From contig JAGFIU010000049.1 of the NCBI GenBank assembly GCA_024103355.1, forward strand, positions 1 to 56,958: a DNA stretch of 56,958 nt, in the 5' to 3' direction. Of the stretch, positions 1-56,958 are shown in pieces. Every line of letters starts with the position of its first letter. Position 1 is the first letter of the stretch. The translations under genes were made by a program, and so were the position numbers. This stretch comes from Bacteroidota bacterium (lineage in GTDB: Bacteria > Bacteroidota > Bacteroidia > NS11-12g > UBA955). The notes under the pieces are model-generated. The model saw only the letters and a list, made by a program, of their open reading frames with translations. It was not told where the DNA came from and did no database searches.

Positions 1-1622
1 TGGAAAACAATCTTTCCGTCAATAATAGTCATCCAAGACGAATTGTTGTGAAATTGATTAACATTCTTTTTAAGAGGATAATTCAGAATTACCAAATTTG
101 CTTTTTTCCCAACTTCAAGTGTTCCAAGTTCTTTTTCTGCAAAGCATCCGTATGCTGCCCATGCAGTCATGGCAAGTATTGCCGTATCAAAGGACACAGC
201 TTCATTTATCATAAAACCGTCTTGAGGTTCATTGTCAGTATTTTTACGCATAGTAGCAGCATAAATGGTCGCAAAAGGATTGTAATCTTCTATTGGGAAA
301 TCTGTCCCAAAAAGAATAATCCCACGGGTTTTGCAAAGTGTTTTGTAGAGATAGGCCTCCTTTTCCATCCTTTCCTTTCCAAGTCTGAACTCTGCCCACC
401 TTTGGTCTGTGGTAACATGTGTAGGCTGTACGGAAGGTATTAATCCGGTCGAGCCAAACAGCGCTAAATCAACGGGATTTATAACTTGCGCGTGCTCAAT
501 ACGCCAACGGTGTTCATGATTTCCTTTCATCAATGAATCTACTAATTTCAGCACCACCCTATTGGCAGAATCTCCAATGCAATGTGTATTGATTTGGTAG
601 CCAAGTTCTTTGGCAATCATCATTTTCTCACTCAACTCATTCATAGGAGTAACCATCAAGCCATAATGAAGAGGATCATCACTATATGGTTGTAGTAAAC
701 AAGCTCCACGTGAGCCTAATGCACCATCAGCAATCACTTTAAAACTTCTGATTGTCAGGCGACCGTTGGTGTAATGTCCAAATTTCTTGGCAAATTCAAT
801 ATTTCCGGGAGTAGGAAACAACATTCCATAAATATTGATTTTGAGTTTTTTCTCATTGGCTAATTCAATAAATAAATCTCTTGCATCTTCATCAAATCCT
901 GCATCATGAACATGGGTAATCCCCATGGATAATAATAGTTCCTGAAACATCAAAAACTTTCGTTTTAATTCATTCTTGTCAAACTTTGGAAGTCGTTTAT
1001 TTAATTCATCGACTGCATTATCTAGGATAATTCCGGTCAATTTCCCTTTTTCTTTCAGATAGGCTCCTCCCTCAATTTTTGAGTGAATATTAATTCCCAT
1101 CAGGTCCATCATTGCTTGATTGATTAGCATTGCATGCCCGTCCACCCTAGTGAGTGCTACCGGAGTGTTGGGATAAGACTCATTGAGTCTTTTGTTATCA
1201 GGCAAATCATCAACTCCCCACAAACTCTGATCCCAACCTCTTCCTATGATGATTGCCGGTTTTTCCTTAGATAGGAACTTTTCAACTCTGGCAATTAATT
1301 CGTAATAAGAGCGGGTACCGCGTAAATCTACTGTCATCATTTGCTTAGCATAACTACACAAATGACCGTGACAATCATGGAATCCGGGATAAACATCACG
1401 CTTTTTTACATCGATGATAGTGTCTGAAATATATTTCTTTAGGATTGACTTGTTTGAGCCATAGTCAATTATAATTCCATTATCTATGACTATAGCTTGG
1501 GTTATCTGAAGCTTAGAATCCATCAAATGGATATTACCATTAAGAACAATCATATCCACATCTTTCTTCTTGCCGCAGGAGAAAAGAACCAATATTGATA
1601 AAAAAAACGAAAAAATTTTCAT
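1..1622 (-). CDS. Amidohydrolase family 3 (YtcJ-like) lipoprotein, 3' end outside window
   Basis: This is a predicted metal-dependent amidohydrolase anchored in the envelope; its substrate cannot be told. The frame is open for 540 codons from ATG at 1622 to the window edge, so the C-terminus is missing. The first residues form a lipoprotein signal peptide ending in LFSC (Cys16). The metal-binding HxH pair of the family is visible as H85/H87 after PGF. Later family landmarks are ADGALGSRG, THCIGD, RIEHAQ and FGTDFP. The visible part already reaches the C-terminal beta-sandwich return (LGTLEVGKKANLV), so only a few residues are probably lost. It is divergent from the M48 gene and no TAnnTTTG box is evident upstream. 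The family is certain; YtcJ-like is my best subgroup guess. Confidence 0.9.
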   Translation of the reverse strand, partial: MKIFSFFLSILVLFSCGKKKDVDMIVLNGNIHLMDSKLQITQAIVIDNGIIIDYGSNKSILKKYISDTIIDVKKRDVYPGFHDCHGHLCSYAKQMMTVDLRGTRSYYELIARVEKFLSKEKPAIIIGRGWDQSLWGVDDLPDNKRLNESYPNTPVALTRVDGHAMLINQAMMDLMGINIHSKIEGGAYLKEKGKLTGIILDNAVDELNKRLPKFDKNELKRKFLMFQELLLSMGITHVHDAGFDEDARDLFIELANEKKLKINIYGMLFPTPGNIEFAKKFGHYTNGRLTIRSFKVIADGALGSRGACLLQPYSDDPLHYGLMVTPMNELSEKMMIAKELGYQINTHCIGDSANRVVLKLVDSLMKGNHEHRWRIEHAQVINPVDLALFGSTGLIPSVQPTHVTTDQRWAEFRLGKERMEKEAYLYKTLCKTRGIILFGTDFPIEDYNPFATIYAATMRKNTDNEPQDGFMINEAVSFDTAILAMTAWAAYGCFAEKELGTLEVGKKANLVILNYPLKKNVNQFHNNSSWMTIIDGKIVF

Positions 1623-1740
1623 CTTTTTAAGGGATATCCTTGGCAAATAAATAGCAAATTGTTTAATAAGTCAAGGTTTTACCGAAACAATTTTGAATAC
1701 AAATATGACGGACATTATTTTAAGTTTTACTAACAACTCT

Positions 1741-1748
1741 TACCTTTG
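1741..1748 (+). promoter_or_regulatory. -7 promoter box (TACCTTTG) of the M48 protease gene
   Basis: This is an exact match to the Bacteroidota TAnnTTTG box, followed by C, ending 22 bases before ATG 1771. It shows that the in-frame TTG at 1693 lies upstream of the promoter and is not the start codon. Confidence 0.7.
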
Positions 1749-1770
1749 CAGCATTAAAATACTATTCAAA

Positions 1771-2577
1771 ATGAAAAGAACTTTCCTAAGATGGACATTG
1801 CCTTTAGCATTGGTCTTATTTACAGCCACTATTTCATTTGAGTCATGCAAAGACAAGAAAATCAATATTTTTTCATTGGAAGATGATATAAATTTAGGTA
1901 AACAAGTCTCAGAAGAAATAGCCGCAAATCCACAAGATTACCCTTTACTTGACCCTAACAAATACTCAACTGCTTATGCTCATTTACAAAGAATAACCGA
2001 AAATATTCTTAACAGTGACAAGGTACAATACAAAGATAAGTTTGCTTGGGAAACCCATATTATCAATGATGACAGCATATTAAATGCATTTTGTACTCCG
2101 GGTGGATATATCTATGTTTACACGGGATTAATCAAATATCTTGAATCCGAAGACCAACTTGCCGGAGTTATGGGTCACGAAATAGCACATGCAGACAGAA
2201 GACATTCTACTACTGCTATGACAAGACAATATGGTTTACAATTATTGCTGGACATTGTTTTTGGACAAGACAAAGGTGCTTTAGCAAGAGTAGCTGTAGG
2301 GCTCAAAGAACTTGCTTATGGAAGAGATGCTGAAAGAGAAGCCGATAAATACTCTGTTATCTACCTCTATCCAACAGATTATGATGCTCGTGGAGCCGCA
2401 CGTTTTTTTGAAAAATTATTGGCTAATGGCAATTCCGGAGGACCGGAGTTTTTAAGCACACACCCAAGTCCCGATAACAGAGTCGAGAATATTACTAAGG
2501 AATGGGAAACCATGGGAGGGAAAGAAGGACAAAGGTTTGTTGAAAGATATCAGCAATTCAAAAACAGTTTGCCATAG
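1771..2577 (+). CDS. M48 family metalloprotease, lipoprotein
   Basis: This is a predicted zinc metalloprotease of family M48, of the periplasmic BepA/LoiP-like type thought to act in envelope quality control. The protein has 268 residues. The N-terminus has a basic start, a hydrophobic stretch and a lipobox-like FESC, suggesting lipidation. The catalytic HExxH is at H136-E137-H140, and the third ligand is probably E190 in AEREAD. ATG 1771 is chosen because the promoter box sits at 1741-1748 and because it begins the signal peptide. It is first in a run with an ABC-F ATPase 30 bases downstream and a T9SS Plug gene after that. It lacks a TPR tail, unlike BepA. The protease call is firm; the physiological target is unknown. 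Confidence 0.9.
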   Translation: MKRTFLRWTLPLALVLFTATISFESCKDKKINIFSLEDDINLGKQVSEEIAANPQDYPLLDPNKYSTAYAHLQRITENILNSDKVQYKDKFAWETHIINDDSILNAFCTPGGYIYVYTGLIKYLESEDQLAGVMGHEIAHADRRHSTTAMTRQYGLQLLLDIVFGQDKGALARVAVGLKELAYGRDAEREADKYSVIYLYPTDYDARGAARFFEKLLANGNSGGPEFLSTHPSPDNRVENITKEWETMGGKEGQRFVERYQQFKNSLP

Positions 2578-2607
2578 GGATAGAATTATTAATAAAGCGA
2601 GACTACA

Positions 2608-4521
2608 TTGATTTCACTACAAGATATAGGTTTCCATTTTGGAGGCAGATACCTATACAAAGACGTTAACTGGCAGATATTTGAAGGACAAAGAATCGGA
2701 TTAGTCGGCCTCAACGGAGCCGGAAAATCCACATTACTGCGCATTCTTTCCGGAGATTACACCCCGTCAGAAGGGATTCTCAACAAAAGCAACGATTGTA
2801 CTATCGGCTTTCTTAATCAAGATTTATTGTCATTAGAATATTCTCAGTCAATCTATGAAGTTGCCTTAGATGCTTTTGCAGATGTCTTAAAAATGGAAGA
2901 AGAACTGCATGAACTATACAAACGCTTAGAAACTGACTCCAGCGAAGAGCTTCTTACAAGATTAGGCGATGTTCAACATAGGTTTGAAAGTTTGGATGGA
3001 TATAATATCAAACACAAAACAGAAGAAGTACTTGAAGGTTTAGGTTTTGAAACAAAAGACCTTCACAGACCTTTCAGCGAGTTTTCCGGAGGATGGAGAA
3101 TGAGGGTTTTGCTTGCAAAAATCCTCTTAAGACAACCGCGTTTACTGCTTTTGGACGAACCCACTAACCACCTTGACTTACCCTCTATTGAATGGTTGGA
3201 GGAATACTTACGCAATTACAAGGGAGCAGTGATAGTTGTATCACATGACCGTTACTTCCTTGACCGCATGGTAAACCAAATTGCTGAAATTGCTTATGGT
3301 AAATTTTATTTGTATCCCGGCAATTATTCATTTTACTTGAAGTCCAAAGCCGAACGGGAAGAACTACAACAAAGACAGTACGAAAACCAACAACAATTTA
3401 TCAAACAGCAAGAAAGATTCATTGAGCGTTTCAAAGCCAAGGCTTCAAAATCTACCCAAGCCCAAAGCAGGGTCAAGATGTTAGATAAATTGGATAGGAT
3501 TGAAGCAGTTGATAACCCTGATATTAAGATAAACCTTGATTTTAAAGTAAAACACAAATCAGGAAAAGTACTCAAAAAGTTTCATAACCTCAGTAAGGCA
3601 TACGACAGCAACCTCATATTAGACAGAGTTGATGGTGAAATTCAAAGAGGAGATAAAATAGCATTAATCGGAGCTAACGGAAAAGGAAAAACAACCTTGC
3701 TGAAAATATTGGCAGGAGAAGAGTCCTATGAAGGAACTTTAGAAACAGGATACCAAGTTATCAAATCATTCTATGCACAACACCAATTGGAGGCTCTCAA
3801 TGTAGAGAATGAAATTTTACAGGAACTTGACAGCATGGGTACGGCAAAAACCGAAATGGAATTAAGAACTGTTCTGGGTTGCTTTTTATTCACAGGAGAT
3901 GATGTATTCAAAAAAATAAAAATCCTTTCCGGGGGTGAAAAAGCTCGTGTGGCATTAGCAAAATGTTTGATTCAGGAGGCAAATTTCTTATTGTTGGACG
4001 AGCCTACCAACCACTTGGACATGCAATCCACAGACATACTGGTCCAAGCATTGAACAACTATACCGGAACCGTTATTTATGTTTCACACGACAGACATTT
4101 TATCTCTCGGGTTGCAACTAAAATTTGGTGGATTGAAGACCATAAACTTAGAGAATATCCGGGAGACTATGCTGAATTCACTTATTGGAAGGAAAATATA
4201 GAAGAAACCGGCACAAAGCCTGAACTGAAAAAAGCTAAAGAAAAACAGCCTGTTCAACCCCCTAAAGAAGATAATTCGGCAATAAATTTGCTCAATGAAC
4301 GCAAGTCTCTTGAAAAAAAGCTTGCCCATCACGAATCTGAATTAGAAAAATTGAAAATAAAAAAGGCTGAAATTGAGTTATGGTTAGGAAAACCTGAAAA
4401 TCTAATTCATGAAGATGAGATGATTGCAAAAACAAAATTGTATAACAAATTAGAATCGGAAATTGCAAACGAAGAGCTCTCTTATGAAAAGGTTTTTGAA
4501 TCTTTACTAAAACTCGAATAA
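2608..4521 (+). CDS. ABC-F family ATP-binding protein
   Basis: This is a soluble twin-ATPase protein of the ABC-F family, whose studied members bind the ribosomal E site and modulate translation or antibiotic release. It has 637 residues. Nucleotide-binding domain 1 has Walker A GLNGAGKST (34-42), signature FSGGW and Walker B DEPTNHLD. Domain 2 has GANGKGKTT (from 355), LSGGEK and DEPTNHLD. A basic, Gln-rich linker joins them and a charged coiled coil occupies roughly residues 570-637, as in Uup/YdiF-type members. There are no membrane segments. The start is TTG, since no ATG fits. It lies 30 bases after the M48 gene and its stop overlaps the ATG of the next gene (TAATG), so the three are probably cotranscribed. 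A second, non-identical ABC-F is at 49995. Confidence 0.93.
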   Translation: MISLQDIGFHFGGRYLYKDVNWQIFEGQRIGLVGLNGAGKSTLLRILSGDYTPSEGILNKSNDCTIGFLNQDLLSLEYSQSIYEVALDAFADVLKMEEELHELYKRLETDSSEELLTRLGDVQHRFESLDGYNIKHKTEEVLEGLGFETKDLHRPFSEFSGGWRMRVLLAKILLRQPRLLLLDEPTNHLDLPSIEWLEEYLRNYKGAVIVVSHDRYFLDRMVNQIAEIAYGKFYLYPGNYSFYLKSKAEREELQQRQYENQQQFIKQQERFIERFKAKASKSTQAQSRVKMLDKLDRIEAVDNPDIKINLDFKVKHKSGKVLKKFHNLSKAYDSNLILDRVDGEIQRGDKIALIGANGKGKTTLLKILAGEESYEGTLETGYQVIKSFYAQHQLEALNVENEILQELDSMGTAKTEMELRTVLGCFLFTGDDVFKKIKILSGGEKARVALAKCLIQEANFLLLDEPTNHLDMQSTDILVQALNNYTGTVIYVSHDRHFISRVATKIWWIEDHKLREYPGDYAEFTYWKENIEETGTKPELKKAKEKQPVQPPKEDNSAINLLNERKSLEKKLAHHESELEKLKIKKAEIELWLGKPENLIHEDEMIAKTKLYNKLESEIANEELSYEKVFESLLKLE

Positions 4522-5831
4522 TGTTAAATCAATACATGAAACACTCTATTATTTCTCTCGCACTGCTATTAATCGCAGTAAATGCTCAATCAGCAAAAGT
4601 GCCATTGGAATATAAAAACAAAGTATATGAAGAAGCTATTCAGACTGTAATTTTACAAAAAACAGGCACTGAAGAGAGAATACCTTTAGTGAGTTTATCA
4701 AATCCGCTAGCTGCACTCACACTGAAATTTGATGAACTCCGTCCCGAAAATGACTATTACCAATACAAATATATCCATTGCAGTGCAGATTGGAATCCTT
4801 CAGATATTCATGTTTTTGACTACATAGAAGGTATGCAATCTGAAAATATTGACAACTACGGATTTTCACAAAATACTTATTTTCAATACACCAATTACTC
4901 TGTCACTTTTCCAACCGAGTACATGAGACCTAAATTATCCGGGAATTACCTTTTGGTTGTTTTCAGAAATTACAACGAAGAAGACATCATCCTCTCGCAA
5001 CGGTTTATGGTTGTCAATGATATTTTCAAGATCGATGCTAAAGTAGAGCGCTCAAGCGAAGTTGAATATCGATTCAAAAAACAAGAAATTGACTTCACAG
5101 TCACTTATGACAATTACGAAATCCCAAACCCTATGTCTGATATCAATGCAGTTATCTTACAAAACACAAACTGGACCACAGCAAACTTCAATATAAAACC
5201 ACGATTTATTAATAATGGGGTACTTGATTTTAATTATAATAATGAGGTAAATAATTTTTGGGGAGCAAATGAGTTCCGATATTTTGATATCAGAAGTCTT
5301 CGAACAATGAGTCCGAGTGTAAATCACAAATATATAGATGAATATAACCGTCCCGTTGCGGAGCTATTCAGAGAAAAAACAAGAGCAACAGACCCCTATT
5401 TAGAATATAGCGACTATAATGGGAAAATTGTATTTGACAACAAGGATGCCGGATCAAGAGACCCTAATATTAGCTCTGACTATGTGAATGTGAAATTCTA
5501 TTATGTTAATCCGGGAGGAGAATTAAACAACCCTTTGTATATTTTTGGGGAACTAACCAATTGGGAGCTCAAAAATGACTTCAAAATGGTTTATGATAAA
5601 AGTAAAAATCTTTATTATTGTGAAGCTACTCTTAAACAAGGATATTATTCCTATTGGTATGTAACCCCGTCCTCAAATACTCTAATTCCAATTGACCTAA
5701 CACTCACTGAGGGTAATTTCTACCAAACTGAGAATGATTATAACATTTTGATATATCATAAAAATCAGTTTCTGCGATATGATGAACTACTTGGATACAC
5801 TAAGATTTCTTCAGCCGGAGAACAAAAATAG
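4521..5831 (+). CDS. Type IX secretion system Plug protein (DUF5103 domain)
   Basis: This is a secreted or outer-membrane-associated protein matching the DUF5103 family, whose N-terminal domain is the T9SS Plug. In Flavobacterium that protein closes the outer face of the giant SprA translocon. It has 436 residues. A signal peptide probably begins at Met6 and ends near AQS. Family-like segments include HCSADWNPSD, a DNYGFS.NT.YTNY block, SGNYLLVV and, near the C-terminus, an immunoglobulin-like part with IFGELTNW. The ATG shares a base with the preceding TAA. The neighbours do not show a T9SS role, so the assignment rests on sequence pattern alone. PorX and a PorW/SprE-like protein elsewhere in the window show that the organism has a T9SS. 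Confidence 0.85.
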   Translation: MLNQYMKHSIISLALLLIAVNAQSAKVPLEYKNKVYEEAIQTVILQKTGTEERIPLVSLSNPLAALTLKFDELRPENDYYQYKYIHCSADWNPSDIHVFDYIEGMQSENIDNYGFSQNTYFQYTNYSVTFPTEYMRPKLSGNYLLVVFRNYNEEDIILSQRFMVVNDIFKIDAKVERSSEVEYRFKKQEIDFTVTYDNYEIPNPMSDINAVILQNTNWTTANFNIKPRFINNGVLDFNYNNEVNNFWGANEFRYFDIRSLRTMSPSVNHKYIDEYNRPVAELFREKTRATDPYLEYSDYNGKIVFDNKDAGSRDPNISSDYVNVKFYYVNPGGELNNPLYIFGELTNWELKNDFKMVYDKSKNLYYCEATLKQGYYSYWYVTPSSNTLIPIDLTLTEGNFYQTENDYNILIYHKNQFLRYDELLGYTKISSAGEQK

Positions 5832-5883
5832 TTTCATAGTGGAAAATTGGTTCATTGAAATTCATTATATTCAATTGAAACCT

Positions 5884-5891
5884 TACCTTCG
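5884..5891 (+). promoter_or_regulatory. -7 promoter box variant (TACCTTCG) of panB
   Basis: A one-base variant of TAnnTTTG, followed by C, ending 19 bases before the panB ATG. The same TTCG variant occurs at tRNA-Leu and the OmpA-like gene in this window. Confidence 0.55.
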
Positions 5892-5910
5892 CAGCAAATA
5901 ATTAAAAATT

Positions 5911-6732
5911 ATGAGCCACTATCCCGGTCAAGAAGCAAAACGTGTTACTACGCACACTCTTCAGGAAATGAAGCAAGCCGGAGAGCCTATTTCGATGCTA
6001 ACCGCTTATGATTATTCACTCGCACGCATTGTTGACGAATCAGGAGTGGATGTTATTTTAGTCGGAGATTCTGCTTCAAACGTAATGGCAGGACATGAAA
6101 CAACCTTACCCATTACACTCGATCAGATGATTTATCACGCTTCTTCTGTAATACGCGCAGTCAAAAGAGCACTGGTGGTTGTAGATTTGCCTTTCGGTTC
6201 CTATCAAGGCAATTCAAAAGAAGCACTCAACAGTGCCATTCGCATCATGAAAGAATCAGGTGGACATGCAGTCAAAATAGAAGGTGGAGAAGAAATCACA
6301 GAATCCATCAAAAGAATTCTGACAGCCGGGATTCCCGTGATGGGACACTTGGGGTTAACTCCTCAATCTATCTATAAGTTCGGCACTTATGCTGTGAGAG
6401 CAAAGGAAGATGTAGAAGCCGAAAAGTTATTATCAGACGCAAAAGCACTACAAGAGGCAGGCTGTTTTGCTTTGGTTTTGGAAAAAATACCAAATAAACT
6501 TGCAGCTAAAGTGGCCAAAACCCTTGATATTCCTGTAATTGGAATAGGTGCAGGAGGCGGCATTGACGGTCAAGTTCTTGTTCTTCACGACATGTTAGGC
6601 ATCAACAAAGACTTTAGCCCGCGTTTTCTCAGAAGATACCTCAACTTGTATGATAGCATCAGTGGGGCTATTCAGCATTATATCAAGGATGTAAAGACCC
6701 GTGACTTCCCCAATAAAAAAGAACAATATTAA
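5911..6732 (+). CDS. panB: 3-methyl-2-oxobutanoate hydroxymethyltransferase
   Basis: It transfers a hydroxymethyl group from 5,10-methylenetetrahydrofolate to 2-oxoisovalerate to make ketopantoate, the first committed step of pantothenate synthesis, in the cytoplasm. It has 273 residues, a normal length, with the TIM-barrel motifs of Pan[16 protein letters not shown] with metal ligand D53, [10 protein letters not shown] with D92, IEGGEE with E124, and the catalytic glutamate E191 in LEKIP. It is monocistronic, with its own promoter box. The other pantothenate gene in the window, panD, lies 40 kb away, and panC is not present. It ends 12 bases from the convergent WbqC-like gene with no terminator hairpin between. 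Confidence 0.98.
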
Positions 6733-6744
6733 TCTTGTAGGTTT

Positions 6745-7338
6745 TTATCTGCTACACATTAATCCAGCTTCGGGTCCCAAACAAAATATAGCATCAAATA
6801 TGGGTGCTTCACTTACAAACCCAAATCTGTCAATAAATGGCTGAAAATAGGCTTGGATATTGCCTTTCTGCTGTATCAAACTCGGTTTATCCTCCACAAA
6901 TTGTATTTGAACTTCCCATTGTAATGCCTTGAAAGCCCATTCAAGCAAATCTACAACCAAACCGAGAAAGCTTTCATCAGAACGATTCTCAAAGACATGC
7001 CATAGTTTATAGTCATAATATTCAAAATAAGGTGTTTTGCCATAAACAGTTTGAAGTGTATTTTTTAGCTCTTTAAACCATTTAGACTGATTGGAAATCA
7101 TTAAGTCTGATACATTTTTTCCAAATGAACTTTTTTGTAAAGGAATACTGAAAGTATTGATTTTATTAGGACCTACAATCAAAAATCTATTGCCGGAAAA
7201 CGTTTTAGGAGAATCTACCAAATTAGACAAACACAATAAGGTATTATTCCCTGAAAAGTTCAAAAACCAATTTAAGTCAGCAAAAATCTGTACCGGAGCT
7301 ATTGGTCTATCAATATTTCTCGACAAATCCTTTATCAT
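6745..7338 (-). CDS. WbqC-like family protein
   Basis: This protein of 197 residues resembles the WbqC-like family, often found in O-antigen or polysaccharide loci but also alone in Bacteroidota genomes; the biochemical activity is not established. The recognisable pattern is an N-terminal segment with NRFLI..PN, a SIPLQ strand, NQSKW, a PYFEYYDYKL block and the C-terminal CLGPEA. Its start overlaps the end of folK by 29 bases in another frame, which suggests translational coupling. No signal peptide or membrane segment is visible. The family call is based on the segment order and is fairly secure; the function is unknown. Confidence 0.75.
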   Translation of the reverse strand: MIKDLSRNIDRPIAPVQIFADLNWFLNFSGNNTLLCLSNLVDSPKTFSGNRFLIVGPNKINTFSIPLQKSSFGKNVSDLMISNQSKWFKELKNTLQTVYGKTPYFEYYDYKLWHVFENRSDESFLGLVVDLLEWAFKALQWEVQIQFVEDKPSLIQQKGNIQAYFQPFIDRFGFVSEAPIFDAIFCLGPEAGLMCSR

Positions 7339-7798
7339 TACACAATTCCAAGAGTCTTTTATTACTTAATTTCAATGTTGGATGAATGAAATCAGGCAAC
7401 ATCTCATTCAAAGGAATCAGACAAAATCTTCTGTTTTGAAGTTCTGGATGAGGTAGAATTAGCTCAGTTTTCTTCAAAACAGTATTTCCACAATACAATA
7501 TATCGAGGTCGAGATTTCTAGCACCCCATTTTTCTATGCGAACCCTTCCCCTTTTTCTTTCAATATCCAAAAGTCTGTTAAGAATATAAATAGGTGGGAG
7601 AAGGGATTTAAAGATAAACAACTGATTAAAAAAATCAGGTTGGTCAGTTTTTCCCCATGCTTTTGTTCTATACAATGATGAAGATCGTATTCTTTTATTG
7701 AACGAAAGTTTACTTAACTCTTTTTTTGCATAATTAATGGATGAAATAACATCACCCATATTTCCACCGGCTAAGATGACAAAAAAATTTTTATTCAA
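7310..7798 (-). CDS. folK: 2-amino-4-hydroxy-6-hydroxymethyldihydropteridine diphosphokinase
   Basis: It transfers pyrophosphate from ATP to 6-hydroxymethyl-7,8-dihydropterin in folate synthesis. HPPK motifs are clear: ILAGGNMGD at the start, SSLYRTKAWG, KWGARNLDLDIL, and LPHPELQNRRFCLIPLNE. I chose TTG at 7798 (162 residues) because the protein then begins a few residues before the first beta strand, as HPPKs do. The longer option, ATG at 7831, adds 11 basic residues and would run into the promoter and first codons of the divergent gene at 7823. It is followed by, and overlaps, the WbqC-like gene. The function is certain; the exact start is not. Confidence 0.93.
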   Translation of the reverse strand: MNKNFFVILAGGNMGDVISSINYAKKELSKLSFNKRIRSSSLYRTKAWGKTDQPDFFNQLFIFKSLLPPIYILNRLLDIERKRGRVRIEKWGARNLDLDILYCGNTVLKKTELILPHPELQNRRFCLIPLNEMLPDFIHPTLKLSNKRLLELCNDKGFVEKY

Positions 7799-7809
7799 CT
7801 TATTTATTT

Positions 7810-7817
7810 TAACTTTG
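7810..7817 (+). promoter_or_regulatory. -7 promoter box (TAACTTTG) very close to a start codon
   Basis: An exact TAnnTTTG box followed by C. Only five bases separate it from ATG 7823, so the transcript is predicted to be leaderless or nearly so. Confidence 0.6.
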
Positions 7818-7822
7818 CCTCT

Positions 7823-8200
7823 ATGTTTCATTATGCTTCATCGGGGTTTGAGACGTTTATCTATATAGTCTTTGGTATACTGTATCTTCTTTACAAGTAC
7901 TCATCGGCAAAGAAAGAGAAAGAAAAAAAGACTCCACAACATTCGCTGCCAAAAGTAGATATTCTTGAGCAATTTGATAAACTGCTCAATAGAAAAGAGG
8001 CAAAAATTCCGGAAGACAAACCAAGTCCAGTATCAGTTCCTTATCATTATAATAACAAGCCACAAAAAAAAGCTACTCAAAAGGAACTTGAACTGATAGA
8101 TATTGACGAAATTCACAATACACAAGAAGGCAAAATATTAGATATTTCAGCAAGAGAAGCGATTATTGTTTCAGAAATACTTAAGCGGCCAGAATATTAA
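7823..8200 (+). CDS. Hypothetical single-pass membrane protein
   Basis: I do not recognise this 125-residue protein. It has one hydrophobic segment at about residues 9-25, followed by a lysine/glutamate-rich stretch and a long hydrophilic tail that ends with ISAREAIIVSEILKRPEY. The predicted topology is a short N-terminus, one helix and a cytoplasmic tail (positive-inside rule). It has its own promoter box five bases upstream. It converges with the beta-barrel gene at 8204, leaving three bases between the stops. The coding bias and the promoter support a real gene; no function can be assigned. Confidence 0.7.
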   Translation: MFHYASSGFETFIYIVFGILYLLYKYSSAKKEKEKKTPQHSLPKVDILEQFDKLLNRKEAKIPEDKPSPVSVPYHYNNKPQKKATQKELELIDIDEIHNTQEGKILDISAREAIIVSEILKRPEY

Positions 8201-8203
8201 TAA

Positions 8204-8932
8204 TTAATCAAAGTACAATTCACCCTTTATAGGTTTAAGGTCCTTGAAATTAAATAAATAACTAAAATTCATGCCCACATAAGTTCCTGAGTATCCCATT
8301 TGAAAAAGAGGTTCTCTCGAATCTTTATCATTAATAACATTCAAAATAACAGGGGTACCAAGTCCTCTCTTATATATAATCCCGGCAGTAAAACAATGTC
8401 CGCTTTCAAAAGTTCTCATAAACTCAACACCAAGATTTAAGCTATATGAAATTCGTTTATCAATGATAGCTTCAAGTGCAAAAGGGTTCTCAGTTTCTGA
8501 ACGATAAAAGGACACTTTATCCTTATTCTGGTTTGTAAAAACACTCATCCCTACCAATTCTCTCATCGAAGACTGCTTATTGATTGGTTGACGTAAATAA
8601 AAACCTACCGGAATTTCAAAACCCCACATATTCCCTCGAATATATTCATTGTAGGGATTATCATAGTTAATAATAGTGTAGCTCCTAGAGGAAAGCAAGA
8701 ATCCTGTATGCAGCGCAAAACCCTCGTTCATGCCATATTGTGCCATCAATCCTCCAACCAAACCAACAGCATTTTTCCTGCCAAAATCTGCCGGCAAAGG
8801 GTCCATAAGATTTGCTCTTGAAAGATTTGGTGTAAATACCAATCCTGCCCTAAATCCCCTTTGAGAATATGAATCTATGGAAAACAATGATATGATTGAA
8901 AGAAGTAATAAAAAAGCACGTTTGTTGGTCAT
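8204..8932 (-). CDS. Outer-membrane beta-barrel protein
   Basis: A 242-residue protein with an N-terminal signal peptide ending near SYSQ. The rest is made of short alternating strands with glycine and aromatic residues (GLVGGLMAQYG, FALHTGFLLSS, GFEIPVGFYLR, YVGMNFSYLFNF), typical of the small 8-10 strand barrels that Bacteroidota annotations call PorT-family or OMP_b-brl_2. Whether it is the T9SS protein PorT itself cannot be shown; the sequence does not look like the characterised PorT, so I give no symbol. A promoter box lies five bases upstream of the ATG, divergent from the acyl-CoA reductase gene. Confidence 0.75.
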   Translation of the reverse strand: MTNKRAFLLLLSIISLFSIDSYSQRGFRAGLVFTPNLSRANLMDPLPADFGRKNAVGLVGGLMAQYGMNEGFALHTGFLLSSRSYTIINYDNPYNEYIRGNMWGFEIPVGFYLRQPINKQSSMRELVGMSVFTNQNKDKVSFYRSETENPFALEAIIDKRISYSLNLGVEFMRTFESGHCFTAGIIYKRGLGTPVILNVINDKDSREPLFQMGYSGTYVGMNFSYLFNFKDLKPIKGELYFD

Positions 8933-8937
8933 GGGTT

Positions 8938-8945
8938 CAAAAATA
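8938..8945 (-). promoter_or_regulatory. -7 promoter box of the beta-barrel gene (minus strand)
   Basis: CAAAAATA on the plus strand reads TATTTTTG on the minus strand. Five bases separate it from ATG 8932, another very short predicted leader. Confidence 0.5.
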
Positions 8946-9009
8946 GTTTTTTAACTTGAATTCTTCCCTATTATTCATTGAAAGGCATATTGAATAAAGG
9001 TCCTTTACC

Positions 9010-9017
9010 TACCTTTG
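9010..9017 (+). promoter_or_regulatory. -7 promoter box (TACCTTTG) of the acyl-CoA reductase gene
   Basis: An exact TAnnTTTG followed by CGACA, with a TTG at 8990-8992 17 bases upstream as a possible -33 element. The box ends only four bases before ATG 9022, so a leaderless mRNA is likely. The 13 bases starting here are repeated at the sucD promoter. Confidence 0.65.
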
Positions 9018-9021
9018 CGAC

Positions 9022-10038
9022 ATGACATTATCCCCTATCAAACTACTTTCTACTCTCCATCATATTTTTGTTTCAAATATTGAAAACCAAGCACTTTTCA
9101 GAAAAGCAGAGGTTTCCAATCCTTGGTTCACAGAACAGAATTGCAAAACAGCTTTTGAATCATGGGCTTATGCACTCAGGGAGGAAAGTGCCACAGAATG
9201 GTGTAAGCTAGAAAGTTTGGGTACATCAATCAAATTATCAAATAAGAAGGTTGGTTTAATACTTGCCGGCAACTTGCCATTGGTTGGACTTCATGACATT
9301 ATTTGCACAATTATTACAGGGCACTTCATTATCATAAAACCATCTTCTCAAGATAGTGTCTTGATAAAATGGATTATAGATGAAATTAGTATCGCTTTAC
9401 CTGAATTAAAGGAAAGAATTGAAATTTGTGAAGGATTTATAAAAAATGCCGATGCCTATATTGGAACCGGCAGCAACAATAGCGCTCGATATTTTGAATA
9501 CTATTTTAAAGATAAGCCCAATCTTATTAGAAAAAACCGTACTTCAGTTGCAATTCTTGATGAAGACATATCTGACAATGATTTGAAATTGTTAAGCAAA
9601 GATGTTTTCAGCTATTTCGGGATGGGATGCCGAAACGTCACACATCTGTTTGTGCCGGAAAAATTTGACTTTGAAAAATTATTTAGAATTTGGCAACCTA
9701 ATCATGAGTTGATAAATCATCATAAATACGCTAATAATTACACATATCACAAAGCAATATTACTGATGAACCTCGACAAACATTTTGATACAGGCTATTT
9801 GATAATGGTAGAAAGAGAACAAATTCAATCTCCGGTAGCATTACTCTCGTACAGCTATTATACAAACAAAGAAATGCTGAGAAACAAGTTAAATAATGAA
9901 AAAGAGAATATTCAATGTATTGTATCCGGAAATCAATCCATCATCAATAACACAATAGCATTTGGAGAAACCCAATCACCTGAGTTATGGGATTATGCTG
10001 ACGGAATCAACACCATTGTGTTTTTAAAAGGGATTTAA
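9022..10038 (+). CDS. Acyl-CoA reductase, LuxC-like family
   Basis: This cytoplasmic NADPH-dependent reductase is predicted to convert acyl-CoA or acyl thioesters to aldehydes. It has 338 residues, somewhat shorter than LuxC of luminous bacteria but usual for Bacteroidota homologues. Visible features are the nucleotide-binding LILAGNLPLVGLHD, IIKPSSQDS, the YIGTGSNNSARYF block and the probable catalytic Cys203 in FGMGCRNV. No luxD, luxE or luxAB lies nearby, so a role in bioluminescence is not suggested. A role in lipid or aldehyde metabolism is likely, but the substrate is open. Its stop shares the four bases TTAA with the stop of the convergent rfbC. Confidence 0.88.
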   Translation: MTLSPIKLLSTLHHIFVSNIENQALFRKAEVSNPWFTEQNCKTAFESWAYALREESATEWCKLESLGTSIKLSNKKVGLILAGNLPLVGLHDIICTIITGHFIIIKPSSQDSVLIKWIIDEISIALPELKERIEICEGFIKNADAYIGTGSNNSARYFEYYFKDKPNLIRKNRTSVAILDEDISDNDLKLLSKDVFSYFGMGCRNVTHLFVPEKFDFEKLFRIWQPNHELINHHKYANNYTYHKAILLMNLDKHFDTGYLIMVEREQIQSPVALLSYSYYTNKEMLRNKLNNEKENIQCIVSGNQSIINNTIAFGETQSPELWDYADGINTIVFLKGI

Positions 10039-10577
10039 AACGGTGAATCAAAATCCTCGAAAAAAGGCAATTTAGAATCTTTATCAGAAACAATAGGAGC
10101 ATCGACATTCCATTGGATATTTAAATCTTTATCATTCCAAAAGATACCACCTTCTGTTTCGGGATAATAAAAATCGGAACATTTATATTGGAAAATAGTA
10201 TAGTCTTCCAAAGTAGCAAACCCGTGTGCAAACCCAACGGGAATATACATCATGAGTTTATTTTTCTCAGAAAGTTCAGCAGCGAAGACTTTAGCATAAG
10301 TCGGAGAATTTTTTCTGATATCCACCGCAACATCCAAGACTTTCCCCTTCACGACTCTGACTAACTTAGCCTGCGCATGGGGATTTTTTTGGAAATGCAG
10401 ACCTCTTACCGCACCTTTCATACTCATAGATTGATTGTCTTGAACGAATTGGTCTGAAATTCCGTTCTTAGAAAATACCGCTTGATTATAGCTCTCAAAA
10501 AAATATCCTCTGGCATCCTCAAAAACACGAGGTTCAATCAATAATAGTCCATTGATACCTGTTTCAATAACTTTCAT
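10035..10577 (-). CDS. rfbC: dTDP-4-dehydrorhamnose 3,5-epimerase
   Basis: It epimerises dTDP-4-keto-6-deoxyglucose at C3 and C5 in dTDP-L-rhamnose synthesis, feeding LPS or surface polysaccharide. It has 180 residues, the usual size. RmlC landmarks are ARGYFFESY, the QDNQS block, RGLHFQ with catalytic His61, the KGKVLDVAVDIRKNSPTY strand pair, IPVGFAHGF and Tyr131 in FQYKCS. It stands alone here: rfbA, rfbB and rfbD are not in the window. It has its own promoter box nine bases upstream of the ATG and shares a TTAA stop tetramer with the acyl-CoA reductase gene. Confidence 0.97.
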   Translation of the reverse strand: MKVIETGINGLLLIEPRVFEDARGYFFESYNQAVFSKNGISDQFVQDNQSMSMKGAVRGLHFQKNPHAQAKLVRVVKGKVLDVAVDIRKNSPTYAKVFAAELSEKNKLMMYIPVGFAHGFATLEDYTIFQYKCSDFYYPETEGGIFWNDKDLNIQWNVDAPIVSDKDSKLPFFEDFDSPF

Positions 10578-10586
10578 TTACGGTTC

Positions 10587-10594
10587 CAAAAATA
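10587..10594 (-). promoter_or_regulatory. -7 promoter box of rfbC (minus strand)
   Basis: CAAAAATA on plus is TATTTTTG on minus, ending nine bases before the rfbC ATG. The base after the box is G, not the usual C. Confidence 0.5.
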
Positions 10595-10653
10595 TAATAT
10601 AATCATCAGCAATATAGAATGTTTATACACGAATTGCCAACTACATATAAATG

Positions 10654-10676
10654 AAAAAGCCCCGACAGAGCGGGGC
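10654..10676 (-). terminator. Intrinsic terminator of the rplU-rpmA operon
   Basis: A perfect six-base-pair GC stem (10659-10664 with 10671-10676) and a six-base loop, followed on the minus strand by five T. It lies about 40 bases past the rpmA stop. Confidence 0.85.
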
Positions 10677-10718
10677 AATTCCAAACCATTAACTTTAAAC
10701 TATGAAAAACTTTCTAAA

Positions 10719-10973
10719 CTAATTTTGAACAACAGACACAAAACTTCTGTTATTTCTTTTTTTCGTAAAAGTAACAATACCATCAGTCAAAGCGAATAAA
10801 GTATGGTCTTTACCAATACCTACATTCTCTCCGGGATGATGAACTGTACCTCTTTGACGAACAATTATATTGCCGGCTTTAGCAATCTGTCCACCGTACA
10901 ATTTCACACCAAGTCGTTTACTGTGCGACTCTCTACCATTGTCTGAACTACCTGCTCCTTTCTTGTGTGCCAT
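10719..10973 (-). CDS. rpmA: 50S ribosomal protein L27
   Basis: A component of the large ribosomal subunit near the peptidyl-transferase centre. It has 84 residues, with the conserved N-terminus [16 protein letters not shown], the [11 protein letters not shown] block and the [15 protein letters not shown] core. It begins directly with AHKKG after the Met, without the cleaved N-terminal extension seen in Firmicutes. It is 20 bases downstream of rplU, the usual operon partner, and followed by a strong terminator. Confidence 0.98.
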
Positions 10974-10993
10974 TTCTCTTTATATTTATTAAA

Positions 10994-11305
10994 TTAAATA
11001 CTAATCTCTTCTACTTTAATCTTTGAAAACTGTTGTCTGTGACCGTTTAACTTCTTGTACCCTTTTCTGCGCTTCTTTTTGAATACAAGAACTTTATCTC
11101 CTAAAACATGTTCAATTACAGAAGCTTTCACAGAGGCACCCTTGATTGTGGGTGTACCAACTTTAATTTTACCTTCGTTGTCAACCAACAATACATTTGT
11201 AAAATCAACTGTATCGCCTGCATTATTTTCCAATCTGTGTACAAACAAAGATTGATTTTTTTCTACTTTGAACTGTTGACCTGCTATTTCTACGATTGCG
11301 TACAT
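10994..11305 (-). CDS. rplU: 50S ribosomal protein L21
   Basis: A large-subunit ribosomal protein of 103 residues. The family start [15 protein letters not shown] is at ATG 11305. Upstream in-frame codons to 11359 precede or span the promoter box and are therefore excluded. Other family features are the [15 protein letters not shown] loop and the basic [16 protein letters not shown] stretch that binds rRNA. It is the first gene of the rplU-rpmA operon. The promoter is unusually complete (TTTG-N19-TATATTTG) and shares 15 bases with that of tRNA-Arg at 54522. Confidence 0.98.
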
Positions 11306-11325
11306 TTCTCTTGATTTGAGGGGTG

Positions 11326-11356
11326 CAAATATATGACTATTATTTTCTTTCACAAA
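11326..11356 (-). promoter_or_regulatory. Full promoter of rplU-rpmA (minus strand)
   Basis: On the minus strand a TTTG -33 box (11353-11356), a 19-base spacer and TATATTTG (11326-11333), followed by CACCCCT, form a textbook Bacteroidota promoter 20 bases upstream of the rplU ATG. Confidence 0.8.
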
Positions 11357-11446
11357 CATATTTTCAAATTCTTTTAAACTTTGCTTTAATGACTTTATCG
11401 AGAAAATGATTTATTACTTTTTCCCTTCATTTACAAAGAAACCCTC

Positions 11447-11454
11447 TATCTTTG
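11447..11454 (+). promoter_or_regulatory. -7 promoter box (TATCTTTG) of the acylphosphatase gene
   Basis: An exact TAnnTTTG followed by C, ending 19 bases before ATG 11474. It is divergent from the rplU promoter. Confidence 0.6.
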
Positions 11455-11473
11455 CTCCCTCTTATTTGCATCT

Positions 11474-11791
11474 ATGATTCTTAAAAAGAAAAAACTAACA
11501 CATTATTCCAATCAGAACGAATGCGTTGAAATCATCGTTTCAGGTTCGGTTCAAGGTGTTTATTTTCGAAAGTTTACAAAAGAAATTGCAAGCAAATTAG
11601 AGATTAAAGGCTGGGTAAAAAACTTAGAAAACGGCTCTGTGCTAATCAATGCATGTGGAGAAAAGCAGAATCTCGAGCTATTCATTCAAAAATGTAAAGA
11701 AGGTAATCTATGGAGCAAAGTAACAGAAGTTAATGTAAGACCTATCACTATTTCTAAGCCTTTCAAAAGTTATGAAATTGTGAGAAAATAA
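11474..11791 (+). CDS. Acylphosphatase
   Basis: It hydrolyses acyl phosphates such as acetyl or carbamoyl phosphate in the cytoplasm. It has 105 residues, a little longer than the usual 90-95 because of a basic N-terminal extension of about 15 residues. The signature SGSVQGVYFRKF carries the phosphate-binding loop and Arg32; the second signature GWVKNLENGSV carries the catalytic Asn50. It has its own promoter and converges with rlmH, 11 bases between stops. The family assignment is unambiguous. Confidence 0.95.
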   Translation: MILKKKKLTHYSNQNECVEIIVSGSVQGVYFRKFTKEIASKLEIKGWVKNLENGSVLINACGEKQNLELFIQKCKEGNLWSKVTEVNVRPITISKPFKSYEIVRK

Positions 11792-11802
11792 TTTCATTCC
11801 GA

Positions 11803-12276
11803 TTATTCATGATGATAAGGCAACCCCTTAAGGATTGAAAACGCCCTGTATAATTGCTCACAAAAAATTGCCCTTACCATTTGATGATTAAAAGTCATTT
11901 TAGAAAGTGAGAGAGAAAAATCCTTGCGGTCATAGACTTTGCCTGAAAATCCATAAGCACCACCAACTAAAAATACAATCCGCCCTCTAACATTGTTAAT
12001 CCATGCTTGTAATTTATTCGCGAAATCAACAGAAGGGAACTCCTTCCCTCTCTCATCCAGCAGAACCACATAATCTTCATTCTTAATAAATTCAAGAAAC
12101 AACTCACCTTCTTTTTCTATCAAAAGTTCTTTAGACAAACTCTTTGCATTTTTAACATCTGAGATAACAACCGATTCAAATTTGCAGAATCTATTCAGTC
12201 TTTTAGAATACTCCTCAACGAGTGGTTGAACACCTGAAAGATTTGTTTTCCCGATAACACAAAAGACAATTTGCAA
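11803..12276 (-). CDS. rlmH: 23S rRNA (pseudouridine(1915)-N(3))-methyltransferase
   Basis: This SPOUT-class methyltransferase modifies m3-pseudouridine 1915 in helix 69 of 23S rRNA, using S-adenosylmethionine. It has 157 residues, the normal length. The SAM-binding trefoil knot is visible as LLDERGKEFPS, FLVGGAYGFS, LSLSKMTFNHQMVR and the C-terminal EQLYRAFSILKGLPYHHE. It lies nine bases downstream of the OmpA-like gene, so the two are probably cotranscribed. Confidence 0.97.
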   Translation of the reverse strand: MQIVFCVIGKTNLSGVQPLVEEYSKRLNRFCKFESVVISDVKNAKSLSKELLIEKEGELFLEFIKNEDYVVLLDERGKEFPSVDFANKLQAWINNVRGRIVFLVGGAYGFSGKVYDRKDFSLSLSKMTFNHQMVRAIFCEQLYRAFSILKGLPYHHE

Positions 12277-12285
12277 GACTCTAAA

Positions 12286-13269
12286 TTAATTAGACAATAT
12301 CTTAAACAGTTCATCAAGGTTTGGTGTCAGGATAATTTCTGTTCTTCTGTTTGAAGCTCTTGCCTCAGGTGTTTTGGCAGGATTAATTGGAAAAAACTCC
12401 CCTCTTCCTGAAGCAATAATTCTCTTTGGTTCAATCTTACCATCATTTGTAAGAATACGTACTATAGAAGTTGCTCTCAAAACACTCAAATCCCAATTAT
12501 CTTTAACGTAGCTGCCTTTAATAATCGGAACATCATCAGTATGGCCTTCTACCATAATAGTAACATCTTGCTGCTCCATCAACACTTTGGCTAATTCCAA
12601 TAATGCTTTTTTCCCTTGTGGGTCAACTTCAATGCTACCTGACTTAAACAACAGTTTTTCTTGCATTGAAACATATACTTTCCCATTTTTTACTTCTACT
12701 GTGAGCCCGTTATTTTGGAAGTCAAAAAGTGCTTTTTGCATCTTATCTTTAAGGACTTGAACCGTTGAGTCTTTTGCTCTCAATATTCTTTCCAGTTCAT
12801 TCACTCTGGCTTCTCTCTTAGCTAAATCAGCTTCCAACGCTTTTATTCTGAGCTCTGTTTGACGCAATTGCTCTTCTTTTTCCATCACATCTTTCTCTCT
12901 TTGTTTGAGCAACTCAGAGGTTTGTAGCAAATCGCGTTGAGTCCTATCTTGTTCATCGCGAGAATTTGCGATTATCCTTTGCTGCAACTCCTGAAGGTCA
13001 TTGTATAATTTCTTGGTTCTTTCTAAAGCCATATAACATTCTGCTGAATCAATCCTCAAAGATGCAATTTCTCTTCTCAAACGTTCATTTGTTTCCTTTT
13101 CGGAAAGTAATTGTTTCTCGGCTTCTGCGAAACTTGTCTGATACTTATCTCTTTTTTGAACACATTCATCATACATAGATTTGAGTTCGGAATATTTTCG
13201 TTCAGACACACATCCCACTGCTAAAACGGATAAGAACCAAATAAATAATGACAATTTTAACACTTTCAT
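12286..13269 (-). CDS. OmpA-family lipoprotein with long coiled coil
   Basis: An envelope protein predicted to tether the outer membrane to peptidoglycan. It has 327 residues. ATG 13269 is chosen because it starts a lipoprotein signal ending AVGC, and because a promoter box lies just upstream at 13288-13295; the longer frame to 13332 crosses that box. Residues of about 25-200 form a heptad-rich coiled coil (many E/Q/R/L). The C-terminal 120 residues are an OmpA/MotB domain with LLFKSGS, VEGHTDDVPI, NWDLSVLRA and the peptidoglycan-binding NRRTEI. rlmH follows after nine bases. Compared with Pal it has a much longer coiled-coil spacer. Confidence 0.93.
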   Translation of the reverse strand: MKVLKLSLFIWFLSVLAVGCVSERKYSELKSMYDECVQKRDKYQTSFAEAEKQLLSEKETNERLRREIASLRIDSAECYMALERTKKLYNDLQELQQRIIANSRDEQDRTQRDLLQTSELLKQREKDVMEKEEQLRQTELRIKALEADLAKREARVNELERILRAKDSTVQVLKDKMQKALFDFQNNGLTVEVKNGKVYVSMQEKLLFKSGSIEVDPQGKKALLELAKVLMEQQDVTIMVEGHTDDVPIIKGSYVKDNWDLSVLRATSIVRILTNDGKIEPKRIIASGRGEFFPINPAKTPEARASNRRTEIILTPNLDELFKILSN

Positions 13270-13287
13270 ATTGATAATTTTAGTGCA

Positions 13288-13295
13288 CGAAAGTA
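13288..13295 (-). promoter_or_regulatory. -7 promoter box variant of the OmpA-rlmH operon (minus strand)
   Basis: CGAAAGTA on plus is TACTTTCG on minus, 18 bases before ATG 13269. It is a one-base variant of the consensus. Confidence 0.45.
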
Positions 13296-13403
13296 GTATA
13301 TCAACAAACTTGAACATACTTACAGAATGCAATCATCTTGATTTTTTATTAAGAAGTGTTTAGAAAAGCAGACGATAAAAAAAATAACCAAAGAAATATA
13401 GAG

Positions 13404-13487
13404 TGCCCGGGACCGGGGTCGAACCGGTATGAGTGTTAGCTCACTGGTGTTTGAGACCAGCGCGTCTACCAATTCCGCCACCCGGGC
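13404..13487 (-). tRNA. tRNA-Leu (anticodon CAA)
   Basis: The minus strand folds as a class II tRNA. The acceptor stem pairs 13481-13487 with 13405-13411 over seven perfect pairs, and the discriminator A is at 13404. The D arm contains GGTAGACGC, the anticodon stem is CTGGT/ACCAG and the loop CTCAAAC gives anticodon CAA, reading UUG. There is a long variable arm, and a T loop with GGTTCGACCCC. CCA is not encoded. Position 38 in the loop is C rather than A. cca and miaA lie within 3.5 kb on the other strand. Confidence 0.97.
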
Positions 13488-13508
13488 ATATCTTTGTGAA
13501 CAGGGCTG

Positions 13509-13539
13509 CGAAATTACTATTTGAATTCATTTTAACAAA
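13509..13539 (-). promoter_or_regulatory. Promoter of tRNA-Leu (minus strand), interleaved with the opposing promoter
   Basis: On the minus strand a TTTG -33 box (13536-13539), a 19-base spacer and TAATTTCG (13509-13516) followed by C predict a start near 13505, about 18 bases before the tRNA. It overlaps the plus-strand promoter at 13520-13550. Confidence 0.6.
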
Positions 13540-13550
13540 AAATATCTTTG
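13520..13550 (+). promoter_or_regulatory. Promoter of the SGNH-like gene, interleaved with the tRNA-Leu promoter
   Basis: TTTG (13520-13523), a 19-base spacer and an exact TATCTTTG (13543-13550) followed by C. It ends 17 bases before the chosen TTG start at 13568. Confidence 0.7.
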
Positions 13551-13567
13551 CAGTAAATTTCTTCTAC

Positions 13568-14560
13568 TTGGTAAAGCGACTTATTATATTGGTGTGCGCC
13601 ATATTGGGATGTATTTTCTTGATTGAAATAATCCTTAAATTCTACAATCCATTTATTGGTAAAAAGGATTCGAGTATTGAATATTGGTCGTCAGAGCCGA
13701 ATTTTACATTTAGGATTCAACCTGAAAACTTTCAAAGAAATAATACCATTTTTTTTCTCAGTACTTCTCCCAAAGATTCTCTACATAGCAACTTATGGGT
13801 ACAAGAAATTCTTAGATTGGACTCAAATCATACATCCTATGAAATTGCAGATATCTCTATTGGAATCAATGCACTTCACAATGTAATTCCACTCAAAAAG
13901 TATCTTACTAAATACAAGCCCAACACTTTGATAATAAGTATGGATGTTGCTATAATGAACGACTTTATAAAAGTGCCAAATATTCATTTTGACAATGTTA
14001 ATTCCGGCACATTTATATCTGCTCACAACTCTGAAATACTTAATTCTCTCAAATTCAATGTTTCCCGATCAGAAAGTGACAGTATCATTCTATTTAATCC
14101 TTATCAAACACATATTACTTATCAAGACTCAACTCCAACTATTGAGAAAAAACTTTTAAGCAGAGCAAAATCAGAAGCAGCTTTATTGACAAGGAATCTC
14201 TTGTCATTATTTCGTTTTTGTGAGACAGAAGATATAAAATTAATAATCACACCATCTCCAATATTGTGGCGGTCTGATACCATGATTGACAGACATAGTA
14301 AGATTGCACTTAACAAGGTCGTTCTCATAGACAGAATCCCCTGCGCTTGGTATTCAGAACTATATTTTAAAATGCTAAATGATATTGAAAATAAATTACC
14401 AAAAGAAATGACATGGATTGAACTATATAAGTACTTTCCCACCGATAGCCGCTTTTTTTATGATGGATGTAGATTAAATAAGGAGGGACAAATTCTTTTC
14501 GGTGAAATGTATCATGGAAGGGTAAACCTTGTGAAAGAGTACAACATACTTTTTAAATAA
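13568..14560 (+). CDS. Membrane-anchored protein resembling a degenerate SGNH hydrolase
   Basis: I do not recognise a named family. From TTG 13568 it has 330 residues: a short basic start (VKR), one membrane helix at about residues 5-25 and a periplasmic domain. The domain follows the order of SGNH hydrolases: a first strand/loop (FFLSTSP) where GDS would be, a YKPNTLIISMD strand, and near the end FFYDGCRLNKEGQILFGE where active enzymes have D..H followed by L..EG. Neither a nucleophile loop nor the catalytic His is evident, so it may be a non-catalytic relative. The frame is open back to 13433, inside tRNA-Leu, but the promoter at 13520-13550 rules out those earlier starts. The remote homology is inference. 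Confidence 0.65.
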   Translation: MVKRLIILVCAILGCIFLIEIILKFYNPFIGKKDSSIEYWSSEPNFTFRIQPENFQRNNTIFFLSTSPKDSLHSNLWVQEILRLDSNHTSYEIADISIGINALHNVIPLKKYLTKYKPNTLIISMDVAIMNDFIKVPNIHFDNVNSGTFISAHNSEILNSLKFNVSRSESDSIILFNPYQTHITYQDSTPTIEKKLLSRAKSEAALLTRNLLSLFRFCETEDIKLIITPSPILWRSDTMIDRHSKIALNKVVLIDRIPCAWYSELYFKMLNDIENKLPKEMTWIELYKYFPTDSRFFYDGCRLNKEGQILFGEMYHGRVNLVKEYNILFK

Positions 14561-14601
14561 TTCGACATATCTTTTTTTACAGTTAAATGATTTATCAGAC
14601 T

Positions 14602-14609
14602 TAACTTTG
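14602..14609 (+). promoter_or_regulatory. -7 promoter box (TAACTTTG) of cca
   Basis: An exact box followed by C. The in-frame TTG at 14607 is part of it, so translation should start at ATG 14619, nine bases after the box. Confidence 0.65.
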
Positions 14610-14618
14610 CGCCTTAAA

Positions 14619-16052
14619 ATGTCGGGAGTACTCTCAAATAAAATCATTAATAAACTCAAGTATACATCACAAAATACCGGCCAACAAGCTTGGCTAATTG
14701 GAGGATATGTCAGAGACTTATTACTCAAAAGAGATTGTAAAGACATCGATGTGGTGGTATTAGGAAGTGGGATTGATTTTGCGAAACAATTTGCCGAAAA
14801 TCTCAATGATAAAGTCTTGGTTACTTATTTCAAAAATTTTGGAACAGCGCAGGTGAAGTATAGAGATTTTGAAATTGAATTTGTAGGCGCCCGCAAAGAG
14901 AGCTACCAAAGGGATTCTCGCAAACCGATTGTCGAAGACGGCACTTTGGAAGATGACCAAAAAAGAAGGGATTTTACTATTAATGCACTCTCAATCTCAT
15001 TGAATGCGAAAGATGCGGAAACCCTATATGACCCGTTCAACGGATTAGATGATTTAAAAAACAAAATTATTCGTACGCCATTAGACCCAGATAAAACCTT
15101 TAGTGACGACCCTTTGCGAATGATGAGAGCAATTAGATTTGCTACTCAACTCGGTTTCGAAATCGAAGAAAAAACTTTAAAAAGTATTGCAGATAACAAA
15201 CAAAGATTAGAAATAATTTCGGGAGAAAGAATCATTGCCGAACTAAACAAAATCATTCTCTCAAACGAACCTTCCATAGGGTTTAGATACTTATTTGACA
15301 CAGGGCTTCTCAATATCTTTTTTCCTGAAATGGTTGCGTTGCAAGGCGTTGAATGGATTGGAGGCAAAGGTCATAAAGACAACTTCTATCATACGTTGGA
15401 AGTCCTTGACAATGTAGCCAAACATTCTGATAACTTATGGCTTAGATGGGCAGCAATCCTGCATGATATTGCAAAACCTGCTACCAAAAAATTTTTCGAA
15501 GGCGAAGGATGGACATTTCACGGGCATGAAGACAAGGGAGCAAAAATGGTAAGACCGCTTTTCAGAAGGTTGAGATTGCCGCTCAACGATAAAATGAAAT
15601 ACGTAGAAAAACTCGTTTTCTTGCACTTGCGCCCTATTGCCCTAACCAAAGAAACCGTAACTGATTCGGCAGTTAGAAGGCTCATGGTAGAAGCCGGTGA
15701 CGCTATAGATGATTTATTGATATTGTGTCAATCGGATATTACGTCCAAAAATGAAGCAAAAAAGAAAAAGTATCTTGCAAACCTTGAGATAGTAAAACAA
15801 AAAATTGCAGATGTTGGTGAAAAAGACCGATTGCGCAACTGGCAACCTCCTATCACAGGAAAAGACATCATACAGAATTTCAAAATTACAGACCCTAAAC
15901 AAATTGGTACTTTGAAAAACAAAATCAGAGAAGCAATATTGGAAGGCGGGATTGCTGATGATAGAAATCAAGCATTTGAGTATATGATAAAAGAAGGCAA
16001 AGCTATGGGTTTGAAGACAGTCAGCAGCCTAGAAACTACACAAAATAAATAA
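14619..16052 (+). CDS. cca: CCA tRNA nucleotidyltransferase with HD domain
   Basis: It adds the 3'-CCA end to tRNAs, which is needed here because neither tRNA in the window encodes CCA. It has 477 residues. The N-terminal class II nucleotidyltransferase domain shows LIGGYVRDLLL, the catalytic DIDVVV, the RRDFTINALS motif and the DDPLRMMRAIRFA block. A central HD phosphohydrolase domain has HILHDIAKP preceded by HTLEV. The C-terminal part carries the PPITGKDI motif. In Bacteroidota one protein usually carries both activities; a separate poly(A) polymerase identity is unlikely. The PRiA4_ORF3-like gene and miaA follow on the same strand. Confidence 0.94.
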   Translation: MSGVLSNKIINKLKYTSQNTGQQAWLIGGYVRDLLLKRDCKDIDVVVLGSGIDFAKQFAENLNDKVLVTYFKNFGTAQVKYRDFEIEFVGARKESYQRDSRKPIVEDGTLEDDQKRRDFTINALSISLNAKDAETLYDPFNGLDDLKNKIIRTPLDPDKTFSDDPLRMMRAIRFATQLGFEIEEKTLKSIADNKQRLEIISGERIIAELNKIILSNEPSIGFRYLFDTGLLNIFFPEMVALQGVEWIGGKGHKDNFYHTLEVLDNVAKHSDNLWLRWAAILHDIAKPATKKFFEGEGWTFHGHEDKGAKMVRPLFRRLRLPLNDKMKYVEKLVFLHLRPIALTKETVTDSAVRRLMVEAGDAIDDLLILCQSDITSKNEAKKKKYLANLEIVKQKIADVGEKDRLRNWQPPITGKDIIQNFKITDPKQIGTLKNKIREAILEGGIADDRNQAFEYMIKEGKAMGLKTVSSLETTQNK

Positions 16053-16053
16053 T

Positions 16054-16061
16054 TAAATTTG
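16054..16061 (+). promoter_or_regulatory. -7 promoter box (TAAATTTG) between cca and the next gene
   Basis: An exact TAnnTTTG, beginning two bases after the cca stop and ending 22 bases before ATG 16084. It would give the PRiA4_ORF3-like and miaA genes a transcript independent of cca. Confidence 0.5.
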
Positions 16062-16083
16062 ACACCCTCATAATAAAGCAAAT

Positions 16084-16713
16084 ATGATATATAGATTTAA
16101 AATATGGTTTGAAGATGATGACGAAATCATCCGTTGGATTGATATGAAGCCCTCTCATTCTTTTAAAGATTTTCACACAGAGATTCTTAAGTCTATTAAT
16201 TTCAAGGATACTGAGCCTGCCTCTTTCTTTCTTTCAAATGATCAGTGGGCAAAAGGCCTTGAAATTACATTGGAAGACATGGGGTTCGAAGAGTCTGATT
16301 CTCCCAAAAATCTAATGAAAGACAGTTTATTGAAGAACCATATCAACGACCCACATCAAAAATTCATTTATATCAATGACTTCATGCAAATGTGGACACT
16401 AATGATTGAGTTGCAAAGCATTATAGCAGAAGATGTTAAAGGGGTAACCTATCCTCACCTATATAAAAGTGTGGGCAAAGCACCCAGACAACAATCCGGT
16501 ATCATCGATTTCCCTTTGATTGAAGATATGGAATTTGACAATCTTGCTGAACAGCTGATAAAAGAGAAAGGCAAACATAGAAGTGACTCAGAATTTTCAG
16601 ATAATTTCACTTTTGATGACGAAGAAGACAACTTTGAAGATGATGAGGACAATGATGATGACGAATTCGGTCCGGAGTATGGAGACGGATATGACGAAAA
16701 TGAATCTTTTTAA
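16084..16713 (+). CDS. PRiA4_ORF3-like (IS1096 TnpR-related) domain protein with acidic tail
   Basis: A 209-residue protein. Its first half resembles the PRiA4_ORF3 fold family, named after plasmid and IS1096 passenger genes but common as a chromosomal gene in Bacteroidota: an N-terminal YRFKIWF strand, SFFLSNDQW, and FIYINDFMQMWTLMIEL, where the family usually has Y.YDFGD.W. The last 40 residues are almost entirely Asp/Glu with a few aromatics. No transposase or repeats are near, so it should not be read as a mobile element. It sits 22 bases before miaA and downstream of cca, which suggests but does not prove an RNA-related role. Confidence 0.65.
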   Translation: MIYRFKIWFEDDDEIIRWIDMKPSHSFKDFHTEILKSINFKDTEPASFFLSNDQWAKGLEITLEDMGFEESDSPKNLMKDSLLKNHINDPHQKFIYINDFMQMWTLMIELQSIIAEDVKGVTYPHLYKSVGKAPRQQSGIIDFPLIEDMEFDNLAEQLIKEKGKHRSDSEFSDNFTFDDEEDNFEDDEDNDDDEFGPEYGDGYDENESF

Positions 16714-16735
16714 TTTATTTCAATTATAGAAAGGC

Positions 16736-17611
16736 TTGAAAGAGCTGATAATTATTGCAGGACCAACCGCTTCGGGGAAAACATCCCTTGCTATTCAAGT
16801 CGCAAAAAAACTCAATTGCCCAATAATTTCTGCAGACTCAAGACAAGTTTACAAAGAGCTAAATATCGGTGTTGCGAGACCAACTCCTCAAGAACTCTCT
16901 CAAGCAGAACATTATTTTATAGCTTCTCATTCAATTAAAGACGCACTAAACGCAGGGCAATATGAAAAAGAGGTCTTGATTCTATTGGATAATCTTTTCA
17001 AAAAACATGACAAGGTAATTCTCTGTGGTGGCACCGGTCTATATATCAAAGCAATTATGGAAGGATTGGACACTTTGCCTCCGGCCTCAGAAAAACTAAG
17101 AAAAGAACTTAAAGAAAAACTTGAAAATGAAGGCATTGAATCCTTGCAAAAAATACTAAAACAAATTGATCCCGTATTTTATTCAAAAGTAGAAATACAG
17201 AATCCTCAAAGGCTTATCAGAGCTATAGAGATAGCAAAATCAAGCAACAAGTCTAATCTTGAGCTAAGACTCAACAAGAAGCAAAAAAGGAATTTTAGTA
17301 CCATAGCCTTTTGTATAGATATAAAGCGAGAACAGCTATACAGCAACATCAATCAAAGAGTAGATGCGATGCTCGAATCCGGGTTAGAGCAAGAAGTCCG
17401 AAGGCTTATTCCTTATCGTAATTTTGAATCATTAAAAACAGTGGGCTACAAAGAGTTTTTTGATTACTTTGATGGCAAAACTGATTATCAAACTTGCATA
17501 AATCTTATCAAACAGAACACAAGAAGATATGCAAAAAGGCAGGTTACATGGTTTAAAAACCAAGGTAATTTCATTTTCAAAACAGCTGATAAAATCTTGG
17601 CTGAGTTTTAA
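16736..17611 (+). CDS. miaA: tRNA dimethylallyltransferase
   Basis: It transfers a dimethylallyl group to N6 of A37 in tRNAs that read codons beginning with U. It has 291 residues, a normal length. The P-loop GPTASGKTS is at residues 9-17, then ADSRQVYKELNIG with the catalytic Asp, the FIASHSI segment, CGGTGLYIKAI, and the C-terminal TVGYKEFFDY and QNTRRYAKRQVTWF motifs. The start is TTG 16736, immediately before the family's usual first strand. Its stop overlaps that of the convergent lipoprotein gene in a shared TTAA. Confidence 0.97.
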   Translation: MKELIIIAGPTASGKTSLAIQVAKKLNCPIISADSRQVYKELNIGVARPTPQELSQAEHYFIASHSIKDALNAGQYEKEVLILLDNLFKKHDKVILCGGTGLYIKAIMEGLDTLPPASEKLRKELKEKLENEGIESLQKILKQIDPVFYSKVEIQNPQRLIRAIEIAKSSNKSNLELRLNKKQKRNFSTIAFCIDIKREQLYSNINQRVDAMLESGLEQEVRRLIPYRNFESLKTVGYKEFFDYFDGKTDYQTCINLIKQNTRRYAKRQVTWFKNQGNFIFKTADKILAEF

Positions 17612-18171
17612 TCCTTCTTTAGAGTTTTGGTTATTTCCTCTAACTTTTCCATACGCTTGAGAAACATCTCATTCGACTCTATTACAGGCTCTAAATATTT
17701 TTCTGCATCTTCCTGTAATTGAGCCAAATCTCTTGCTTCATCACGCAAATAGATTTTAAAGTCTTCTTTTTTATAATCCCCATTCTCTACCGATTTGCGT
17801 AGGGTCTTAGTTTGAATAAACAGTTCTTCCGTTTGCTTTACAATTCTTTCAATGTTTCTATCCAGATTCTCATACATCATTGCAAAACCCTGATAATCAG
17901 TAAGGATTTTATCCAACTCAGCATCTCTTTGTTCTGGTTTAATAGTTTTATGAATAAAATCAAGTTCAGACAAGATGTATTGCTTTCTGTGGGCAATTTC
18001 TTCAAAGTCAATATTATCCAATTTGCTCTTTATTTCAAGTAGTGTGTTTTGTAAACTGTCAATATATTCTAAAGATCTCTGTTTATCATAGTCAGTTTTA
18101 CTTTGATTATTACAAGCAAAAAGCAGAATTGCTAATCCTGTAATGAGATATAATTTTAGTTTCATCATCAT
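17608..18171 (-). CDS. Coiled-coil lipoprotein of unknown function
   Basis: I do not recognise this 187-residue protein. It starts with three consecutive Met codons, then a lipoprotein signal ending LFAC (lipidated Cys), followed by a long, charged, almost proline-free alpha-helical region with heptad-like Leu/Ile spacing across residues 30-185. Its ATG shares one base with the stop of the TonB-dependent receptor (TAATG), so translation is probably coupled and the lipoprotein may work with that receptor; this is inference. Its 3' end shares TTAA with miaA. Confidence 0.75.
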   Translation of the reverse strand: MMMKLKLYLITGLAILLFACNNQSKTDYDKQRSLEYIDSLQNTLLEIKSKLDNIDFEEIAHRKQYILSELDFIHKTIKPEQRDAELDKILTDYQGFAMMYENLDRNIERIVKQTEELFIQTKTLRKSVENGDYKKEDFKIYLRDEARDLAQLQEDAEKYLEPVIESNEMFLKRMEKLEEITKTLKKD

Positions 18172-20588
18172 TAGAAATTTACTTTAACTGAGAATACAAA
18201 GTTTCTACCGGCAGCTGCAATTCCTGAGCGATAAACCCTATATCTCTTATCCAAAATATTTTCCATTCCGGCAGTAAAAGTAATATTATCTTGTAAACCA
18301 TACATTGCAATAAAATTGAGAGTAGCCCATTCCGGAGAATATATAGTTCCGTTTTTATCTTTGGCATAAAGATAAGGTTTGCTTAATTCAGACGCATCCA
18401 TCATTTTATTGCTCACTTGAGCACAATACACAGAATAAACCTGCATTGTCAAATTGCTGTATTTATAGGTTAAGCGTGAGACACCAAAAGCAGGTGCAAT
18501 ATGTCTCGGGCGGCTGGTACTGCCATCATCCATTTCCTCAATTCCATCTTGATAGTTGAATTTGGTAGAGAAACTAAAACCGGCAGGTAATTTAATATCT
18601 ATACCTATAAAAGCTCCATAAATTTTAGCAAAAGCAGCATTCTGGATTCCATAAACCTCGCTCATTATACCATTATACATTATGCTGTCCAAACCATTAA
18701 AAGTGAATGGTCTGCGCACCATTGCCATATCTAAATAAGTGTAAAATCCGGTCAATTCTAACTTAACAACATCGCCAAAAGCCTTGACAATATTGAGTTC
18801 GCTATTATATACGTATTCAGCTTTCAGATTAGGATTAGGAACTACCACTTCTCCGGAAACGATATCTGTTATCTTGCCAATATCATCCACATTGGGAGCC
18901 CTGAATCCGGTTGAACCATTGACACTCATAATCCAAGAAGGGGATAATTTATATATAAATCCTAAACTTCCTGTAACTGCATTATTTCTTACATCAGCAG
19001 AATTAAAATTAAACGGATAATAATCCAAAAGCCTTGTAAAATCAGAGTGGATATCATAGTTATTGAATCTTCCCCCTGCTTGCAATGTAAGTTTATTGGT
19101 GAGCAAATACTTATAGCTTAAATAAGCTGCATAGGACTGCCATTTTGATTGTGGATAACGGTCTTCTACTCCTACTGAATTTCCATTTTTAATATCAATA
19201 GCAGAACCTCTTGACAAAACATTGTTCAGTACATATTCAATTCCATAAAAGAAATCATGTTTTTTGACAGATTTATGAAAATCAATATTAACCGAATACG
19301 CTTCAACTTGTTCTCTTTGTGTTTTGAGAATATTATTTTTACTTCCGGACATCTTTCTACTAATTCGACTCTCTTCTGAATTTTGAAGTGCAATTCGGGT
19401 TGTCATTTCATCATAAAATCTGTTTTTCCTATTATTACTAATGGTTAAATTGTGCATCAACCATTTTTGAGGGCCATAGTTCCAAACAGCAGAAGTAGGA
19501 AGCCCATTTTTAATTTCTATCAATTTATCGTAACGGCTATAGGGTGAAGTTTCTGAATAATACAATCCGTATTGGAAATCCCAGTTGTTATTAGGGCTAA
19601 ATCTTATCTTTTGCATAAAATGGTTTTGAGAATATCCGGTAGGCACTTGGACTTGTGGGTCAGGATTGCTAACAACCCTGTCAACACTATCCACTCTCAT
19701 AATATAATATGTCTTAAGATATTCTTGAGGGCCGTGTGACCCCATTCTTAAATCTCCAAACTCATTATGTGTAATACTGGTGAGTATAGCCCATTTATTC
19801 CAACCCACATTCACATCAAAATGTCCTGTTTTTTCATTGTTGGCAGAAGCAGCTCTCATAACCACATTTCCTTTTATAAGCGGATTTTTAGAAATTGATA
19901 ACTGGGGTGTTAGTGTTCTAAAACTCATCACGCCTCCAATTGCATCGCTTCCGTACATAACGGATGCTGCACCAAAAAACACTTCTGTATTTTCCATCGC
20001 AAAAGGGTCTAAAGAAATCACGTTCTGCAAATTTCCAGACCTATATATTGCGGAGTTCATTCTGATTCCATCAACAGAGTATAATAATCTATTTGCGGCA
20101 AATCCTCTAATCATTGGACTTCCACCACCTTGTTGACTTTTTTGGATAAAAACTTCTCCTGAGTTAGCCAACATATCCGCAGCGGTTTGAGGATTGTAAA
20201 AACTAATATCTCGTGGATTAATTACCGCAATATGAGATGGCACATCTTCCGAACTCTGCATCCATCTGTTTGCAGATATAACTACACCATCCATATTGAC
20301 TGATATAGGATCCAGTACTAAAACAAATGATGATTTTTCAATATCAACATAACTTGAATAAACTGTTTTATACCCAAGGGCTCTAAACTCAATTCCTTTT
20401 GCAGATCTGAGCAATGAAATATCGGCCTGACCTTGAGAGTTTGTATGTGTAGCAAATGCAGGATTGGCACTTATAATACTTATACCGGGAAGGGCTTTCC
20501 CATTTTCAGAACTTATAACTGTAACTGTTTGAGAGTGAACAGACAAATGAGAAAAAATAAAAAATACGAGGATGTTAAAGTGTTTCAT
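18171..20588 (-). CDS. TonB-dependent receptor, heme/hemoglobin-receptor-like
   Basis: An outer-membrane active-transport receptor of 805 residues. After the signal peptide (ends VHSQ) there is a carboxypeptidase-regulatory-like domain at about residues 20-100 (GKALPGISI..T.SQGQADI). The plug domain at about 120-230 contains MIRGFAANRLLYSVDGIRM and the YGSDAIGGVM motif, and a 22-strand-type barrel follows, ending in a C-terminal Phe. The plug is most like Bacteroidota receptors annotated as hemoglobin/transferrin-type, so heme or iron is the best substrate guess, but no heme pocket can be proven from sequence alone. A coiled-coil lipoprotein is translationally coupled downstream; tsaE lies 57 bases upstream on the same strand. 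No clear promoter box precedes it. Confidence 0.88.
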   Translation of the reverse strand: MKHFNILVFFIFSHLSVHSQTVTVISSENGKALPGISIISANPAFATHTNSQGQADISLLRSAKGIEFRALGYKTVYSSYVDIEKSSFVLVLDPISVNMDGVVISANRWMQSSEDVPSHIAVINPRDISFYNPQTAADMLANSGEVFIQKSQQGGGSPMIRGFAANRLLYSVDGIRMNSAIYRSGNLQNVISLDPFAMENTEVFFGAASVMYGSDAIGGVMSFRTLTPQLSISKNPLIKGNVVMRAASANNEKTGHFDVNVGWNKWAILTSITHNEFGDLRMGSHGPQEYLKTYYIMRVDSVDRVVSNPDPQVQVPTGYSQNHFMQKIRFSPNNNWDFQYGLYYSETSPYSRYDKLIEIKNGLPTSAVWNYGPQKWLMHNLTISNNRKNRFYDEMTTRIALQNSEESRISRKMSGSKNNILKTQREQVEAYSVNIDFHKSVKKHDFFYGIEYVLNNVLSRGSAIDIKNGNSVGVEDRYPQSKWQSYAAYLSYKYLLTNKLTLQAGGRFNNYDIHSDFTRLLDYYPFNFNSADVRNNAVTGSLGFIYKLSPSWIMSVNGSTGFRAPNVDDIGKITDIVSGEVVVPNPNLKAEYVYNSELNIVKAFGDVVKLELTGFYTYLDMAMVRRPFTFNGLDSIMYNGIMSEVYGIQNAAFAKIYGAFIGIDIKLPAGFSFSTKFNYQDGIEEMDDGSTSRPRHIAPAFGVSRLTYKYSNLTMQVYSVYCAQVSNKMMDASELSKPYLYAKDKNGTIYSPEWATLNFIAMYGLQDNITFTAGMENILDKRYRVYRSGIAAAGRNFVFSVKVNF

Positions 20589-20645
20589 TTTATGAGCCTA
20601 CTATTTTCAAATCAAAAAAAACGAAGTTGCATATATCAAATATCT

Positions 20646-21068
20646 TTAATTGTAATTAATCAAATATTTACGAATTTCTCGGCCAAGATTCTTAATCTCT
20701 ACATTAATCGTTTTTCTTACATCAACAAAATCGACTATTAACTCAGGCCATTCAATCAGACAAGGCGATGTTGAATCAATATAATCTGCTCCACCTATGC
20801 TCCAAAACTCATCAATATTATTAAGTCTATAAAGGTCTATATGAAAGACAGATAGATTCTTGATATTGTATTCATTAATCAAACCAAAACTCGGACTGCT
20901 GACTTCATTTTCTATTCCGAGAATTTTGCAAACCTCCTTCACCAGAGTGGTTTTACCTGCGCCCAAATTTCCTTTTAATAAAACTAAATTTCGTTCAGGA
21001 AGCAATTCGCAAATTCTTATTGCTACTACTGAAATCTCATCTAATCTAAGTTCAAAAATTTCTTCCAT
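20646..21068 (-). CDS. tsaE: tRNA threonylcarbamoyladenosine biosynthesis ATPase TsaE
   Basis: An ATPase that drives the TsaB-TsaD complex in forming t6A37 on tRNAs reading ANN codons. It has 140 residues with Walker A LKGNLGAGKTT near residue 33, the SSPSFGLINEY strand, HIDLYRL and the LIEWPE motif. It begins four bases after the porX stop, so the two genes are almost certainly cotranscribed. The family identity is secure. Confidence 0.96.
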   Translation of the reverse strand: MEEIFELRLDEISVVAIRICELLPERNLVLLKGNLGAGKTTLVKEVCKILGIENEVSSPSFGLINEYNIKNLSVFHIDLYRLNNIDEFWSIGGADYIDSTSPCLIEWPELIVDFVDVRKTINVEIKNLGREIRKYLINYN

Positions 21069-21072
21069 CGAA

Positions 21073-22623
21073 TTAATTACTCAAAGAAACCAAAGGAACT
21101 AACATTTCTTCGAGACTGATACCGCCATGTTGTATGGTATCACGATAATATTTTACATAATGATTATAGTTATTGGGATAAGCAAAAAAGTCAGTTCCCT
21201 TACAAAACACAAATCCTGAACTTACATGTATTTTGGGCAAAAAAGCCAATTCCGGTTTTTTGATTTCAAACACTTCTTTTGGGTTATAGCTAAGATTCTT
21301 CCCTTGTTTATATCTAAGGTTGGTCGTAGTATTTTTATCACCGATAATTTTAACAGGGTCTTTAACCCTTACAGAGCCATGATCTGTTCCAATAATCAGC
21401 CTTACTTTCTTTTCAGCAATACGTTGAATGGCTTCCCACAAAGGAGAATGTTTAAACCAGCTATCAGTCAGAGAACGGTAAGCGGCTTCATCTTCGGAAA
21501 GTTCACGCATCACACTCACATCGGTTCTTGCATGTGAGAGTGTGTCAATAAAGTTATAGACTATTACATTGAGTTGGTTATTAAACAGGTTGGGAATACT
21601 GTCCACCATTGCTCTGCCGTTATCAAGGTTGGTTACTTTGGTATAACTGTGTTTGACATTCACACGCAATCTTTGCAAAAGATCTTTTAGAAAATCTGCT
21701 TCATAGAGATTGCGTCCTCCTTCATCTTCATCATTAGACCATTTATCAGGAAATCTTTTTTCTATCTCAGAAGGCAATAATCCGCTGAAAATACTATTAC
21801 GGCAGTATTGTGTAGTGGTTGGCAAAATGCTCAATGCCATCCCTTCGTGGTCAACTTTAAACAGGGTTTTAATTGTTTCTGAAATGACTTTCCATTGGTC
21901 ATACCTGAGGTTATCAATCAACAGAAAAAAAACAGGGACTTTGCTTTCCAAATGAGGAATTACCTTTCTCCTTATGAGATTATGGCACATCACGGGACTA
22001 TCTTCACCTGTCTGCTTCAAAAAATCGAGGTAGTTCTTTTCGATAAAATTGGAAAAATTGTGATTTGCCTCTTTCATTTGGTTCTCCAAAACCTCTTTCA
22101 TGCTCTGGTCTTTGTTTTTTTGGATTTCCAATTCCCAATAGACCATTTTTTTGTAAATATCTTTCCATTCTGAAAGAGAGTTGGCATCCATCATTGCCAT
22201 AGTGATATTTCTAAAATCTTGTTGATAGCCAAGATTGGTTTTCTCGGAGATAATACGACCACTATCGAGCAATTTTTTGAGTGAAAGAATAATTTGGTTT
22301 GGGTTAACCGGTTTAATCAGATAATCAGCAATTTTGGAGCCGATGGCCTCTTCCATAATCTGCTCTTCTTCTGATTTGGTAATCATGACAACCGGGATTT
22401 CAGGTCTGGATTCTTTGATTCTTGCGAGTGCTTCAATTCCCGACATACCGGGCATATTTTCATCCAAGAAAATTACTTTTGGGTCGTGCTTCAACACTGC
22501 TTCTACAGCATCGGAACCACTGTTGACAGTAATGACTTCATAGCCTTTTTTTTCTAAAAAAATGATGTGAGGCTTTAATAAATCTATTTCATCATCAGCC
22601 CAAAGTATTTTGATTGAATCCAT
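21073..22623 (-). CDS. porX: T9SS response regulator PorX (REC + PglZ domains)
   Basis: A cytoplasmic response regulator that, in Porphyromonas, works with the histidine kinase PorY to control the type IX secretion system. It has 516 residues. The receiver domain at 1-120 has the acidic pair D10/D11, phosphoacceptor D54 in IFLDENMPGMSG, the conserved T in MITKSEEE and K in YLIKPVNP. The C-terminal PglZ/alkaline-phosphatase-like domain shows LPTTTQYCRNSIFSGLLP, VYNFIDTLSH and GTDHGSVRV, which supply metal ligands in the solved PorX structures. There is no DNA-binding domain. tsaE follows after four bases. A promoter box lies 40 bases upstream. No PorY is in the window. Confidence 0.95.
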   Translation of the reverse strand: MDSIKILWADDEIDLLKPHIIFLEKKGYEVITVNSGSDAVEAVLKHDPKVIFLDENMPGMSGIEALARIKESRPEIPVVMITKSEEEQIMEEAIGSKIADYLIKPVNPNQIILSLKKLLDSGRIISEKTNLGYQQDFRNITMAMMDANSLSEWKDIYKKMVYWELEIQKNKDQSMKEVLENQMKEANHNFSNFIEKNYLDFLKQTGEDSPVMCHNLIRRKVIPHLESKVPVFFLLIDNLRYDQWKVISETIKTLFKVDHEGMALSILPTTTQYCRNSIFSGLLPSEIEKRFPDKWSNDEDEGGRNLYEADFLKDLLQRLRVNVKHSYTKVTNLDNGRAMVDSIPNLFNNQLNVIVYNFIDTLSHARTDVSVMRELSEDEAAYRSLTDSWFKHSPLWEAIQRIAEKKVRLIIGTDHGSVRVKDPVKIIGDKNTTTNLRYKQGKNLSYNPKEVFEIKKPELAFLPKIHVSSGFVFCKGTDFFAYPNNYNHYVKYYRDTIQHGGISLEEMLVPLVSLSN

Positions 22624-22663
22624 AGCGCAATATTAACGATTAGACACCCTAATTTAATACACG

Positions 22664-22671
22664 CAAACGTA
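22664..22671 (-). promoter_or_regulatory. -7 promoter box of porX-tsaE (minus strand)
   Basis: CAAACGTA on plus is TACGTTTG on minus, followed by C, 40 bases before the porX ATG within a 152-base intergenic space. Confidence 0.55.
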
Positions 22672-22775
22672 AATAATTTGGGTTTAATAGAACTATTTAT
22701 TTAGTGTTTGCATATTTGCTTGTACTCTAAATGAAATTAGCAAGATTCAAATATGTTATTGTGAAGAGTAATCTA

Positions 22776-23825
22776 TTAAGACCTATTTGTTCTTTTTTTC
22801 AAAAAAGAATTACCTTGATAAATACGTTCAATAATTTCAACCACTTTGAGTCCTTCAAGTGCGTTGGTAGTCACTATATTTCTGCCTTTAAGTGTATCAA
22901 TCACATTTTCATAAAACAGATTATGATTATTTGCTGAGCCTTTGTATCCGCCATAATCATTTGCGGGGTTGGCTTCGGGTAGTTCAGGCATATCATAGTC
23001 TTTGATATTACAGATTTCGACCTCATTCATGTATTGACCACCAATTTTTACGGTACCATTTTCGGCAATAATGGTTAGCGAAGATTCTAAGTTTTTGTCC
23101 CAAACAGCGGTTGAGTAGTTCAAACAGCCCATACCACCATTAATAAAATCAAAGTTAACAACTCCGCTATCTTCAAAGTCTGTGTTGTGTTGATGTTTGA
23201 AATCCTGAAACTTAGCTCTGATATTGGTAATATCACCAAATAGCCAATACATAATATCAATAAAGTGAGAGAATTGAGTAAACAAAGTTCCTCCATCTAA
23301 CTCCAAATCTCCTTTCCATGTGTCAGGTTTGTAATAGCGTTCATCTCGGTTCCAATAGCAGTTAATTTGCACCATATAAATATCTCCCAAAACCCTGCGT
23401 TCCAACAAATCTTTAATCCAAACGGATGGAGGAGAATAACGGTTTTGCATAACACAAAAAACCTGTTTAGACATCTGCAATGCTTTGAAAATCATTTTTT
23501 CACAGTCTGCTTTTGTCAATGCCATCGGTTTTTCAATTACCAAATTCTTTTTAGCTGAAAGAGCTTTGAGTCCGAAGGTAGAATGTAATCCATTGGGGGT
23601 ACAAACAGAAACAACATCTATCTCGGGATGATTGTGAAGCATTTCATCTGCTGATGCATAGAACGGAACATCGTATTGGTCAATTCCCAACCCTTCTTTT
23701 TCTTTGATGTCACACAATGCAACCAACTCTGCCTCTGGATGACGGTGAACCATCTCTGCATGTCTTTTACCAATATGTCCACAGCCAATTACTGCGAACT
23801 TAACTATCTGATTTTGAATGTTCAT
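22776..23825 (-). CDS. Gfo/Idh/MocA family oxidoreductase, WbpB-like
   Basis: An NAD(P)-dependent dehydrogenase of 349 residues. The Rossmann motif IGCGHIGKRH is at residues 13-22; the catalytic-site EKP (98-100) and the downstream NRYSPP, CYWNRDERYY, DGGTLFTQFSHFIDI and IAENGTVKIGG segments resemble WbpB/WlbA, which oxidise UDP-N-acetyl-aminosugar nucleotides at C6 for O-antigen synthesis. Its ATG lies 26 bases inside the end of the ABC exporter gene, so they form one operon. That supports a polysaccharide or lipid-linked sugar role. The precise substrate is an inference; the superfamily is certain. Confidence 0.88.
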   Translation of the reverse strand: MNIQNQIVKFAVIGCGHIGKRHAEMVHRHPEAELVALCDIKEKEGLGIDQYDVPFYASADEMLHNHPEIDVVSVCTPNGLHSTFGLKALSAKKNLVIEKPMALTKADCEKMIFKALQMSKQVFCVMQNRYSPPSVWIKDLLERRVLGDIYMVQINCYWNRDERYYKPDTWKGDLELDGGTLFTQFSHFIDIMYWLFGDITNIRAKFQDFKHQHNTDFEDSGVVNFDFINGGMGCLNYSTAVWDKNLESSLTIIAENGTVKIGGQYMNEVEICNIKDYDMPELPEANPANDYGGYKGSANNHNLFYENVIDTLKGRNIVTTNALEGLKVVEIIERIYQGNSFLKKRTNRS

Positions 23826-25503
23826 TTATAAAAATCTTTCTATCTCTAAAATTACAATAGAGGTCTGCAATATTAGTTACTTCCTGATTATGTGATGAAA
23901 GAATTATAGTATGCCCTTTATCACATAATTCTCTAAGGGTTTTCATAATAATCTGAGTGTTTTCTGTGTCTAAGTTAGCCGTAATCTCATCTAAAAGCAA
24001 AAGAGGAGTTCCCTTATAAATAGCACGTGCCAACATCAAGCGTTGTTTTTGTCCCTCTGAAATTTTGTAACCATCTTCTCCCACCCTTCTATTCTCAACT
24101 TCTTCAACAAAATCCTGCAATCCTACACTACACAAGGCTTCCCTCACTTTCTCAATATTGATTTTATCTTCGGAACCAAATACTACATTATCTACAATCC
24201 CTCCTTTGAGCACAAAAGGTTTCTGGCTTATCAAAGCAACTTGGTTTTGCCAAGAGTTAAGGTTGTTCTCTTTGAGTAATATTCCATCTATCAGTATATC
24301 CCCTTTGGTGCAACTCATTTGTCCGGCTATAATACGCAAAAGTGAAGATTTTCCACTACCGGATTTGCCCGAAAAAAAGGTTATCGTACCTTTAGGAATT
24401 TTAAAATTAATATCCTCTAATATGGGAGTACCGGTGTTGCTATACATCAAATGAATGTCCCTTAATTCTATTTCTTTTTCAAATGGAGCCATCTCTTCAG
24501 CTGCTTCTGAGGTATTATCTGCATGAATGGTATTGAGATGATTGCTGTATAATCGAACCTGAACCAAATTGAGTTGAATCCGATTGATTGCCGGAATGGA
24601 GCGAAATAAAGCAAGCGCAAAAATTGAACCCATTGTTATAAAATCTGCGTTAGGATTAATTAACTTAGCATAAAGTATTAGAAAAATAAGCCCAATAACA
24701 GAAATCAACTCATTTGCCCTAAAAGGGATAATACGCAAGGTATTAGACTCTAATTCTCCAATTGCAAGTTCACGAACCTTTTCCGAAACACTGTCTTTAA
24801 ATTTTCTTTGGGTATTATTTTGTTTGATATCGAGCATTCCACTAATGTTTACTCCAATACTGTTAAATAGTTTCTTTCTATTTTCAATATTCTTTTCACC
24901 TAATCCGATACTTCTTTTTCGAATCCATTTATTCGTAATCAAACCAGAAACAACCAAAACAGTAATCAAACCTAAGGAAACATAGGGATAAAAGACAATC
25001 ATTCCTGCCAAAATAAAGAGCAACACTACTGATTCTTGAAACAAAGTAAATAATGGAATAAAAATCCCTTGTCCAATGTATAGTGGTTGAAAATACACCC
25101 TTTCAGAAAACAAAGATGTATCAGTTTCCATGCGCCTTTCATAAGGCATGTTCAAAAATTGTTCAGTATTGTTAGCAGAGACAAAACGAACAATATTGGC
25201 AACAATCCTCACTTGTTTTTTTTGTAAATAAAACGCGGCCAATGATTTGATTAAAAAAAAGACCAATACCACAAGAAGAAATACATATTGGTATTCAATT
25301 GGAAAACGCTCTATATGGCTTTGATAAACTGCACCCGTACTCAAAAGTAAAAGCAGCAGAGGGAGCAAAAAAGCCAAACCTACAAAGTCAGCCAGGGACA
25401 AAATGGTCAGTTCAACAATATGTTTTATTATTTTGGGTTTAGACAATGGTGGCAAAAAGCCCATTGACTTTAGTCCAATTTTATAGATTTCATTCAAAAA
25501 CAT
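23800..25503 (-). CDS. ABC exporter, fused permease-ATPase
   Basis: A half-transporter of 567 residues that probably dimerises to flip a lipid, lipid-linked sugar or peptide across the inner membrane. The N-terminal half has about six membrane helices (strong ones at residues ~35-60, ~68-92, ~155-195 and ~260-310). The ATPase domain has Walker A SGKSGSGKSS, a Q-loop LISQKPF, an atypical signature ISEGQKQR in place of LSGGQ, Walker B LLLLDEITANLD and the H-loop SSH. It is of the MsbA/PglK type; overlap with a WbpB-like dehydrogenase favours a glycan substrate. A promoter box with a well-spaced -33 element lies upstream. Confidence 0.9.
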   Translation of the reverse strand: MFLNEIYKIGLKSMGFLPPLSKPKIIKHIVELTILSLADFVGLAFLLPLLLLLLSTGAVYQSHIERFPIEYQYVFLLVVLVFFLIKSLAAFYLQKKQVRIVANIVRFVSANNTEQFLNMPYERRMETDTSLFSERVYFQPLYIGQGIFIPLFTLFQESVVLLFILAGMIVFYPYVSLGLITVLVVSGLITNKWIRKRSIGLGEKNIENRKKLFNSIGVNISGMLDIKQNNTQRKFKDSVSEKVRELAIGELESNTLRIIPFRANELISVIGLIFLILYAKLINPNADFITMGSIFALALFRSIPAINRIQLNLVQVRLYSNHLNTIHADNTSEAAEEMAPFEKEIELRDIHLMYSNTGTPILEDINFKIPKGTITFFSGKSGSGKSSLLRIIAGQMSCTKGDILIDGILLKENNLNSWQNQVALISQKPFVLKGGIVDNVVFGSEDKINIEKVREALCSVGLQDFVEEVENRRVGEDGYKISEGQKQRLMLARAIYKGTPLLLLDEITANLDTENTQIIMKTLRELCDKGHTIILSSHNQEVTNIADLYCNFRDRKIFINEHSKSDS

Positions 25504-25535
25504 TCTGTTAAAGATACACTTATATGAAAGACATG

Positions 25536-25567
25536 CAAAATTAAACTATACATAATGCAAAGACAAA
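25536..25567 (-). promoter_or_regulatory. Promoter of the ABC exporter operon (minus strand)
   Basis: TTTG (minus strand, 25564-25567), a 20-base spacer and TAATTTTG (25536-25543) followed by C, 32 bases before ATG 25503. Confidence 0.65.
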
Positions 25568-25625
25568 GATTAATGATGTTTGGTGAAAGAAAATTGCTCA
25601 CTCCATTTCAAAATTGAAATTACAT

Positions 25626-25633
25626 TATCTTTG
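25626..25633 (+). promoter_or_regulatory. -7 promoter box (TATCTTTG) of gmk
   Basis: An exact box 14 bases before ATG 25648; the following base is A. It is divergent from the ABC exporter promoter. Confidence 0.6.
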
Positions 25634-25647
25634 ACGCTCTTTATTTT

Positions 25648-26223
25648 ATGGGAAATCAAGGCAAAGTAATCATTTTTTCTGCTCCGTCCGGCACCGGCAA
25701 AAGCACTGTTGTGAATCATTTAATAAAAGTTTTTGACAACCTTGAATTTTCAATTTCTGCTACAACCCGCAAACCAAGAGGAAACGAAGTGAATGGCAGA
25801 GAGTATTACTTCTTGTCTGAGGAAGAATTTTCAAAAAAATTGAAAAACAATGAATTTCTCGAACACGAGCAAGTGTATGAGGGACTTTATTATGGAACCC
25901 TTTGGGCTGAAGTGAAACGAATTTGGGCAGATGGCAATACTGTTTTGTTTGATGTAGATGTAAAAGGAGGAATTAATATTAAAAAACAATTTGGAGACAA
26001 CGCCCTTGCTGTGTTTCTTAAGCCTCCAAGCATTGAGGTTCTTATGGAAAGACTAAAGAAACGAAGTACAGAAGTTGAACACGAACTTCAAGAACGCGTG
26101 AACAAAGCAAATTATGAACTTAGTTTTGAAGACAAATACGATATAGTCATTGTCAACGATGTTTTGGAAGACACATTTCGTCAATGCGAGAAACTTGTCA
26201 GGGATTTTACTTCAAGAGATTAA
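25648..26223 (+). CDS. gmk: Guanylate kinase
   Basis: It phosphorylates GMP to GDP with ATP in the cytoplasm. It has 191 residues with P-loop SAPSGTGKST near residue 11, the GMP-binding SATTRKPRGNEVNGREYYF segment, LEHEQVYEGLYYGTL, the FDVDVKGG strand and the lid region LKKRSTE. It is monocistronic and shares its TTAA stop tetramer with the convergent glycosyltransferase gene. Confidence 0.98.
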   Translation: MGNQGKVIIFSAPSGTGKSTVVNHLIKVFDNLEFSISATTRKPRGNEVNGREYYFLSEEEFSKKLKNNEFLEHEQVYEGLYYGTLWAEVKRIWADGNTVLFDVDVKGGINIKKQFGDNALAVFLKPPSIEVLMERLKKRSTEVEHELQERVNKANYELSFEDKYDIVIVNDVLEDTFRQCEKLVRDFTSRD

Positions 26224-27368
26224 TCCCTTTTTATGCTCTCAAAAAATTGCAAATGTTCTTTGGCAATTTTCATCCACTCGTATTTTTTAACCTTTTCCAA
26301 TGATAGTAATTTCATCTTGAGAATTTGCTCAGTTTCTAAGTGAATAGCAGATTTCATGGCATTTTGCAAAGATTCTTTGCTTCCGGCTTCAATTAACCAA
26401 CCATTTTGTGAATCCACCAAAGTTTCAACAGCACCCACTCTGGTCGCAATCAGAGCCAATCCCCGTGCCATTGCTTCCAAAATAACGGTTGGCATTCCTT
26501 CTGAGAGCGAAGGGAGCAATAAAATATCACAATCATCTATTATTGAAATGATTTTCTCTTCTGTTTTTATCTGACCGTGATAATGAATATTTTTGACTCT
26601 TAATCTCAAACTATCAGGTACATCTCCAATAAAATCAACAGAAAACTTCGACCCGGATTTTATGAGTTCTTCTATCACAGGATTCAAGAGATGCAATCCT
26701 TTTCTCAACTCATTTCTGCCAATAAAAACAAACCTTAGGACATTATTTGGTTTATGCACCAATCCGGCATCTTTGAACCAAAAATTCTCAAGTCCAATTC
26801 CACATTCCCAAATTGCATTAGTTTGAGCAATATTTTTAATTATCGGAGTTAGTGCACCTCCTAAAGAATGAATGTAGTCAGTGTGTTGAATCAAAAAATT
26901 GGCGGGGATTCTCATCAATATTTTTTCAAACTTTTCTTTTTGAGAGAATGAAGGCTGGTACATCTCAACTCCATGCATATTTAAGACTACCGGAGGACGG
27001 GTATTCGGAGTTGTTCTTTTTAACAACTCCCATGCTGTAAACCCTTGAGAATACACAATATCGAAATCTGACAATCTATTTTTAAATTGTTCAAAAAGCA
27101 GTTTGCTATACCTTTTTGAATTATTGATATAATGTCCCGGAAAATGAAAAGATTGCGGGAATCGGAAGGTAAAAATTTTCTCAGAAGGAATCCCTATAAC
27201 ACCAGCTATATCTTTATTATTAACAACCCGGTCTTTTACATAAATACAATGAGCGAGTGTAATATCAACACCGGTCTTAAAGAGGTATCTTGCCAGATTG
27301 GCAGAATGTTTTTGCATTCCTCCCATTGCATAAGGATATATGCCATCTGTAAGTAAGAGAACCTTCAT
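26220..27368 (-). CDS. Glycosyltransferase family 4
   Basis: A GT-B fold glycosyltransferase of 382 residues, predicted to use a nucleotide-sugar donor with retention of configuration; acceptor and sugar are unknown. The N-terminal domain has TDGIYPYAMGGMQKH, the glycine-rich acceptor/donor loop of the family. The C-terminal domain has FIGRNELRKGLHLL and the donor-binding LPSLSEGMPTVILEAMARG with the E-x7-E motif. It has no signal peptide. It begins 23 bases downstream of icmF with no promoter box between, an odd metabolic pairing, and may simply share its transcript. Confidence 0.92.
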   Translation of the reverse strand: MKVLLLTDGIYPYAMGGMQKHSANLARYLFKTGVDITLAHCIYVKDRVVNNKDIAGVIGIPSEKIFTFRFPQSFHFPGHYINNSKRYSKLLFEQFKNRLSDFDIVYSQGFTAWELLKRTTPNTRPPVVLNMHGVEMYQPSFSQKEKFEKILMRIPANFLIQHTDYIHSLGGALTPIIKNIAQTNAIWECGIGLENFWFKDAGLVHKPNNVLRFVFIGRNELRKGLHLLNPVIEELIKSGSKFSVDFIGDVPDSLRLRVKNIHYHGQIKTEEKIISIIDDCDILLLPSLSEGMPTVILEAMARGLALIATRVGAVETLVDSQNGWLIEAGSKESLQNAMKSAIHLETEQILKMKLLSLEKVKKYEWMKIAKEHLQFFESIKRD

Positions 27369-27391
27369 CTGTGCTGATTCAGTTTAATATA

Positions 27392-30300
27392 CTACATACT
27401 CCTTCTGTACTGACCACCAACATTAAACAAGGCATCTGTAATTTGACCAATTGAACAAAACTTACCTGCTTCCATCAAAGCTGCAAACGTGTTTTTATTA
27501 TGAATTGCATTTAATTGCAAGTCTTTTAGGGCAGTAGCAGCGATTTTTCTATTTCTTTGTCTTAGGTTATTGATAGTCTGAATTTGAATATCTTTTTCTT
27601 CGTCAGTAGCTCTAATCACCTCTTTGGGTATAATAGTAGGAGAACCTTGGCTGTTCAGAAATGTATTGACACCAATAATTGGGAACTCTCCTGATTGTTT
27701 GAGCTTTTCATAATACAAACTCTCTTCCTGAATAGTACTGCGTTGGTACATTGTTTCCATTGCACCTAAAACACCTCCTCTATCAGTGATTCTGTCAAAC
27801 TCTGCATAAACAGCTTCTTCAACTAAATCTGTCAATTCTTCAATAATGAAAGAACCTTGAAGCGGGTTTTCATTTTTTGCCAAACCTAATTCTCGGTTGA
27901 TAATAAGCTGAATTGCCATAGCTCTTCTCACAGACTCCTCTGTGGGTGTGGTGATAGCTTCATCATAAGCATTGGTATGCAGGGAATTACAATTATCATA
28001 GATTGCATAGAGCGCTTGCAACGTAGTTCTAATATCGTTAAAATCAATTTCTTGTGCGTGCAAGGAGCGCCCACTTGTTTGGATATGATATTTTAGCATT
28101 TGAGAACGAGCATCTGCACCATATTTATGTTTCATTGCTTTTGCCCAAATGCGTCTTGCCACACGTCCAATAACTGCATATTCAGGGTCAATTCCGTTGC
28201 TGAAAAAGAAAGATAGATTAGGACCAAAATCATCAATGTTCATCCCTCTTGACAGATAATATTCAACATAGGTAAATCCGTTGGCAAGGGTGAAAGCAAG
28301 TTGAGAGATTGGGTTTGCACCGGCTTCTGCAATATGATATCCGGAAATTGAAACTGAGTAAAAATTTCTGATTTTGTTTTGTATAAAATATTCCTGAACA
28401 TCTCCCATCAATCGCAGGGCAAACTCAGTACTGAATATACATGTATTTTGAGCTTGGTCTTCTTTAAGGATATCTGCTTGTACAGTTCCTCTGACTTGTG
28501 CCAAAGTGCTTGCCTTAATTTTATCATAAACGTTCTGTGGCAGCACCTGATCGCCTGAAACACCCAACAACATCAATCCCAGTCCGTCATTCCCATCAGG
28601 TAGTTTCCCATGATATTGTGGTACAGGTTGTCCGTAACTTTTGTAAATCTTGGCAATTTTCTTTTTCACCTCACTTTCCAAGCCATTTTGTTTAATATAA
28701 ATCTCACATTGCTGGTCAATGGCGGCATTCATAAAAAAGGCAAGCATTATGGGGGCGGGTCCGTTGATAGTCATAGACACTGAAGTCTTTGGATTGGCAA
28801 GGTCAAAACCGCTGTATAGTTTTTTTGCGTCATCCAAACAACAGATACTCACTCCTGCATTACCAATTTTCCCGTGTATATCAGGTCGCAAGTCAGGGTC
28901 GCGACCATAGAGTGTAACAGAATCAAAAGCAGTTGACAATCTTTTTGCCGACATTCCTTTGCTCACATAATGAAAACGCTTATTGGTTCTTTCCGGTCCA
29001 CCTTCTCCTGCAAACATTCTGGTAGGATCTTCACCTTCTCTTTTGAAAGGATATATCCCCGCTGCATAAGGGAACTCGCCAGGAAAATTTTCAGTCAATA
29101 CCCAAAGCAATATATCGCCCCAACTGCTGTATCGCGGTACAGAGATTTTGGGAATCTGTGAATGAGACAGAGATTCGGTATGAGTCAAAATTTTGATTTG
29201 TTTATCACGTACTTTAAAAATAAAATACTCGTCTTTGAAAGCCTTGATTTTCTTAGCCCAATTCGTAATAATATCCCAATGATGAGGGTTTAAGTTTTTC
29301 TTCTCTTTATGAAATTGAGCCACCATTTTTTTCAACAAATCATCTGAGCCTTTGTAGTTGGGGTTTGAGAGCAAATCCTCACCACCAAAACTTAAGATTG
29401 CCTGATATAAGCCATATAATTTGGAGGCTATTGCTGATTGTTTGATTGCATTGTTGTTATACAACCTGTTATTTTCAGTGATTTCGCTCAAATAGCGTGT
29501 TCTGTTTGGTGGAATAATAAATACTTTTTCAGATGGCTCTTGTGCCAACGCTTTGCCGGAACCAAATTTAATCCCTGATTTTTCTTCAATCACAGACATC
29601 AATTTGTGATAAAGATTATTCATTCCGGGGTCATTAAATTGAGAGGCAATAGAACCAAACACAGGCATATCATCCTGTTTCAGATTGAATAATTTATGGT
29701 TACGCTGGTATTGTTTCTTAACATCTCTGAGCGCGTCCAAAGCTCCTTTTTTATCAAACTTATTGATGGCAACAACATCTGCGAAATCCAGCATTTCAAT
29801 CTTTTCCAACTGTGAAGCAGCACCATATTCGGGTGTCATCACATATAATGTAGCATCTGAATGCTCAGTGATTTCACTTTCTGACTGGCCAATACCTGAA
29901 GTTTCCAAAACTATCAAATCAAAAGTCGAAGATTTGAGAACAGAAATAGCATCATCAACATACTGGCTCAACGAAAGGTTACTTTGTCGCGTTGCCATAG
30001 AACGCATATACACTCTTTCGTTGTTAATTGAATTCATTCTGATTCTGTCACCCAACAATGCACCTCCTGTTTTTTTCTTACTGGGATCTACTGAAATAAT
30101 TGCTATAGTTTTGTCAGGAAAATCATTCAGGTATCTTCGTACAAATTCATCAACCAAGCTAGATTTACCTGCACCACCGGTACCGGTAATACCAAAAACC
30201 GGAGTCTTGGACTTTGTAGAGATTGACTTTGAAATTTCTTTGAATTGTTTGGGGTTATTTTCAGCAAGAGAAATAAGCCTTGAGATTGTGTTTTCATCCT

Positions 30301-30796
30301 TTTTGGCTAATAATTTTTTAATCTTATCTGAGCTTGGCAGTTCCGGTTTTTTGCTATAATCTTTATCAATTGATTTTATCAAGTCATTAATCATCCCTTG
30401 CAGTCCCAGACTTCTTCCGTCATCGGGGGAATAGATTCGTGCAATCCCGTATTTCATTAAATCTTTGATTTCAGATGGCAAGATAACACCTCCGCCTCCA
30501 CCGAATATTTTGATATGTCCTGCTCCGCGCTCTTTCAGCAAGTCGTACATATACTTAAAGTATTCATTGTGTCCGCCTTGATAACTGGTCATTGCAATTG
30601 CATCAGCATCTTCTTGTATGGCAGTATTAACAACTTCTAAAGCACTTCTGTCATGTCCTAGATGAATAACTTCTGCACCGGTTCCCTGAATAATTCTACG
30701 CATAATATTGATGGCAGCATCATGTCCATCAAAGAGAGAAGCGGCAGTTACAATACGAATTTTGTGTTTGGGATTATAAACTTCTTGATCTTTCAT
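27392..30796 (-). CDS. icmF: Fused isobutyryl-CoA mutase (IcmF)
   Basis: A coenzyme-B12 enzyme that interconverts isobutyryl-CoA and n-butyryl-CoA, fused to its own G-protein chaperone. It has 1134 residues. Residues 1-145 are the cobalamin-binding domain with DGHDAA (His25 as lower ligand), SYQGGH and the GGGG loop. About 195-450 is the MeaB-like GTPase with P-loop GTGGAGKSS. About 550-1134 is the mutase barrel ([31 protein letters not shown]). The residues equivalent to the methylmalonyl-CoA mutase pair Tyr89/Arg207 are Phe595 and Gln783, the isobutyryl-type pair, so a plain methylmalonyl-CoA mutase is unlikely. A promoter lies 31 bases upstream. Related isovaleryl/pivalyl-CoA activity cannot be excluded. 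Confidence 0.93.
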
Positions 30797-30827
30797 AATT
30801 AAGAGGTGTCTATTTTTTTGAGACGTG

Positions 30828-30835
30828 CAAAATTA
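30828..30835 (-). promoter_or_regulatory. -7 promoter box of icmF (minus strand)
   Basis: CAAAATTA on plus is TAATTTTG on minus, followed by C, ending 31 bases before the icmF ATG. It is the same eight bases as at the ABC exporter gene. Confidence 0.6.
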
Positions 30836-30860
30836 TGAAAATGAACGGGAAAAACCCTGC

Positions 30861-33056
30861 TTAAAATCCTAATTGAGGCAATAGATTCTCATTGGGTTGA
30901 TAAGGGGCGCATTCCCACAAAGGGGGGGTACTTACAACTTGAGGAATATCAAGTGGTTCCAATTTGTAATCCAAATCTTTGTCAGCGATAACAGCTTTAA
31001 TAAAATTTGCAAAAATGGGTAATGCTGAATTGGCTCCCTGACCTAAACTTGTACTTCTGAATCTGACAGCACGGCTATCACAACCAACCCATGTTGCTGT
31101 GACTAAATCACGGGTAACACCCATAAACCAGCCATCTGAGTTACTTTGCGTAGTGCCCGTTTTCCCTCCAATCGTACCTTCAATCTTATATCTACCTCTG
31201 AGTCTTGCTCCTGTCCCAAAGTTTACCACACCTTCTAAGAATTTAAAAATAGTGTAGGCTTTTTCTTCTGTCAGCACTTGGTTAATTTTCTTCGGTGCAA
31301 ACTCAGCGAGAACATTCCCATTTTTGTCTTCAATTCTAGTGAGAAAAGTAGGTTCAATCCAATTTCCTTTATTAGCGAAGACACTGAATGCGCTCGCCAT
31401 TTCCATAACCGAAATATCGCACACTCCAAGACAAATGGAATAAACTGCTTCTAGTTTTGAGCTATCAATACCCATTTTACGAACAAAGTCAACTACATTT
31501 TGCGGGCCGGATTCGCCCAAACTTTTCATTAATTGGGCTGTATATAGATTATCTGAGTTTGCAAGTCCTTCGGGCATATTCATATATCCACCACTGCTTC
31601 CATCTGAATTTTTAGGCGACCAGGTCTGGCCATTGTCTATAAAAAATGTAGTTTGTTCTCTAGGGAAATATTCGCAAGGATTTGCACCAAGATAAAGCGC
31701 TGAAGCATAGAAAAGTGGTTTGAAAGTAGAGCCAACTTGTCTGGTCGCACTTTTGTTTACATGGTCATATTGGAAATATTTATGATTAATCCCTCCCACC
31801 CATGCTTTAATTTGACCTGAATGTGGGTCGATGGCTACAAAACCTGTTTGAAGAAATTGAGCGTAATATTTAACTGAATCCAATGGACTCATGACAGTAT
31901 CAATTTCTCCCTTCCATGTAAAAAGAGTCATCCCTACGGGTTTGTTCATTTCTTTCCAAATGAGAGTAGTATCTCCATTTAATTCTTCTTTTAAACTACG
32001 ATATCTATCGGTCTTTTTGGCTTCTGTTTTCGGAAAGCTTTTCAACTCAGCCCAATTCTCTGCTCGCCAAGGTACCCTCTTTCCCCAATTTTTATAAAAA
32101 TCTTCTTGAAGTGTGGTTAAGTGAAATTTGACCGCTCTTTCTGCATGTTCTTGCATACGAGAATCTATAGTGGTATAGATTTTTAGTCCATCCTTATAAA
32201 TATCAATTCCTTTCTCTTTGCACCAAGGTATCAAAATCTTCTTTAAATATTCTCTAAAATAAGGTGCTAATCCTTCATTATGAGAATTTTCGATATAATT
32301 AAGTGTGATTGGCAAGGCTTTTAAGCTGTCATACTCATTTTGTGCAATAAATTTATACTTTGCCATTTGAAAAAGTACGACATTTCTTCGTTTAATTGAA
32401 TTATCCAGATTTGATTTTGGACTAAACTTTGTGATTGCCTTAAGTAGCCCAACAAGTACTGCCGACTCTTCTACTGTTAGGTCAATCGGTTCTTTATTAA
32501 AAAACTCTTTTGATGCAGATTTAATTCCATATGAATGCCCTGAGAATTGCACTGTATTGAGATACATAGTTATTATCTCATCTTTTGTATAAGCCCGTTC
32601 CAACTCCACTGCTATAATCCACTCTTTGAGTTTTTGTATAATTCTTTTGAGTTTGCTACTATAATCAGGGTCATGAAATAAGTTCTTGGCTAACTGCTGA
32701 GTGATTGTGCTTCCTCCTCCTGAACCTCCGGCACCCGCTATAGCCCGTGCAAGACTCCTAAAGTCAATTCCTGCATGTTTGCTAAAACGAATATCTTCTG
32801 TTGCAATCAGTGCTTGAAACATGAATGGACTGATTTGAGAATATGATACATTAGAGCGGTTTTTATAGAAATACTTCCCTAACAAGACACCATCTTCTCC
32901 ATAAATTTCTGAGGCTATCTCACTCTTTGGATTTTCAAGTTCAACAATATCAGGCATTTTCCCGAGCATCCCCTTACTAATCCCATACATAAATAATACT
33001 CCGAAAATTAAGGCTCCGGCAAATGCAATCCATAAAATTATTAGTATTTTCTTCAA
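30861..33056 (-). CDS. Class A penicillin-binding protein (PBP1A-type)
   Basis: A bifunctional peptidoglycan glycosyltransferase and transpeptidase of the inner membrane. After one membrane helix near the N-terminus, the GT51 domain shows ALIATEDIRFSKHAGID with the catalytic Glu and GGSTITQQLAKN. The transpeptidase domain has the nucleophile motif STFK, a downstream SDN and KTGTTQSNSDGW. I place the start at TTG 33056 (731 residues). The alternative TTG 33083, nine codons upstream, is the TTG of a TATCTTTG promoter box but also overlaps the upstream gene's stop (TTGA), so translational coupling from 33083 remains possible. It follows the PorW/SprE-like gene. Confidence 0.94.
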   Translation of the reverse strand: MKKILIILWIAFAGALIFGVLFMYGISKGMLGKMPDIVELENPKSEIASEIYGEDGVLLGKYFYKNRSNVSYSQISPFMFQALIATEDIRFSKHAGIDFRSLARAIAGAGGSGGGSTITQQLAKNLFHDPDYSSKLKRIIQKLKEWIIAVELERAYTKDEIITMYLNTVQFSGHSYGIKSASKEFFNKEPIDLTVEESAVLVGLLKAITKFSPKSNLDNSIKRRNVVLFQMAKYKFIAQNEYDSLKALPITLNYIENSHNEGLAPYFREYLKKILIPWCKEKGIDIYKDGLKIYTTIDSRMQEHAERAVKFHLTTLQEDFYKNWGKRVPWRAENWAELKSFPKTEAKKTDRYRSLKEELNGDTTLIWKEMNKPVGMTLFTWKGEIDTVMSPLDSVKYYAQFLQTGFVAIDPHSGQIKAWVGGINHKYFQYDHVNKSATRQVGSTFKPLFYASALYLGANPCEYFPREQTTFFIDNGQTWSPKNSDGSSGGYMNMPEGLANSDNLYTAQLMKSLGESGPQNVVDFVRKMGIDSSKLEAVYSICLGVCDISVMEMASAFSVFANKGNWIEPTFLTRIEDKNGNVLAEFAPKKINQVLTEEKAYTIFKFLEGVVNFGTGARLRGRYKIEGTIGGKTGTTQSNSDGWFMGVTRDLVTATWVGCDSRAVRFRSTSLGQGANSALPIFANFIKAVIADKDLDYKLEPLDIPQVVSTPPLWECAPYQPNENLLPQLGF

Positions 33057-33079
33057 TTTTCTACTTGTCGATTGGAGGT

Positions 33080-35734
33080 TCAAAGATAGGTATTAAGGAA
33101 GTATTCCTGATATTCATCCCATTTTTTTTCCTTTAATAAGATTGAGAAATTGATTTTAGAAATAAACATAAAGTTCTTCTTATCAGCGGTTGATTTCAAA
33201 CTATTAATCAGAGAATTGTTCGCCATTACATCTTCAATATATTTTTTCACATCTTTTTGATTATAGAATCCCGTCACAATCAATACTCGTGTTTCTGAAC
33301 CAACAAAAGAGGTTGTAATCTGCAGACCCATGTTTGAACGAAAATCTCTATTGAAGTCAGAGAAGGCGATTTTAAGCATGTTCATGTCCATTTTCGGGGC
33401 GATATTGATAACAAAATAATACTCTTCTTTCTCAGTACTTTCCTTGAATGGATATATTTTGTTCTTAGCTTGGTCATTTTTCGAATTTTTGGTAGAGTCA
33501 TTGCCAAAAAATCTGTTGTATGCTCTTACTCTATCATCGGCAAGGTTACCTAGGGGTGTTCCTGAATAATTTGCAGCAATTTTACTCATAATAGAATAAT
33601 AATCTTGCATTTTTTTCTGCTCAGCCATGATGAGTCCATAGACATATTCAAACTTCCCTTCCATGTCATTACCCGAATACTGAGACTTGATAGAATCATA
33701 AATAGCAATGGCACCTTTATAATCTTGTTCTTTATATTTATGATAGAATAATTCGTATTGGTCTGATATAATCTCATCGGGAGAATTTCTTTCCCCCTTT
33801 ACCAATTCAGGGTTTGTTAATAATTGGTTAAATTTACTCTCTGGGAATTCAACATTTAAACGTTCTTTTAGATAGTTTGCTTTAGCAGAATTACCCTCAT
33901 TTTCATATATTTTAATCAGAAGATAAATTACATTTTCTCTGTAAGGATTGTTTTTATACTTTTCCAGAAATTGCTCAAGGATTTCCTTGGCTCTAATCGG
34001 TTCAGACAGTTTATTTCTGTATATGGTTCCTGCTTTAAAATAACTTTCACCCAGACTTTTTTCAGCATTCTCTTGTAATTTAATGTCAAACGGAACTTTC
34101 ACAAAATACTTTTGGTCTTCTTTCGCAATATCTTCCGGCATTCCCGTGTTAAATTCAATTTGATTGGAAGTATCCTGATGGATTGCAGTGTCAGATATAT
34201 CATTTTTCTTATATAAATCATTGTTTTCGGATTGTGCAATACTCTGAATTCTCCAAAAATCACCTAATTGTCTATTACCCCATAATTGAACAAAATCTCC
34301 CTCTCCTTTTGTCTTGAGTTGAGGGTTATAGAATGGGAAGCGCGAGTCAGTTCCTTGCCCTTGCACATTATTTTGACCCGGTATGCCTGCAAATGGATCA
34401 TTAAAATTTTGATTTTCAAACGGGTTATTTTTCCTTTCCTCCTCTTCCTCTTTCTTACGTCTTTCTTCTTCTTTAATTTTTATTAAGGTCTGCCTCCTGA
34501 AATCAGCATCTTTAGCCAGTCTTAGTAAACTGTCTTGGTATGAAATATTAACTAAATTGGTAATCAGGTCTGTTAAGATAAGGTGACGCGCGCTAATTGC
34601 TTTGTAATCCGGGGATTCCGGATTCAATACTTGTACAGCACTGTCATAGTATTTTTGTGCAAATAGATAATTTGTTTTTTCAAAGTAAAGTTCTGCAACA
34701 AGTAAGTAGATTTTTGATTTTAAAACTTTATTATCTTTTGAATAGGTTAAGGCTTGTTTAAAATATTCTAGTGCAGAGTTCTTTTGTCCTTGGGAAAATT
34801 CAATCATCCCTAATTCATAATAAATTTGGTCAAGCAAGTCTAGGTTTTTGTCATCCTTCAACATTTTTGAAAGAATGTTCTTTCCTTTTCCAATATTATG
34901 AATTGGTTTTTGGGTGTAAAGTCGAACCATATTGATTCTCGAATAAAAGTTAAACTCATAAGGAGCATTGGATTTAATAACCTTATTGAAATATTTAATT
35001 GCTTCAAGAGGTTGATTGTTTAACATAGCAAGTTGTCCGGCCACAAAATTTCTTCTATATTTATAATCTTTACTTTTGAGTCGAGGCATTGCTTTTTTTA
35101 ATCTATCATAAGCCAATGCGTATTTGCCTTGGCGAATCAGCCCTTCAGCACTAACAATAAATAACTCTTTTTTCAGTTTTTTTGGGAATGCTTTGTCAGC
35201 AATCATTAAATCAGAAACAGCAACTGCTTCATCGTATTTTTCGAGCATAATATACGATTTTACAATCCAAATTTCTGCCTCATAAGCAATTAGAGAATTC
35301 TTGTAAGTGCTGGCAACATACTGAAATGCCTCAAGGGCAGCAAAGAAGTCCCCTTTAAAAAAATCTGCTTTGCCTATCAACAACCAGCTGTTATCAACCC
35401 ATCGCCCTAATTGTCTCCGTGTTATTATATGATTGCATTTTTTAATAGCCTCATCCATTTGTGGCGTATTAGATTTAAGTGTAGCTTGGTCAGAGAAGGG
35501 AAACAGTTTTACTACAGCATCGAAATTATCAATATTTGACAACTCCGCATTTTTCTGCGCCTCTTTTACTCTTTCATTTGCATTAAAGAAATAGTTATAA
35601 TGCGACACAGTGTTGATGTATTCACGTTTAATAAATCCGGGTTTCTTTTGAGCATGTATACTCTCCAAACCCAAAAATGAAATCACGAGTACAATTTGAA
35701 TAAAGATTCTTTTATGATTGGCTATTGTTTTCAA
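33080..35734 (-). CDS. T9SS PorW/SprE-like tetratricopeptide protein
   Basis: A large periplasmic TPR protein of 884 residues that I match to PorW/SprE, needed for type IX secretion and, where present, gliding. PorW links the outer-membrane core complex to the translocon. Supporting pattern: the N-terminal block with SHYNYFFNANERVKEA and LGRWVDNSWLLIGKADFF, a central array of TPR helices, a low-complexity acidic/Asn stretch near residues 425-460, and a C-terminal domain with YYFVINIA, FSDFNRDF and an F..KINF..LL strand. The signal peptide ends near IHAQ without a Cys, whereas characterised PorW/SprE are lipoproteins. It overlaps or abuts the PBP gene. The family call is by recognition of pattern. 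Confidence 0.8.
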   Translation of the reverse strand: MKTIANHKRIFIQIVLVISFLGLESIHAQKKPGFIKREYINTVSHYNYFFNANERVKEAQKNAELSNIDNFDAVVKLFPFSDQATLKSNTPQMDEAIKKCNHIITRRQLGRWVDNSWLLIGKADFFKGDFFAALEAFQYVASTYKNSLIAYEAEIWIVKSYIMLEKYDEAVAVSDLMIADKAFPKKLKKELFIVSAEGLIRQGKYALAYDRLKKAMPRLKSKDYKYRRNFVAGQLAMLNNQPLEAIKYFNKVIKSNAPYEFNFYSRINMVRLYTQKPIHNIGKGKNILSKMLKDDKNLDLLDQIYYELGMIEFSQGQKNSALEYFKQALTYSKDNKVLKSKIYLLVAELYFEKTNYLFAQKYYDSAVQVLNPESPDYKAISARHLILTDLITNLVNISYQDSLLRLAKDADFRRQTLIKIKEEERRKKEEEEERKNNPFENQNFNDPFAGIPGQNNVQGQGTDSRFPFYNPQLKTKGEGDFVQLWGNRQLGDFWRIQSIAQSENNDLYKKNDISDTAIHQDTSNQIEFNTGMPEDIAKEDQKYFVKVPFDIKLQENAEKSLGESYFKAGTIYRNKLSEPIRAKEILEQFLEKYKNNPYRENVIYLLIKIYENEGNSAKANYLKERLNVEFPESKFNQLLTNPELVKGERNSPDEIISDQYELFYHKYKEQDYKGAIAIYDSIKSQYSGNDMEGKFEYVYGLIMAEQKKMQDYYSIMSKIAANYSGTPLGNLADDRVRAYNRFFGNDSTKNSKNDQAKNKIYPFKESTEKEEYYFVINIAPKMDMNMLKIAFSDFNRDFRSNMGLQITTSFVGSETRVLIVTGFYNQKDVKKYIEDVMANNSLINSLKSTADKKNFMFISKINFSILLKEKKWDEYQEYFLNTYL
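33081..33088 (-). promoter_or_regulatory. -7 promoter box upstream of the PBP gene (minus strand)
   Basis: CAAAGATA on plus is TATCTTTG on minus. It overlaps the stop of the PorW/SprE-like gene and ends 24 bases before TTG 33056, giving the PBP gene a possible internal promoter. Confidence 0.45.
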
Positions 35735-35753
35735 GTTTTCCTACATAACTTTG
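35725..35753 (+). promoter_or_regulatory. Promoter of the M23 peptidase gene
   Basis: TTG (35725-35727), an 18-base spacer and TAACTTTG (35746-35753); ATG 35789 follows 35 bases later. It overlaps the 5' end of the divergent PorW/SprE-like gene (ATG 35734). Confidence 0.65.
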
Positions 35754-35788
35754 AAACCGCGAAAATATTTTACTTCTGTTAACTTTTC

Positions 35789-36688
35789 ATGAAAAACCGA
35801 AAAAAGCGACCGAGTTGGATTAGAAAACTGCGTAATCGCTATCGATTGATGCTAATAAATGAGTCAAATTTTCAAGAAAAATTGACTTTAAAATTAACAC
35901 CACTCAGTGTCTTATTACTTTTTTTTGGTGGGTTTTTAGTTTTTACTGTAATCAGCTGGTTGCTTATCTTCGCAATCCCCTCATTGCGAGTATACATGCC
36001 GGGATATGAGTTTGACAAAAACAGAAAGCAAAAAAAAGAGTTGATGCTCAGCATAAATGAAATCAATAATTCAATTAATAAATTAGAAGAAAGGCGAGTG
36101 TTGTTGGATATGTTACTCAGAGGTGACAAACTAACTAAAACGGATATTGCATTTCTACAAGACCAAATTGAACCTGGAAAGGAATACCAAGAAAGAGAGC
36201 AAATCATTTCATCAGATACTACGAGTGATGTCGACAGAACCAATCCCTCAACATTATTTATGGAACCATCGGGAAAAATGTTTAGTCTTAACAACAATGC
36301 AACCACACTTAGTTTGATATCCGGACCATTTTATCCGCCTCTCTCAGGGAAAGTGACTTCATTTTATGAAGCTTCAGTACATCCTGCTATTGATATCGTG
36401 CCAAACAAGGATGAGACTGTGAAAGCCGCTCTTGATGGTATAGTAGTTTTCACAGGTTGGACACCTGACAATGGAAATGTAATTTGTATTCAGCACCCGG
36501 AAAATTGGCTGACTGTGTATAAACATTGCGCTCAAGTATTTAGTAAATTGGGGAATAGGGTAAATGCAGGAGAGGTTATAGGGATTGTTGGTAATACAGG
36601 GGAACTCACAAGCGGACCGCATCTCCATTTTGAATTATGGCACAATGGGGTAACCCTTAATCCTCTCAGTTTTATTAGTTTTAATTAA
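35789..36688 (+). CDS. M23 family (LytM-type) metallopeptidase, membrane anchored
   Basis: A predicted zinc endopeptidase acting on peptidoglycan cross-links, 299 residues long. A basic N-terminus is followed by one membrane helix at about residues 38-62, a short coiled coil around 80-110, a linker and the LytM domain. The zinc ligands H198 and D202 (HPAID) and H278/H280 (GPHLHFEL) are all present, so the domain should be catalytic and not just an EnvC-like activator. It is divergent from PorW/SprE-PBP and followed after eight bases by a lipoprotein gene. The arrangement places wall synthesis and wall cleavage back to back. Confidence 0.93.
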   Translation: MKNRKKRPSWIRKLRNRYRLMLINESNFQEKLTLKLTPLSVLLLFFGGFLVFTVISWLLIFAIPSLRVYMPGYEFDKNRKQKKELMLSINEINNSINKLEERRVLLDMLLRGDKLTKTDIAFLQDQIEPGKEYQEREQIISSDTTSDVDRTNPSTLFMEPSGKMFSLNNNATTLSLISGPFYPPLSGKVTSFYEASVHPAIDIVPNKDETVKAALDGIVVFTGWTPDNGNVICIQHPENWLTVYKHCAQVFSKLGNRVNAGEVIGIVGNTGELTSGPHLHFELWHNGVTLNPLSFISFN

Positions 36689-36696
36689 TTATCTAT

Positions 36697-37467
36697 ATGA
36701 TGAAATCACTCCTATTACAGTTTCTTGTTTTTTTGTGTTTCGCATTCCTTCAATCATGCACACCCAAAACTTCTCCTACAAATCAATCAATAGACACTCA
36801 CAATATTATCACTCCTGACAGTCTACCTCCAATCAAGGATAACCATATTAACAATTCCACTTCCTCTCTGGCATATGAGCAGTTCCCTTTTGGTTGTCCA
36901 ACCTTAGTAAATTTTGTATTTTCTGATGAGTGGAGAATCATTGACCATTCAGGGACTAGAGAGATGGGGTTTAGTATTTATCAACGTGCTTTGCTAGATA
37001 TTAATAAGTGCTTGCAACAAATTAATACACAACCACCAATCCAAAGACCAAAAATCAAGAAAGTAAATTACCTTAGATACAATAGCCATGATTCGCTTGC
37101 TTGCGATAATATTGCTTCTACTGATAGTATTATAATTAAATTACCCAATATGGGGCGTTATAAATCTTATTATGCTTATGGAAACCTTCACAATGAAAAC
37201 CCATCAGACACGATTGCTCCTGAAGAGGGCTGTTTTGAATATGGTAATCTTGTTTTGGTTGACTCTGTTTCAAACTCTGCAAAAGTCATAAACTTGTATC
37301 TGATGAAGCAAAAAGAGGATAAAATATTTCTAAGGTTATTTTATATTGATGCAGAATCACTCATTCATATTATGGAGGTGAATTGCAATACAACTAATTG
37401 TTTTATAACAAATCGTTTTACGGCATCTGTTGATAATAATGGAAGCTTTAGAGTAAACAAAAAATAA
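36697..37467 (+). CDS. Lipoprotein of unknown function
   Basis: I do not recognise this 256-residue protein. The signal peptide ends in a clear lipobox FLQSC. A Ser/Thr/Asn/Pro-rich linker follows (residues 21-55), then a domain of about 200 residues with strands (YYAYGNLHN, GNLVLVDSVSN, VINLYLMKQ, FLRLFYIDA) and five further Cys residues spread through it. It lies eight bases after the M23 peptidase gene and is followed by a strong bidirectional terminator, so the two form a two-gene operon. No function can be assigned. Confidence 0.75.
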   Translation: MMKSLLLQFLVFLCFAFLQSCTPKTSPTNQSIDTHNIITPDSLPPIKDNHINNSTSSLAYEQFPFGCPTLVNFVFSDEWRIIDHSGTREMGFSIYQRALLDINKCLQQINTQPPIQRPKIKKVNYLRYNSHDSLACDNIASTDSIIIKLPNMGRYKSYYAYGNLHNENPSDTIAPEEGCFEYGNLVLVDSVSNSAKVINLYLMKQKEDKIFLRLFYIDAESLIHIMEVNCNTTNCFITNRFTASVDNNGSFRVNKK

Positions 37468-37503
37468 AAAAGGGTCGTTTGAACTTATCAAACGACCCTT
37501 TTT
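37466..37503. terminator. Bidirectional intrinsic terminator
   Basis: An 11-base-pair perfect stem (37472-37482 with 37488-37498) and a five-base loop, flanked by A-rich and T-rich tracts on both sides. It sits between the convergent lipoprotein and M16 genes and should serve both strands. Confidence 0.9.
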
Positions 37504-37518
37504 CACTAACACTGTTGA

Positions 37519-40404
37519 TTATTTCTTCTTATAAATCTTCACTTTTCCTTCTGCATTATTGTTCAAAATTTGAACCTTACCATAACCAAGTGCCTCTAAC
37601 TTGGGTTTTAGCAATGACTGTGTACCCACAACAACAATAATCATATTATCTGGGTCAAGATATTTTTTGGCAAAATTGTTAATATCCTCTTTTGTTAATG
37701 AATTGATAATGTCGGCTTGCTTTTTCTTGTAATCAGAATCCAAGTTTCTAACCAGAATCCCTCTCAGGAATGATGCCTTTGAAAAAGAGGATTCATAATT
37801 GAGTGCATCACTTGCTACCAATGAATTTTTAGTAAAGGCAAGTTCTTCATCAGAAATACCTTCTTCTTTATATTTTTTAATTATTTTGAAGATTTCAACT
37901 ATTGCACTATCAGTTGCCTCTGCTTTAACACTAGCACCAACAATATAGTAGCCCGGGTATTCTTTTACACCGGCAGCAAATCCTGAACGAATTCCATAAG
38001 TCCAACCATGTTCTTCTCTAATTGAAAGATTAAGTCTTGAGTTGAAACTCCCACCTAATACATAGTTCATGACATTGGCTTTAAAGAAATCACCATATGT
38101 ATCATATGGCAAAGATCTATTTCCAATGGAGAGATAAGATTGTGATGCAAAATCTTTATTAATTAAGAAAATTTGAGTTGTATTATATTCAGGAAACTCT
38201 CCGAATGTAGGCAATGCAACATCTTTCTTCTCCCACTTTTCCATAAAGCTAACAGCACTCTTAACGTCCGCTTCAGATAATTCACCAACCATAACTACTT
38301 TCGTTAGTTGTGGAGTAATAAATTTTTGGTAATATCTAACGATATCATCGAGTTTAATCTTGACAAACTCATTATAGTTTCCTGTAACAAATTTTCCAAG
38401 CGGATTCTTATCACTGTATATTAATCTGCTAAAGGCTTTGGACGCAACAGTTGACGAATTTAATCTCTGATTTGCAACAGTTTCAATAAGTCGCTTTCGT
38501 AGTAAGTCAAAATCCTCTTGCTCAAAATTAGGACTAAGCATCATTTCTTCAAGCAACTCCATAGTTTCGTTCACTTTATTCTTATAACAACTCACATAAC
38601 CAATAATCCCTGAACTACTTCCGGAAAAGCTAATACTACTACCCAAGCTTTCTAATTTATTTTCTAAATCAGCTGCAGGATATTTCTTGGTACTTTCATT
38701 CATCATTTGGGCAGTAAAGAATGCTGTCCCATACGGAAAATCCTTACCATTTTCAAACAACTGACCTCCGTCAAAATTAATCAGAAACATGACTCTTGGG
38801 GTTTTATTACTTTTAGTTCCAATTACATCAACCCCATTGCTTGTACTAAACTTAAAAAAATCCGGTGTTTCAACAGTTTTGGGTGCAGCAGGAATAGGTT
38901 TTTTGCTCCTATCAAAATTGTCAACCGGTCTATTATATACAAGCCCTTCAAATTCTGAATAATCAGGTTTTGCATCTATATATGGATTAAAACTTTCAAA
39001 ATGTTTTTTCTTAGTTCCCGGTTGATCATATATGGGGTCTCTTTCAACAGTGATGCATGCATAGTTTTTATTTTTTATATATCTTAAAAAAACTCGCATG
39101 ACATCAGCTTTAGTAACTTTCTGATATCTTTCAATGTCTTGGTCTAAGTTATAAGACTTTCCGGGCATTGACATTTCATACTGAGTAAGGAGTGATGCTT
39201 TACCGGCATTGGTTTCAAGGGAGCCATACATCCCGGAAATTAAAGATGTTTTAACGCGTTCTAAATCAGCTTCAGTAAAACCTGCATTCTCAAAATCTTC
39301 GATAGATTTTAGTATTAAGTCCCTTGTTTCAAGTGGAGAAACTCCCGGATATGCTACTGCTTGAATAGTAAACTCTCCTGAGAGTTCAAAAGTCGGATGA
39401 TACACATTAACATCTACTGCTTTCTCTGATTTAATGAAGTTTTTATAAAAAATTGAGTTTCTACCACCAGACATTAAATAAGAAAGTATATCCAAGGCTG
39501 CCTCATCTTTGTGGTATGTTGGAACAGTCGGATAAACAAACAATGTGAGTGGTAGGAAAATATTGTCTTTGTATGTTTTATAATCACTCTCAGGTAATCT
39601 TACAGGTGTAGGATGTAACCTCTTTACTTCCGGACCTTTTGGAATAGAACCAAAATATTTATCAACTAACTTCACAACACTATCTGCAACAACATCTCCG
39701 GAAACAACCAGAATTGCATTATTGGGGCCATAATACCTTAAGAAAAATGCATTAAGATCTTCTCGTGTTGCACGATCGAGATCATCTGTAAATCCTATTG
39801 TTGGCCATGAATACGGATGCCCTGCAGGATACAGAAGTTGGTCTTTCACTTCCTCTACAAAACCATAGGGAACATCATATCGCTGTGCTTTCTCATTTTT
39901 TACTGTTTTCCTTTGAACCTCAAATTTATCAACTGTGAATGCGTTAGGCAAGAAGCCCATCCTATCCGCTTCTAACCATAGAGCAGTTTCCAACATATTG
40001 CTGGGAAGAGTCTCAAAATAATTTGTTCTGTCACGATTAGTTGTTCCATTCATATCACCTCCTGCACCCTGAACAATTTTGAAATGTTCTTCATCTCCCA
40101 CATGCTCTGAACCTTGGAACATCATGTGCTCAAAAAAGTGCGCAAACCCTGAACGTCCTGGCAATTCACGGTTGGAACCTACCTTATAGGTTACTTCTAC
40201 GTGAACTACCGGTGAAGAATTATCTTCGCTGATTATCAATGTTAACCCGTTTGCCAATTCATATTTGCTGTACGGAATTATATACTGGCCTGGTTTTGCT
40301 TCTATCTTTTCAATAAACTTAACCGGCCCGAGGCTCTGGGGAATGACTGAAAATGGCAGTATTACCAATCCTAATACTGTAAATAATCTAATAATGTGTT
40401 TCAT
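37519..40404 (-). CDS. M16 family metallopeptidase, two-domain, secreted
   Basis: A periplasmic zinc peptidase of the pitrilysin/insulinase family, 961 residues in a single-chain arrangement of two M16 halves. The signal peptide ends near IPQS. The first half carries the inverted HxxEH motif (HFFEHMMF) and the downstream Glu in VKNEKAQ; the second half lacks HxxEH and is presumably structural, with the conserved REEHGWTYGI near its end. ATG 40404 is chosen because the longer frame begins at the TTG of the TACTTTTG promoter box (40426-40433). It is monocistronic, ending at the bidirectional terminator. Confidence 0.94.
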   Translation of the reverse strand: MKHIIRLFTVLGLVILPFSVIPQSLGPVKFIEKIEAKPGQYIIPYSKYELANGLTLIISEDNSSPVVHVEVTYKVGSNRELPGRSGFAHFFEHMMFQGSEHVGDEEHFKIVQGAGGDMNGTTNRDRTNYFETLPSNMLETALWLEADRMGFLPNAFTVDKFEVQRKTVKNEKAQRYDVPYGFVEEVKDQLLYPAGHPYSWPTIGFTDDLDRATREDLNAFFLRYYGPNNAILVVSGDVVADSVVKLVDKYFGSIPKGPEVKRLHPTPVRLPESDYKTYKDNIFLPLTLFVYPTVPTYHKDEAALDILSYLMSGGRNSIFYKNFIKSEKAVDVNVYHPTFELSGEFTIQAVAYPGVSPLETRDLILKSIEDFENAGFTEADLERVKTSLISGMYGSLETNAGKASLLTQYEMSMPGKSYNLDQDIERYQKVTKADVMRVFLRYIKNKNYACITVERDPIYDQPGTKKKHFESFNPYIDAKPDYSEFEGLVYNRPVDNFDRSKKPIPAAPKTVETPDFFKFSTSNGVDVIGTKSNKTPRVMFLINFDGGQLFENGKDFPYGTAFFTAQMMNESTKKYPAADLENKLESLGSSISFSGSSSGIIGYVSCYKNKVNETMELLEEMMLSPNFEQEDFDLLRKRLIETVANQRLNSSTVASKAFSRLIYSDKNPLGKFVTGNYNEFVKIKLDDIVRYYQKFITPQLTKVVMVGELSEADVKSAVSFMEKWEKKDVALPTFGEFPEYNTTQIFLINKDFASQSYLSIGNRSLPYDTYGDFFKANVMNYVLGGSFNSRLNLSIREEHGWTYGIRSGFAAGVKEYPGYYIVGASVKAEATDSAIVEIFKIIKKYKEEGISDEELAFTKNSLVASDALNYESSFSKASFLRGILVRNLDSDYKKKQADIINSLTKEDINNFAKKYLDPDNMIIVVVGTQSLLKPKLEALGYGKVQILNNNAEGKVKIYKKK

Positions 40405-40425
40405 TTGTTTTTCTGAATTTCGGTT

Positions 40426-40433
40426 CAAAAGTA
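40426..40433 (-). promoter_or_regulatory. -7 promoter box of the M16 peptidase gene (minus strand)
   Basis: CAAAAGTA on plus is TACTTTTG on minus, 21 bases before ATG 40404. Confidence 0.55.
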
Positions 40434-40586
40434 AGCATTGAAATCCTTTGTTTTAATCCCTTCGACTAAAAAGTTTGAGTTGTTGTTAAATCACCGCGAT
40501 ATTTTTCTATGCGAGAAAAATTAATAAAATCTAACTGTTAATAAAATTAAGATTAAAAGTCAATTCATAACATCATTTTTGCAAGC

Positions 40587-41123
40587 ATGTCTACTTCAGC
40601 AATCATCCTTGTTCTAATTATTATCTCTGCACTCCTATTATTGAAATTTGCTGGTGGATTCCTATTCAAACTCATAGGCTTTTTACTTTTTATCCCTGCT
40701 ATTCTCTTAGGATTATATCTTTTCAATCTCCCTCCCTTCAACCAAAATATCTTTTCAAGGGACAACCTGAACAAAAAATTCTGTATGAATGAAAAAAATC
40801 AGGATGTATGTGATTGTATTGTTATACCATATACAAAACTTATTGAAGATAAGTTTGACAAAGATGAACTCAAAGAAATTGAAAGTAAAAACTATGAGAG
40901 TGCTTATGTTTTCACAAAATTGTCAAAACAGTTATCAGTTCAAACCGCTCTTTGTGCAGGTAGCGAGGACAGTGCTAAAGTACTTATGAATAAATTCATC
41001 AAAGAGATTTCTCCATTAGGGTTTTCAACCGCTAAAGCTGCTGAATGGTTCCAAACCAAAACAAGTGAAATCGAAAACCAGCAAGTAAGAAAAGAAGAGT
41101 TAGATAAAAAACTCGAAAATTGA
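40587..41123 (+). CDS. Hypothetical membrane protein
   Basis: I do not recognise this 178-residue protein. The first 50 residues are strongly hydrophobic, forming one or two membrane helices with a short turn near GGFLFKL. The rest is a soluble, mostly helical, lysine/glutamate-rich domain with a Cys cluster (FCMNEKNQDVCDC) near residues 66-78 and one more Cys near residue 115. It stands alone between the divergent M16 gene and the ferredoxin gene, with no clean promoter box (a weak CATTTTTG lies upstream). The coding bias looks normal; the function is unknown. Confidence 0.65.
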   Translation: MSTSAIILVLIIISALLLLKFAGGFLFKLIGFLLFIPAILLGLYLFNLPPFNQNIFSRDNLNKKFCMNEKNQDVCDCIVIPYTKLIEDKFDKDELKEIESKNYESAYVFTKLSKQLSVQTALCAGSEDSAKVLMNKFIKEISPLGFSTAKAAEWFQTKTSEIENQQVRKEELDKKLEN

Positions 41124-41188
41124 CCACCGGAAGATGTTACTTATTTATAAACATTCTAAATAATGTGGTTTTGAGTCGGAATATTGAC

Positions 41189-41196
41189 TAAATTTG
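41189..41196 (+). promoter_or_regulatory. -7 promoter box (TAAATTTG) of the ferredoxin-iscX-kdsC run
   Basis: An exact box followed by C, 24 bases before ATG 41221. The in-frame TTG at 41194 belongs to the box and is not the start. Confidence 0.65.
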
Positions 41197-41220
41197 CCGA
41201 CAGATTCAATAAAAAAAATA

Positions 41221-41550
41221 ATGGGAAAAGTAATATATAAATTTGAAGATGGTTCTCCTGAAGAAACACATGAGATTGAAGAAGGAGAAAGTATATTAGA
41301 GGTTGCATTAGATAATGACATCCATTTAAACCACAATTGTGGAGGTGTTTGTGCTTGTTCAACTTGTCATATTTATTTTGAAGAAGGAGAAGAAAATGTA
41401 CAGGAAATGAGCGAAGAAGAAGAAGATTTTGTGGACAGGGCAAGAAATCCTCGTATAAATTCGCGCCTTGCCTGTCAATGCGTTTTAGAGAATCAGGATG
41501 CTACACTCGTTGTAACCATCCCCGATCAGTCAGGTATCATAGGAAGCTAA
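41221..41550 (+). CDS. [2Fe-2S] ferredoxin, adrenodoxin type
   Basis: A small electron carrier of 109 residues. The cluster ligands follow the adrenodoxin/Isc-ferredoxin pattern C-x5-C-x2-C...C: Cys39, Cys45 and Cys48 in the NCGGVCACSTC segment, plus a Cys in RLACQC. Two extra Cys, one in GGVC and one in LACQC, are adjacent to ligands. The acidic C-terminal half (MSEEEEDF) is typical of this group. The iscX gene follows nine bases later, as fdx-iscX do in the isc operon of Escherichia coli, suggesting a role in Fe-S assembly. iscS, iscU and hscA are not in the window. Confidence 0.94.
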   Translation: MGKVIYKFEDGSPEETHEIEEGESILEVALDNDIHLNHNCGGVCACSTCHIYFEEGEENVQEMSEEEEDFVDRARNPRINSRLACQCVLENQDATLVVTIPDQSGIIGS

Positions 41551-41559
41551 ATTATCAAT

Positions 41560-41805
41560 ATGGAGAATAAAACATTTGAACCACCTATTTTTTGGAAAGA
41601 CCATGAAGACATTGCCATGGCATTGTATGAGAAATTCAGAGACGATTTTGATGAAAGCAAAATCTATAGAATTCGTTTCACAGACCTGATTGAATGGGTA
41701 CTTGAACTGCCTAATTTTGAAGGTAAAAGAGAAGAATGCAATGAAGGTCATTTAGAAATGATTCAAACACAATGGGTGTATGAATGGAGAGATAATCAAA
41801 ACTAA
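41560..41805 (+). CDS. iscX: Fe-S assembly protein IscX
   Basis: A small acidic adaptor that in Escherichia coli binds IscS and iron and modulates cluster assembly. It has 81 residues, slightly longer than the 66 of E. coli because of an N-terminal extension. Matching features are FWKDHEDIAMALYEKF, the conserved RFTDLIEWVLELPNFEG core and NE.HLEMIQTQW near the end. Its position directly after a [2Fe-2S] ferredoxin gene supports the assignment. It is followed after 18 bases by the KdsC-type phosphatase gene. Confidence 0.9.
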   Translation: MENKTFEPPIFWKDHEDIAMALYEKFRDDFDESKIYRIRFTDLIEWVLELPNFEGKREECNEGHLEMIQTQWVYEWRDNQN

Positions 41806-41823
41806 AAACACAATCATTTCAAC

Positions 41824-42321
41824 ATGTTGATTCTTGAAAAACTCAAACAAGTCAAGGCCTTTATCTTTGATGTAGATGGCGTTCTCTCAGATGGCAGAGT
41901 GCTAATCACAGAAGAAGGAGCACAACTCCGGAATATGTCAATCAAAGACGGATATGCACTCAGAAAAGCCTTAGACTGCGGATACTTAGTAGCGGTCATA
42001 AGCGGTGGGAGTTCACAAGGAGTGAAAGAGCGATTAAATTATCTCGGGATCAAAGAAGTCTATTTGGGAGTACGACACAAGATTGAAATTTTCGAGAAGT
42101 TGTTAGAAGAATATCAACTAAGTCTGGCTGAAGTACTCTATATGGGAGATGACATTCCTGATTTGGAAATCATGCTTAAATGTGGTATTCCATGTTGTCC
42201 TTCAAATGCTTCGACAGAAGTCAAAGAAATCAGTGTTTATATTTCACCCAATATTGGCGGGCATGAATGTGTCAGGGATGTGATTGAAAAAACACTGAAA
42301 GTTAAGGGCGAATGGCTATAA
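41824..42321 (+). CDS. kdsC: HAD phosphatase, KdsC-type (KDO 8-phosphate phosphatase)
   Basis: It is predicted to remove phosphate from 3-deoxy-D-manno-octulosonate 8-phosphate in the LPS core pathway. It has 165 residues, the normal size for this capless HAD family. Motif I is FDVDGVLSDG with the nucleophile and acid Asp pair, motif II is VISGGSS, the Lys is in VRHKIEI and motif III is MGDDIPDLE. It lies downstream of iscX on the same strand, probably in the same transcript. Other KDO genes are absent here, so other sugar-acid phosphates cannot be excluded, but the sequence is close to KdsC. Confidence 0.88.
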   Translation: MLILEKLKQVKAFIFDVDGVLSDGRVLITEEGAQLRNMSIKDGYALRKALDCGYLVAVISGGSSQGVKERLNYLGIKEVYLGVRHKIEIFEKLLEEYQLSLAEVLYMGDDIPDLEIMLKCGIPCCPSNASTEVKEISVYISPNIGGHECVRDVIEKTLKVKGEWL

Positions 42322-42415
42322 AAAACATGCTTTTATCAGAATAACCCGTTTAAATTTTCAAAACAAACAAATGTAATCTCATAGAATAATAAAACAATAT
42401 GAATCTTATTTAAAG

Positions 42416-42423
42416 TAGCTTTG
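42416..42423 (+). promoter_or_regulatory. -7 promoter box (TAGCTTTG) of the OsmC gene
   Basis: An exact TAnnTTTG 48 bases before ATG 42472, the longest leader of this group; the following base is A. Confidence 0.5.
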
Positions 42424-42471
42424 AAAGCAGAAAGTAAATAAATTTTCCAAACAATATAAAATTAAAACATC

Positions 42472-42900
42472 ATGGTAAAACACGTAGCACATGCCGTATG
42501 GAACGGCTCAGTAAAAGAAGGTAACGGAAAAATCACAACCCGTAGCCAAGTATTAAATAATGCAGCATATTCATTCAAAACACGTTTTGAGAACGGGAAT
42601 GGAACAAATCCTGACGAACTATTAGCAGCATCACATGCAGGTTGCTTTGCAATGGCAACCAGTTTGCTTTTAGGTAAAGAAGGATTCACTCCTGAATCTT
42701 TAGAAGCAAAATGCGAATTGACAATGAATCCTGAAAAGCTTGAGATTGCAAGTTCTCATTTGACATTGAACGCTAAAGTTCCGGGGATTTCTAAAGAAAA
42801 ATTCTTAGAAGTAGTAAATCACGCTAAAGAAGGCTGTCCAATCAGCAAAGTAATGAAGTGTCCAATCACATTAGATGCTTCCTTAGCAAGCGCACAATAA
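42472..42900 (+). CDS. OsmC family peroxiredoxin
   Basis: A thiol peroxidase for organic hydroperoxides of the OsmC/Ohr superfamily, 142 residues. The two redox Cys lie in the expected places: ELLAASHAGCFAMA (peroxidatic) and EGCPISKVMK (resolving). The N-terminal VWNGSVKEGNGKI and YSFKTRFENG..TNPDE segments favour OsmC over Ohr. A strong terminator hairpin follows directly, before a run of redox-type genes on the same strand. Confidence 0.95.
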   Translation: MVKHVAHAVWNGSVKEGNGKITTRSQVLNNAAYSFKTRFENGNGTNPDELLAASHAGCFAMATSLLLGKEGFTPESLEAKCELTMNPEKLEIASSHLTLNAKVPGISKEKFLEVVNHAKEGCPISKVMKCPITLDASLASAQ

Positions 42901-42909
42901 ATTCAATTT

Positions 42910-42942
42910 CTCAGGCGGTCGCTATGCGACCGCCTGAGTTTT
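42910..42942 (+). terminator. Strong intrinsic terminator after the OsmC gene
   Basis: A perfect 13-base-pair GC-rich stem (42910-42922 with 42926-42938), a TAT loop and a T run. It ends only 16 bases before the next ATG, so it may attenuate rather than isolate the downstream genes. Confidence 0.9.
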
Positions 42943-42958
42943 ATACAAATACAAGTTT

Positions 42959-43378
42959 ATGGGAATAAAAATTATTAAATTATTTCTCAGGTTTGCAATA
43001 GCTGCAAGTTTTCTAAATGCATCAATAGACAGATTCAATGACATTTTGGGAATATTAAATCCCGAAAAGGTATATTGGGGTAATTGGTCAAATTTTGTTG
43101 CTTATTCAGCAGTACTAATGCCCTGGTTTCCACATTGGCTCGTTGTTACATCTGCCGTCATTGCAACCGCGGGAGAAATCATCTTTGCTCTACTCTTGAT
43201 TATAGGATACAAAACCAATCTAATAGGTACCCTGAGCGGTGTTTTGCTGTTGCTATTTGCTATTTTTATGAGTCTTACTGTCGGTTTAGGTCAAGCTCTA
43301 AATTATTCAGTTTTCAGTGCAGCCGCAGCCGGTTTTGCATTGGGTACCATTAAAACAAAATTTTTAGAATTAAAATAA
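42959..43378 (+). CDS. DoxX-like small membrane protein
   Basis: A 139-residue inner-membrane protein with four predicted helices (about residues 5-22, 50-70, 76-96 and 105-132). The layout, with RFAIAASFLNASIDRF at the start and FALLLIIGYKTNLIG between helices, resembles the DoxX/DoxD-like family, which often accompanies thiol or quinone redox proteins. It is the first gene after the OsmC terminator and lies 11 bases before the first AhpD-like gene. The function is unknown; the family call is moderate. Confidence 0.72.
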   Translation: MGIKIIKLFLRFAIAASFLNASIDRFNDILGILNPEKVYWGNWSNFVAYSAVLMPWFPHWLVVTSAVIATAGEIIFALLLIIGYKTNLIGTLSGVLLLLFAIFMSLTVGLGQALNYSVFSAAAAGFALGTIKTKFLELK

Positions 43379-43389
43379 CACATCAAATT

Positions 43390-43737
43390 ATGAACGAACA
43401 CAACGATTTTTACCCACCTTCAACTCCTGAAGATAACAGAAAAAAAGCTGATTTGGCACCCAAACAGATTGAAGCTTGGCGAACCTTCAGCAGAACTGTT
43501 TTTAAAGAAGGTGTATTGGACGAAAAAACGAAACAGTTGATTGCTGTTGCAGTAGCACATGTAACACAGTGCCCTTACTGCATTAAAGCCCATGTTCCTT
43601 TAGCAATGCGAAAGGGAGCAAGCAAACAAGAAATTATGGAGGCCATTTGGGTTGCATCCGAAATGAGAGCAGGAGCAGCTTATGCTCATGCGACCATAGC
43701 GATGGATGCAATGGAGAAAGCCGAAAACAAAGAATAA
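43390..43737 (+). CDS. Carboxymuconolactone decarboxylase family, AhpD-like
   Basis: A 115-residue helical protein of the CMD/AhpD fold, likely a thiol-dependent peroxidase or disulfide reductase partner. The redox CxxC is in CPYCIKAH, with the His two residues after as in AhpD. The EIMEAIWVASEMRAGAAYAHA helix is also typical. It is next to another CMD-family gene of different subtype, 32 bases downstream. True CMD decarboxylases lack the CxxC, so a peroxide-related role is favoured. Confidence 0.9.
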   Translation: MNEHNDFYPPSTPEDNRKKADLAPKQIEAWRTFSRTVFKEGVLDEKTKQLIAVAVAHVTQCPYCIKAHVPLAMRKGASKQEIMEAIWVASEMRAGAAYAHATIAMDAMEKAENKE

Positions 43738-43769
43738 ACACATTGTACACCTTAAAATCTTAAAAAAAA

Positions 43770-44237
43770 ATGAGAAGATTAAATTATGGGGCAGTTGACC
43801 CGGCAGCAATGAAAGCAATGATGGGCTTGGAAGAGTACGCACATCATTCAGGAATAGAAGCAAGCCTATTTGAGTTAATAAAAACCAGAGCTTCACAAAT
43901 TAACGGGTGCGCTTATTGTCTTGATATGCATACAAAAGATGCAAGACAGGCAGGCGAAACAGAACAGAGATTATACTGTCTCCCGGCTTGGCGCGAAACT
44001 AATTTTTATACAGAAAGAGAACGCGCAGCTTTGGAGTGGACTGAATCTGTCACATTGATTTCTCAAAATCATGTTCCTGATTCTATCTATAATTCTGTTA
44101 AAAAACATTTTACCGACAAAGAAATGGTTGCACTTACAATGATTGTGATTGCAATCAACGGATGGAACAGACTTGCAATCAGTTTCAGAACAGAAGCAGG
44201 TACTTATCAACCGGGAAAGCATAGCTCAAATAGCTAA
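43770..44237 (+). CDS. Carboxymuconolactone decarboxylase family, AhpD-like (longer form)
   Basis: A 155-residue AhpD-like protein. The CxxC with distal His is in CAYCLDMHTKDARQAGE, the hallmark of the alkylhydroperoxidase AhpD-core subfamily, followed by RLYCLPAWRET, TERERAALEWTE and VIAINGWNRLAIS. It shares only the fold and motif with the preceding 115-residue relative and is not a recent duplicate. The SDR gene starts five bases after its stop. Confidence 0.92.
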   Translation: MRRLNYGAVDPAAMKAMMGLEEYAHHSGIEASLFELIKTRASQINGCAYCLDMHTKDARQAGETEQRLYCLPAWRETNFYTERERAALEWTESVTLISQNHVPDSIYNSVKKHFTDKEMVALTMIVIAINGWNRLAISFRTEAGTYQPGKHSSNS

Positions 44238-44241
44238 GTCA

Positions 44242-44961
44242 ATGAAATTAAACGAGAAAACAGCTGTAGTTACAGGTGTTACAGGCGGATTGGGCAAAGC
44301 AATCACCAAAGCCTTGACAGATAAAGGAGTTCATGTTTTTGGACTTGCTCGAAATTCCGATGACTTAAATAAACTGAAAGAATCAATCGGAGCACCCTTT
44401 ACTCCCGTTAGTTTGGATATTACAAATCAGGAAGGTATTAAAGAATGGGTTGGCAAAACCTTTTCAGATAATTTTCTTCCTGATATTTTGGTTAATAATG
44501 CGGGTATTGGCGGTTTTGCAAAGATTGACGAAATGAACTCGAATGAATGGCTTAATATGATAAATACAAATCTTAACGGCATGTATTTTATTACTTCCCA
44601 AATAGTTCCCTTTCTCAAAAAAAACAAAAACACAACCCATATTATCAATATAGGCTCAATTCTTGGAACAATGGGAAGAGAAGAAGGCTCAGCTTATTGC
44701 ACAACAAAATTTGGTGTCAGCGGTTTCAGTGATGCACTTTTTAAAGAATTGAGATTATACAAAATTAAAGTTACCTGCATGAATCCAGGCTCGATTGAAA
44801 CTGACTTTTTTAAAAGTTCAGGGATAGAAGCACACGAAAACATGCTCCATCCCGAGGATTTGGCTGATACGCTTGTACATATTTTGGAGACACCTGACAA
44901 TATGCTTATCAATGAACTTACTATCAGACCACTAAATCCCAAACAACGCAAAAAGTTATAA
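44242..44961 (+). CDS. Short-chain dehydrogenase/reductase
   Basis: An NAD(P)-dependent oxidoreductase of 239 residues with the classical SDR motifs: TGVTGGLG cofactor loop at the start, NNAGI, the Ser in INIGSILG and the active-site YxxxK in AYCTTKFG, then MNPGSIETDF. I use ATG 44242, five bases after the preceding stop; the frame is open further upstream to 44149, but that part overlaps the AhpD-like gene and precedes the Rossmann strand. The substrate is unknown; its place among redox genes suggests carbonyl or quinone detoxification, an inference only. Confidence 0.92.
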   Translation: MKLNEKTAVVTGVTGGLGKAITKALTDKGVHVFGLARNSDDLNKLKESIGAPFTPVSLDITNQEGIKEWVGKTFSDNFLPDILVNNAGIGGFAKIDEMNSNEWLNMINTNLNGMYFITSQIVPFLKKNKNTTHIINIGSILGTMGREEGSAYCTTKFGVSGFSDALFKELRLYKIKVTCMNPGSIETDFFKSSGIEAHENMLHPEDLADTLVHILETPDNMLINELTIRPLNPKQRKKL

Positions 44962-44993
44962 GTTGATTTTTAACAATTAAAATCAAATAGTTC

Positions 44994-45344
44994 ATGAAAA
45001 AAATCATCATTAAGAGAGTTTATGAAGCACCTTCAGAAACAGACGGTTACAGAATTCTTGTTGACAGATTATGGCCAAGGGGTATAAGTAAAGACAATGC
45101 AGAAATAAAAGAATGGTTGAAAGAACTTGGACCAAGTACTGAATTAAGAAAATGGTTTAACCATGACCCTGCCCTATTTTCTGATTTCAAGAAAAAGTAT
45201 ATAGAAGAACTGCAATCGCAATCTTCTGAACTCAAAAGAATTGCAAAAATTGCTGAAAGAGAACAAGTTTGTCTCGTTTACGGGGCAAAAGACCAAGAGC
45301 ATAATCAGGCAGTAGTTTTGAAAGAAGTTATTGAAAAGACATAA
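44994..45344 (+). CDS. DUF488 family protein (YeaO-like)
   Basis: A 116-residue cytoplasmic protein. The pattern RVYEAPSETDGYRILVDRLWPRG, with KEWLKELGPSTELRKWFNHDP and a closing VCLVYGAKDQEHNQAVVL, is diagnostic of the DUF488/YeaO family, whose biochemical role is not established. It ends the run that starts with the DoxX-like gene, after a 32-base gap from the SDR gene. Confidence 0.92.
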   Translation: MKKIIIKRVYEAPSETDGYRILVDRLWPRGISKDNAEIKEWLKELGPSTELRKWFNHDPALFSDFKKKYIEELQSQSSELKRIAKIAEREQVCLVYGAKDQEHNQAVVLKEVIEKT

Positions 45345-45493
45345 ACTGAGATTCTCTCATTAAATTTATGAATAGTTCAATCTATGCGAATTAAACTTGT
45401 AAATCCACGATGTATAAAGTTGAGATATTAGCGACATTCATTAATATTGCGACTTACCCGACACTTTATTTAAAAGACAGAATCATAATTTAG

Positions 45494-46588
45494 ATGAGAA
45501 AACAAATAATTAAGTTGATTGGGGTGTTCATATTACTGCTCTCAACCCAACTCTCTTATAGTCAAACTTCCGATTCCAAAAAGGACAAAGCTGCAAAAAT
45601 TGCTCATCAAGCTATCAAATTAATGGATGACGGTTATTTTAAAAAAAGTATCCAGATGTTTAAAGAGTGTAAGAGACTTGATCCTGAAAATATAATTTAT
45701 CCATACGAAATTGCTTATGCATATTACCTAAAACAAGACTATAAAAAAACCATCAAAATACTGGAGAGGATAAAAAGACACAAAGATGCATTTGATTTAA
45801 TCTATCAAATTCTTGGCAATGCATACGACTATTTAGATGAAAGACAAAAAGCACTTAGTACATACACATTAGGATTGCAACTTTTTCCCTATTCTGGCAC
45901 ATTGAATTTTGAAATGGGAATAATGAGTATCTATTATAACAATGATCTTGAAAAAGGGCTTAATTATTTTGAGAAAGGAATAGAGGTTCAGCCGATGTAT
46001 CCGGGGAATTACTACTGGGCATCCAAAATTTATATTAACAAAAATGAAAAGATCTGGGGATTATTGTATGGTGAAGTATTTATGAATCTTGAACGTACAG
46101 GTAATAGAAATTCAGAGATAAGCAAACTGCTGTATGACACATACAAAAAAAATATTCAACCCAATGGTGACACATTGTCCACCAGTCTATTTTCTGATTT
46201 ATCGAATTTACTCGACAGTTCTAAAACAACTAATACTCATTATATGAGCAATATTTTTGCATCTACATTCAACTCTGCAATGAAAGGAATTTCAAGAATT
46301 GATATGAATTCTCTCGATACCATTCGTAAAAATTTTATTGATATTTATTTCCAGAAGGGTTTTGACATTAATTATCCAAATGTATTATTTACATATCAGA
46401 GAAAACTTCAAAATTCAGGTCACTTGGAAGCATACAATCATTGGATATTAATGCATGGAGATGAGCAATATTTCAATGATTGGAAAGATAACAATGAGGA
46501 CAAATGGAAATCATTTATTGATTGGTTTATAGTGAATGGATTAAAATTGGACGATGTTAACAGATTTCATCGACAGCAATATGATTAA
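45494..46588 (+). CDS. Secreted tetratricopeptide repeat protein
   Basis: A 364-residue periplasmic protein. The signal peptide ends near LSYSQ. Residues of about 35-190 are TPR-type helix pairs (YFKKSIQMFKECKRLDPEN, YAYYLKQDYKKTIKILE, GNAYDYLDERQKALSTY, GLNYFEKGIEVQPMYPGN). The C-terminal half has no recognisable repeat and ends with several aromatic-rich helices. It stands alone in 120-150-base gaps on both sides, without a clean promoter box. The partner and function are unknown. Confidence 0.8.
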   Translation: MRKQIIKLIGVFILLLSTQLSYSQTSDSKKDKAAKIAHQAIKLMDDGYFKKSIQMFKECKRLDPENIIYPYEIAYAYYLKQDYKKTIKILERIKRHKDAFDLIYQILGNAYDYLDERQKALSTYTLGLQLFPYSGTLNFEMGIMSIYYNNDLEKGLNYFEKGIEVQPMYPGNYYWASKIYINKNEKIWGLLYGEVFMNLERTGNRNSEISKLLYDTYKKNIQPNGDTLSTSLFSDLSNLLDSSKTTNTHYMSNIFASTFNSAMKGISRIDMNSLDTIRKNFIDIYFQKGFDINYPNVLFTYQRKLQNSGHLEAYNHWILMHGDEQYFNDWKDNNEDKWKSFIDWFIVNGLKLDDVNRFHRQQYD

Positions 46589-46695
46589 TAAACATAATCA
46601 CACTTCAAAGTAGCCGGGATGGTCAACTCAACACCACACAGATTCTAATCAAATTGTCAATATACAAAAGGTCTAATTGTTTGATAAATTAGCTT

Positions 46696-46703
46696 TAACT
46701 TTG
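46696..46703 (+). promoter_or_regulatory. -7 promoter box (TAACTTTG) of the panD operon
   Basis: An exact box followed by C, nine bases before ATG 46713. It excludes the upstream in-frame TTG at 46677 as the start. Confidence 0.65.
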
Positions 46704-46712
46704 CAGCCTTTT

Positions 46713-47057
46713 ATGTTAATTCAGGTTTTAAAGTCCAAAATTCACGGAGCAAAAGTTACAGAAACCGAACTCAACTATATCGGGAGCATTACGATAGATG
46801 AAGATTTAATTGAGGCTGCCAATATGATTGAAAACGAAAAAGTACTTGTTGTAAACAACAACAATGGAGAGCGTTTTGAAACTTATGTTATCAAAGGGGA
46901 AAGAGGTAGTGGCACTATCGGTATCAATGGAGCAGCCGCCCGCAAAGGGATTGTAGGTGACACACTCATCATCATATCATTTGCTCAAATGGACTTTGAA
47001 GAAGCAAAAAAATATAAACCAACCGTTGTTTTCCCCAACGACTTCAATAAAATCTAA
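46713..47057 (+). CDS. panD: Aspartate 1-decarboxylase
   Basis: A pyruvoyl enzyme that makes beta-alanine for pantothenate. It has 114 residues, the normal size, starting at ATG 46713 with the family's usual [16 protein letters not shown]. The self-cleavage site is intact: YIGSITID, where Gly-Ser is cut and the Ser becomes the pyruvoyl group. [14 protein letters not shown] is also conserved. The next gene starts at the base after its stop, so panD leads an operon with a flippase-like gene, rfaE2 and a BamA-like gene. Confidence 0.98.
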
Positions 47058-48074
47058 GTGAAGCCTCAAACAAAAAAAGCTCTCAGAATCATCATTTTTG
47101 CTCTTGTTGGAGTATTTTTACTTTTCTTGGTTTTCAGAAATATTAAATGGAATGACTTTTATAACGGTATAAAACAGGCAGATATTCGATGGGTTATAGC
47201 TGCAATGATAATAGGTGCTTATGGGCATTGGCTAAGAGCAGCCCGTTGGACTATTATGCTAAAATCTATCGGTTATTCCAATGCTCAAACCTATCCCGGA
47301 TTTTTATCGGTATTAGCAGGATATTTTATCAACCTTGCAATACCCAGAGCGGGCGAGATTTCTCGATGTGCTTTGATGGGAGATGTTTGCAAAATTCCTG
47401 TCCAAAAGTTGATTGGTACTGTAGTAACAGAAAGAATCATTGACCTGCTGATGACGGGTCTAATTGTGATTTTAGTACTTTGGTTGCAATTTGATTTGCT
47501 CTACGATTTTACTGACAAAAACATACTGACACCACTGTCAAATAAATTCAATGCGTTTTATCAATTCAGTCTATTTTATCCCATAATAATCGGGGCAGTG
47601 ATAGTAAGTTTTGTAGTTTTCTACATATTAAAAAAACGGGCAAAATCACGAACTAAAAAAGAAAACAAACTTATTAATTTCATCACCGTAATATTGGATG
47701 GTGCCAAAAGTATCATACGGCTGAATCATCCCTTTATGTTTATTCTTCAGACTTTTGGAATTTGGCTAACCTACTTAGGTTCTACAATTTGTATTCTAAA
47801 AGCGTTTAGTTTCACACATGCAGAAGGTTTTTTCACAGGTCTGAGTGTTTTATTGTTTTCTACGATTGGAGTAATAGTCCCTGCTCCCGGAGGAATCGGT
47901 AGTATTTGGACAACACAAAACGGACTAATGGAGATATACAACTATTCTCTGGAACATGCTACTTTGTTTGCCGGATTGCTGTTTTTTACCCAAGTTATCG
48001 GGTTTATTCTTTTGGGTACTTTTGCATTAATTCATTTAAGTATCTTGAAAAACAAAAACAATGCGACATCCTAA
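47058..48074 (+). CDS. Flippase-like membrane protein (LPG synthase TM/UPF0104 family)
   Basis: An integral inner-membrane protein of 338 residues with about eight helices. The family signature is HWLRAARWTIMLKSIG in the first third, FLSVLAGYFINLAIPRAGEISRC and, late, TIGVIVPAPGGIGSIW. It corresponds to the membrane domain of MprF-type lysyl-phosphatidylglycerol synthases, but lacks the aminoacyltransferase domain, so it is probably a lipid or lipid-linked-substrate translocase. The start is GTG, directly abutting the panD stop; its end overlaps rfaE2 by 14 bases. Confidence 0.9.
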   Translation: MKPQTKKALRIIIFALVGVFLLFLVFRNIKWNDFYNGIKQADIRWVIAAMIIGAYGHWLRAARWTIMLKSIGYSNAQTYPGFLSVLAGYFINLAIPRAGEISRCALMGDVCKIPVQKLIGTVVTERIIDLLMTGLIVILVLWLQFDLLYDFTDKNILTPLSNKFNAFYQFSLFYPIIIGAVIVSFVVFYILKKRAKSRTKKENKLINFITVILDGAKSIIRLNHPFMFILQTFGIWLTYLGSTICILKAFSFTHAEGFFTGLSVLLFSTIGVIVPAPGGIGSIWTTQNGLMEIYNYSLEHATLFAGLLFFTQVIGFILLGTFALIHLSILKNKNNATS

Positions 48075-48552
48075 AAATAAAATAGTAAGCCTTGAAGAAG
48101 GAATGAGAATCATTGCTTCTCAAAAGATTTTTGACAAAAAGGTCGTATTTACAAATGGGTGCTTCGATATTATCCATCGAGGACACATAGAATACCTTTT
48201 TGCAGCACGCGAATTAGGCAATTTCCTTGTTATAGGTTTAAATTCGGACAACTCAGTTCGCAAATTAGGTAAATCTCCTTCTAGACCTTTGCAAGATGAA
48301 ATAAGCAGAGCTACAACATTGGCTTCTTTATTCTTTGTAGATTTGGTTATCATATTTGATGAAGAGACTCCCCATCAACTTATCAGCAACATTCTTCCCA
48401 ATATTTTGGTAAAAGGTGCCGATTACAAACCTGAAGAAATTGTCGGCTACAAAGAAGTAGTAGAAAATGGCGGTGAAGTAAAAACCATCCCGTTTATTGC
48501 AGGTTATTCTACAACGGCCATCGAACAAAAAATTCTTAAAGGAAATCAATAA
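48061..48552 (+). CDS. rfaE2: D-glycero-beta-D-manno-heptose 1-phosphate adenylyltransferase
   Basis: It activates heptose 1-phosphate with ATP to ADP-heptose for LPS core synthesis. It has 163 residues. The nucleotidyltransferase signature is VFTNGCFDIIHRGHIEYL, with HRGH as the HxGH motif, then GLNSDNSVRKLGKSPSRP, LVKGADYKPEEIVG and the C-terminal AGYSTTAIEQKI that separates RfaE2 from related cytidylyltransferases. It is a stand-alone domain, not fused to the RfaE1 kinase as in E. coli HldE. It lies in the panD operon and overlaps the flippase-like gene. Confidence 0.95.
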   Translation: MRHPKNKIVSLEEGMRIIASQKIFDKKVVFTNGCFDIIHRGHIEYLFAARELGNFLVIGLNSDNSVRKLGKSPSRPLQDEISRATTLASLFFVDLVIIFDEETPHQLISNILPNILVKGADYKPEEIVGYKEVVENGGEVKTIPFIAGYSTTAIEQKILKGNQ

Positions 48553-48554
48553 TA

Positions 48555-49952
48555 GTGCGTAATATACTACTGTTGCTCTTTGCCTATTTCTTTGGTTGTT
48601 ATGCTTATGCTCAACAAGATACTGCTGTACATTCTAATACTTTTGTTGTAAAGCAAATTTTTCTCATGGGGCAAAAGAAGACCAAAGACGGTATTATTTT
48701 GCGTGAATTAAATTTCAAAGAAGGTGACTCAATCAATATTGACGAACTTCCAAAACTATTTGCAAAAAGCAAAAAACAGCTCCTCAACACTAATCTTTTC
48801 AACGAAGTTGAGATTGTCAGCGATTCTAATATGAATGTCTTTGTGGTTGTGAAAGAAGATTGGTACATTTATCCCGTGCCCATATTAAAAATTGCTGACA
48901 GGAACTTTAATCAGTGGTGGTTGAGCAAAGACTTCAATAGAATAAATTACGGCTTGTGGACTTATTGGTATAATTTTACCGGTAATGCAGACAAACTGAG
49001 CATTTTGCTTAATAGCGGCTATACCCATCTCACTTCAATCGGATATTCAATTCCGTTTATTGACCGCAAAAAACATTGGGGATTAGGATTTCAAGCAGCA
49101 TATTCTGCTAATCGAGAGGTAGGAATTTTGTCAAAAAATGACAAACTCAATTTTTTCTCTGACAGAAATCATTTTCTTATATGGCGAAAGGGAATTTCAC
49201 TTAACTCTTCATACCGCAAGGGACTTTTTGACAAACATCTGCTTAGCATTACATTTTTAAACATTCATGTTGCAGACACGATTGTTTCAAACGAAGTGAA
49301 TAACCAATATTTATCAAAAGGGAAAAGCAGACAAAATAAATTGAGTTTAGGGTATGACTATATTTATGATAAACGGGATTTGAGGGGTTACCCGCTCAAT
49401 GGTTATTTCTTAAAAACATCCTTTGATTATGATCTTTACAATCCGTTAAATAGTGTTTCGGAACAGAATTTCAGAATAAGTACAACCCTGAATTATTACA
49501 AAGAACTTCCTCAAAAACTATATGCAAACGCGGGGATAACTGCATCCACAAGTCATTTGAAAATGCCCGCCTACGATGATTTCATTGCATTGGGCTACGG
49601 CAACGAATACATCAGAGGATATGAGTATTATGTTATAGATGGTAAGGATTTCGCATATTTCAGAAGCAATCTCAAATATGCTTTGATAAAAGAAAAGAAG
49701 CAATTTACATGGATGCTACCTTCCGCATTTCGCACCATTACTTTTACCTGGATGGCAGGTCTATTCTTTGATGCAGGTTATGTAAACAGCCCTATGGAAT
49801 ACCCTGACAACACTTTGCCTAATTCATTAATGATTGGTTACGGGTTAGGAACTGATTTAGTTTTCTTCTATGATAGGGTTATAAGGTTGGAATTTTCGCG
49901 TAACAGAATGAATAAAAACGGCTTCTATATTAGTTTTTACGCTCCTCTATAG
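48555..49952 (+). CDS. BamA/TamA-like outer-membrane protein (POTRA + barrel)
   Basis: A 465-residue outer-membrane protein of the Omp85 superfamily. After a signal peptide ending YAYAQ there is one clear POTRA-like domain (about residues 25-105: IFLMGQKKTKDGIILRELNFKEGD, LLNTNLFNEVEIV), then a beta-barrel with repeated aromatic strands (GLGFQAAYSANREVG, GYDYIYDKRDLRGYPLNGYFLKTS). The Omp85 barrel ends with GFYISFYAPL; the last residue is Leu, not the usual Phe. With one POTRA it is too short for BamA itself. It starts with GTG two bases after rfaE2, the last gene of the panD operon. Confidence 0.85.
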   Translation: MRNILLLLFAYFFGCYAYAQQDTAVHSNTFVVKQIFLMGQKKTKDGIILRELNFKEGDSINIDELPKLFAKSKKQLLNTNLFNEVEIVSDSNMNVFVVVKEDWYIYPVPILKIADRNFNQWWLSKDFNRINYGLWTYWYNFTGNADKLSILLNSGYTHLTSIGYSIPFIDRKKHWGLGFQAAYSANREVGILSKNDKLNFFSDRNHFLIWRKGISLNSSYRKGLFDKHLLSITFLNIHVADTIVSNEVNNQYLSKGKSRQNKLSLGYDYIYDKRDLRGYPLNGYFLKTSFDYDLYNPLNSVSEQNFRISTTLNYYKELPQKLYANAGITASTSHLKMPAYDDFIALGYGNEYIRGYEYYVIDGKDFAYFRSNLKYALIKEKKQFTWMLPSAFRTITFTWMAGLFFDAGYVNSPMEYPDNTLPNSLMIGYGLGTDLVFFYDRVIRLEFSRNRMNKNGFYISFYAPL

Positions 49953-49975
49953 CAAATTAGTTTCTTTAATAGAAC

Positions 49976-49983
49976 TATCTTTG
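49976..49983 (+). promoter_or_regulatory. -7 promoter box (TATCTTTG) of the second ABC-F gene
   Basis: An exact box followed by C, 11 bases before ATG 49995. Confidence 0.6.
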
Positions 49984-49994
49984 CGCTTTCATTT

Positions 49995-51851
49995 ATGAAC
50001 TTTCTTTCAGCAGAAAACCTTACTAGAAGATTTGGAGAGCGCACTCTTTTTGAAAACATCAATTTTGGTATAGAAAAAGGAGATAAAGTCGCTTTGGTCG
50101 CTCCCAATGGCACCGGCAAAACTTCTTTGATGAGAATCCTTGTCGGGATTGAACAACCTGATAAAGGACAAGTAGTTATTAGAAACGGGATTACTGTTGC
50201 CTTGCTTGAACAAGAGCCAAACTTCGACCCGATGAGTACGGTTTTGGAAAGTATTTTCGAAGGTAATTCACCTATTGCAAAAGCCGTCAGCAATTACACC
50301 GAGAGCATGGAATCAGGTGATAGTGATTCAATTCAAAGAGCCTACGAACAACTCGACAATCTAAACGCTTGGGATTATGAAGCAAAAGCAGAACAGATTT
50401 TAGCTAAATTAAATATAACACAACTCAAACAACTGACAGGCAACCTGTCCGGTGGACAGAAAAGAAGGTTGGATTTAGCAAAAGTTCTGTTATCAGAACC
50501 TGATTTACTTTTGCTTGATGAGCCAACAAATCATTTGGATATTGAAATGGTTGAATGGCTTGAGCAATACCTCAATGCAAGTAATATCACCCTGTTTATG
50601 ATTACACACGACCGCTATTTTCTCGACAGGGTGTGCAATACAATTATTGAAATTGATGAGCAACAACTATATTCCTACAATGGAAACTACCAATACTTTC
50701 TCGAGAAGCGCGAAGAACGCTATGCAAACATGGTTTCCAACATTACAAAAGCAAAAAACCTTTATCACAGAGAGCTTGAATGGATTCGCAGACAACCCAA
50801 AGCAAGAACAACAAAATCACAATCAAGAATCGATGCATTCGATGACTTGAGTAAGCAAGCACACAGAAAAATTGCTGACAGGCAACTTCATCTCAAATCT
50901 GATATGATAAGGCTGGGCAACAAAGTTATCAATGCTAATAGTATTGGAGTTACATTCGATGAAGAGCATTGGCTTTTCAGAAAATTCACACACAAATTTC
51001 TTTCCGGTGAAAGGGTCGGTATTGTTGGCGCAAACGGGAGCGGAAAATCCACTTTAATCAAAACATTAATAGGTCAAATAAAACCAACTGAGGGCACCAT
51101 CGATACCGGAGATACAGTTATCTTCGGATATTTTGGTCAGGACGGTTTGAAGTATAAAGAAGGGCAAAGAATGATTGAACTTGTCAAAGAAATTGCTGAC
51201 AATTTTGAACTTCCCGAGGGGATGAGCGTTAACTCATCTCAACTTTTAGAAAGATTCTTATTCCCCAGAAACAGCCATTATACACCCATAGAAAAACTCA
51301 GTGGTGGTGAAAAAAGACGCTTATATCTGTTGACAGTCCTCCTTCGCAAACCCAATGTTCTAATTTTGGATGAGCCAACCAATGATTTAGACTTGCTCAC
51401 ACTGAATGTACTCGAAGAGTATCTTGAGAACTTTGGCGGTTGTTTGATAATCATCTCTCACGACCGTTTCTTTTTGGACAAATTATGCGACCATCTCTTT
51501 GTTTTTGAAGACAATCATACAATCAAAGATTTCCCCGGTAACTACAGTCAATACAAAGAATTTCTTGAAATCAAAGAACCGGAAACGATAGTGAGCAAAC
51601 CTGTCAAAGAAGCACAAAAACCAATTCCCAAGACTGAGAAGAAAAAACTATCCTATAAAGAAAAACTCGAATTTGAAAATCTTCCTTTAGAAATTGCCCA
51701 ACTGGAAACTCAAAAAAACGAGCTCACTCAAAAACTCAATGACAAATCGCTTTCACAAACAGCACTAGTCGAAATCAGCGAAACCATCAGTAAAATCATT
51801 ACTCAAATTGAAGACAAGGAATTGAGATGGTTGGAATTGTCAGAGCTATAA
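49995..51851 (+). CDS. ABC-F family ATP-binding protein (second copy)
   Basis: A soluble twin-ATPase ABC-F protein of 618 residues. Domain 1: Walker A APNGTGKTS, signature LSGGQK, Walker B DEPTNHLD. Domain 2: GANGSGKST, LSGGEKRR and a variant Walker B/D-loop DEPTNDLD (Asn-Asp in place of Asn-His). A linker rich in basic residues follows domain 1 (RRQPKARTTKSQSR), a hallmark of the Uup subgroup, and a C-terminal coiled coil spans about 550-618. It differs clearly from the ABC-F at 2608, so they are likely different subfamilies. It is monocistronic with its own promoter. Confidence 0.93.
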   Translation: MNFLSAENLTRRFGERTLFENINFGIEKGDKVALVAPNGTGKTSLMRILVGIEQPDKGQVVIRNGITVALLEQEPNFDPMSTVLESIFEGNSPIAKAVSNYTESMESGDSDSIQRAYEQLDNLNAWDYEAKAEQILAKLNITQLKQLTGNLSGGQKRRLDLAKVLLSEPDLLLLDEPTNHLDIEMVEWLEQYLNASNITLFMITHDRYFLDRVCNTIIEIDEQQLYSYNGNYQYFLEKREERYANMVSNITKAKNLYHRELEWIRRQPKARTTKSQSRIDAFDDLSKQAHRKIADRQLHLKSDMIRLGNKVINANSIGVTFDEEHWLFRKFTHKFLSGERVGIVGANGSGKSTLIKTLIGQIKPTEGTIDTGDTVIFGYFGQDGLKYKEGQRMIELVKEIADNFELPEGMSVNSSQLLERFLFPRNSHYTPIEKLSGGEKRRLYLLTVLLRKPNVLILDEPTNDLDLLTLNVLEEYLENFGGCLIIISHDRFFLDKLCDHLFVFEDNHTIKDFPGNYSQYKEFLEIKEPETIVSKPVKEAQKPIPKTEKKKLSYKEKLEFENLPLEIAQLETQKNELTQKLNDKSLSQTALVEISETISKIITQIEDKELRWLELSEL

Positions 51852-51909
51852 AAAAAGCGTTTATCCAAATCTTTTGCATAAAAGAAATGAATAATGCACT
51901 TTCGCAAAC

Positions 51910-54483
51910 ATGAAATTTTCCGGCAATAAGTTATATATTTTACTAGCAGCATTCGGTTTTATTATATCCAATATCATTAGTGCAGATGCACAGGAATTAA
52001 ATTCAGGCGAGATATACAAAGAAATTCAAAAACTTAACCAGTTCGGTTCTGTATTGTATATAGCAGCACACCCTGACGATGAGAATACAAGATTAATAAG
52101 CTATTTATCAAAAGGTAAACTTTATAGGGTTGGGTATCTTTCATTGACACGTGGTGATGGCGGACAGAACCTTATTGGACCGGAGCAAGGAATAGAACTC
52201 GGGCTAATCAGAACCAATGAGTTATTGCAAGCACGTTCTGTGGACGGAGCTGAACAATTTTTTACCCGAGCTTATGACTTTGGATATTCTAAGAATCCCG
52301 AAGAGACCTTCTCATTTTGGAATAAGGATTCAGTATTGCGAGATGTGGTTTGGGTTATAAGAAAATTTAAACCTGATGTTATCATCACTCGATTTCCCGA
52401 CACAGGAGAAGGTGGTCACGGACATCACACCGCTTCAGCAATTTTGGCCAAAGAAGCATTCAAAGCTGCCGCAGACCCCAATAGATTTCCGGAACAACTG
52501 AAAGAAGTAACAGTATGGCAAGCAAAGAAACTATTTTGGAATACATTCAATTTCGGAACTAATAATACGATTTCAGAAGATCAGTTTAAATTGGATGTAG
52601 GAACTTATGACCCAATTTTAGGAGTGAGTTACGGAGAGATTGCATCTCAAAGTCGTTCTAAACATAGTAGTCAAGGGTTTGGCACACCACTGGTTCGCAA
52701 ACCTATCTATGAATATTTTGTAACTTGGGAAGGTACCGAACCTAAATCTTCATTTTTGGAAGGAATTGATACAGGATGGGACAGAGCTATCAACAACCCT
52801 TCAAGAGCAAAATTAATTACACAAAAAGTTAATGAAATACTTACGAAATTTGATTTCACTGCTCCTTATAAATCCATAACAGCTCTTTATACATTGAGAA
52901 GCGAAGTTGAAAAAAATTATGAATTCACTTCTCCTACCCTCTTTTGGCTCAATAAAAAAATAGAAGCCATCAATAAAATTATAAGCCAATGTGCAGGTGT
53001 TTACTGTGAAATTACCTCCAACAAACAGAATCTTGTGCCCGGCCAAACTGCTGAAATTACTTTTTCTGTAATTTCAAGAATGCCCAATATACAGAGTTTT
53101 GAGTGTCATTTTAAATTTGAAAATATAAATATCAAAAAAGATATCAAGGGAAATTATTGGGATACGACTTTCACATATACAATCCCAACTTCATTGAATT
53201 TTGAAACTTCGCAACCTTATTGGCTAAGAAAACCAAGAAACAAAGGACTTTTTGCAGATGTTGATTTGAATTTATTGGGATTGGCAAAGAACCCTTCACC
53301 TTTCAAAGCGGAAGTATCACTAAACTTCAATACGCCTGATTTTTATATTACACAAAATCCCACACTCAACTACAAATACAACGATCCTTCAAAAGGGGAA
53401 ATAACCCAACCTGTATTTATAACACCGCCAGTTGTCATCATCCCTGAAACCGACAGAACATTTTTTCAACTTTCCGAAGTTAACAACCGTACAATAGAAA
53501 AGACTGTCAATGTAAAAGTAAAATGCTACGCAGAAACTTTCAAAGGAAACTTAATTGTAGAAGTGCCCGAAGAATGGCAATTGCTCAATACTCCTGATGA
53601 ACTCAAGTTAGATTTTTCGAGTGCAGGCAGTGAAAAGAATATCGAAATTAAATTGCGGTTATTTGAAAATCCCTCCCTTATCCAACAAAAAGGCAGCTAT
53701 AATGCTGTTATATCTTACTATGCACTTTCCCAAGGACAACAGTTAGATATCTCAGAAAAACGACTTTCTTATCCCCATATTCCCAATCTAATTCTTTATT
53801 CAAAAGCCAAAACAGAACTAGTACTATCCCCTATAAGCGTAGAAACAGCCGGAAAAATTGGCCGTATAGGATATATTACAGGGGCAGGAGATAAAGTAAT
53901 GGAAAGTTTGAAAGAAATAGGTATTGATATTTATGAACTCAGTGAAAGTGACCTCTCCAACCCTTCCATTCTTGGAATGTATAAAACTATTATAACCGGA
54001 GTTCGCGCATTCAATGTTCATTCCGAACTTAAAACACAAATGCCTAATCTGATGTCATTTGTGAACAATGGCGGGAGGCTCCTGGTTCAGTACAACACCA
54101 ACAACCGCTTAGCACCTCTGGATTTCAACATCGGACCTTATCCACTCACGATAACAAACAAACGTATTACAGACGAAACCGCCATTGTAACCTTTCTACA
54201 TCCGAATGACAAATTGTTGCAAGAACCTTTTAAAATCACTCCTTCCGATTTTAACAATTGGGTCCAAGAGCGTGGAATATACTTTGCGGGAGATAGGGAT
54301 CCTAATTATGTTTCATTGTTTTCAATGGCAGACCCAAAGGAAGCATCCAATGACGGTTCTTTAGTATATGCAAACTATGGCAAAGGGGGTTATATCTATA
54401 CAGGGTTGGTATTTTTCAGAGAGTTACCTGCAGGAAACATAGGTGCATACAAGATTTTCATCAATCTGATTTATAATCCGTAG
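51910..54483 (+). CDS. PIG-L (LmbE-like) deacetylase fused to C-terminal domains, secreted
   Basis: A large secreted protein of 857 residues. The signal peptide ends near SADAQ. Residues of about 45-300 are a PIG-L/LmbE N-acetylglucosaminyl-type deacetylase domain with the metal motif AAHPDDE, TRGDGGQNLIG and the downstream GHGHHTAS (H-x-x-H ligand pair), which suggests deacetylation of an N-acetyl sugar. Middle beta-rich segments (residues ~370-630) look like two immunoglobulin/fibronectin-type modules. The last part (YITGAGDKVMESLKEIGIDIYEL, NNGGRLLVQYN) resembles a ThuA/GATase-1-like fold. The long tail is common for Bacteroidota PIG-L proteins. The natural substrate is unknown. Confidence 0.85.
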   Translation: MKFSGNKLYILLAAFGFIISNIISADAQELNSGEIYKEIQKLNQFGSVLYIAAHPDDENTRLISYLSKGKLYRVGYLSLTRGDGGQNLIGPEQGIELGLIRTNELLQARSVDGAEQFFTRAYDFGYSKNPEETFSFWNKDSVLRDVVWVIRKFKPDVIITRFPDTGEGGHGHHTASAILAKEAFKAAADPNRFPEQLKEVTVWQAKKLFWNTFNFGTNNTISEDQFKLDVGTYDPILGVSYGEIASQSRSKHSSQGFGTPLVRKPIYEYFVTWEGTEPKSSFLEGIDTGWDRAINNPSRAKLITQKVNEILTKFDFTAPYKSITALYTLRSEVEKNYEFTSPTLFWLNKKIEAINKIISQCAGVYCEITSNKQNLVPGQTAEITFSVISRMPNIQSFECHFKFENINIKKDIKGNYWDTTFTYTIPTSLNFETSQPYWLRKPRNKGLFADVDLNLLGLAKNPSPFKAEVSLNFNTPDFYITQNPTLNYKYNDPSKGEITQPVFITPPVVIIPETDRTFFQLSEVNNRTIEKTVNVKVKCYAETFKGNLIVEVPEEWQLLNTPDELKLDFSSAGSEKNIEIKLRLFENPSLIQQKGSYNAVISYYALSQGQQLDISEKRLSYPHIPNLILYSKAKTELVLSPISVETAGKIGRIGYITGAGDKVMESLKEIGIDIYELSESDLSNPSILGMYKTIITGVRAFNVHSELKTQMPNLMSFVNNGGRLLVQYNTNNRLAPLDFNIGPYPLTITNKRITDETAIVTFLHPNDKLLQEPFKITPSDFNNWVQERGIYFAGDRDPNYVSLFSMADPKEASNDGSLVYANYGKGGYIYTGLVFFRELPAGNIGAYKIFINLIYNP

Positions 54484-54521
54484 AAAATTCAAAATTGAAT
54501 TTTTTCTAATTATCAAATGAC

Positions 54522-54529
54522 TATATTTG
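54522..54529 (+). promoter_or_regulatory. -7 promoter box (TATATTTG) of tRNA-Arg
   Basis: TATATTTG followed by CACCCCT, 20 bases before the tRNA. These 15 bases are identical to those at the rplU promoter. The nearest TTG (54495) is 24 bases upstream, a poor -33 spacing. Confidence 0.65.
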
Positions 54530-54549
54530 CACCCCTGAAAAGCCTATCC

Positions 54550-54623
54550 GCACCCATAGCTCAACAGGATAGAGCAACTGCCTTCTAAGCAGTAGGTTTC
54601 AGGTTCGAGTCCTGATGGGTGCG
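54550..54623 (+). tRNA. tRNA-Arg (anticodon UCU)
   Basis: A class I cloverleaf of 74 bases: a perfect acceptor stem (54550-54556 with 54616-54622), discriminator G at 54623, D arm GCTC/GAGC, anticodon stem ACTGC/GCAGT with loop CTTCTAA giving UCU (codon AGA), and T arm TCAGG/CCTGA around TTCGAGT. CCA is not encoded. It lies between a promoter and a strong terminator. Confidence 0.98.
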
Positions 54624-54625
54624 CA

Positions 54626-54659
54626 TAAAAAAAGGGAGTAACTCACTCCCTTTTTTTTT
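54626..54659. terminator. Bidirectional terminator between tRNA-Arg and the universal stress gene
   Basis: A seven-base-pair stem (54633-54639 with 54645-54651) with a five-base loop, flanked by A-rich and T-rich tracts. It starts three bases after the tRNA and also faces the 3' end of the minus-strand gene. Confidence 0.85.
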
Positions 54660-54679
54660 ACACATGTCTGAAGTGTTGT

Positions 54680-55576
54680 TTATTCAAAAAAGCTACCATA
54701 AGCCAATGTATATCCACCCTCTTTGGGGTTAATACACATTACAGGTATTCGCTGGCTTTGATTAACAATCTGTTGCGCATAAGAACCGATGATAAGCTCA
54801 GAAAAACCAACTTCTTGTTGAGTCATAATCATAATCAGATCCGCATCAATCTCGTTTGCGTAAGTAAGTGTTTCTTTAGCGAAATTATCAGGATACTTTT
54901 CTTCATCTAAGCTCTTAACAACATATTTAACATTATTTTTATCCAATATATCTTGAACGCTATTCACTGATGCAAAGAGTTTGGAACGGGTATATTCATC
55001 CTCAACATTCTCGAAAATAATATGGATTGTAGAATTAAACTTTTTAGCTAAATGTATTGCCCAAGTAACTTTTTGACGGGTTTCATATGTAGTATCAATG
55101 GGTAGTACAATTTTTTCATAGCCATTACCAATAGGTTTTTCTTTAACAACAACAACAGGTTGCTCACTAAACCTAATTACTCTTGAGGCATTAGACCCAA
55201 TAATTTGCTCCATTCCTGCAGCACCATTAGAACCCATCACAATACTATCATAATGGCCTTCATTGGCAATCCTTACAATAGTTCTATGTACCCTTCCTTC
55301 TTCAACTAACTTATTAATTTCAATGTGTTCTCTTGTTTTGATATCATTGATTATTTTATCCAATTTATTTTCAAGTGCTTCTCTAACTAGCCCTTCTTTC
55401 AATGGATTTGACCCAAATACAGATTCTAATAAATTATCTTCCACAATATGAAGTAAGGTAATCTTATTGTTATAGATTTTAGCAATTTTTACAGCATGAC
55501 CTAATGCATTTTCAGCTATCTCGGAAAAATCATAGGGTACCAAAATGGTATTGTTGTTTTCAATAGTATTTGACAT
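54680..55576 (-). CDS. Tandem universal stress protein
   Basis: A cytoplasmic stress protein of 298 residues made of two Usp domains in tandem. Domain 1 (to about residue 148) keeps the ATP-binding pattern G-x2-G with GSNASR (VMGSNGAAGMEQIIGSNASRV region). Domain 2 has the fold but a degenerate nucleotide motif (TQQEVGFSELIIGSYAQQ), so only one domain may bind ATP. It begins 30 bases after sucD with no promoter box between, so it is likely cotranscribed with it. The specific stress is unknown. Confidence 0.92.
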   Translation of the reverse strand: MSNTIENNNTILVPYDFSEIAENALGHAVKIAKIYNNKITLLHIVEDNLLESVFGSNPLKEGLVREALENKLDKIINDIKTREHIEINKLVEEGRVHRTIVRIANEGHYDSIVMGSNGAAGMEQIIGSNASRVIRFSEQPVVVVKEKPIGNGYEKIVLPIDTTYETRQKVTWAIHLAKKFNSTIHIIFENVEDEYTRSKLFASVNSVQDILDKNNVKYVVKSLDEEKYPDNFAKETLTYANEIDADLIMIMTQQEVGFSELIIGSYAQQIVNQSQRIPVMCINPKEGGYTLAYGSFFE

Positions 55577-55606
55577 ATCTTAAAATTTTAAATGTATAAT
55601 AAATAA

Positions 55607-56491
55607 TTAAGCGGTTTGATGTAAGGCTATTATCTCGGCCATTTTTGAACCAATTTCTGCAGGAGATTTAACTACATGAATTCCACATTCTGACATGATT
55701 CTCATTTTGGCTTCAGCGGTATCGTCTTTTCCACCAACAATTGCACCCGCATGTCCCATTCTGCGTCCGGGAGGCGCTGTTTGCCCGGCTATAAACCCTA
55801 CTACGGGTTTTGTTCCATTATCCTTAATCCATCTAGCAGCCTCTGCTTCCATGCTTCCACCTATTTCGCCAATCATCACAATTCCGACAGTTTCTGGGTC
55901 ATTCATAAATAATTTGACTGCCTCCTTGGTTGATGTCCCGATAATAGGGTCGCCTCCAATCCCGATAGCAGTAGAAATGCCCAATCCTGATTTCACAATT
56001 TGATCCGCTGCTTCATAGGTTAAGGTTCCTGATTTTGAAACAATACCAATTTTCCCCTTTTTGAAAACAAAACCGGGCATAATTCCAACTTTGGCTTCTT
56101 CAGGCGTAATAACACCCGGGCAGTTAGGACCAATTAATGTGCAATTCTTGCTTTTAATATAGGCACCCACTTGAATCATATCTTTTGTAGGAATTCCCTC
56201 CGTGATACAAACAATTACATTAATACCAGCATCGGCAGCTTCCATAATAGCATCGGCAGCAAACGGAGGTGGAACAAAAATAATTGATACATTAGCATTA
56301 GTTGCCTTCACTGCATCGGAAACTGTATTAAAAATGGGCTTATCCAAATGCTTTTGGCCTCCTTTCCCTGGAGTAACACCACCTACAACATTGCTTCCAT
56401 ATTCAATCATCTGAGAGGCGTGAAATGTGCCTTCCTTTCCTGTAAAACCTTGAACTATTATACGAGAATCTTTGTTAACTAATACACTCAT
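55607..56491 (-). CDS. sucD: Succinyl-CoA ligase (ADP-forming) alpha subunit
   Basis: The alpha subunit of the TCA-cycle enzyme that makes ATP from succinyl-CoA. It has 294 residues, the normal length. Visible family features are the Rossmann [13 protein letters not shown] for CoA binding, [33 protein letters not shown] and the phosphohistidine in [12 protein letters not shown]. The beta subunit gene sucC is not in the window. A promoter box with the same 13 bases as the acyl-CoA reductase gene precedes it. A Usp gene follows. Confidence 0.98.
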
Positions 56492-56524
56492 TTTATTGAT
56501 GTTTTATCTTTTTTTAATGTGTCG

Positions 56525-56532
56525 CAAAGGTA
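56525..56532 (-). promoter_or_regulatory. -7 promoter box of sucD (minus strand)
   Basis: CAAAGGTA on plus is TACCTTTG on minus, followed by CGACA, 33 bases before the sucD ATG. Confidence 0.65.
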
Positions 56533-56556
56533 CGAACTCCACAAGTAAAAAAAAAC

Positions 56557-56564
56557 TAATTTTG
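56557..56564 (+). promoter_or_regulatory. -7 promoter box (TAATTTTG) of the last gene
   Basis: An exact TAnnTTTG seven bases before ATG 56572, divergent from the sucD promoter 24 bases away. Confidence 0.5.
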
Positions 56565-56571
56565 AAGCCTG

Positions 56572-56958
56572 ATGAAAAACTTTGATGATTACAAAACTTT
56601 AATCGAGCAGTCAATTAATATTCTAGGGATTGATCCGATGCAAAGCCGTTGTAGCGAACCCGGTCAATGGCTACTTTTCAATGGCGACACAGAGATATAT
56701 GTTGATTTATGGGAGCAAAAAGAGATGACGGGTTGGCAATATTTCCAACCTGAGGGTTATACACTCAATATTTTTCAGGTTCTCGCACCCATCTGTTATT
56801 TACCCGATGACCCAAAATTAAGAAAACAGTTTTATGAAGAACTGTTAGAAAATAACCTAAATTTACTATTTGCAGCCTTTACTGTGAATACATCAGAAAA
56901 CATGTTAGCCGTTAAGTTTAGGCGAATTTGCAACTCCCTTAAACAAGAGGATATTATT
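56572..56958 (+). CDS. YbjN / type III secretion chaperone-like domain protein, truncated by window end
   Basis: This gene is cut by the window edge: 129 codons from ATG 56572 are visible without a stop. The protein is cytoplasmic by appearance. Its order of segments (QWLLFNGDTEIYVDLWE, then FQVLAPICYLP, then FYEELLENNLNLLFAAFTV) resembles the YbjN/type-III-chaperone-like fold, in which alternating strands and helices form a small alpha-beta domain. The family call is moderate and the function unknown. It has a promoter box only seven bases upstream of the ATG. Confidence 0.6.
   Translation, partial: MKNFDDYKTLIEQSINILGIDPMQSRCSEPGQWLLFNGDTEIYVDLWEQKEMTGWQYFQPEGYTLNIFQVLAPICYLPDDPKLRKQFYEELLENNLNLLFAAFTVNTSENMLAVKFRRICNSLKQEDII

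Follow-up and report, generated by a model that had tools for sequence, protein, structure and literature searches.

Why does a gene for a scaffold protein of the type IX secretion system (T9SS) translocon lie directly next to a gene for a class A penicillin-binding protein (PBP) and back to back with one for an M23 peptidase? This arrangement is found in a 56,958-nucleotide stretch of DNA, here called the window, which covers positions 1 to 56,958 of contig JAGFIU010000049.1 (assembly GCA_024103355.1, Bacteroidota bacterium; GTDB lineage Bacteria; Bacteroidota; Bacteroidia; NS11-12g; UBA955). The crossing of the peptidoglycan by the T9SS is treated as open in the accessible text of a review, which raises the anchoring of GldL/PorL via a cytoskeleton protein (PMC9127263). 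Among the matches listed for the SprE/PorW and bactofilin literature, titles and the openings of abstracts do not describe the locus, and the accessible part of PMC5714932 contains nothing on it. Our in silico analysis assigns the following features to this region:

30861..33083, minus strand: class A PBP (PBP1A-like), from the ORF call with Transgly and Transpeptidase matches
33080..35734, minus strand: sprE/porW, T9SS extended-translocon TPR protein of 884 amino acids, from the NF052312 match
33083..33433, minus strand: SprE C-terminal domain, residues 768-884, ferredoxin-like alpha/beta model, from alignment and AlphaFold2
35735..35788, no strand: divergent gap of 54 nt between sprE and the M23 gene
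35789..36688, plus strand: putatively LmdC-like M23 protein with a basic N-terminal tail, a hydrophobic segment and an M23 domain, from the Peptidase_M23 match
36697..37467, plus strand: small lipoprotein-like ORF, genus-specific, at the position that bactofilin holds in relatives

The SprE protein of the window matches the PorW/SprE family NF052312 with 521.1 bits (cut-off 250) and aligns to SprE from Flavobacterium johnsoniae (8gl8_I) over residues 29-733 (E 8.4e-41). The PBP possesses Transgly (177 bits) and Transpeptidase (81 bits) domains, both above the Pfam cut-offs, and its translation, read by eye, retains the SxxK, SxN, KTG and glycosyltransferase motifs. Its best NCBIfam match is to the PBP1A family TIGR02074, at 478 bits and thus below the cut-off of 508.75; PBP1A is therefore used here as a label by resemblance only. 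The genome from which the window stems (2.3 Mb in 60 contigs, completeness 100) contains this one Transgly-domain protein, as far as we found, five M23 genes (two of the six matches share a frame) and one bactofilin gene, which is positioned on another contig beside AtpI-like ORFs and atpB. It also encodes SprA (TIGR04189, 2422 bits; contig C5), so that a further component of the T9SS translocon is present.

An earlier note on this DNA had described an overlap of sprE with the PBP gene, and the coordinates bear this out: the TGA stop codon of sprE (33082-33080) lies within a TTGA that contains the TTG start of the PBP gene (33083-33081), a 4-nt overlap that holds only with this start codon. 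TTG is the called start of both genes in our ORF call, and the same overlap is present in the sister genome L109. The note's description of a catalytically complete M23 peptidase transcribed divergently from sprE across 54 nt is likewise correct, with H198, D202, H278 and H280 of the active site all in place (Peptidase_M23, 94 bits). The four-gene locus, with the lipoprotein gene included, for which the note suggested a test of conservation, is not the conserved unit. Of the 97 genomes of the order, two carry this small ORF, both from the window's genus, and it matches no known family among the Pfam and NCBIfam profiles; the wider partner in the relatives is bactofilin.

For the analysis of gene order, sprE was searched for in 198 genomes of the phylum, 97 of the order and 246 of the class. 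Gene neighborhoods were compared for 107 loci of the Bacteroidia, or 108 when the window is counted, under 32 family codes, of which f1 is the window's own; 20 of these families, added from the class search with one locus each, are represented by a single genome, and the same is true of f7, f8 and f11. The 40 loci of the order come from 96 genomes besides that of the window and were picked for longer contigs. The outgroup consisted of 53 loci from the phylum's other classes, of which 52 were counted after L086, with no detectable SprE, had been dropped. A further 80 named loci do not form an even sample, having been retrieved as the top 80 matches when the window and six relatives were used as queries. 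Neighboring genes were labelled with profiles built from these loci; a Pfam check of representative labels agreed for bactofilin, GldL, GldM, GldN, UvrC and ATP synthase A, and the AtpI/Z-like labels, with no Pfam match above the cut-off, are positional.

These data demonstrate that the locus is a real association, whole in the window's order and partial across the class. The triad of an M23 gene divergent from sprE with PBP1A downstream is kept in 37 of the 40 evaluable order loci and recurs outside the order in f3 and f9, so that the gene-order conservation raised in the earlier note is confirmed for the order. For the class it stands in part: the full triad is confined to four of the 32 families (f1, f3, f9 and f41), and its parts are found in more of them. 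PBP1A lies directly downstream of sprE in seven of the 32 Bacteroidia families examined (f1, 22 of 22 loci; f2, 4 of 4; f3, 4 of 7; f9, 6 of 6; f10, 2 of 2; f11, 1 of 1; f41, 15 of 18; L128, whose contig ends, was left out of this count). A divergent M23 gene is present beside sprE in 14 families and bactofilin within 2.5 kb in 18, and at least one of the three partners accompanies sprE in 24. None of them does in the remaining eight (f4, f44, f47, f53, f54, f60, f61 and f66), and each of the three adjacencies is absent from all 52 sprE-like loci of the other classes. Among the evaluable named loci, PBP1A adjoins sprE in 32 of 76, M23 in 54 of 75 and bactofilin in 52 of 70. The spacing of the sprE-PBP pair is tight; counted from the last sense codon, it amounts to 2-9 nt in 14 of the 15 f41 loci with an adjacent PBP gene and mostly to less than 45 nt in f1.

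The partners are arranged in two main architectures. In the first, typified by the layout of the order, the genes atpH-F-(E)-B (atpE is unlabelled), AtpI/Z-like, bactofilin and M23 are followed by the divergent sprE and PBP1A, with bactofilin beside M23. In the second, to which many of the named loci belong, several of them titled as Bacteroidales, sprE is followed by bactofilin and AtpI/Z-like genes and M23 is again divergent; in both, M23 faces away from sprE while bactofilin switches sides. Members of f2, f9 and f10 possess sprE-PBP1A, often followed by uvrC, opposite to gldN-gldM-gldL, and gldL/M/N genes are labelled within approximately 9 kb of sprE in these three families and in 11 of 46 evaluable named loci. 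The window's genus shows a break between bactofilin and M23, and M23, sprE and PBP1A have stayed together. Family f5, tied to F. johnsoniae through the close SprE match of one member, displays the order sprE-bactofilin-ATP synthase and lacks both PBP1A and M23 next to sprE throughout its 18 loci, unlike the window, where PBP1A directly follows sprE.

The explanation that we favor, tentatively and with somewhat less than even confidence, is an envelope block of the Bacteroidia, with its right half in the window, whose products, a T9SS scaffold, a wall synthase and a bactofilin anchor, share one zone of the cell wall. In full, this block reads ATP synthase-AtpI/Z-like-bactofilin-M23, divergent from sprE-PBP1A, and it is split in the window's genus. 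Through putative co-transcription and translational coupling of sprE and PBP1A, SprE as the translocon's periplasmic scaffold and the sole bifunctional wall synthase of the cell would be produced jointly. The divergent M23 protein may serve as an LmdC-like membrane anchor for bactofilin and, where it is catalytic, could open crosslinks locally; bactofilin and this anchor would then mark or shape the zone in which PBP1A inserts wall material and T9SS complexes are built. Like the earlier note, we infer from the gene arrangement that T9SS assembly may be coordinated with the wall. The proposed block draws support from the family-level conservation set against none in 52 loci of other classes, from M23 staying divergent from sprE while bactofilin changes sides, from the short sprE-PBP gaps of f41 and f1, from the nearby gldL/M/N genes, and, in the window's genome, from the single Transgly protein, the single bactofilin gene near atpB and the presence of SprA. 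What our analysis adds is bactofilin as the wider partner and a conserved C-terminal domain of SprE. A translocon scaffold gene located beside genes for bactofilin, its putative membrane partner and a class A PBP would provide concrete candidates for the link between the T9SS and the wall.

The main rival, which we rate as nearly as likely as the block just described, is inherited gene order: an envelope block centered on ATP synthase would have been kept by descent and transcriptional convenience, with no coupling of the T9SS to the wall. ATP synthase or AtpI/Z-like genes lie near sprE in 18 of the 32 families, and since these neighbors have no obvious link to the other products, an old order of genes may simply persist. 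The restriction of PBP1A adjacency to seven families and of the full triad to four, together with the eight families in which sprE has none of the partners, speaks for such inheritance and against a functional block; f5, with only bactofilin and ATP synthase genes beside sprE, also speaks against such a block. Inheritance alone fits less well with the recurrence of the partners in two architectures that both keep M23 divergent from sprE, and with the break in the window's genus, a single event, that spared M23-sprE-PBP.

The family f2 also offers genomes in which the T9SS is missing. Both T9SS-negative members studied, G002 and G448, lack sprE and retain class A PBPs, which argues against the block as a functional unit. 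In the sprE-positive G080, sprE, a class A PBP gene and atpB are found within 6 kb; in G002, the nearest class A PBP gene and atpB are 51 kb apart, and in G448 they reside on different contigs, a comparison that covers one genus. None of the 10 control genomes of f2 and f66 has a bactofilin match at E 0.001, and bactofilin is therefore not needed for the adjacency of sprE and PBP. The family f66 is uninformative as a T9SS-negative control, because its sprE-positive member G403 likewise lacks the block.

Residues 768-884 of the window's SprE constitute a domain outside the NF052312 match. We detected it in 102 of the 108 class loci and 30 of the 32 families (it is missing from both f4 loci, the f11 locus and three of the 18 f5 loci) and in 77 of the 80 named loci, where the exceptions are two sequences at contig edges (L186 and L218) and one split sprE gene (L234); none of the 52 outgroup loci contains it. 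The AlphaFold2 model of the domain (pLDDT 91.6, pTM 0.86) has the element order b-a-b-b-a-a-a-b-a-a. The f5 C-termini are related to it by hhalign (95.4 percent, E 1.7e-8), and those of f2, f9 and f10 by profile comparison (99.8 percent); the f5 profile in turn matches residues 759-869 of F. johnsoniae SprE (E 1.4e-42). The corresponding segment F759-P870 was unresolved and called not conserved by Lauber et al. (PMC10994853, accessible text), and its truncation left the T9SS and gliding unaffected. Judged by these profile matches, the retention of the domain throughout the Bacteroidia is at variance with the published wording. A conserved domain that is dispensable in T9SS assays would provide a handle on a second function of SprE. 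We also note that the f11 locus combines sprE-PBP adjacency with a SprE lacking the domain, so that the two are not strictly linked.

The domain could instead hold the PorN/GldN ring and have no role at the wall, a reading that we consider rather unlikely. It is suggested by domain D6 of Porphyromonas gingivalis PorW (amino acids 1052-1161), which binds PorN (PMC8754138) and resembles by its position the domain of long SprE proteins, e.g., residues 1039-1151 of 1152 in L046. Against this, the truncation of the same domain in F. johnsoniae was without effect on secretion and gliding, SprE has no D6 according to the accessible text of PMC8754138, and that of PMC10994853 describes the region in PorW as apparently dispensable, too.

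An identification of the SprE C-terminus as a SPOR domain was confirmed neither by Pfam nor by profile or structure comparisons. SPOR is absent from the 25 of 37 Pfam families listed for 76 Bacteroidia members, and hhalign connects the domain to the SPOR-like C-termini of the outgroup with 0.6 percent. Structure searches returned generic ferredoxin/RRM-like folds (best Foldseek E 9.3e-3 and best Z 7.2 among the matches listed); SPOR is not among the 50 best structure matches listed, though the topology of the domain is compatible with it. At E 0.01, five of the 52 outgroup SprE-like C-termini match SPOR and 11 match TonB_C, and a full-length scan of seven outgroup proteins gave one SPOR and one TonB_C match above the cut-offs. 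The Bacteroidia domain has no profile connection to the one TonB_C-like outgroup set compared with it, and two such sets match each other.

The M23 protein of the window resembles LmdC from Hyphomonas neptunium, a bitopic protein composed of a bactofilin-binding cytoplasmic tail, a coiled coil and an M23 domain; pairs of bactofilin and M23 genes are reported from 226 species in many phyla, including the FCB group (PMC10945521, accessible text). A short basic N-terminal tail and a hydrophobic segment, both read by eye, precede its M23 domain, and the bactofilin gene adjoins M23 in the window's relatives. The gene order of these relatives leads us to regard the M23 protein as an LmdC-like, putative bactofilin partner. 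Unlike the H. neptunium module, the window has its M23 gene beside sprE and PBP1A and its bactofilin gene on another contig, and most sister loci have lost the catalytic domain. In f1, three of the 23 loci encode a complete M23 protein, eight a degenerate and 12 a truncated one; all five f3 loci are truncated, and M23 is complete throughout the 18 loci of f41 and wherever else in the class set, outside f1 and f3, the gene is adjacent. The named loci include 26 complete M23 genes out of 55, with the states of L165, L218 and L228 affected by contig ends. Bactofilin starts no more than 91 nt past the end of the truncated M23 gene in 16 of the 17 f1 and f3 cases (the exception, L047, lacks a labelled bactofilin), and these genes are therefore truly short; two of them gave no Pfam match. 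A quick sprE tree of 50 rows requires at least four changes of M23 state, which we read as losses in f3, in one truncated and one degenerate clade of f1, and in L147. Hence it is not cutting that holds the gene beside sprE; the N-terminal membrane part is the more conserved portion of the protein, and anchoring would be its conserved contribution to the proposed block.

A local piercing machinery, in which the M23 endopeptidase would open the wall for the ring and shaft of the T9SS and PBP1A would repair around the hole, is improbable. In its favor, the accessible text of PMC9127263 calls the passage of the shaft through the peptidoglycan unresolved, and the active site is intact in the window, as the wall cutting proposed in the earlier note presupposes, and in all class-set loci with adjacent M23 outside f1 and f3. 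However, the catalysis has been lost, repeatedly, in 20 of 23 f1 and five of five f3 loci that still carry sprE, which argues against a cutting role, and four other M23 genes of the window's genome could do the cutting.

An extension of the favored block, which we regard as a long shot, would make SprE a protein with two clients: in addition to forming the dish of the T9SS translocon it would act as the Bacteroidia counterpart of Lpo regulators, its TPRs and C-terminal domain reaching the wall and licensing a class A PBP, in the window the neighboring and sole one, thereby placing wall synthesis at T9SS translocons. TPR proteins that regulate class A PBPs are described in the accessible text of PMC7267771 (LpoP, LpoA and CpoB), and these precedents make a direct contact between SprE and PBP1A worth testing. 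With LpoP of Pseudomonas aeruginosa and LpoA of Escherichia coli (PMC7267771, accessible text), SprE has in common the TPRs, the periplasmic location and the pairing with a class A PBP; unlike these outer-membrane regulators, it is a T9SS component with no known activation of a PBP, and the window's SprE lacks a lipobox by pattern. This also sets it apart from SprE of F. johnsoniae, which, together with PorW of P. gingivalis, is its closest known counterpart and with which it shares the TPR homology and, by way of the f5 profile, the C-terminal domain. The window's SprE has a type I-like signal peptide that contains no cysteine. The title of NF052312 names a lipoprotein, but with no pattern match in 17 of 18 f41 loci the lipobox was not taken as family-defining. 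A simple pattern scan, in which start codons are uncertain, found it in nine of 23 f1 loci and one of 18 f41 loci, compared to 16 of 18 in f5.

A minor observation concerns the divergent gap between sprE and the M23 gene. A promoter scan around it gave two sites, compared to 1.3 in shuffled sequences. The 54-nt gap contains, on the plus strand at 35746, the sequence TAnnTTTG, which we take to be a Bacteroidota -7-like motif, and the corresponding gap of the sister genome L109 has one too.

Genes for the T9SS motor and ring (gldL, gldM and gldN, labelled with profiles built on the compared loci) lie within about 9 kb of sprE in loci of three families of Bacteroidia (f2, f9 and f10) and in 11 named loci, and they may stand on either side of it. 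The search of the class genomes for sprE returned no SprE match in one member of the Bacteroidia (G459; 1.2 Mb, 99 percent complete), which perhaps represents a reduced, T9SS-negative lineage.

Characterised SprE proteins are lipoproteins. A pattern scan of signal peptides, for which start codons are uncertain, found no recognisable lipobox in SprE of the window (33080-35734) or in most SprE proteins of family f41 (loci L129-L146). Among the 52 SprE-like proteins from outside Bacteroidia (within loci L048-L108), the C-terminal end carries a TonB_C domain in 11 and a SPOR domain in five (E 0.01). Either domain stands there in place of the one coded at 33083-33433. At L234, a named Bacteroidales locus, sprE is in two parts, 578 aa and a downstream SprE-like ORF of 250 aa, and the bactofilin gene follows both.

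The PBP gene is adjoined on its downstream side by the following gene:

27392-30796, fused isobutyryl-CoA mutase IcmF (NF045497, 1731 bits, cut-off 1500)

IcmF-like matches also occur about 5 kb or less from sprE in three of the compared loci (L203, L244 and L253).
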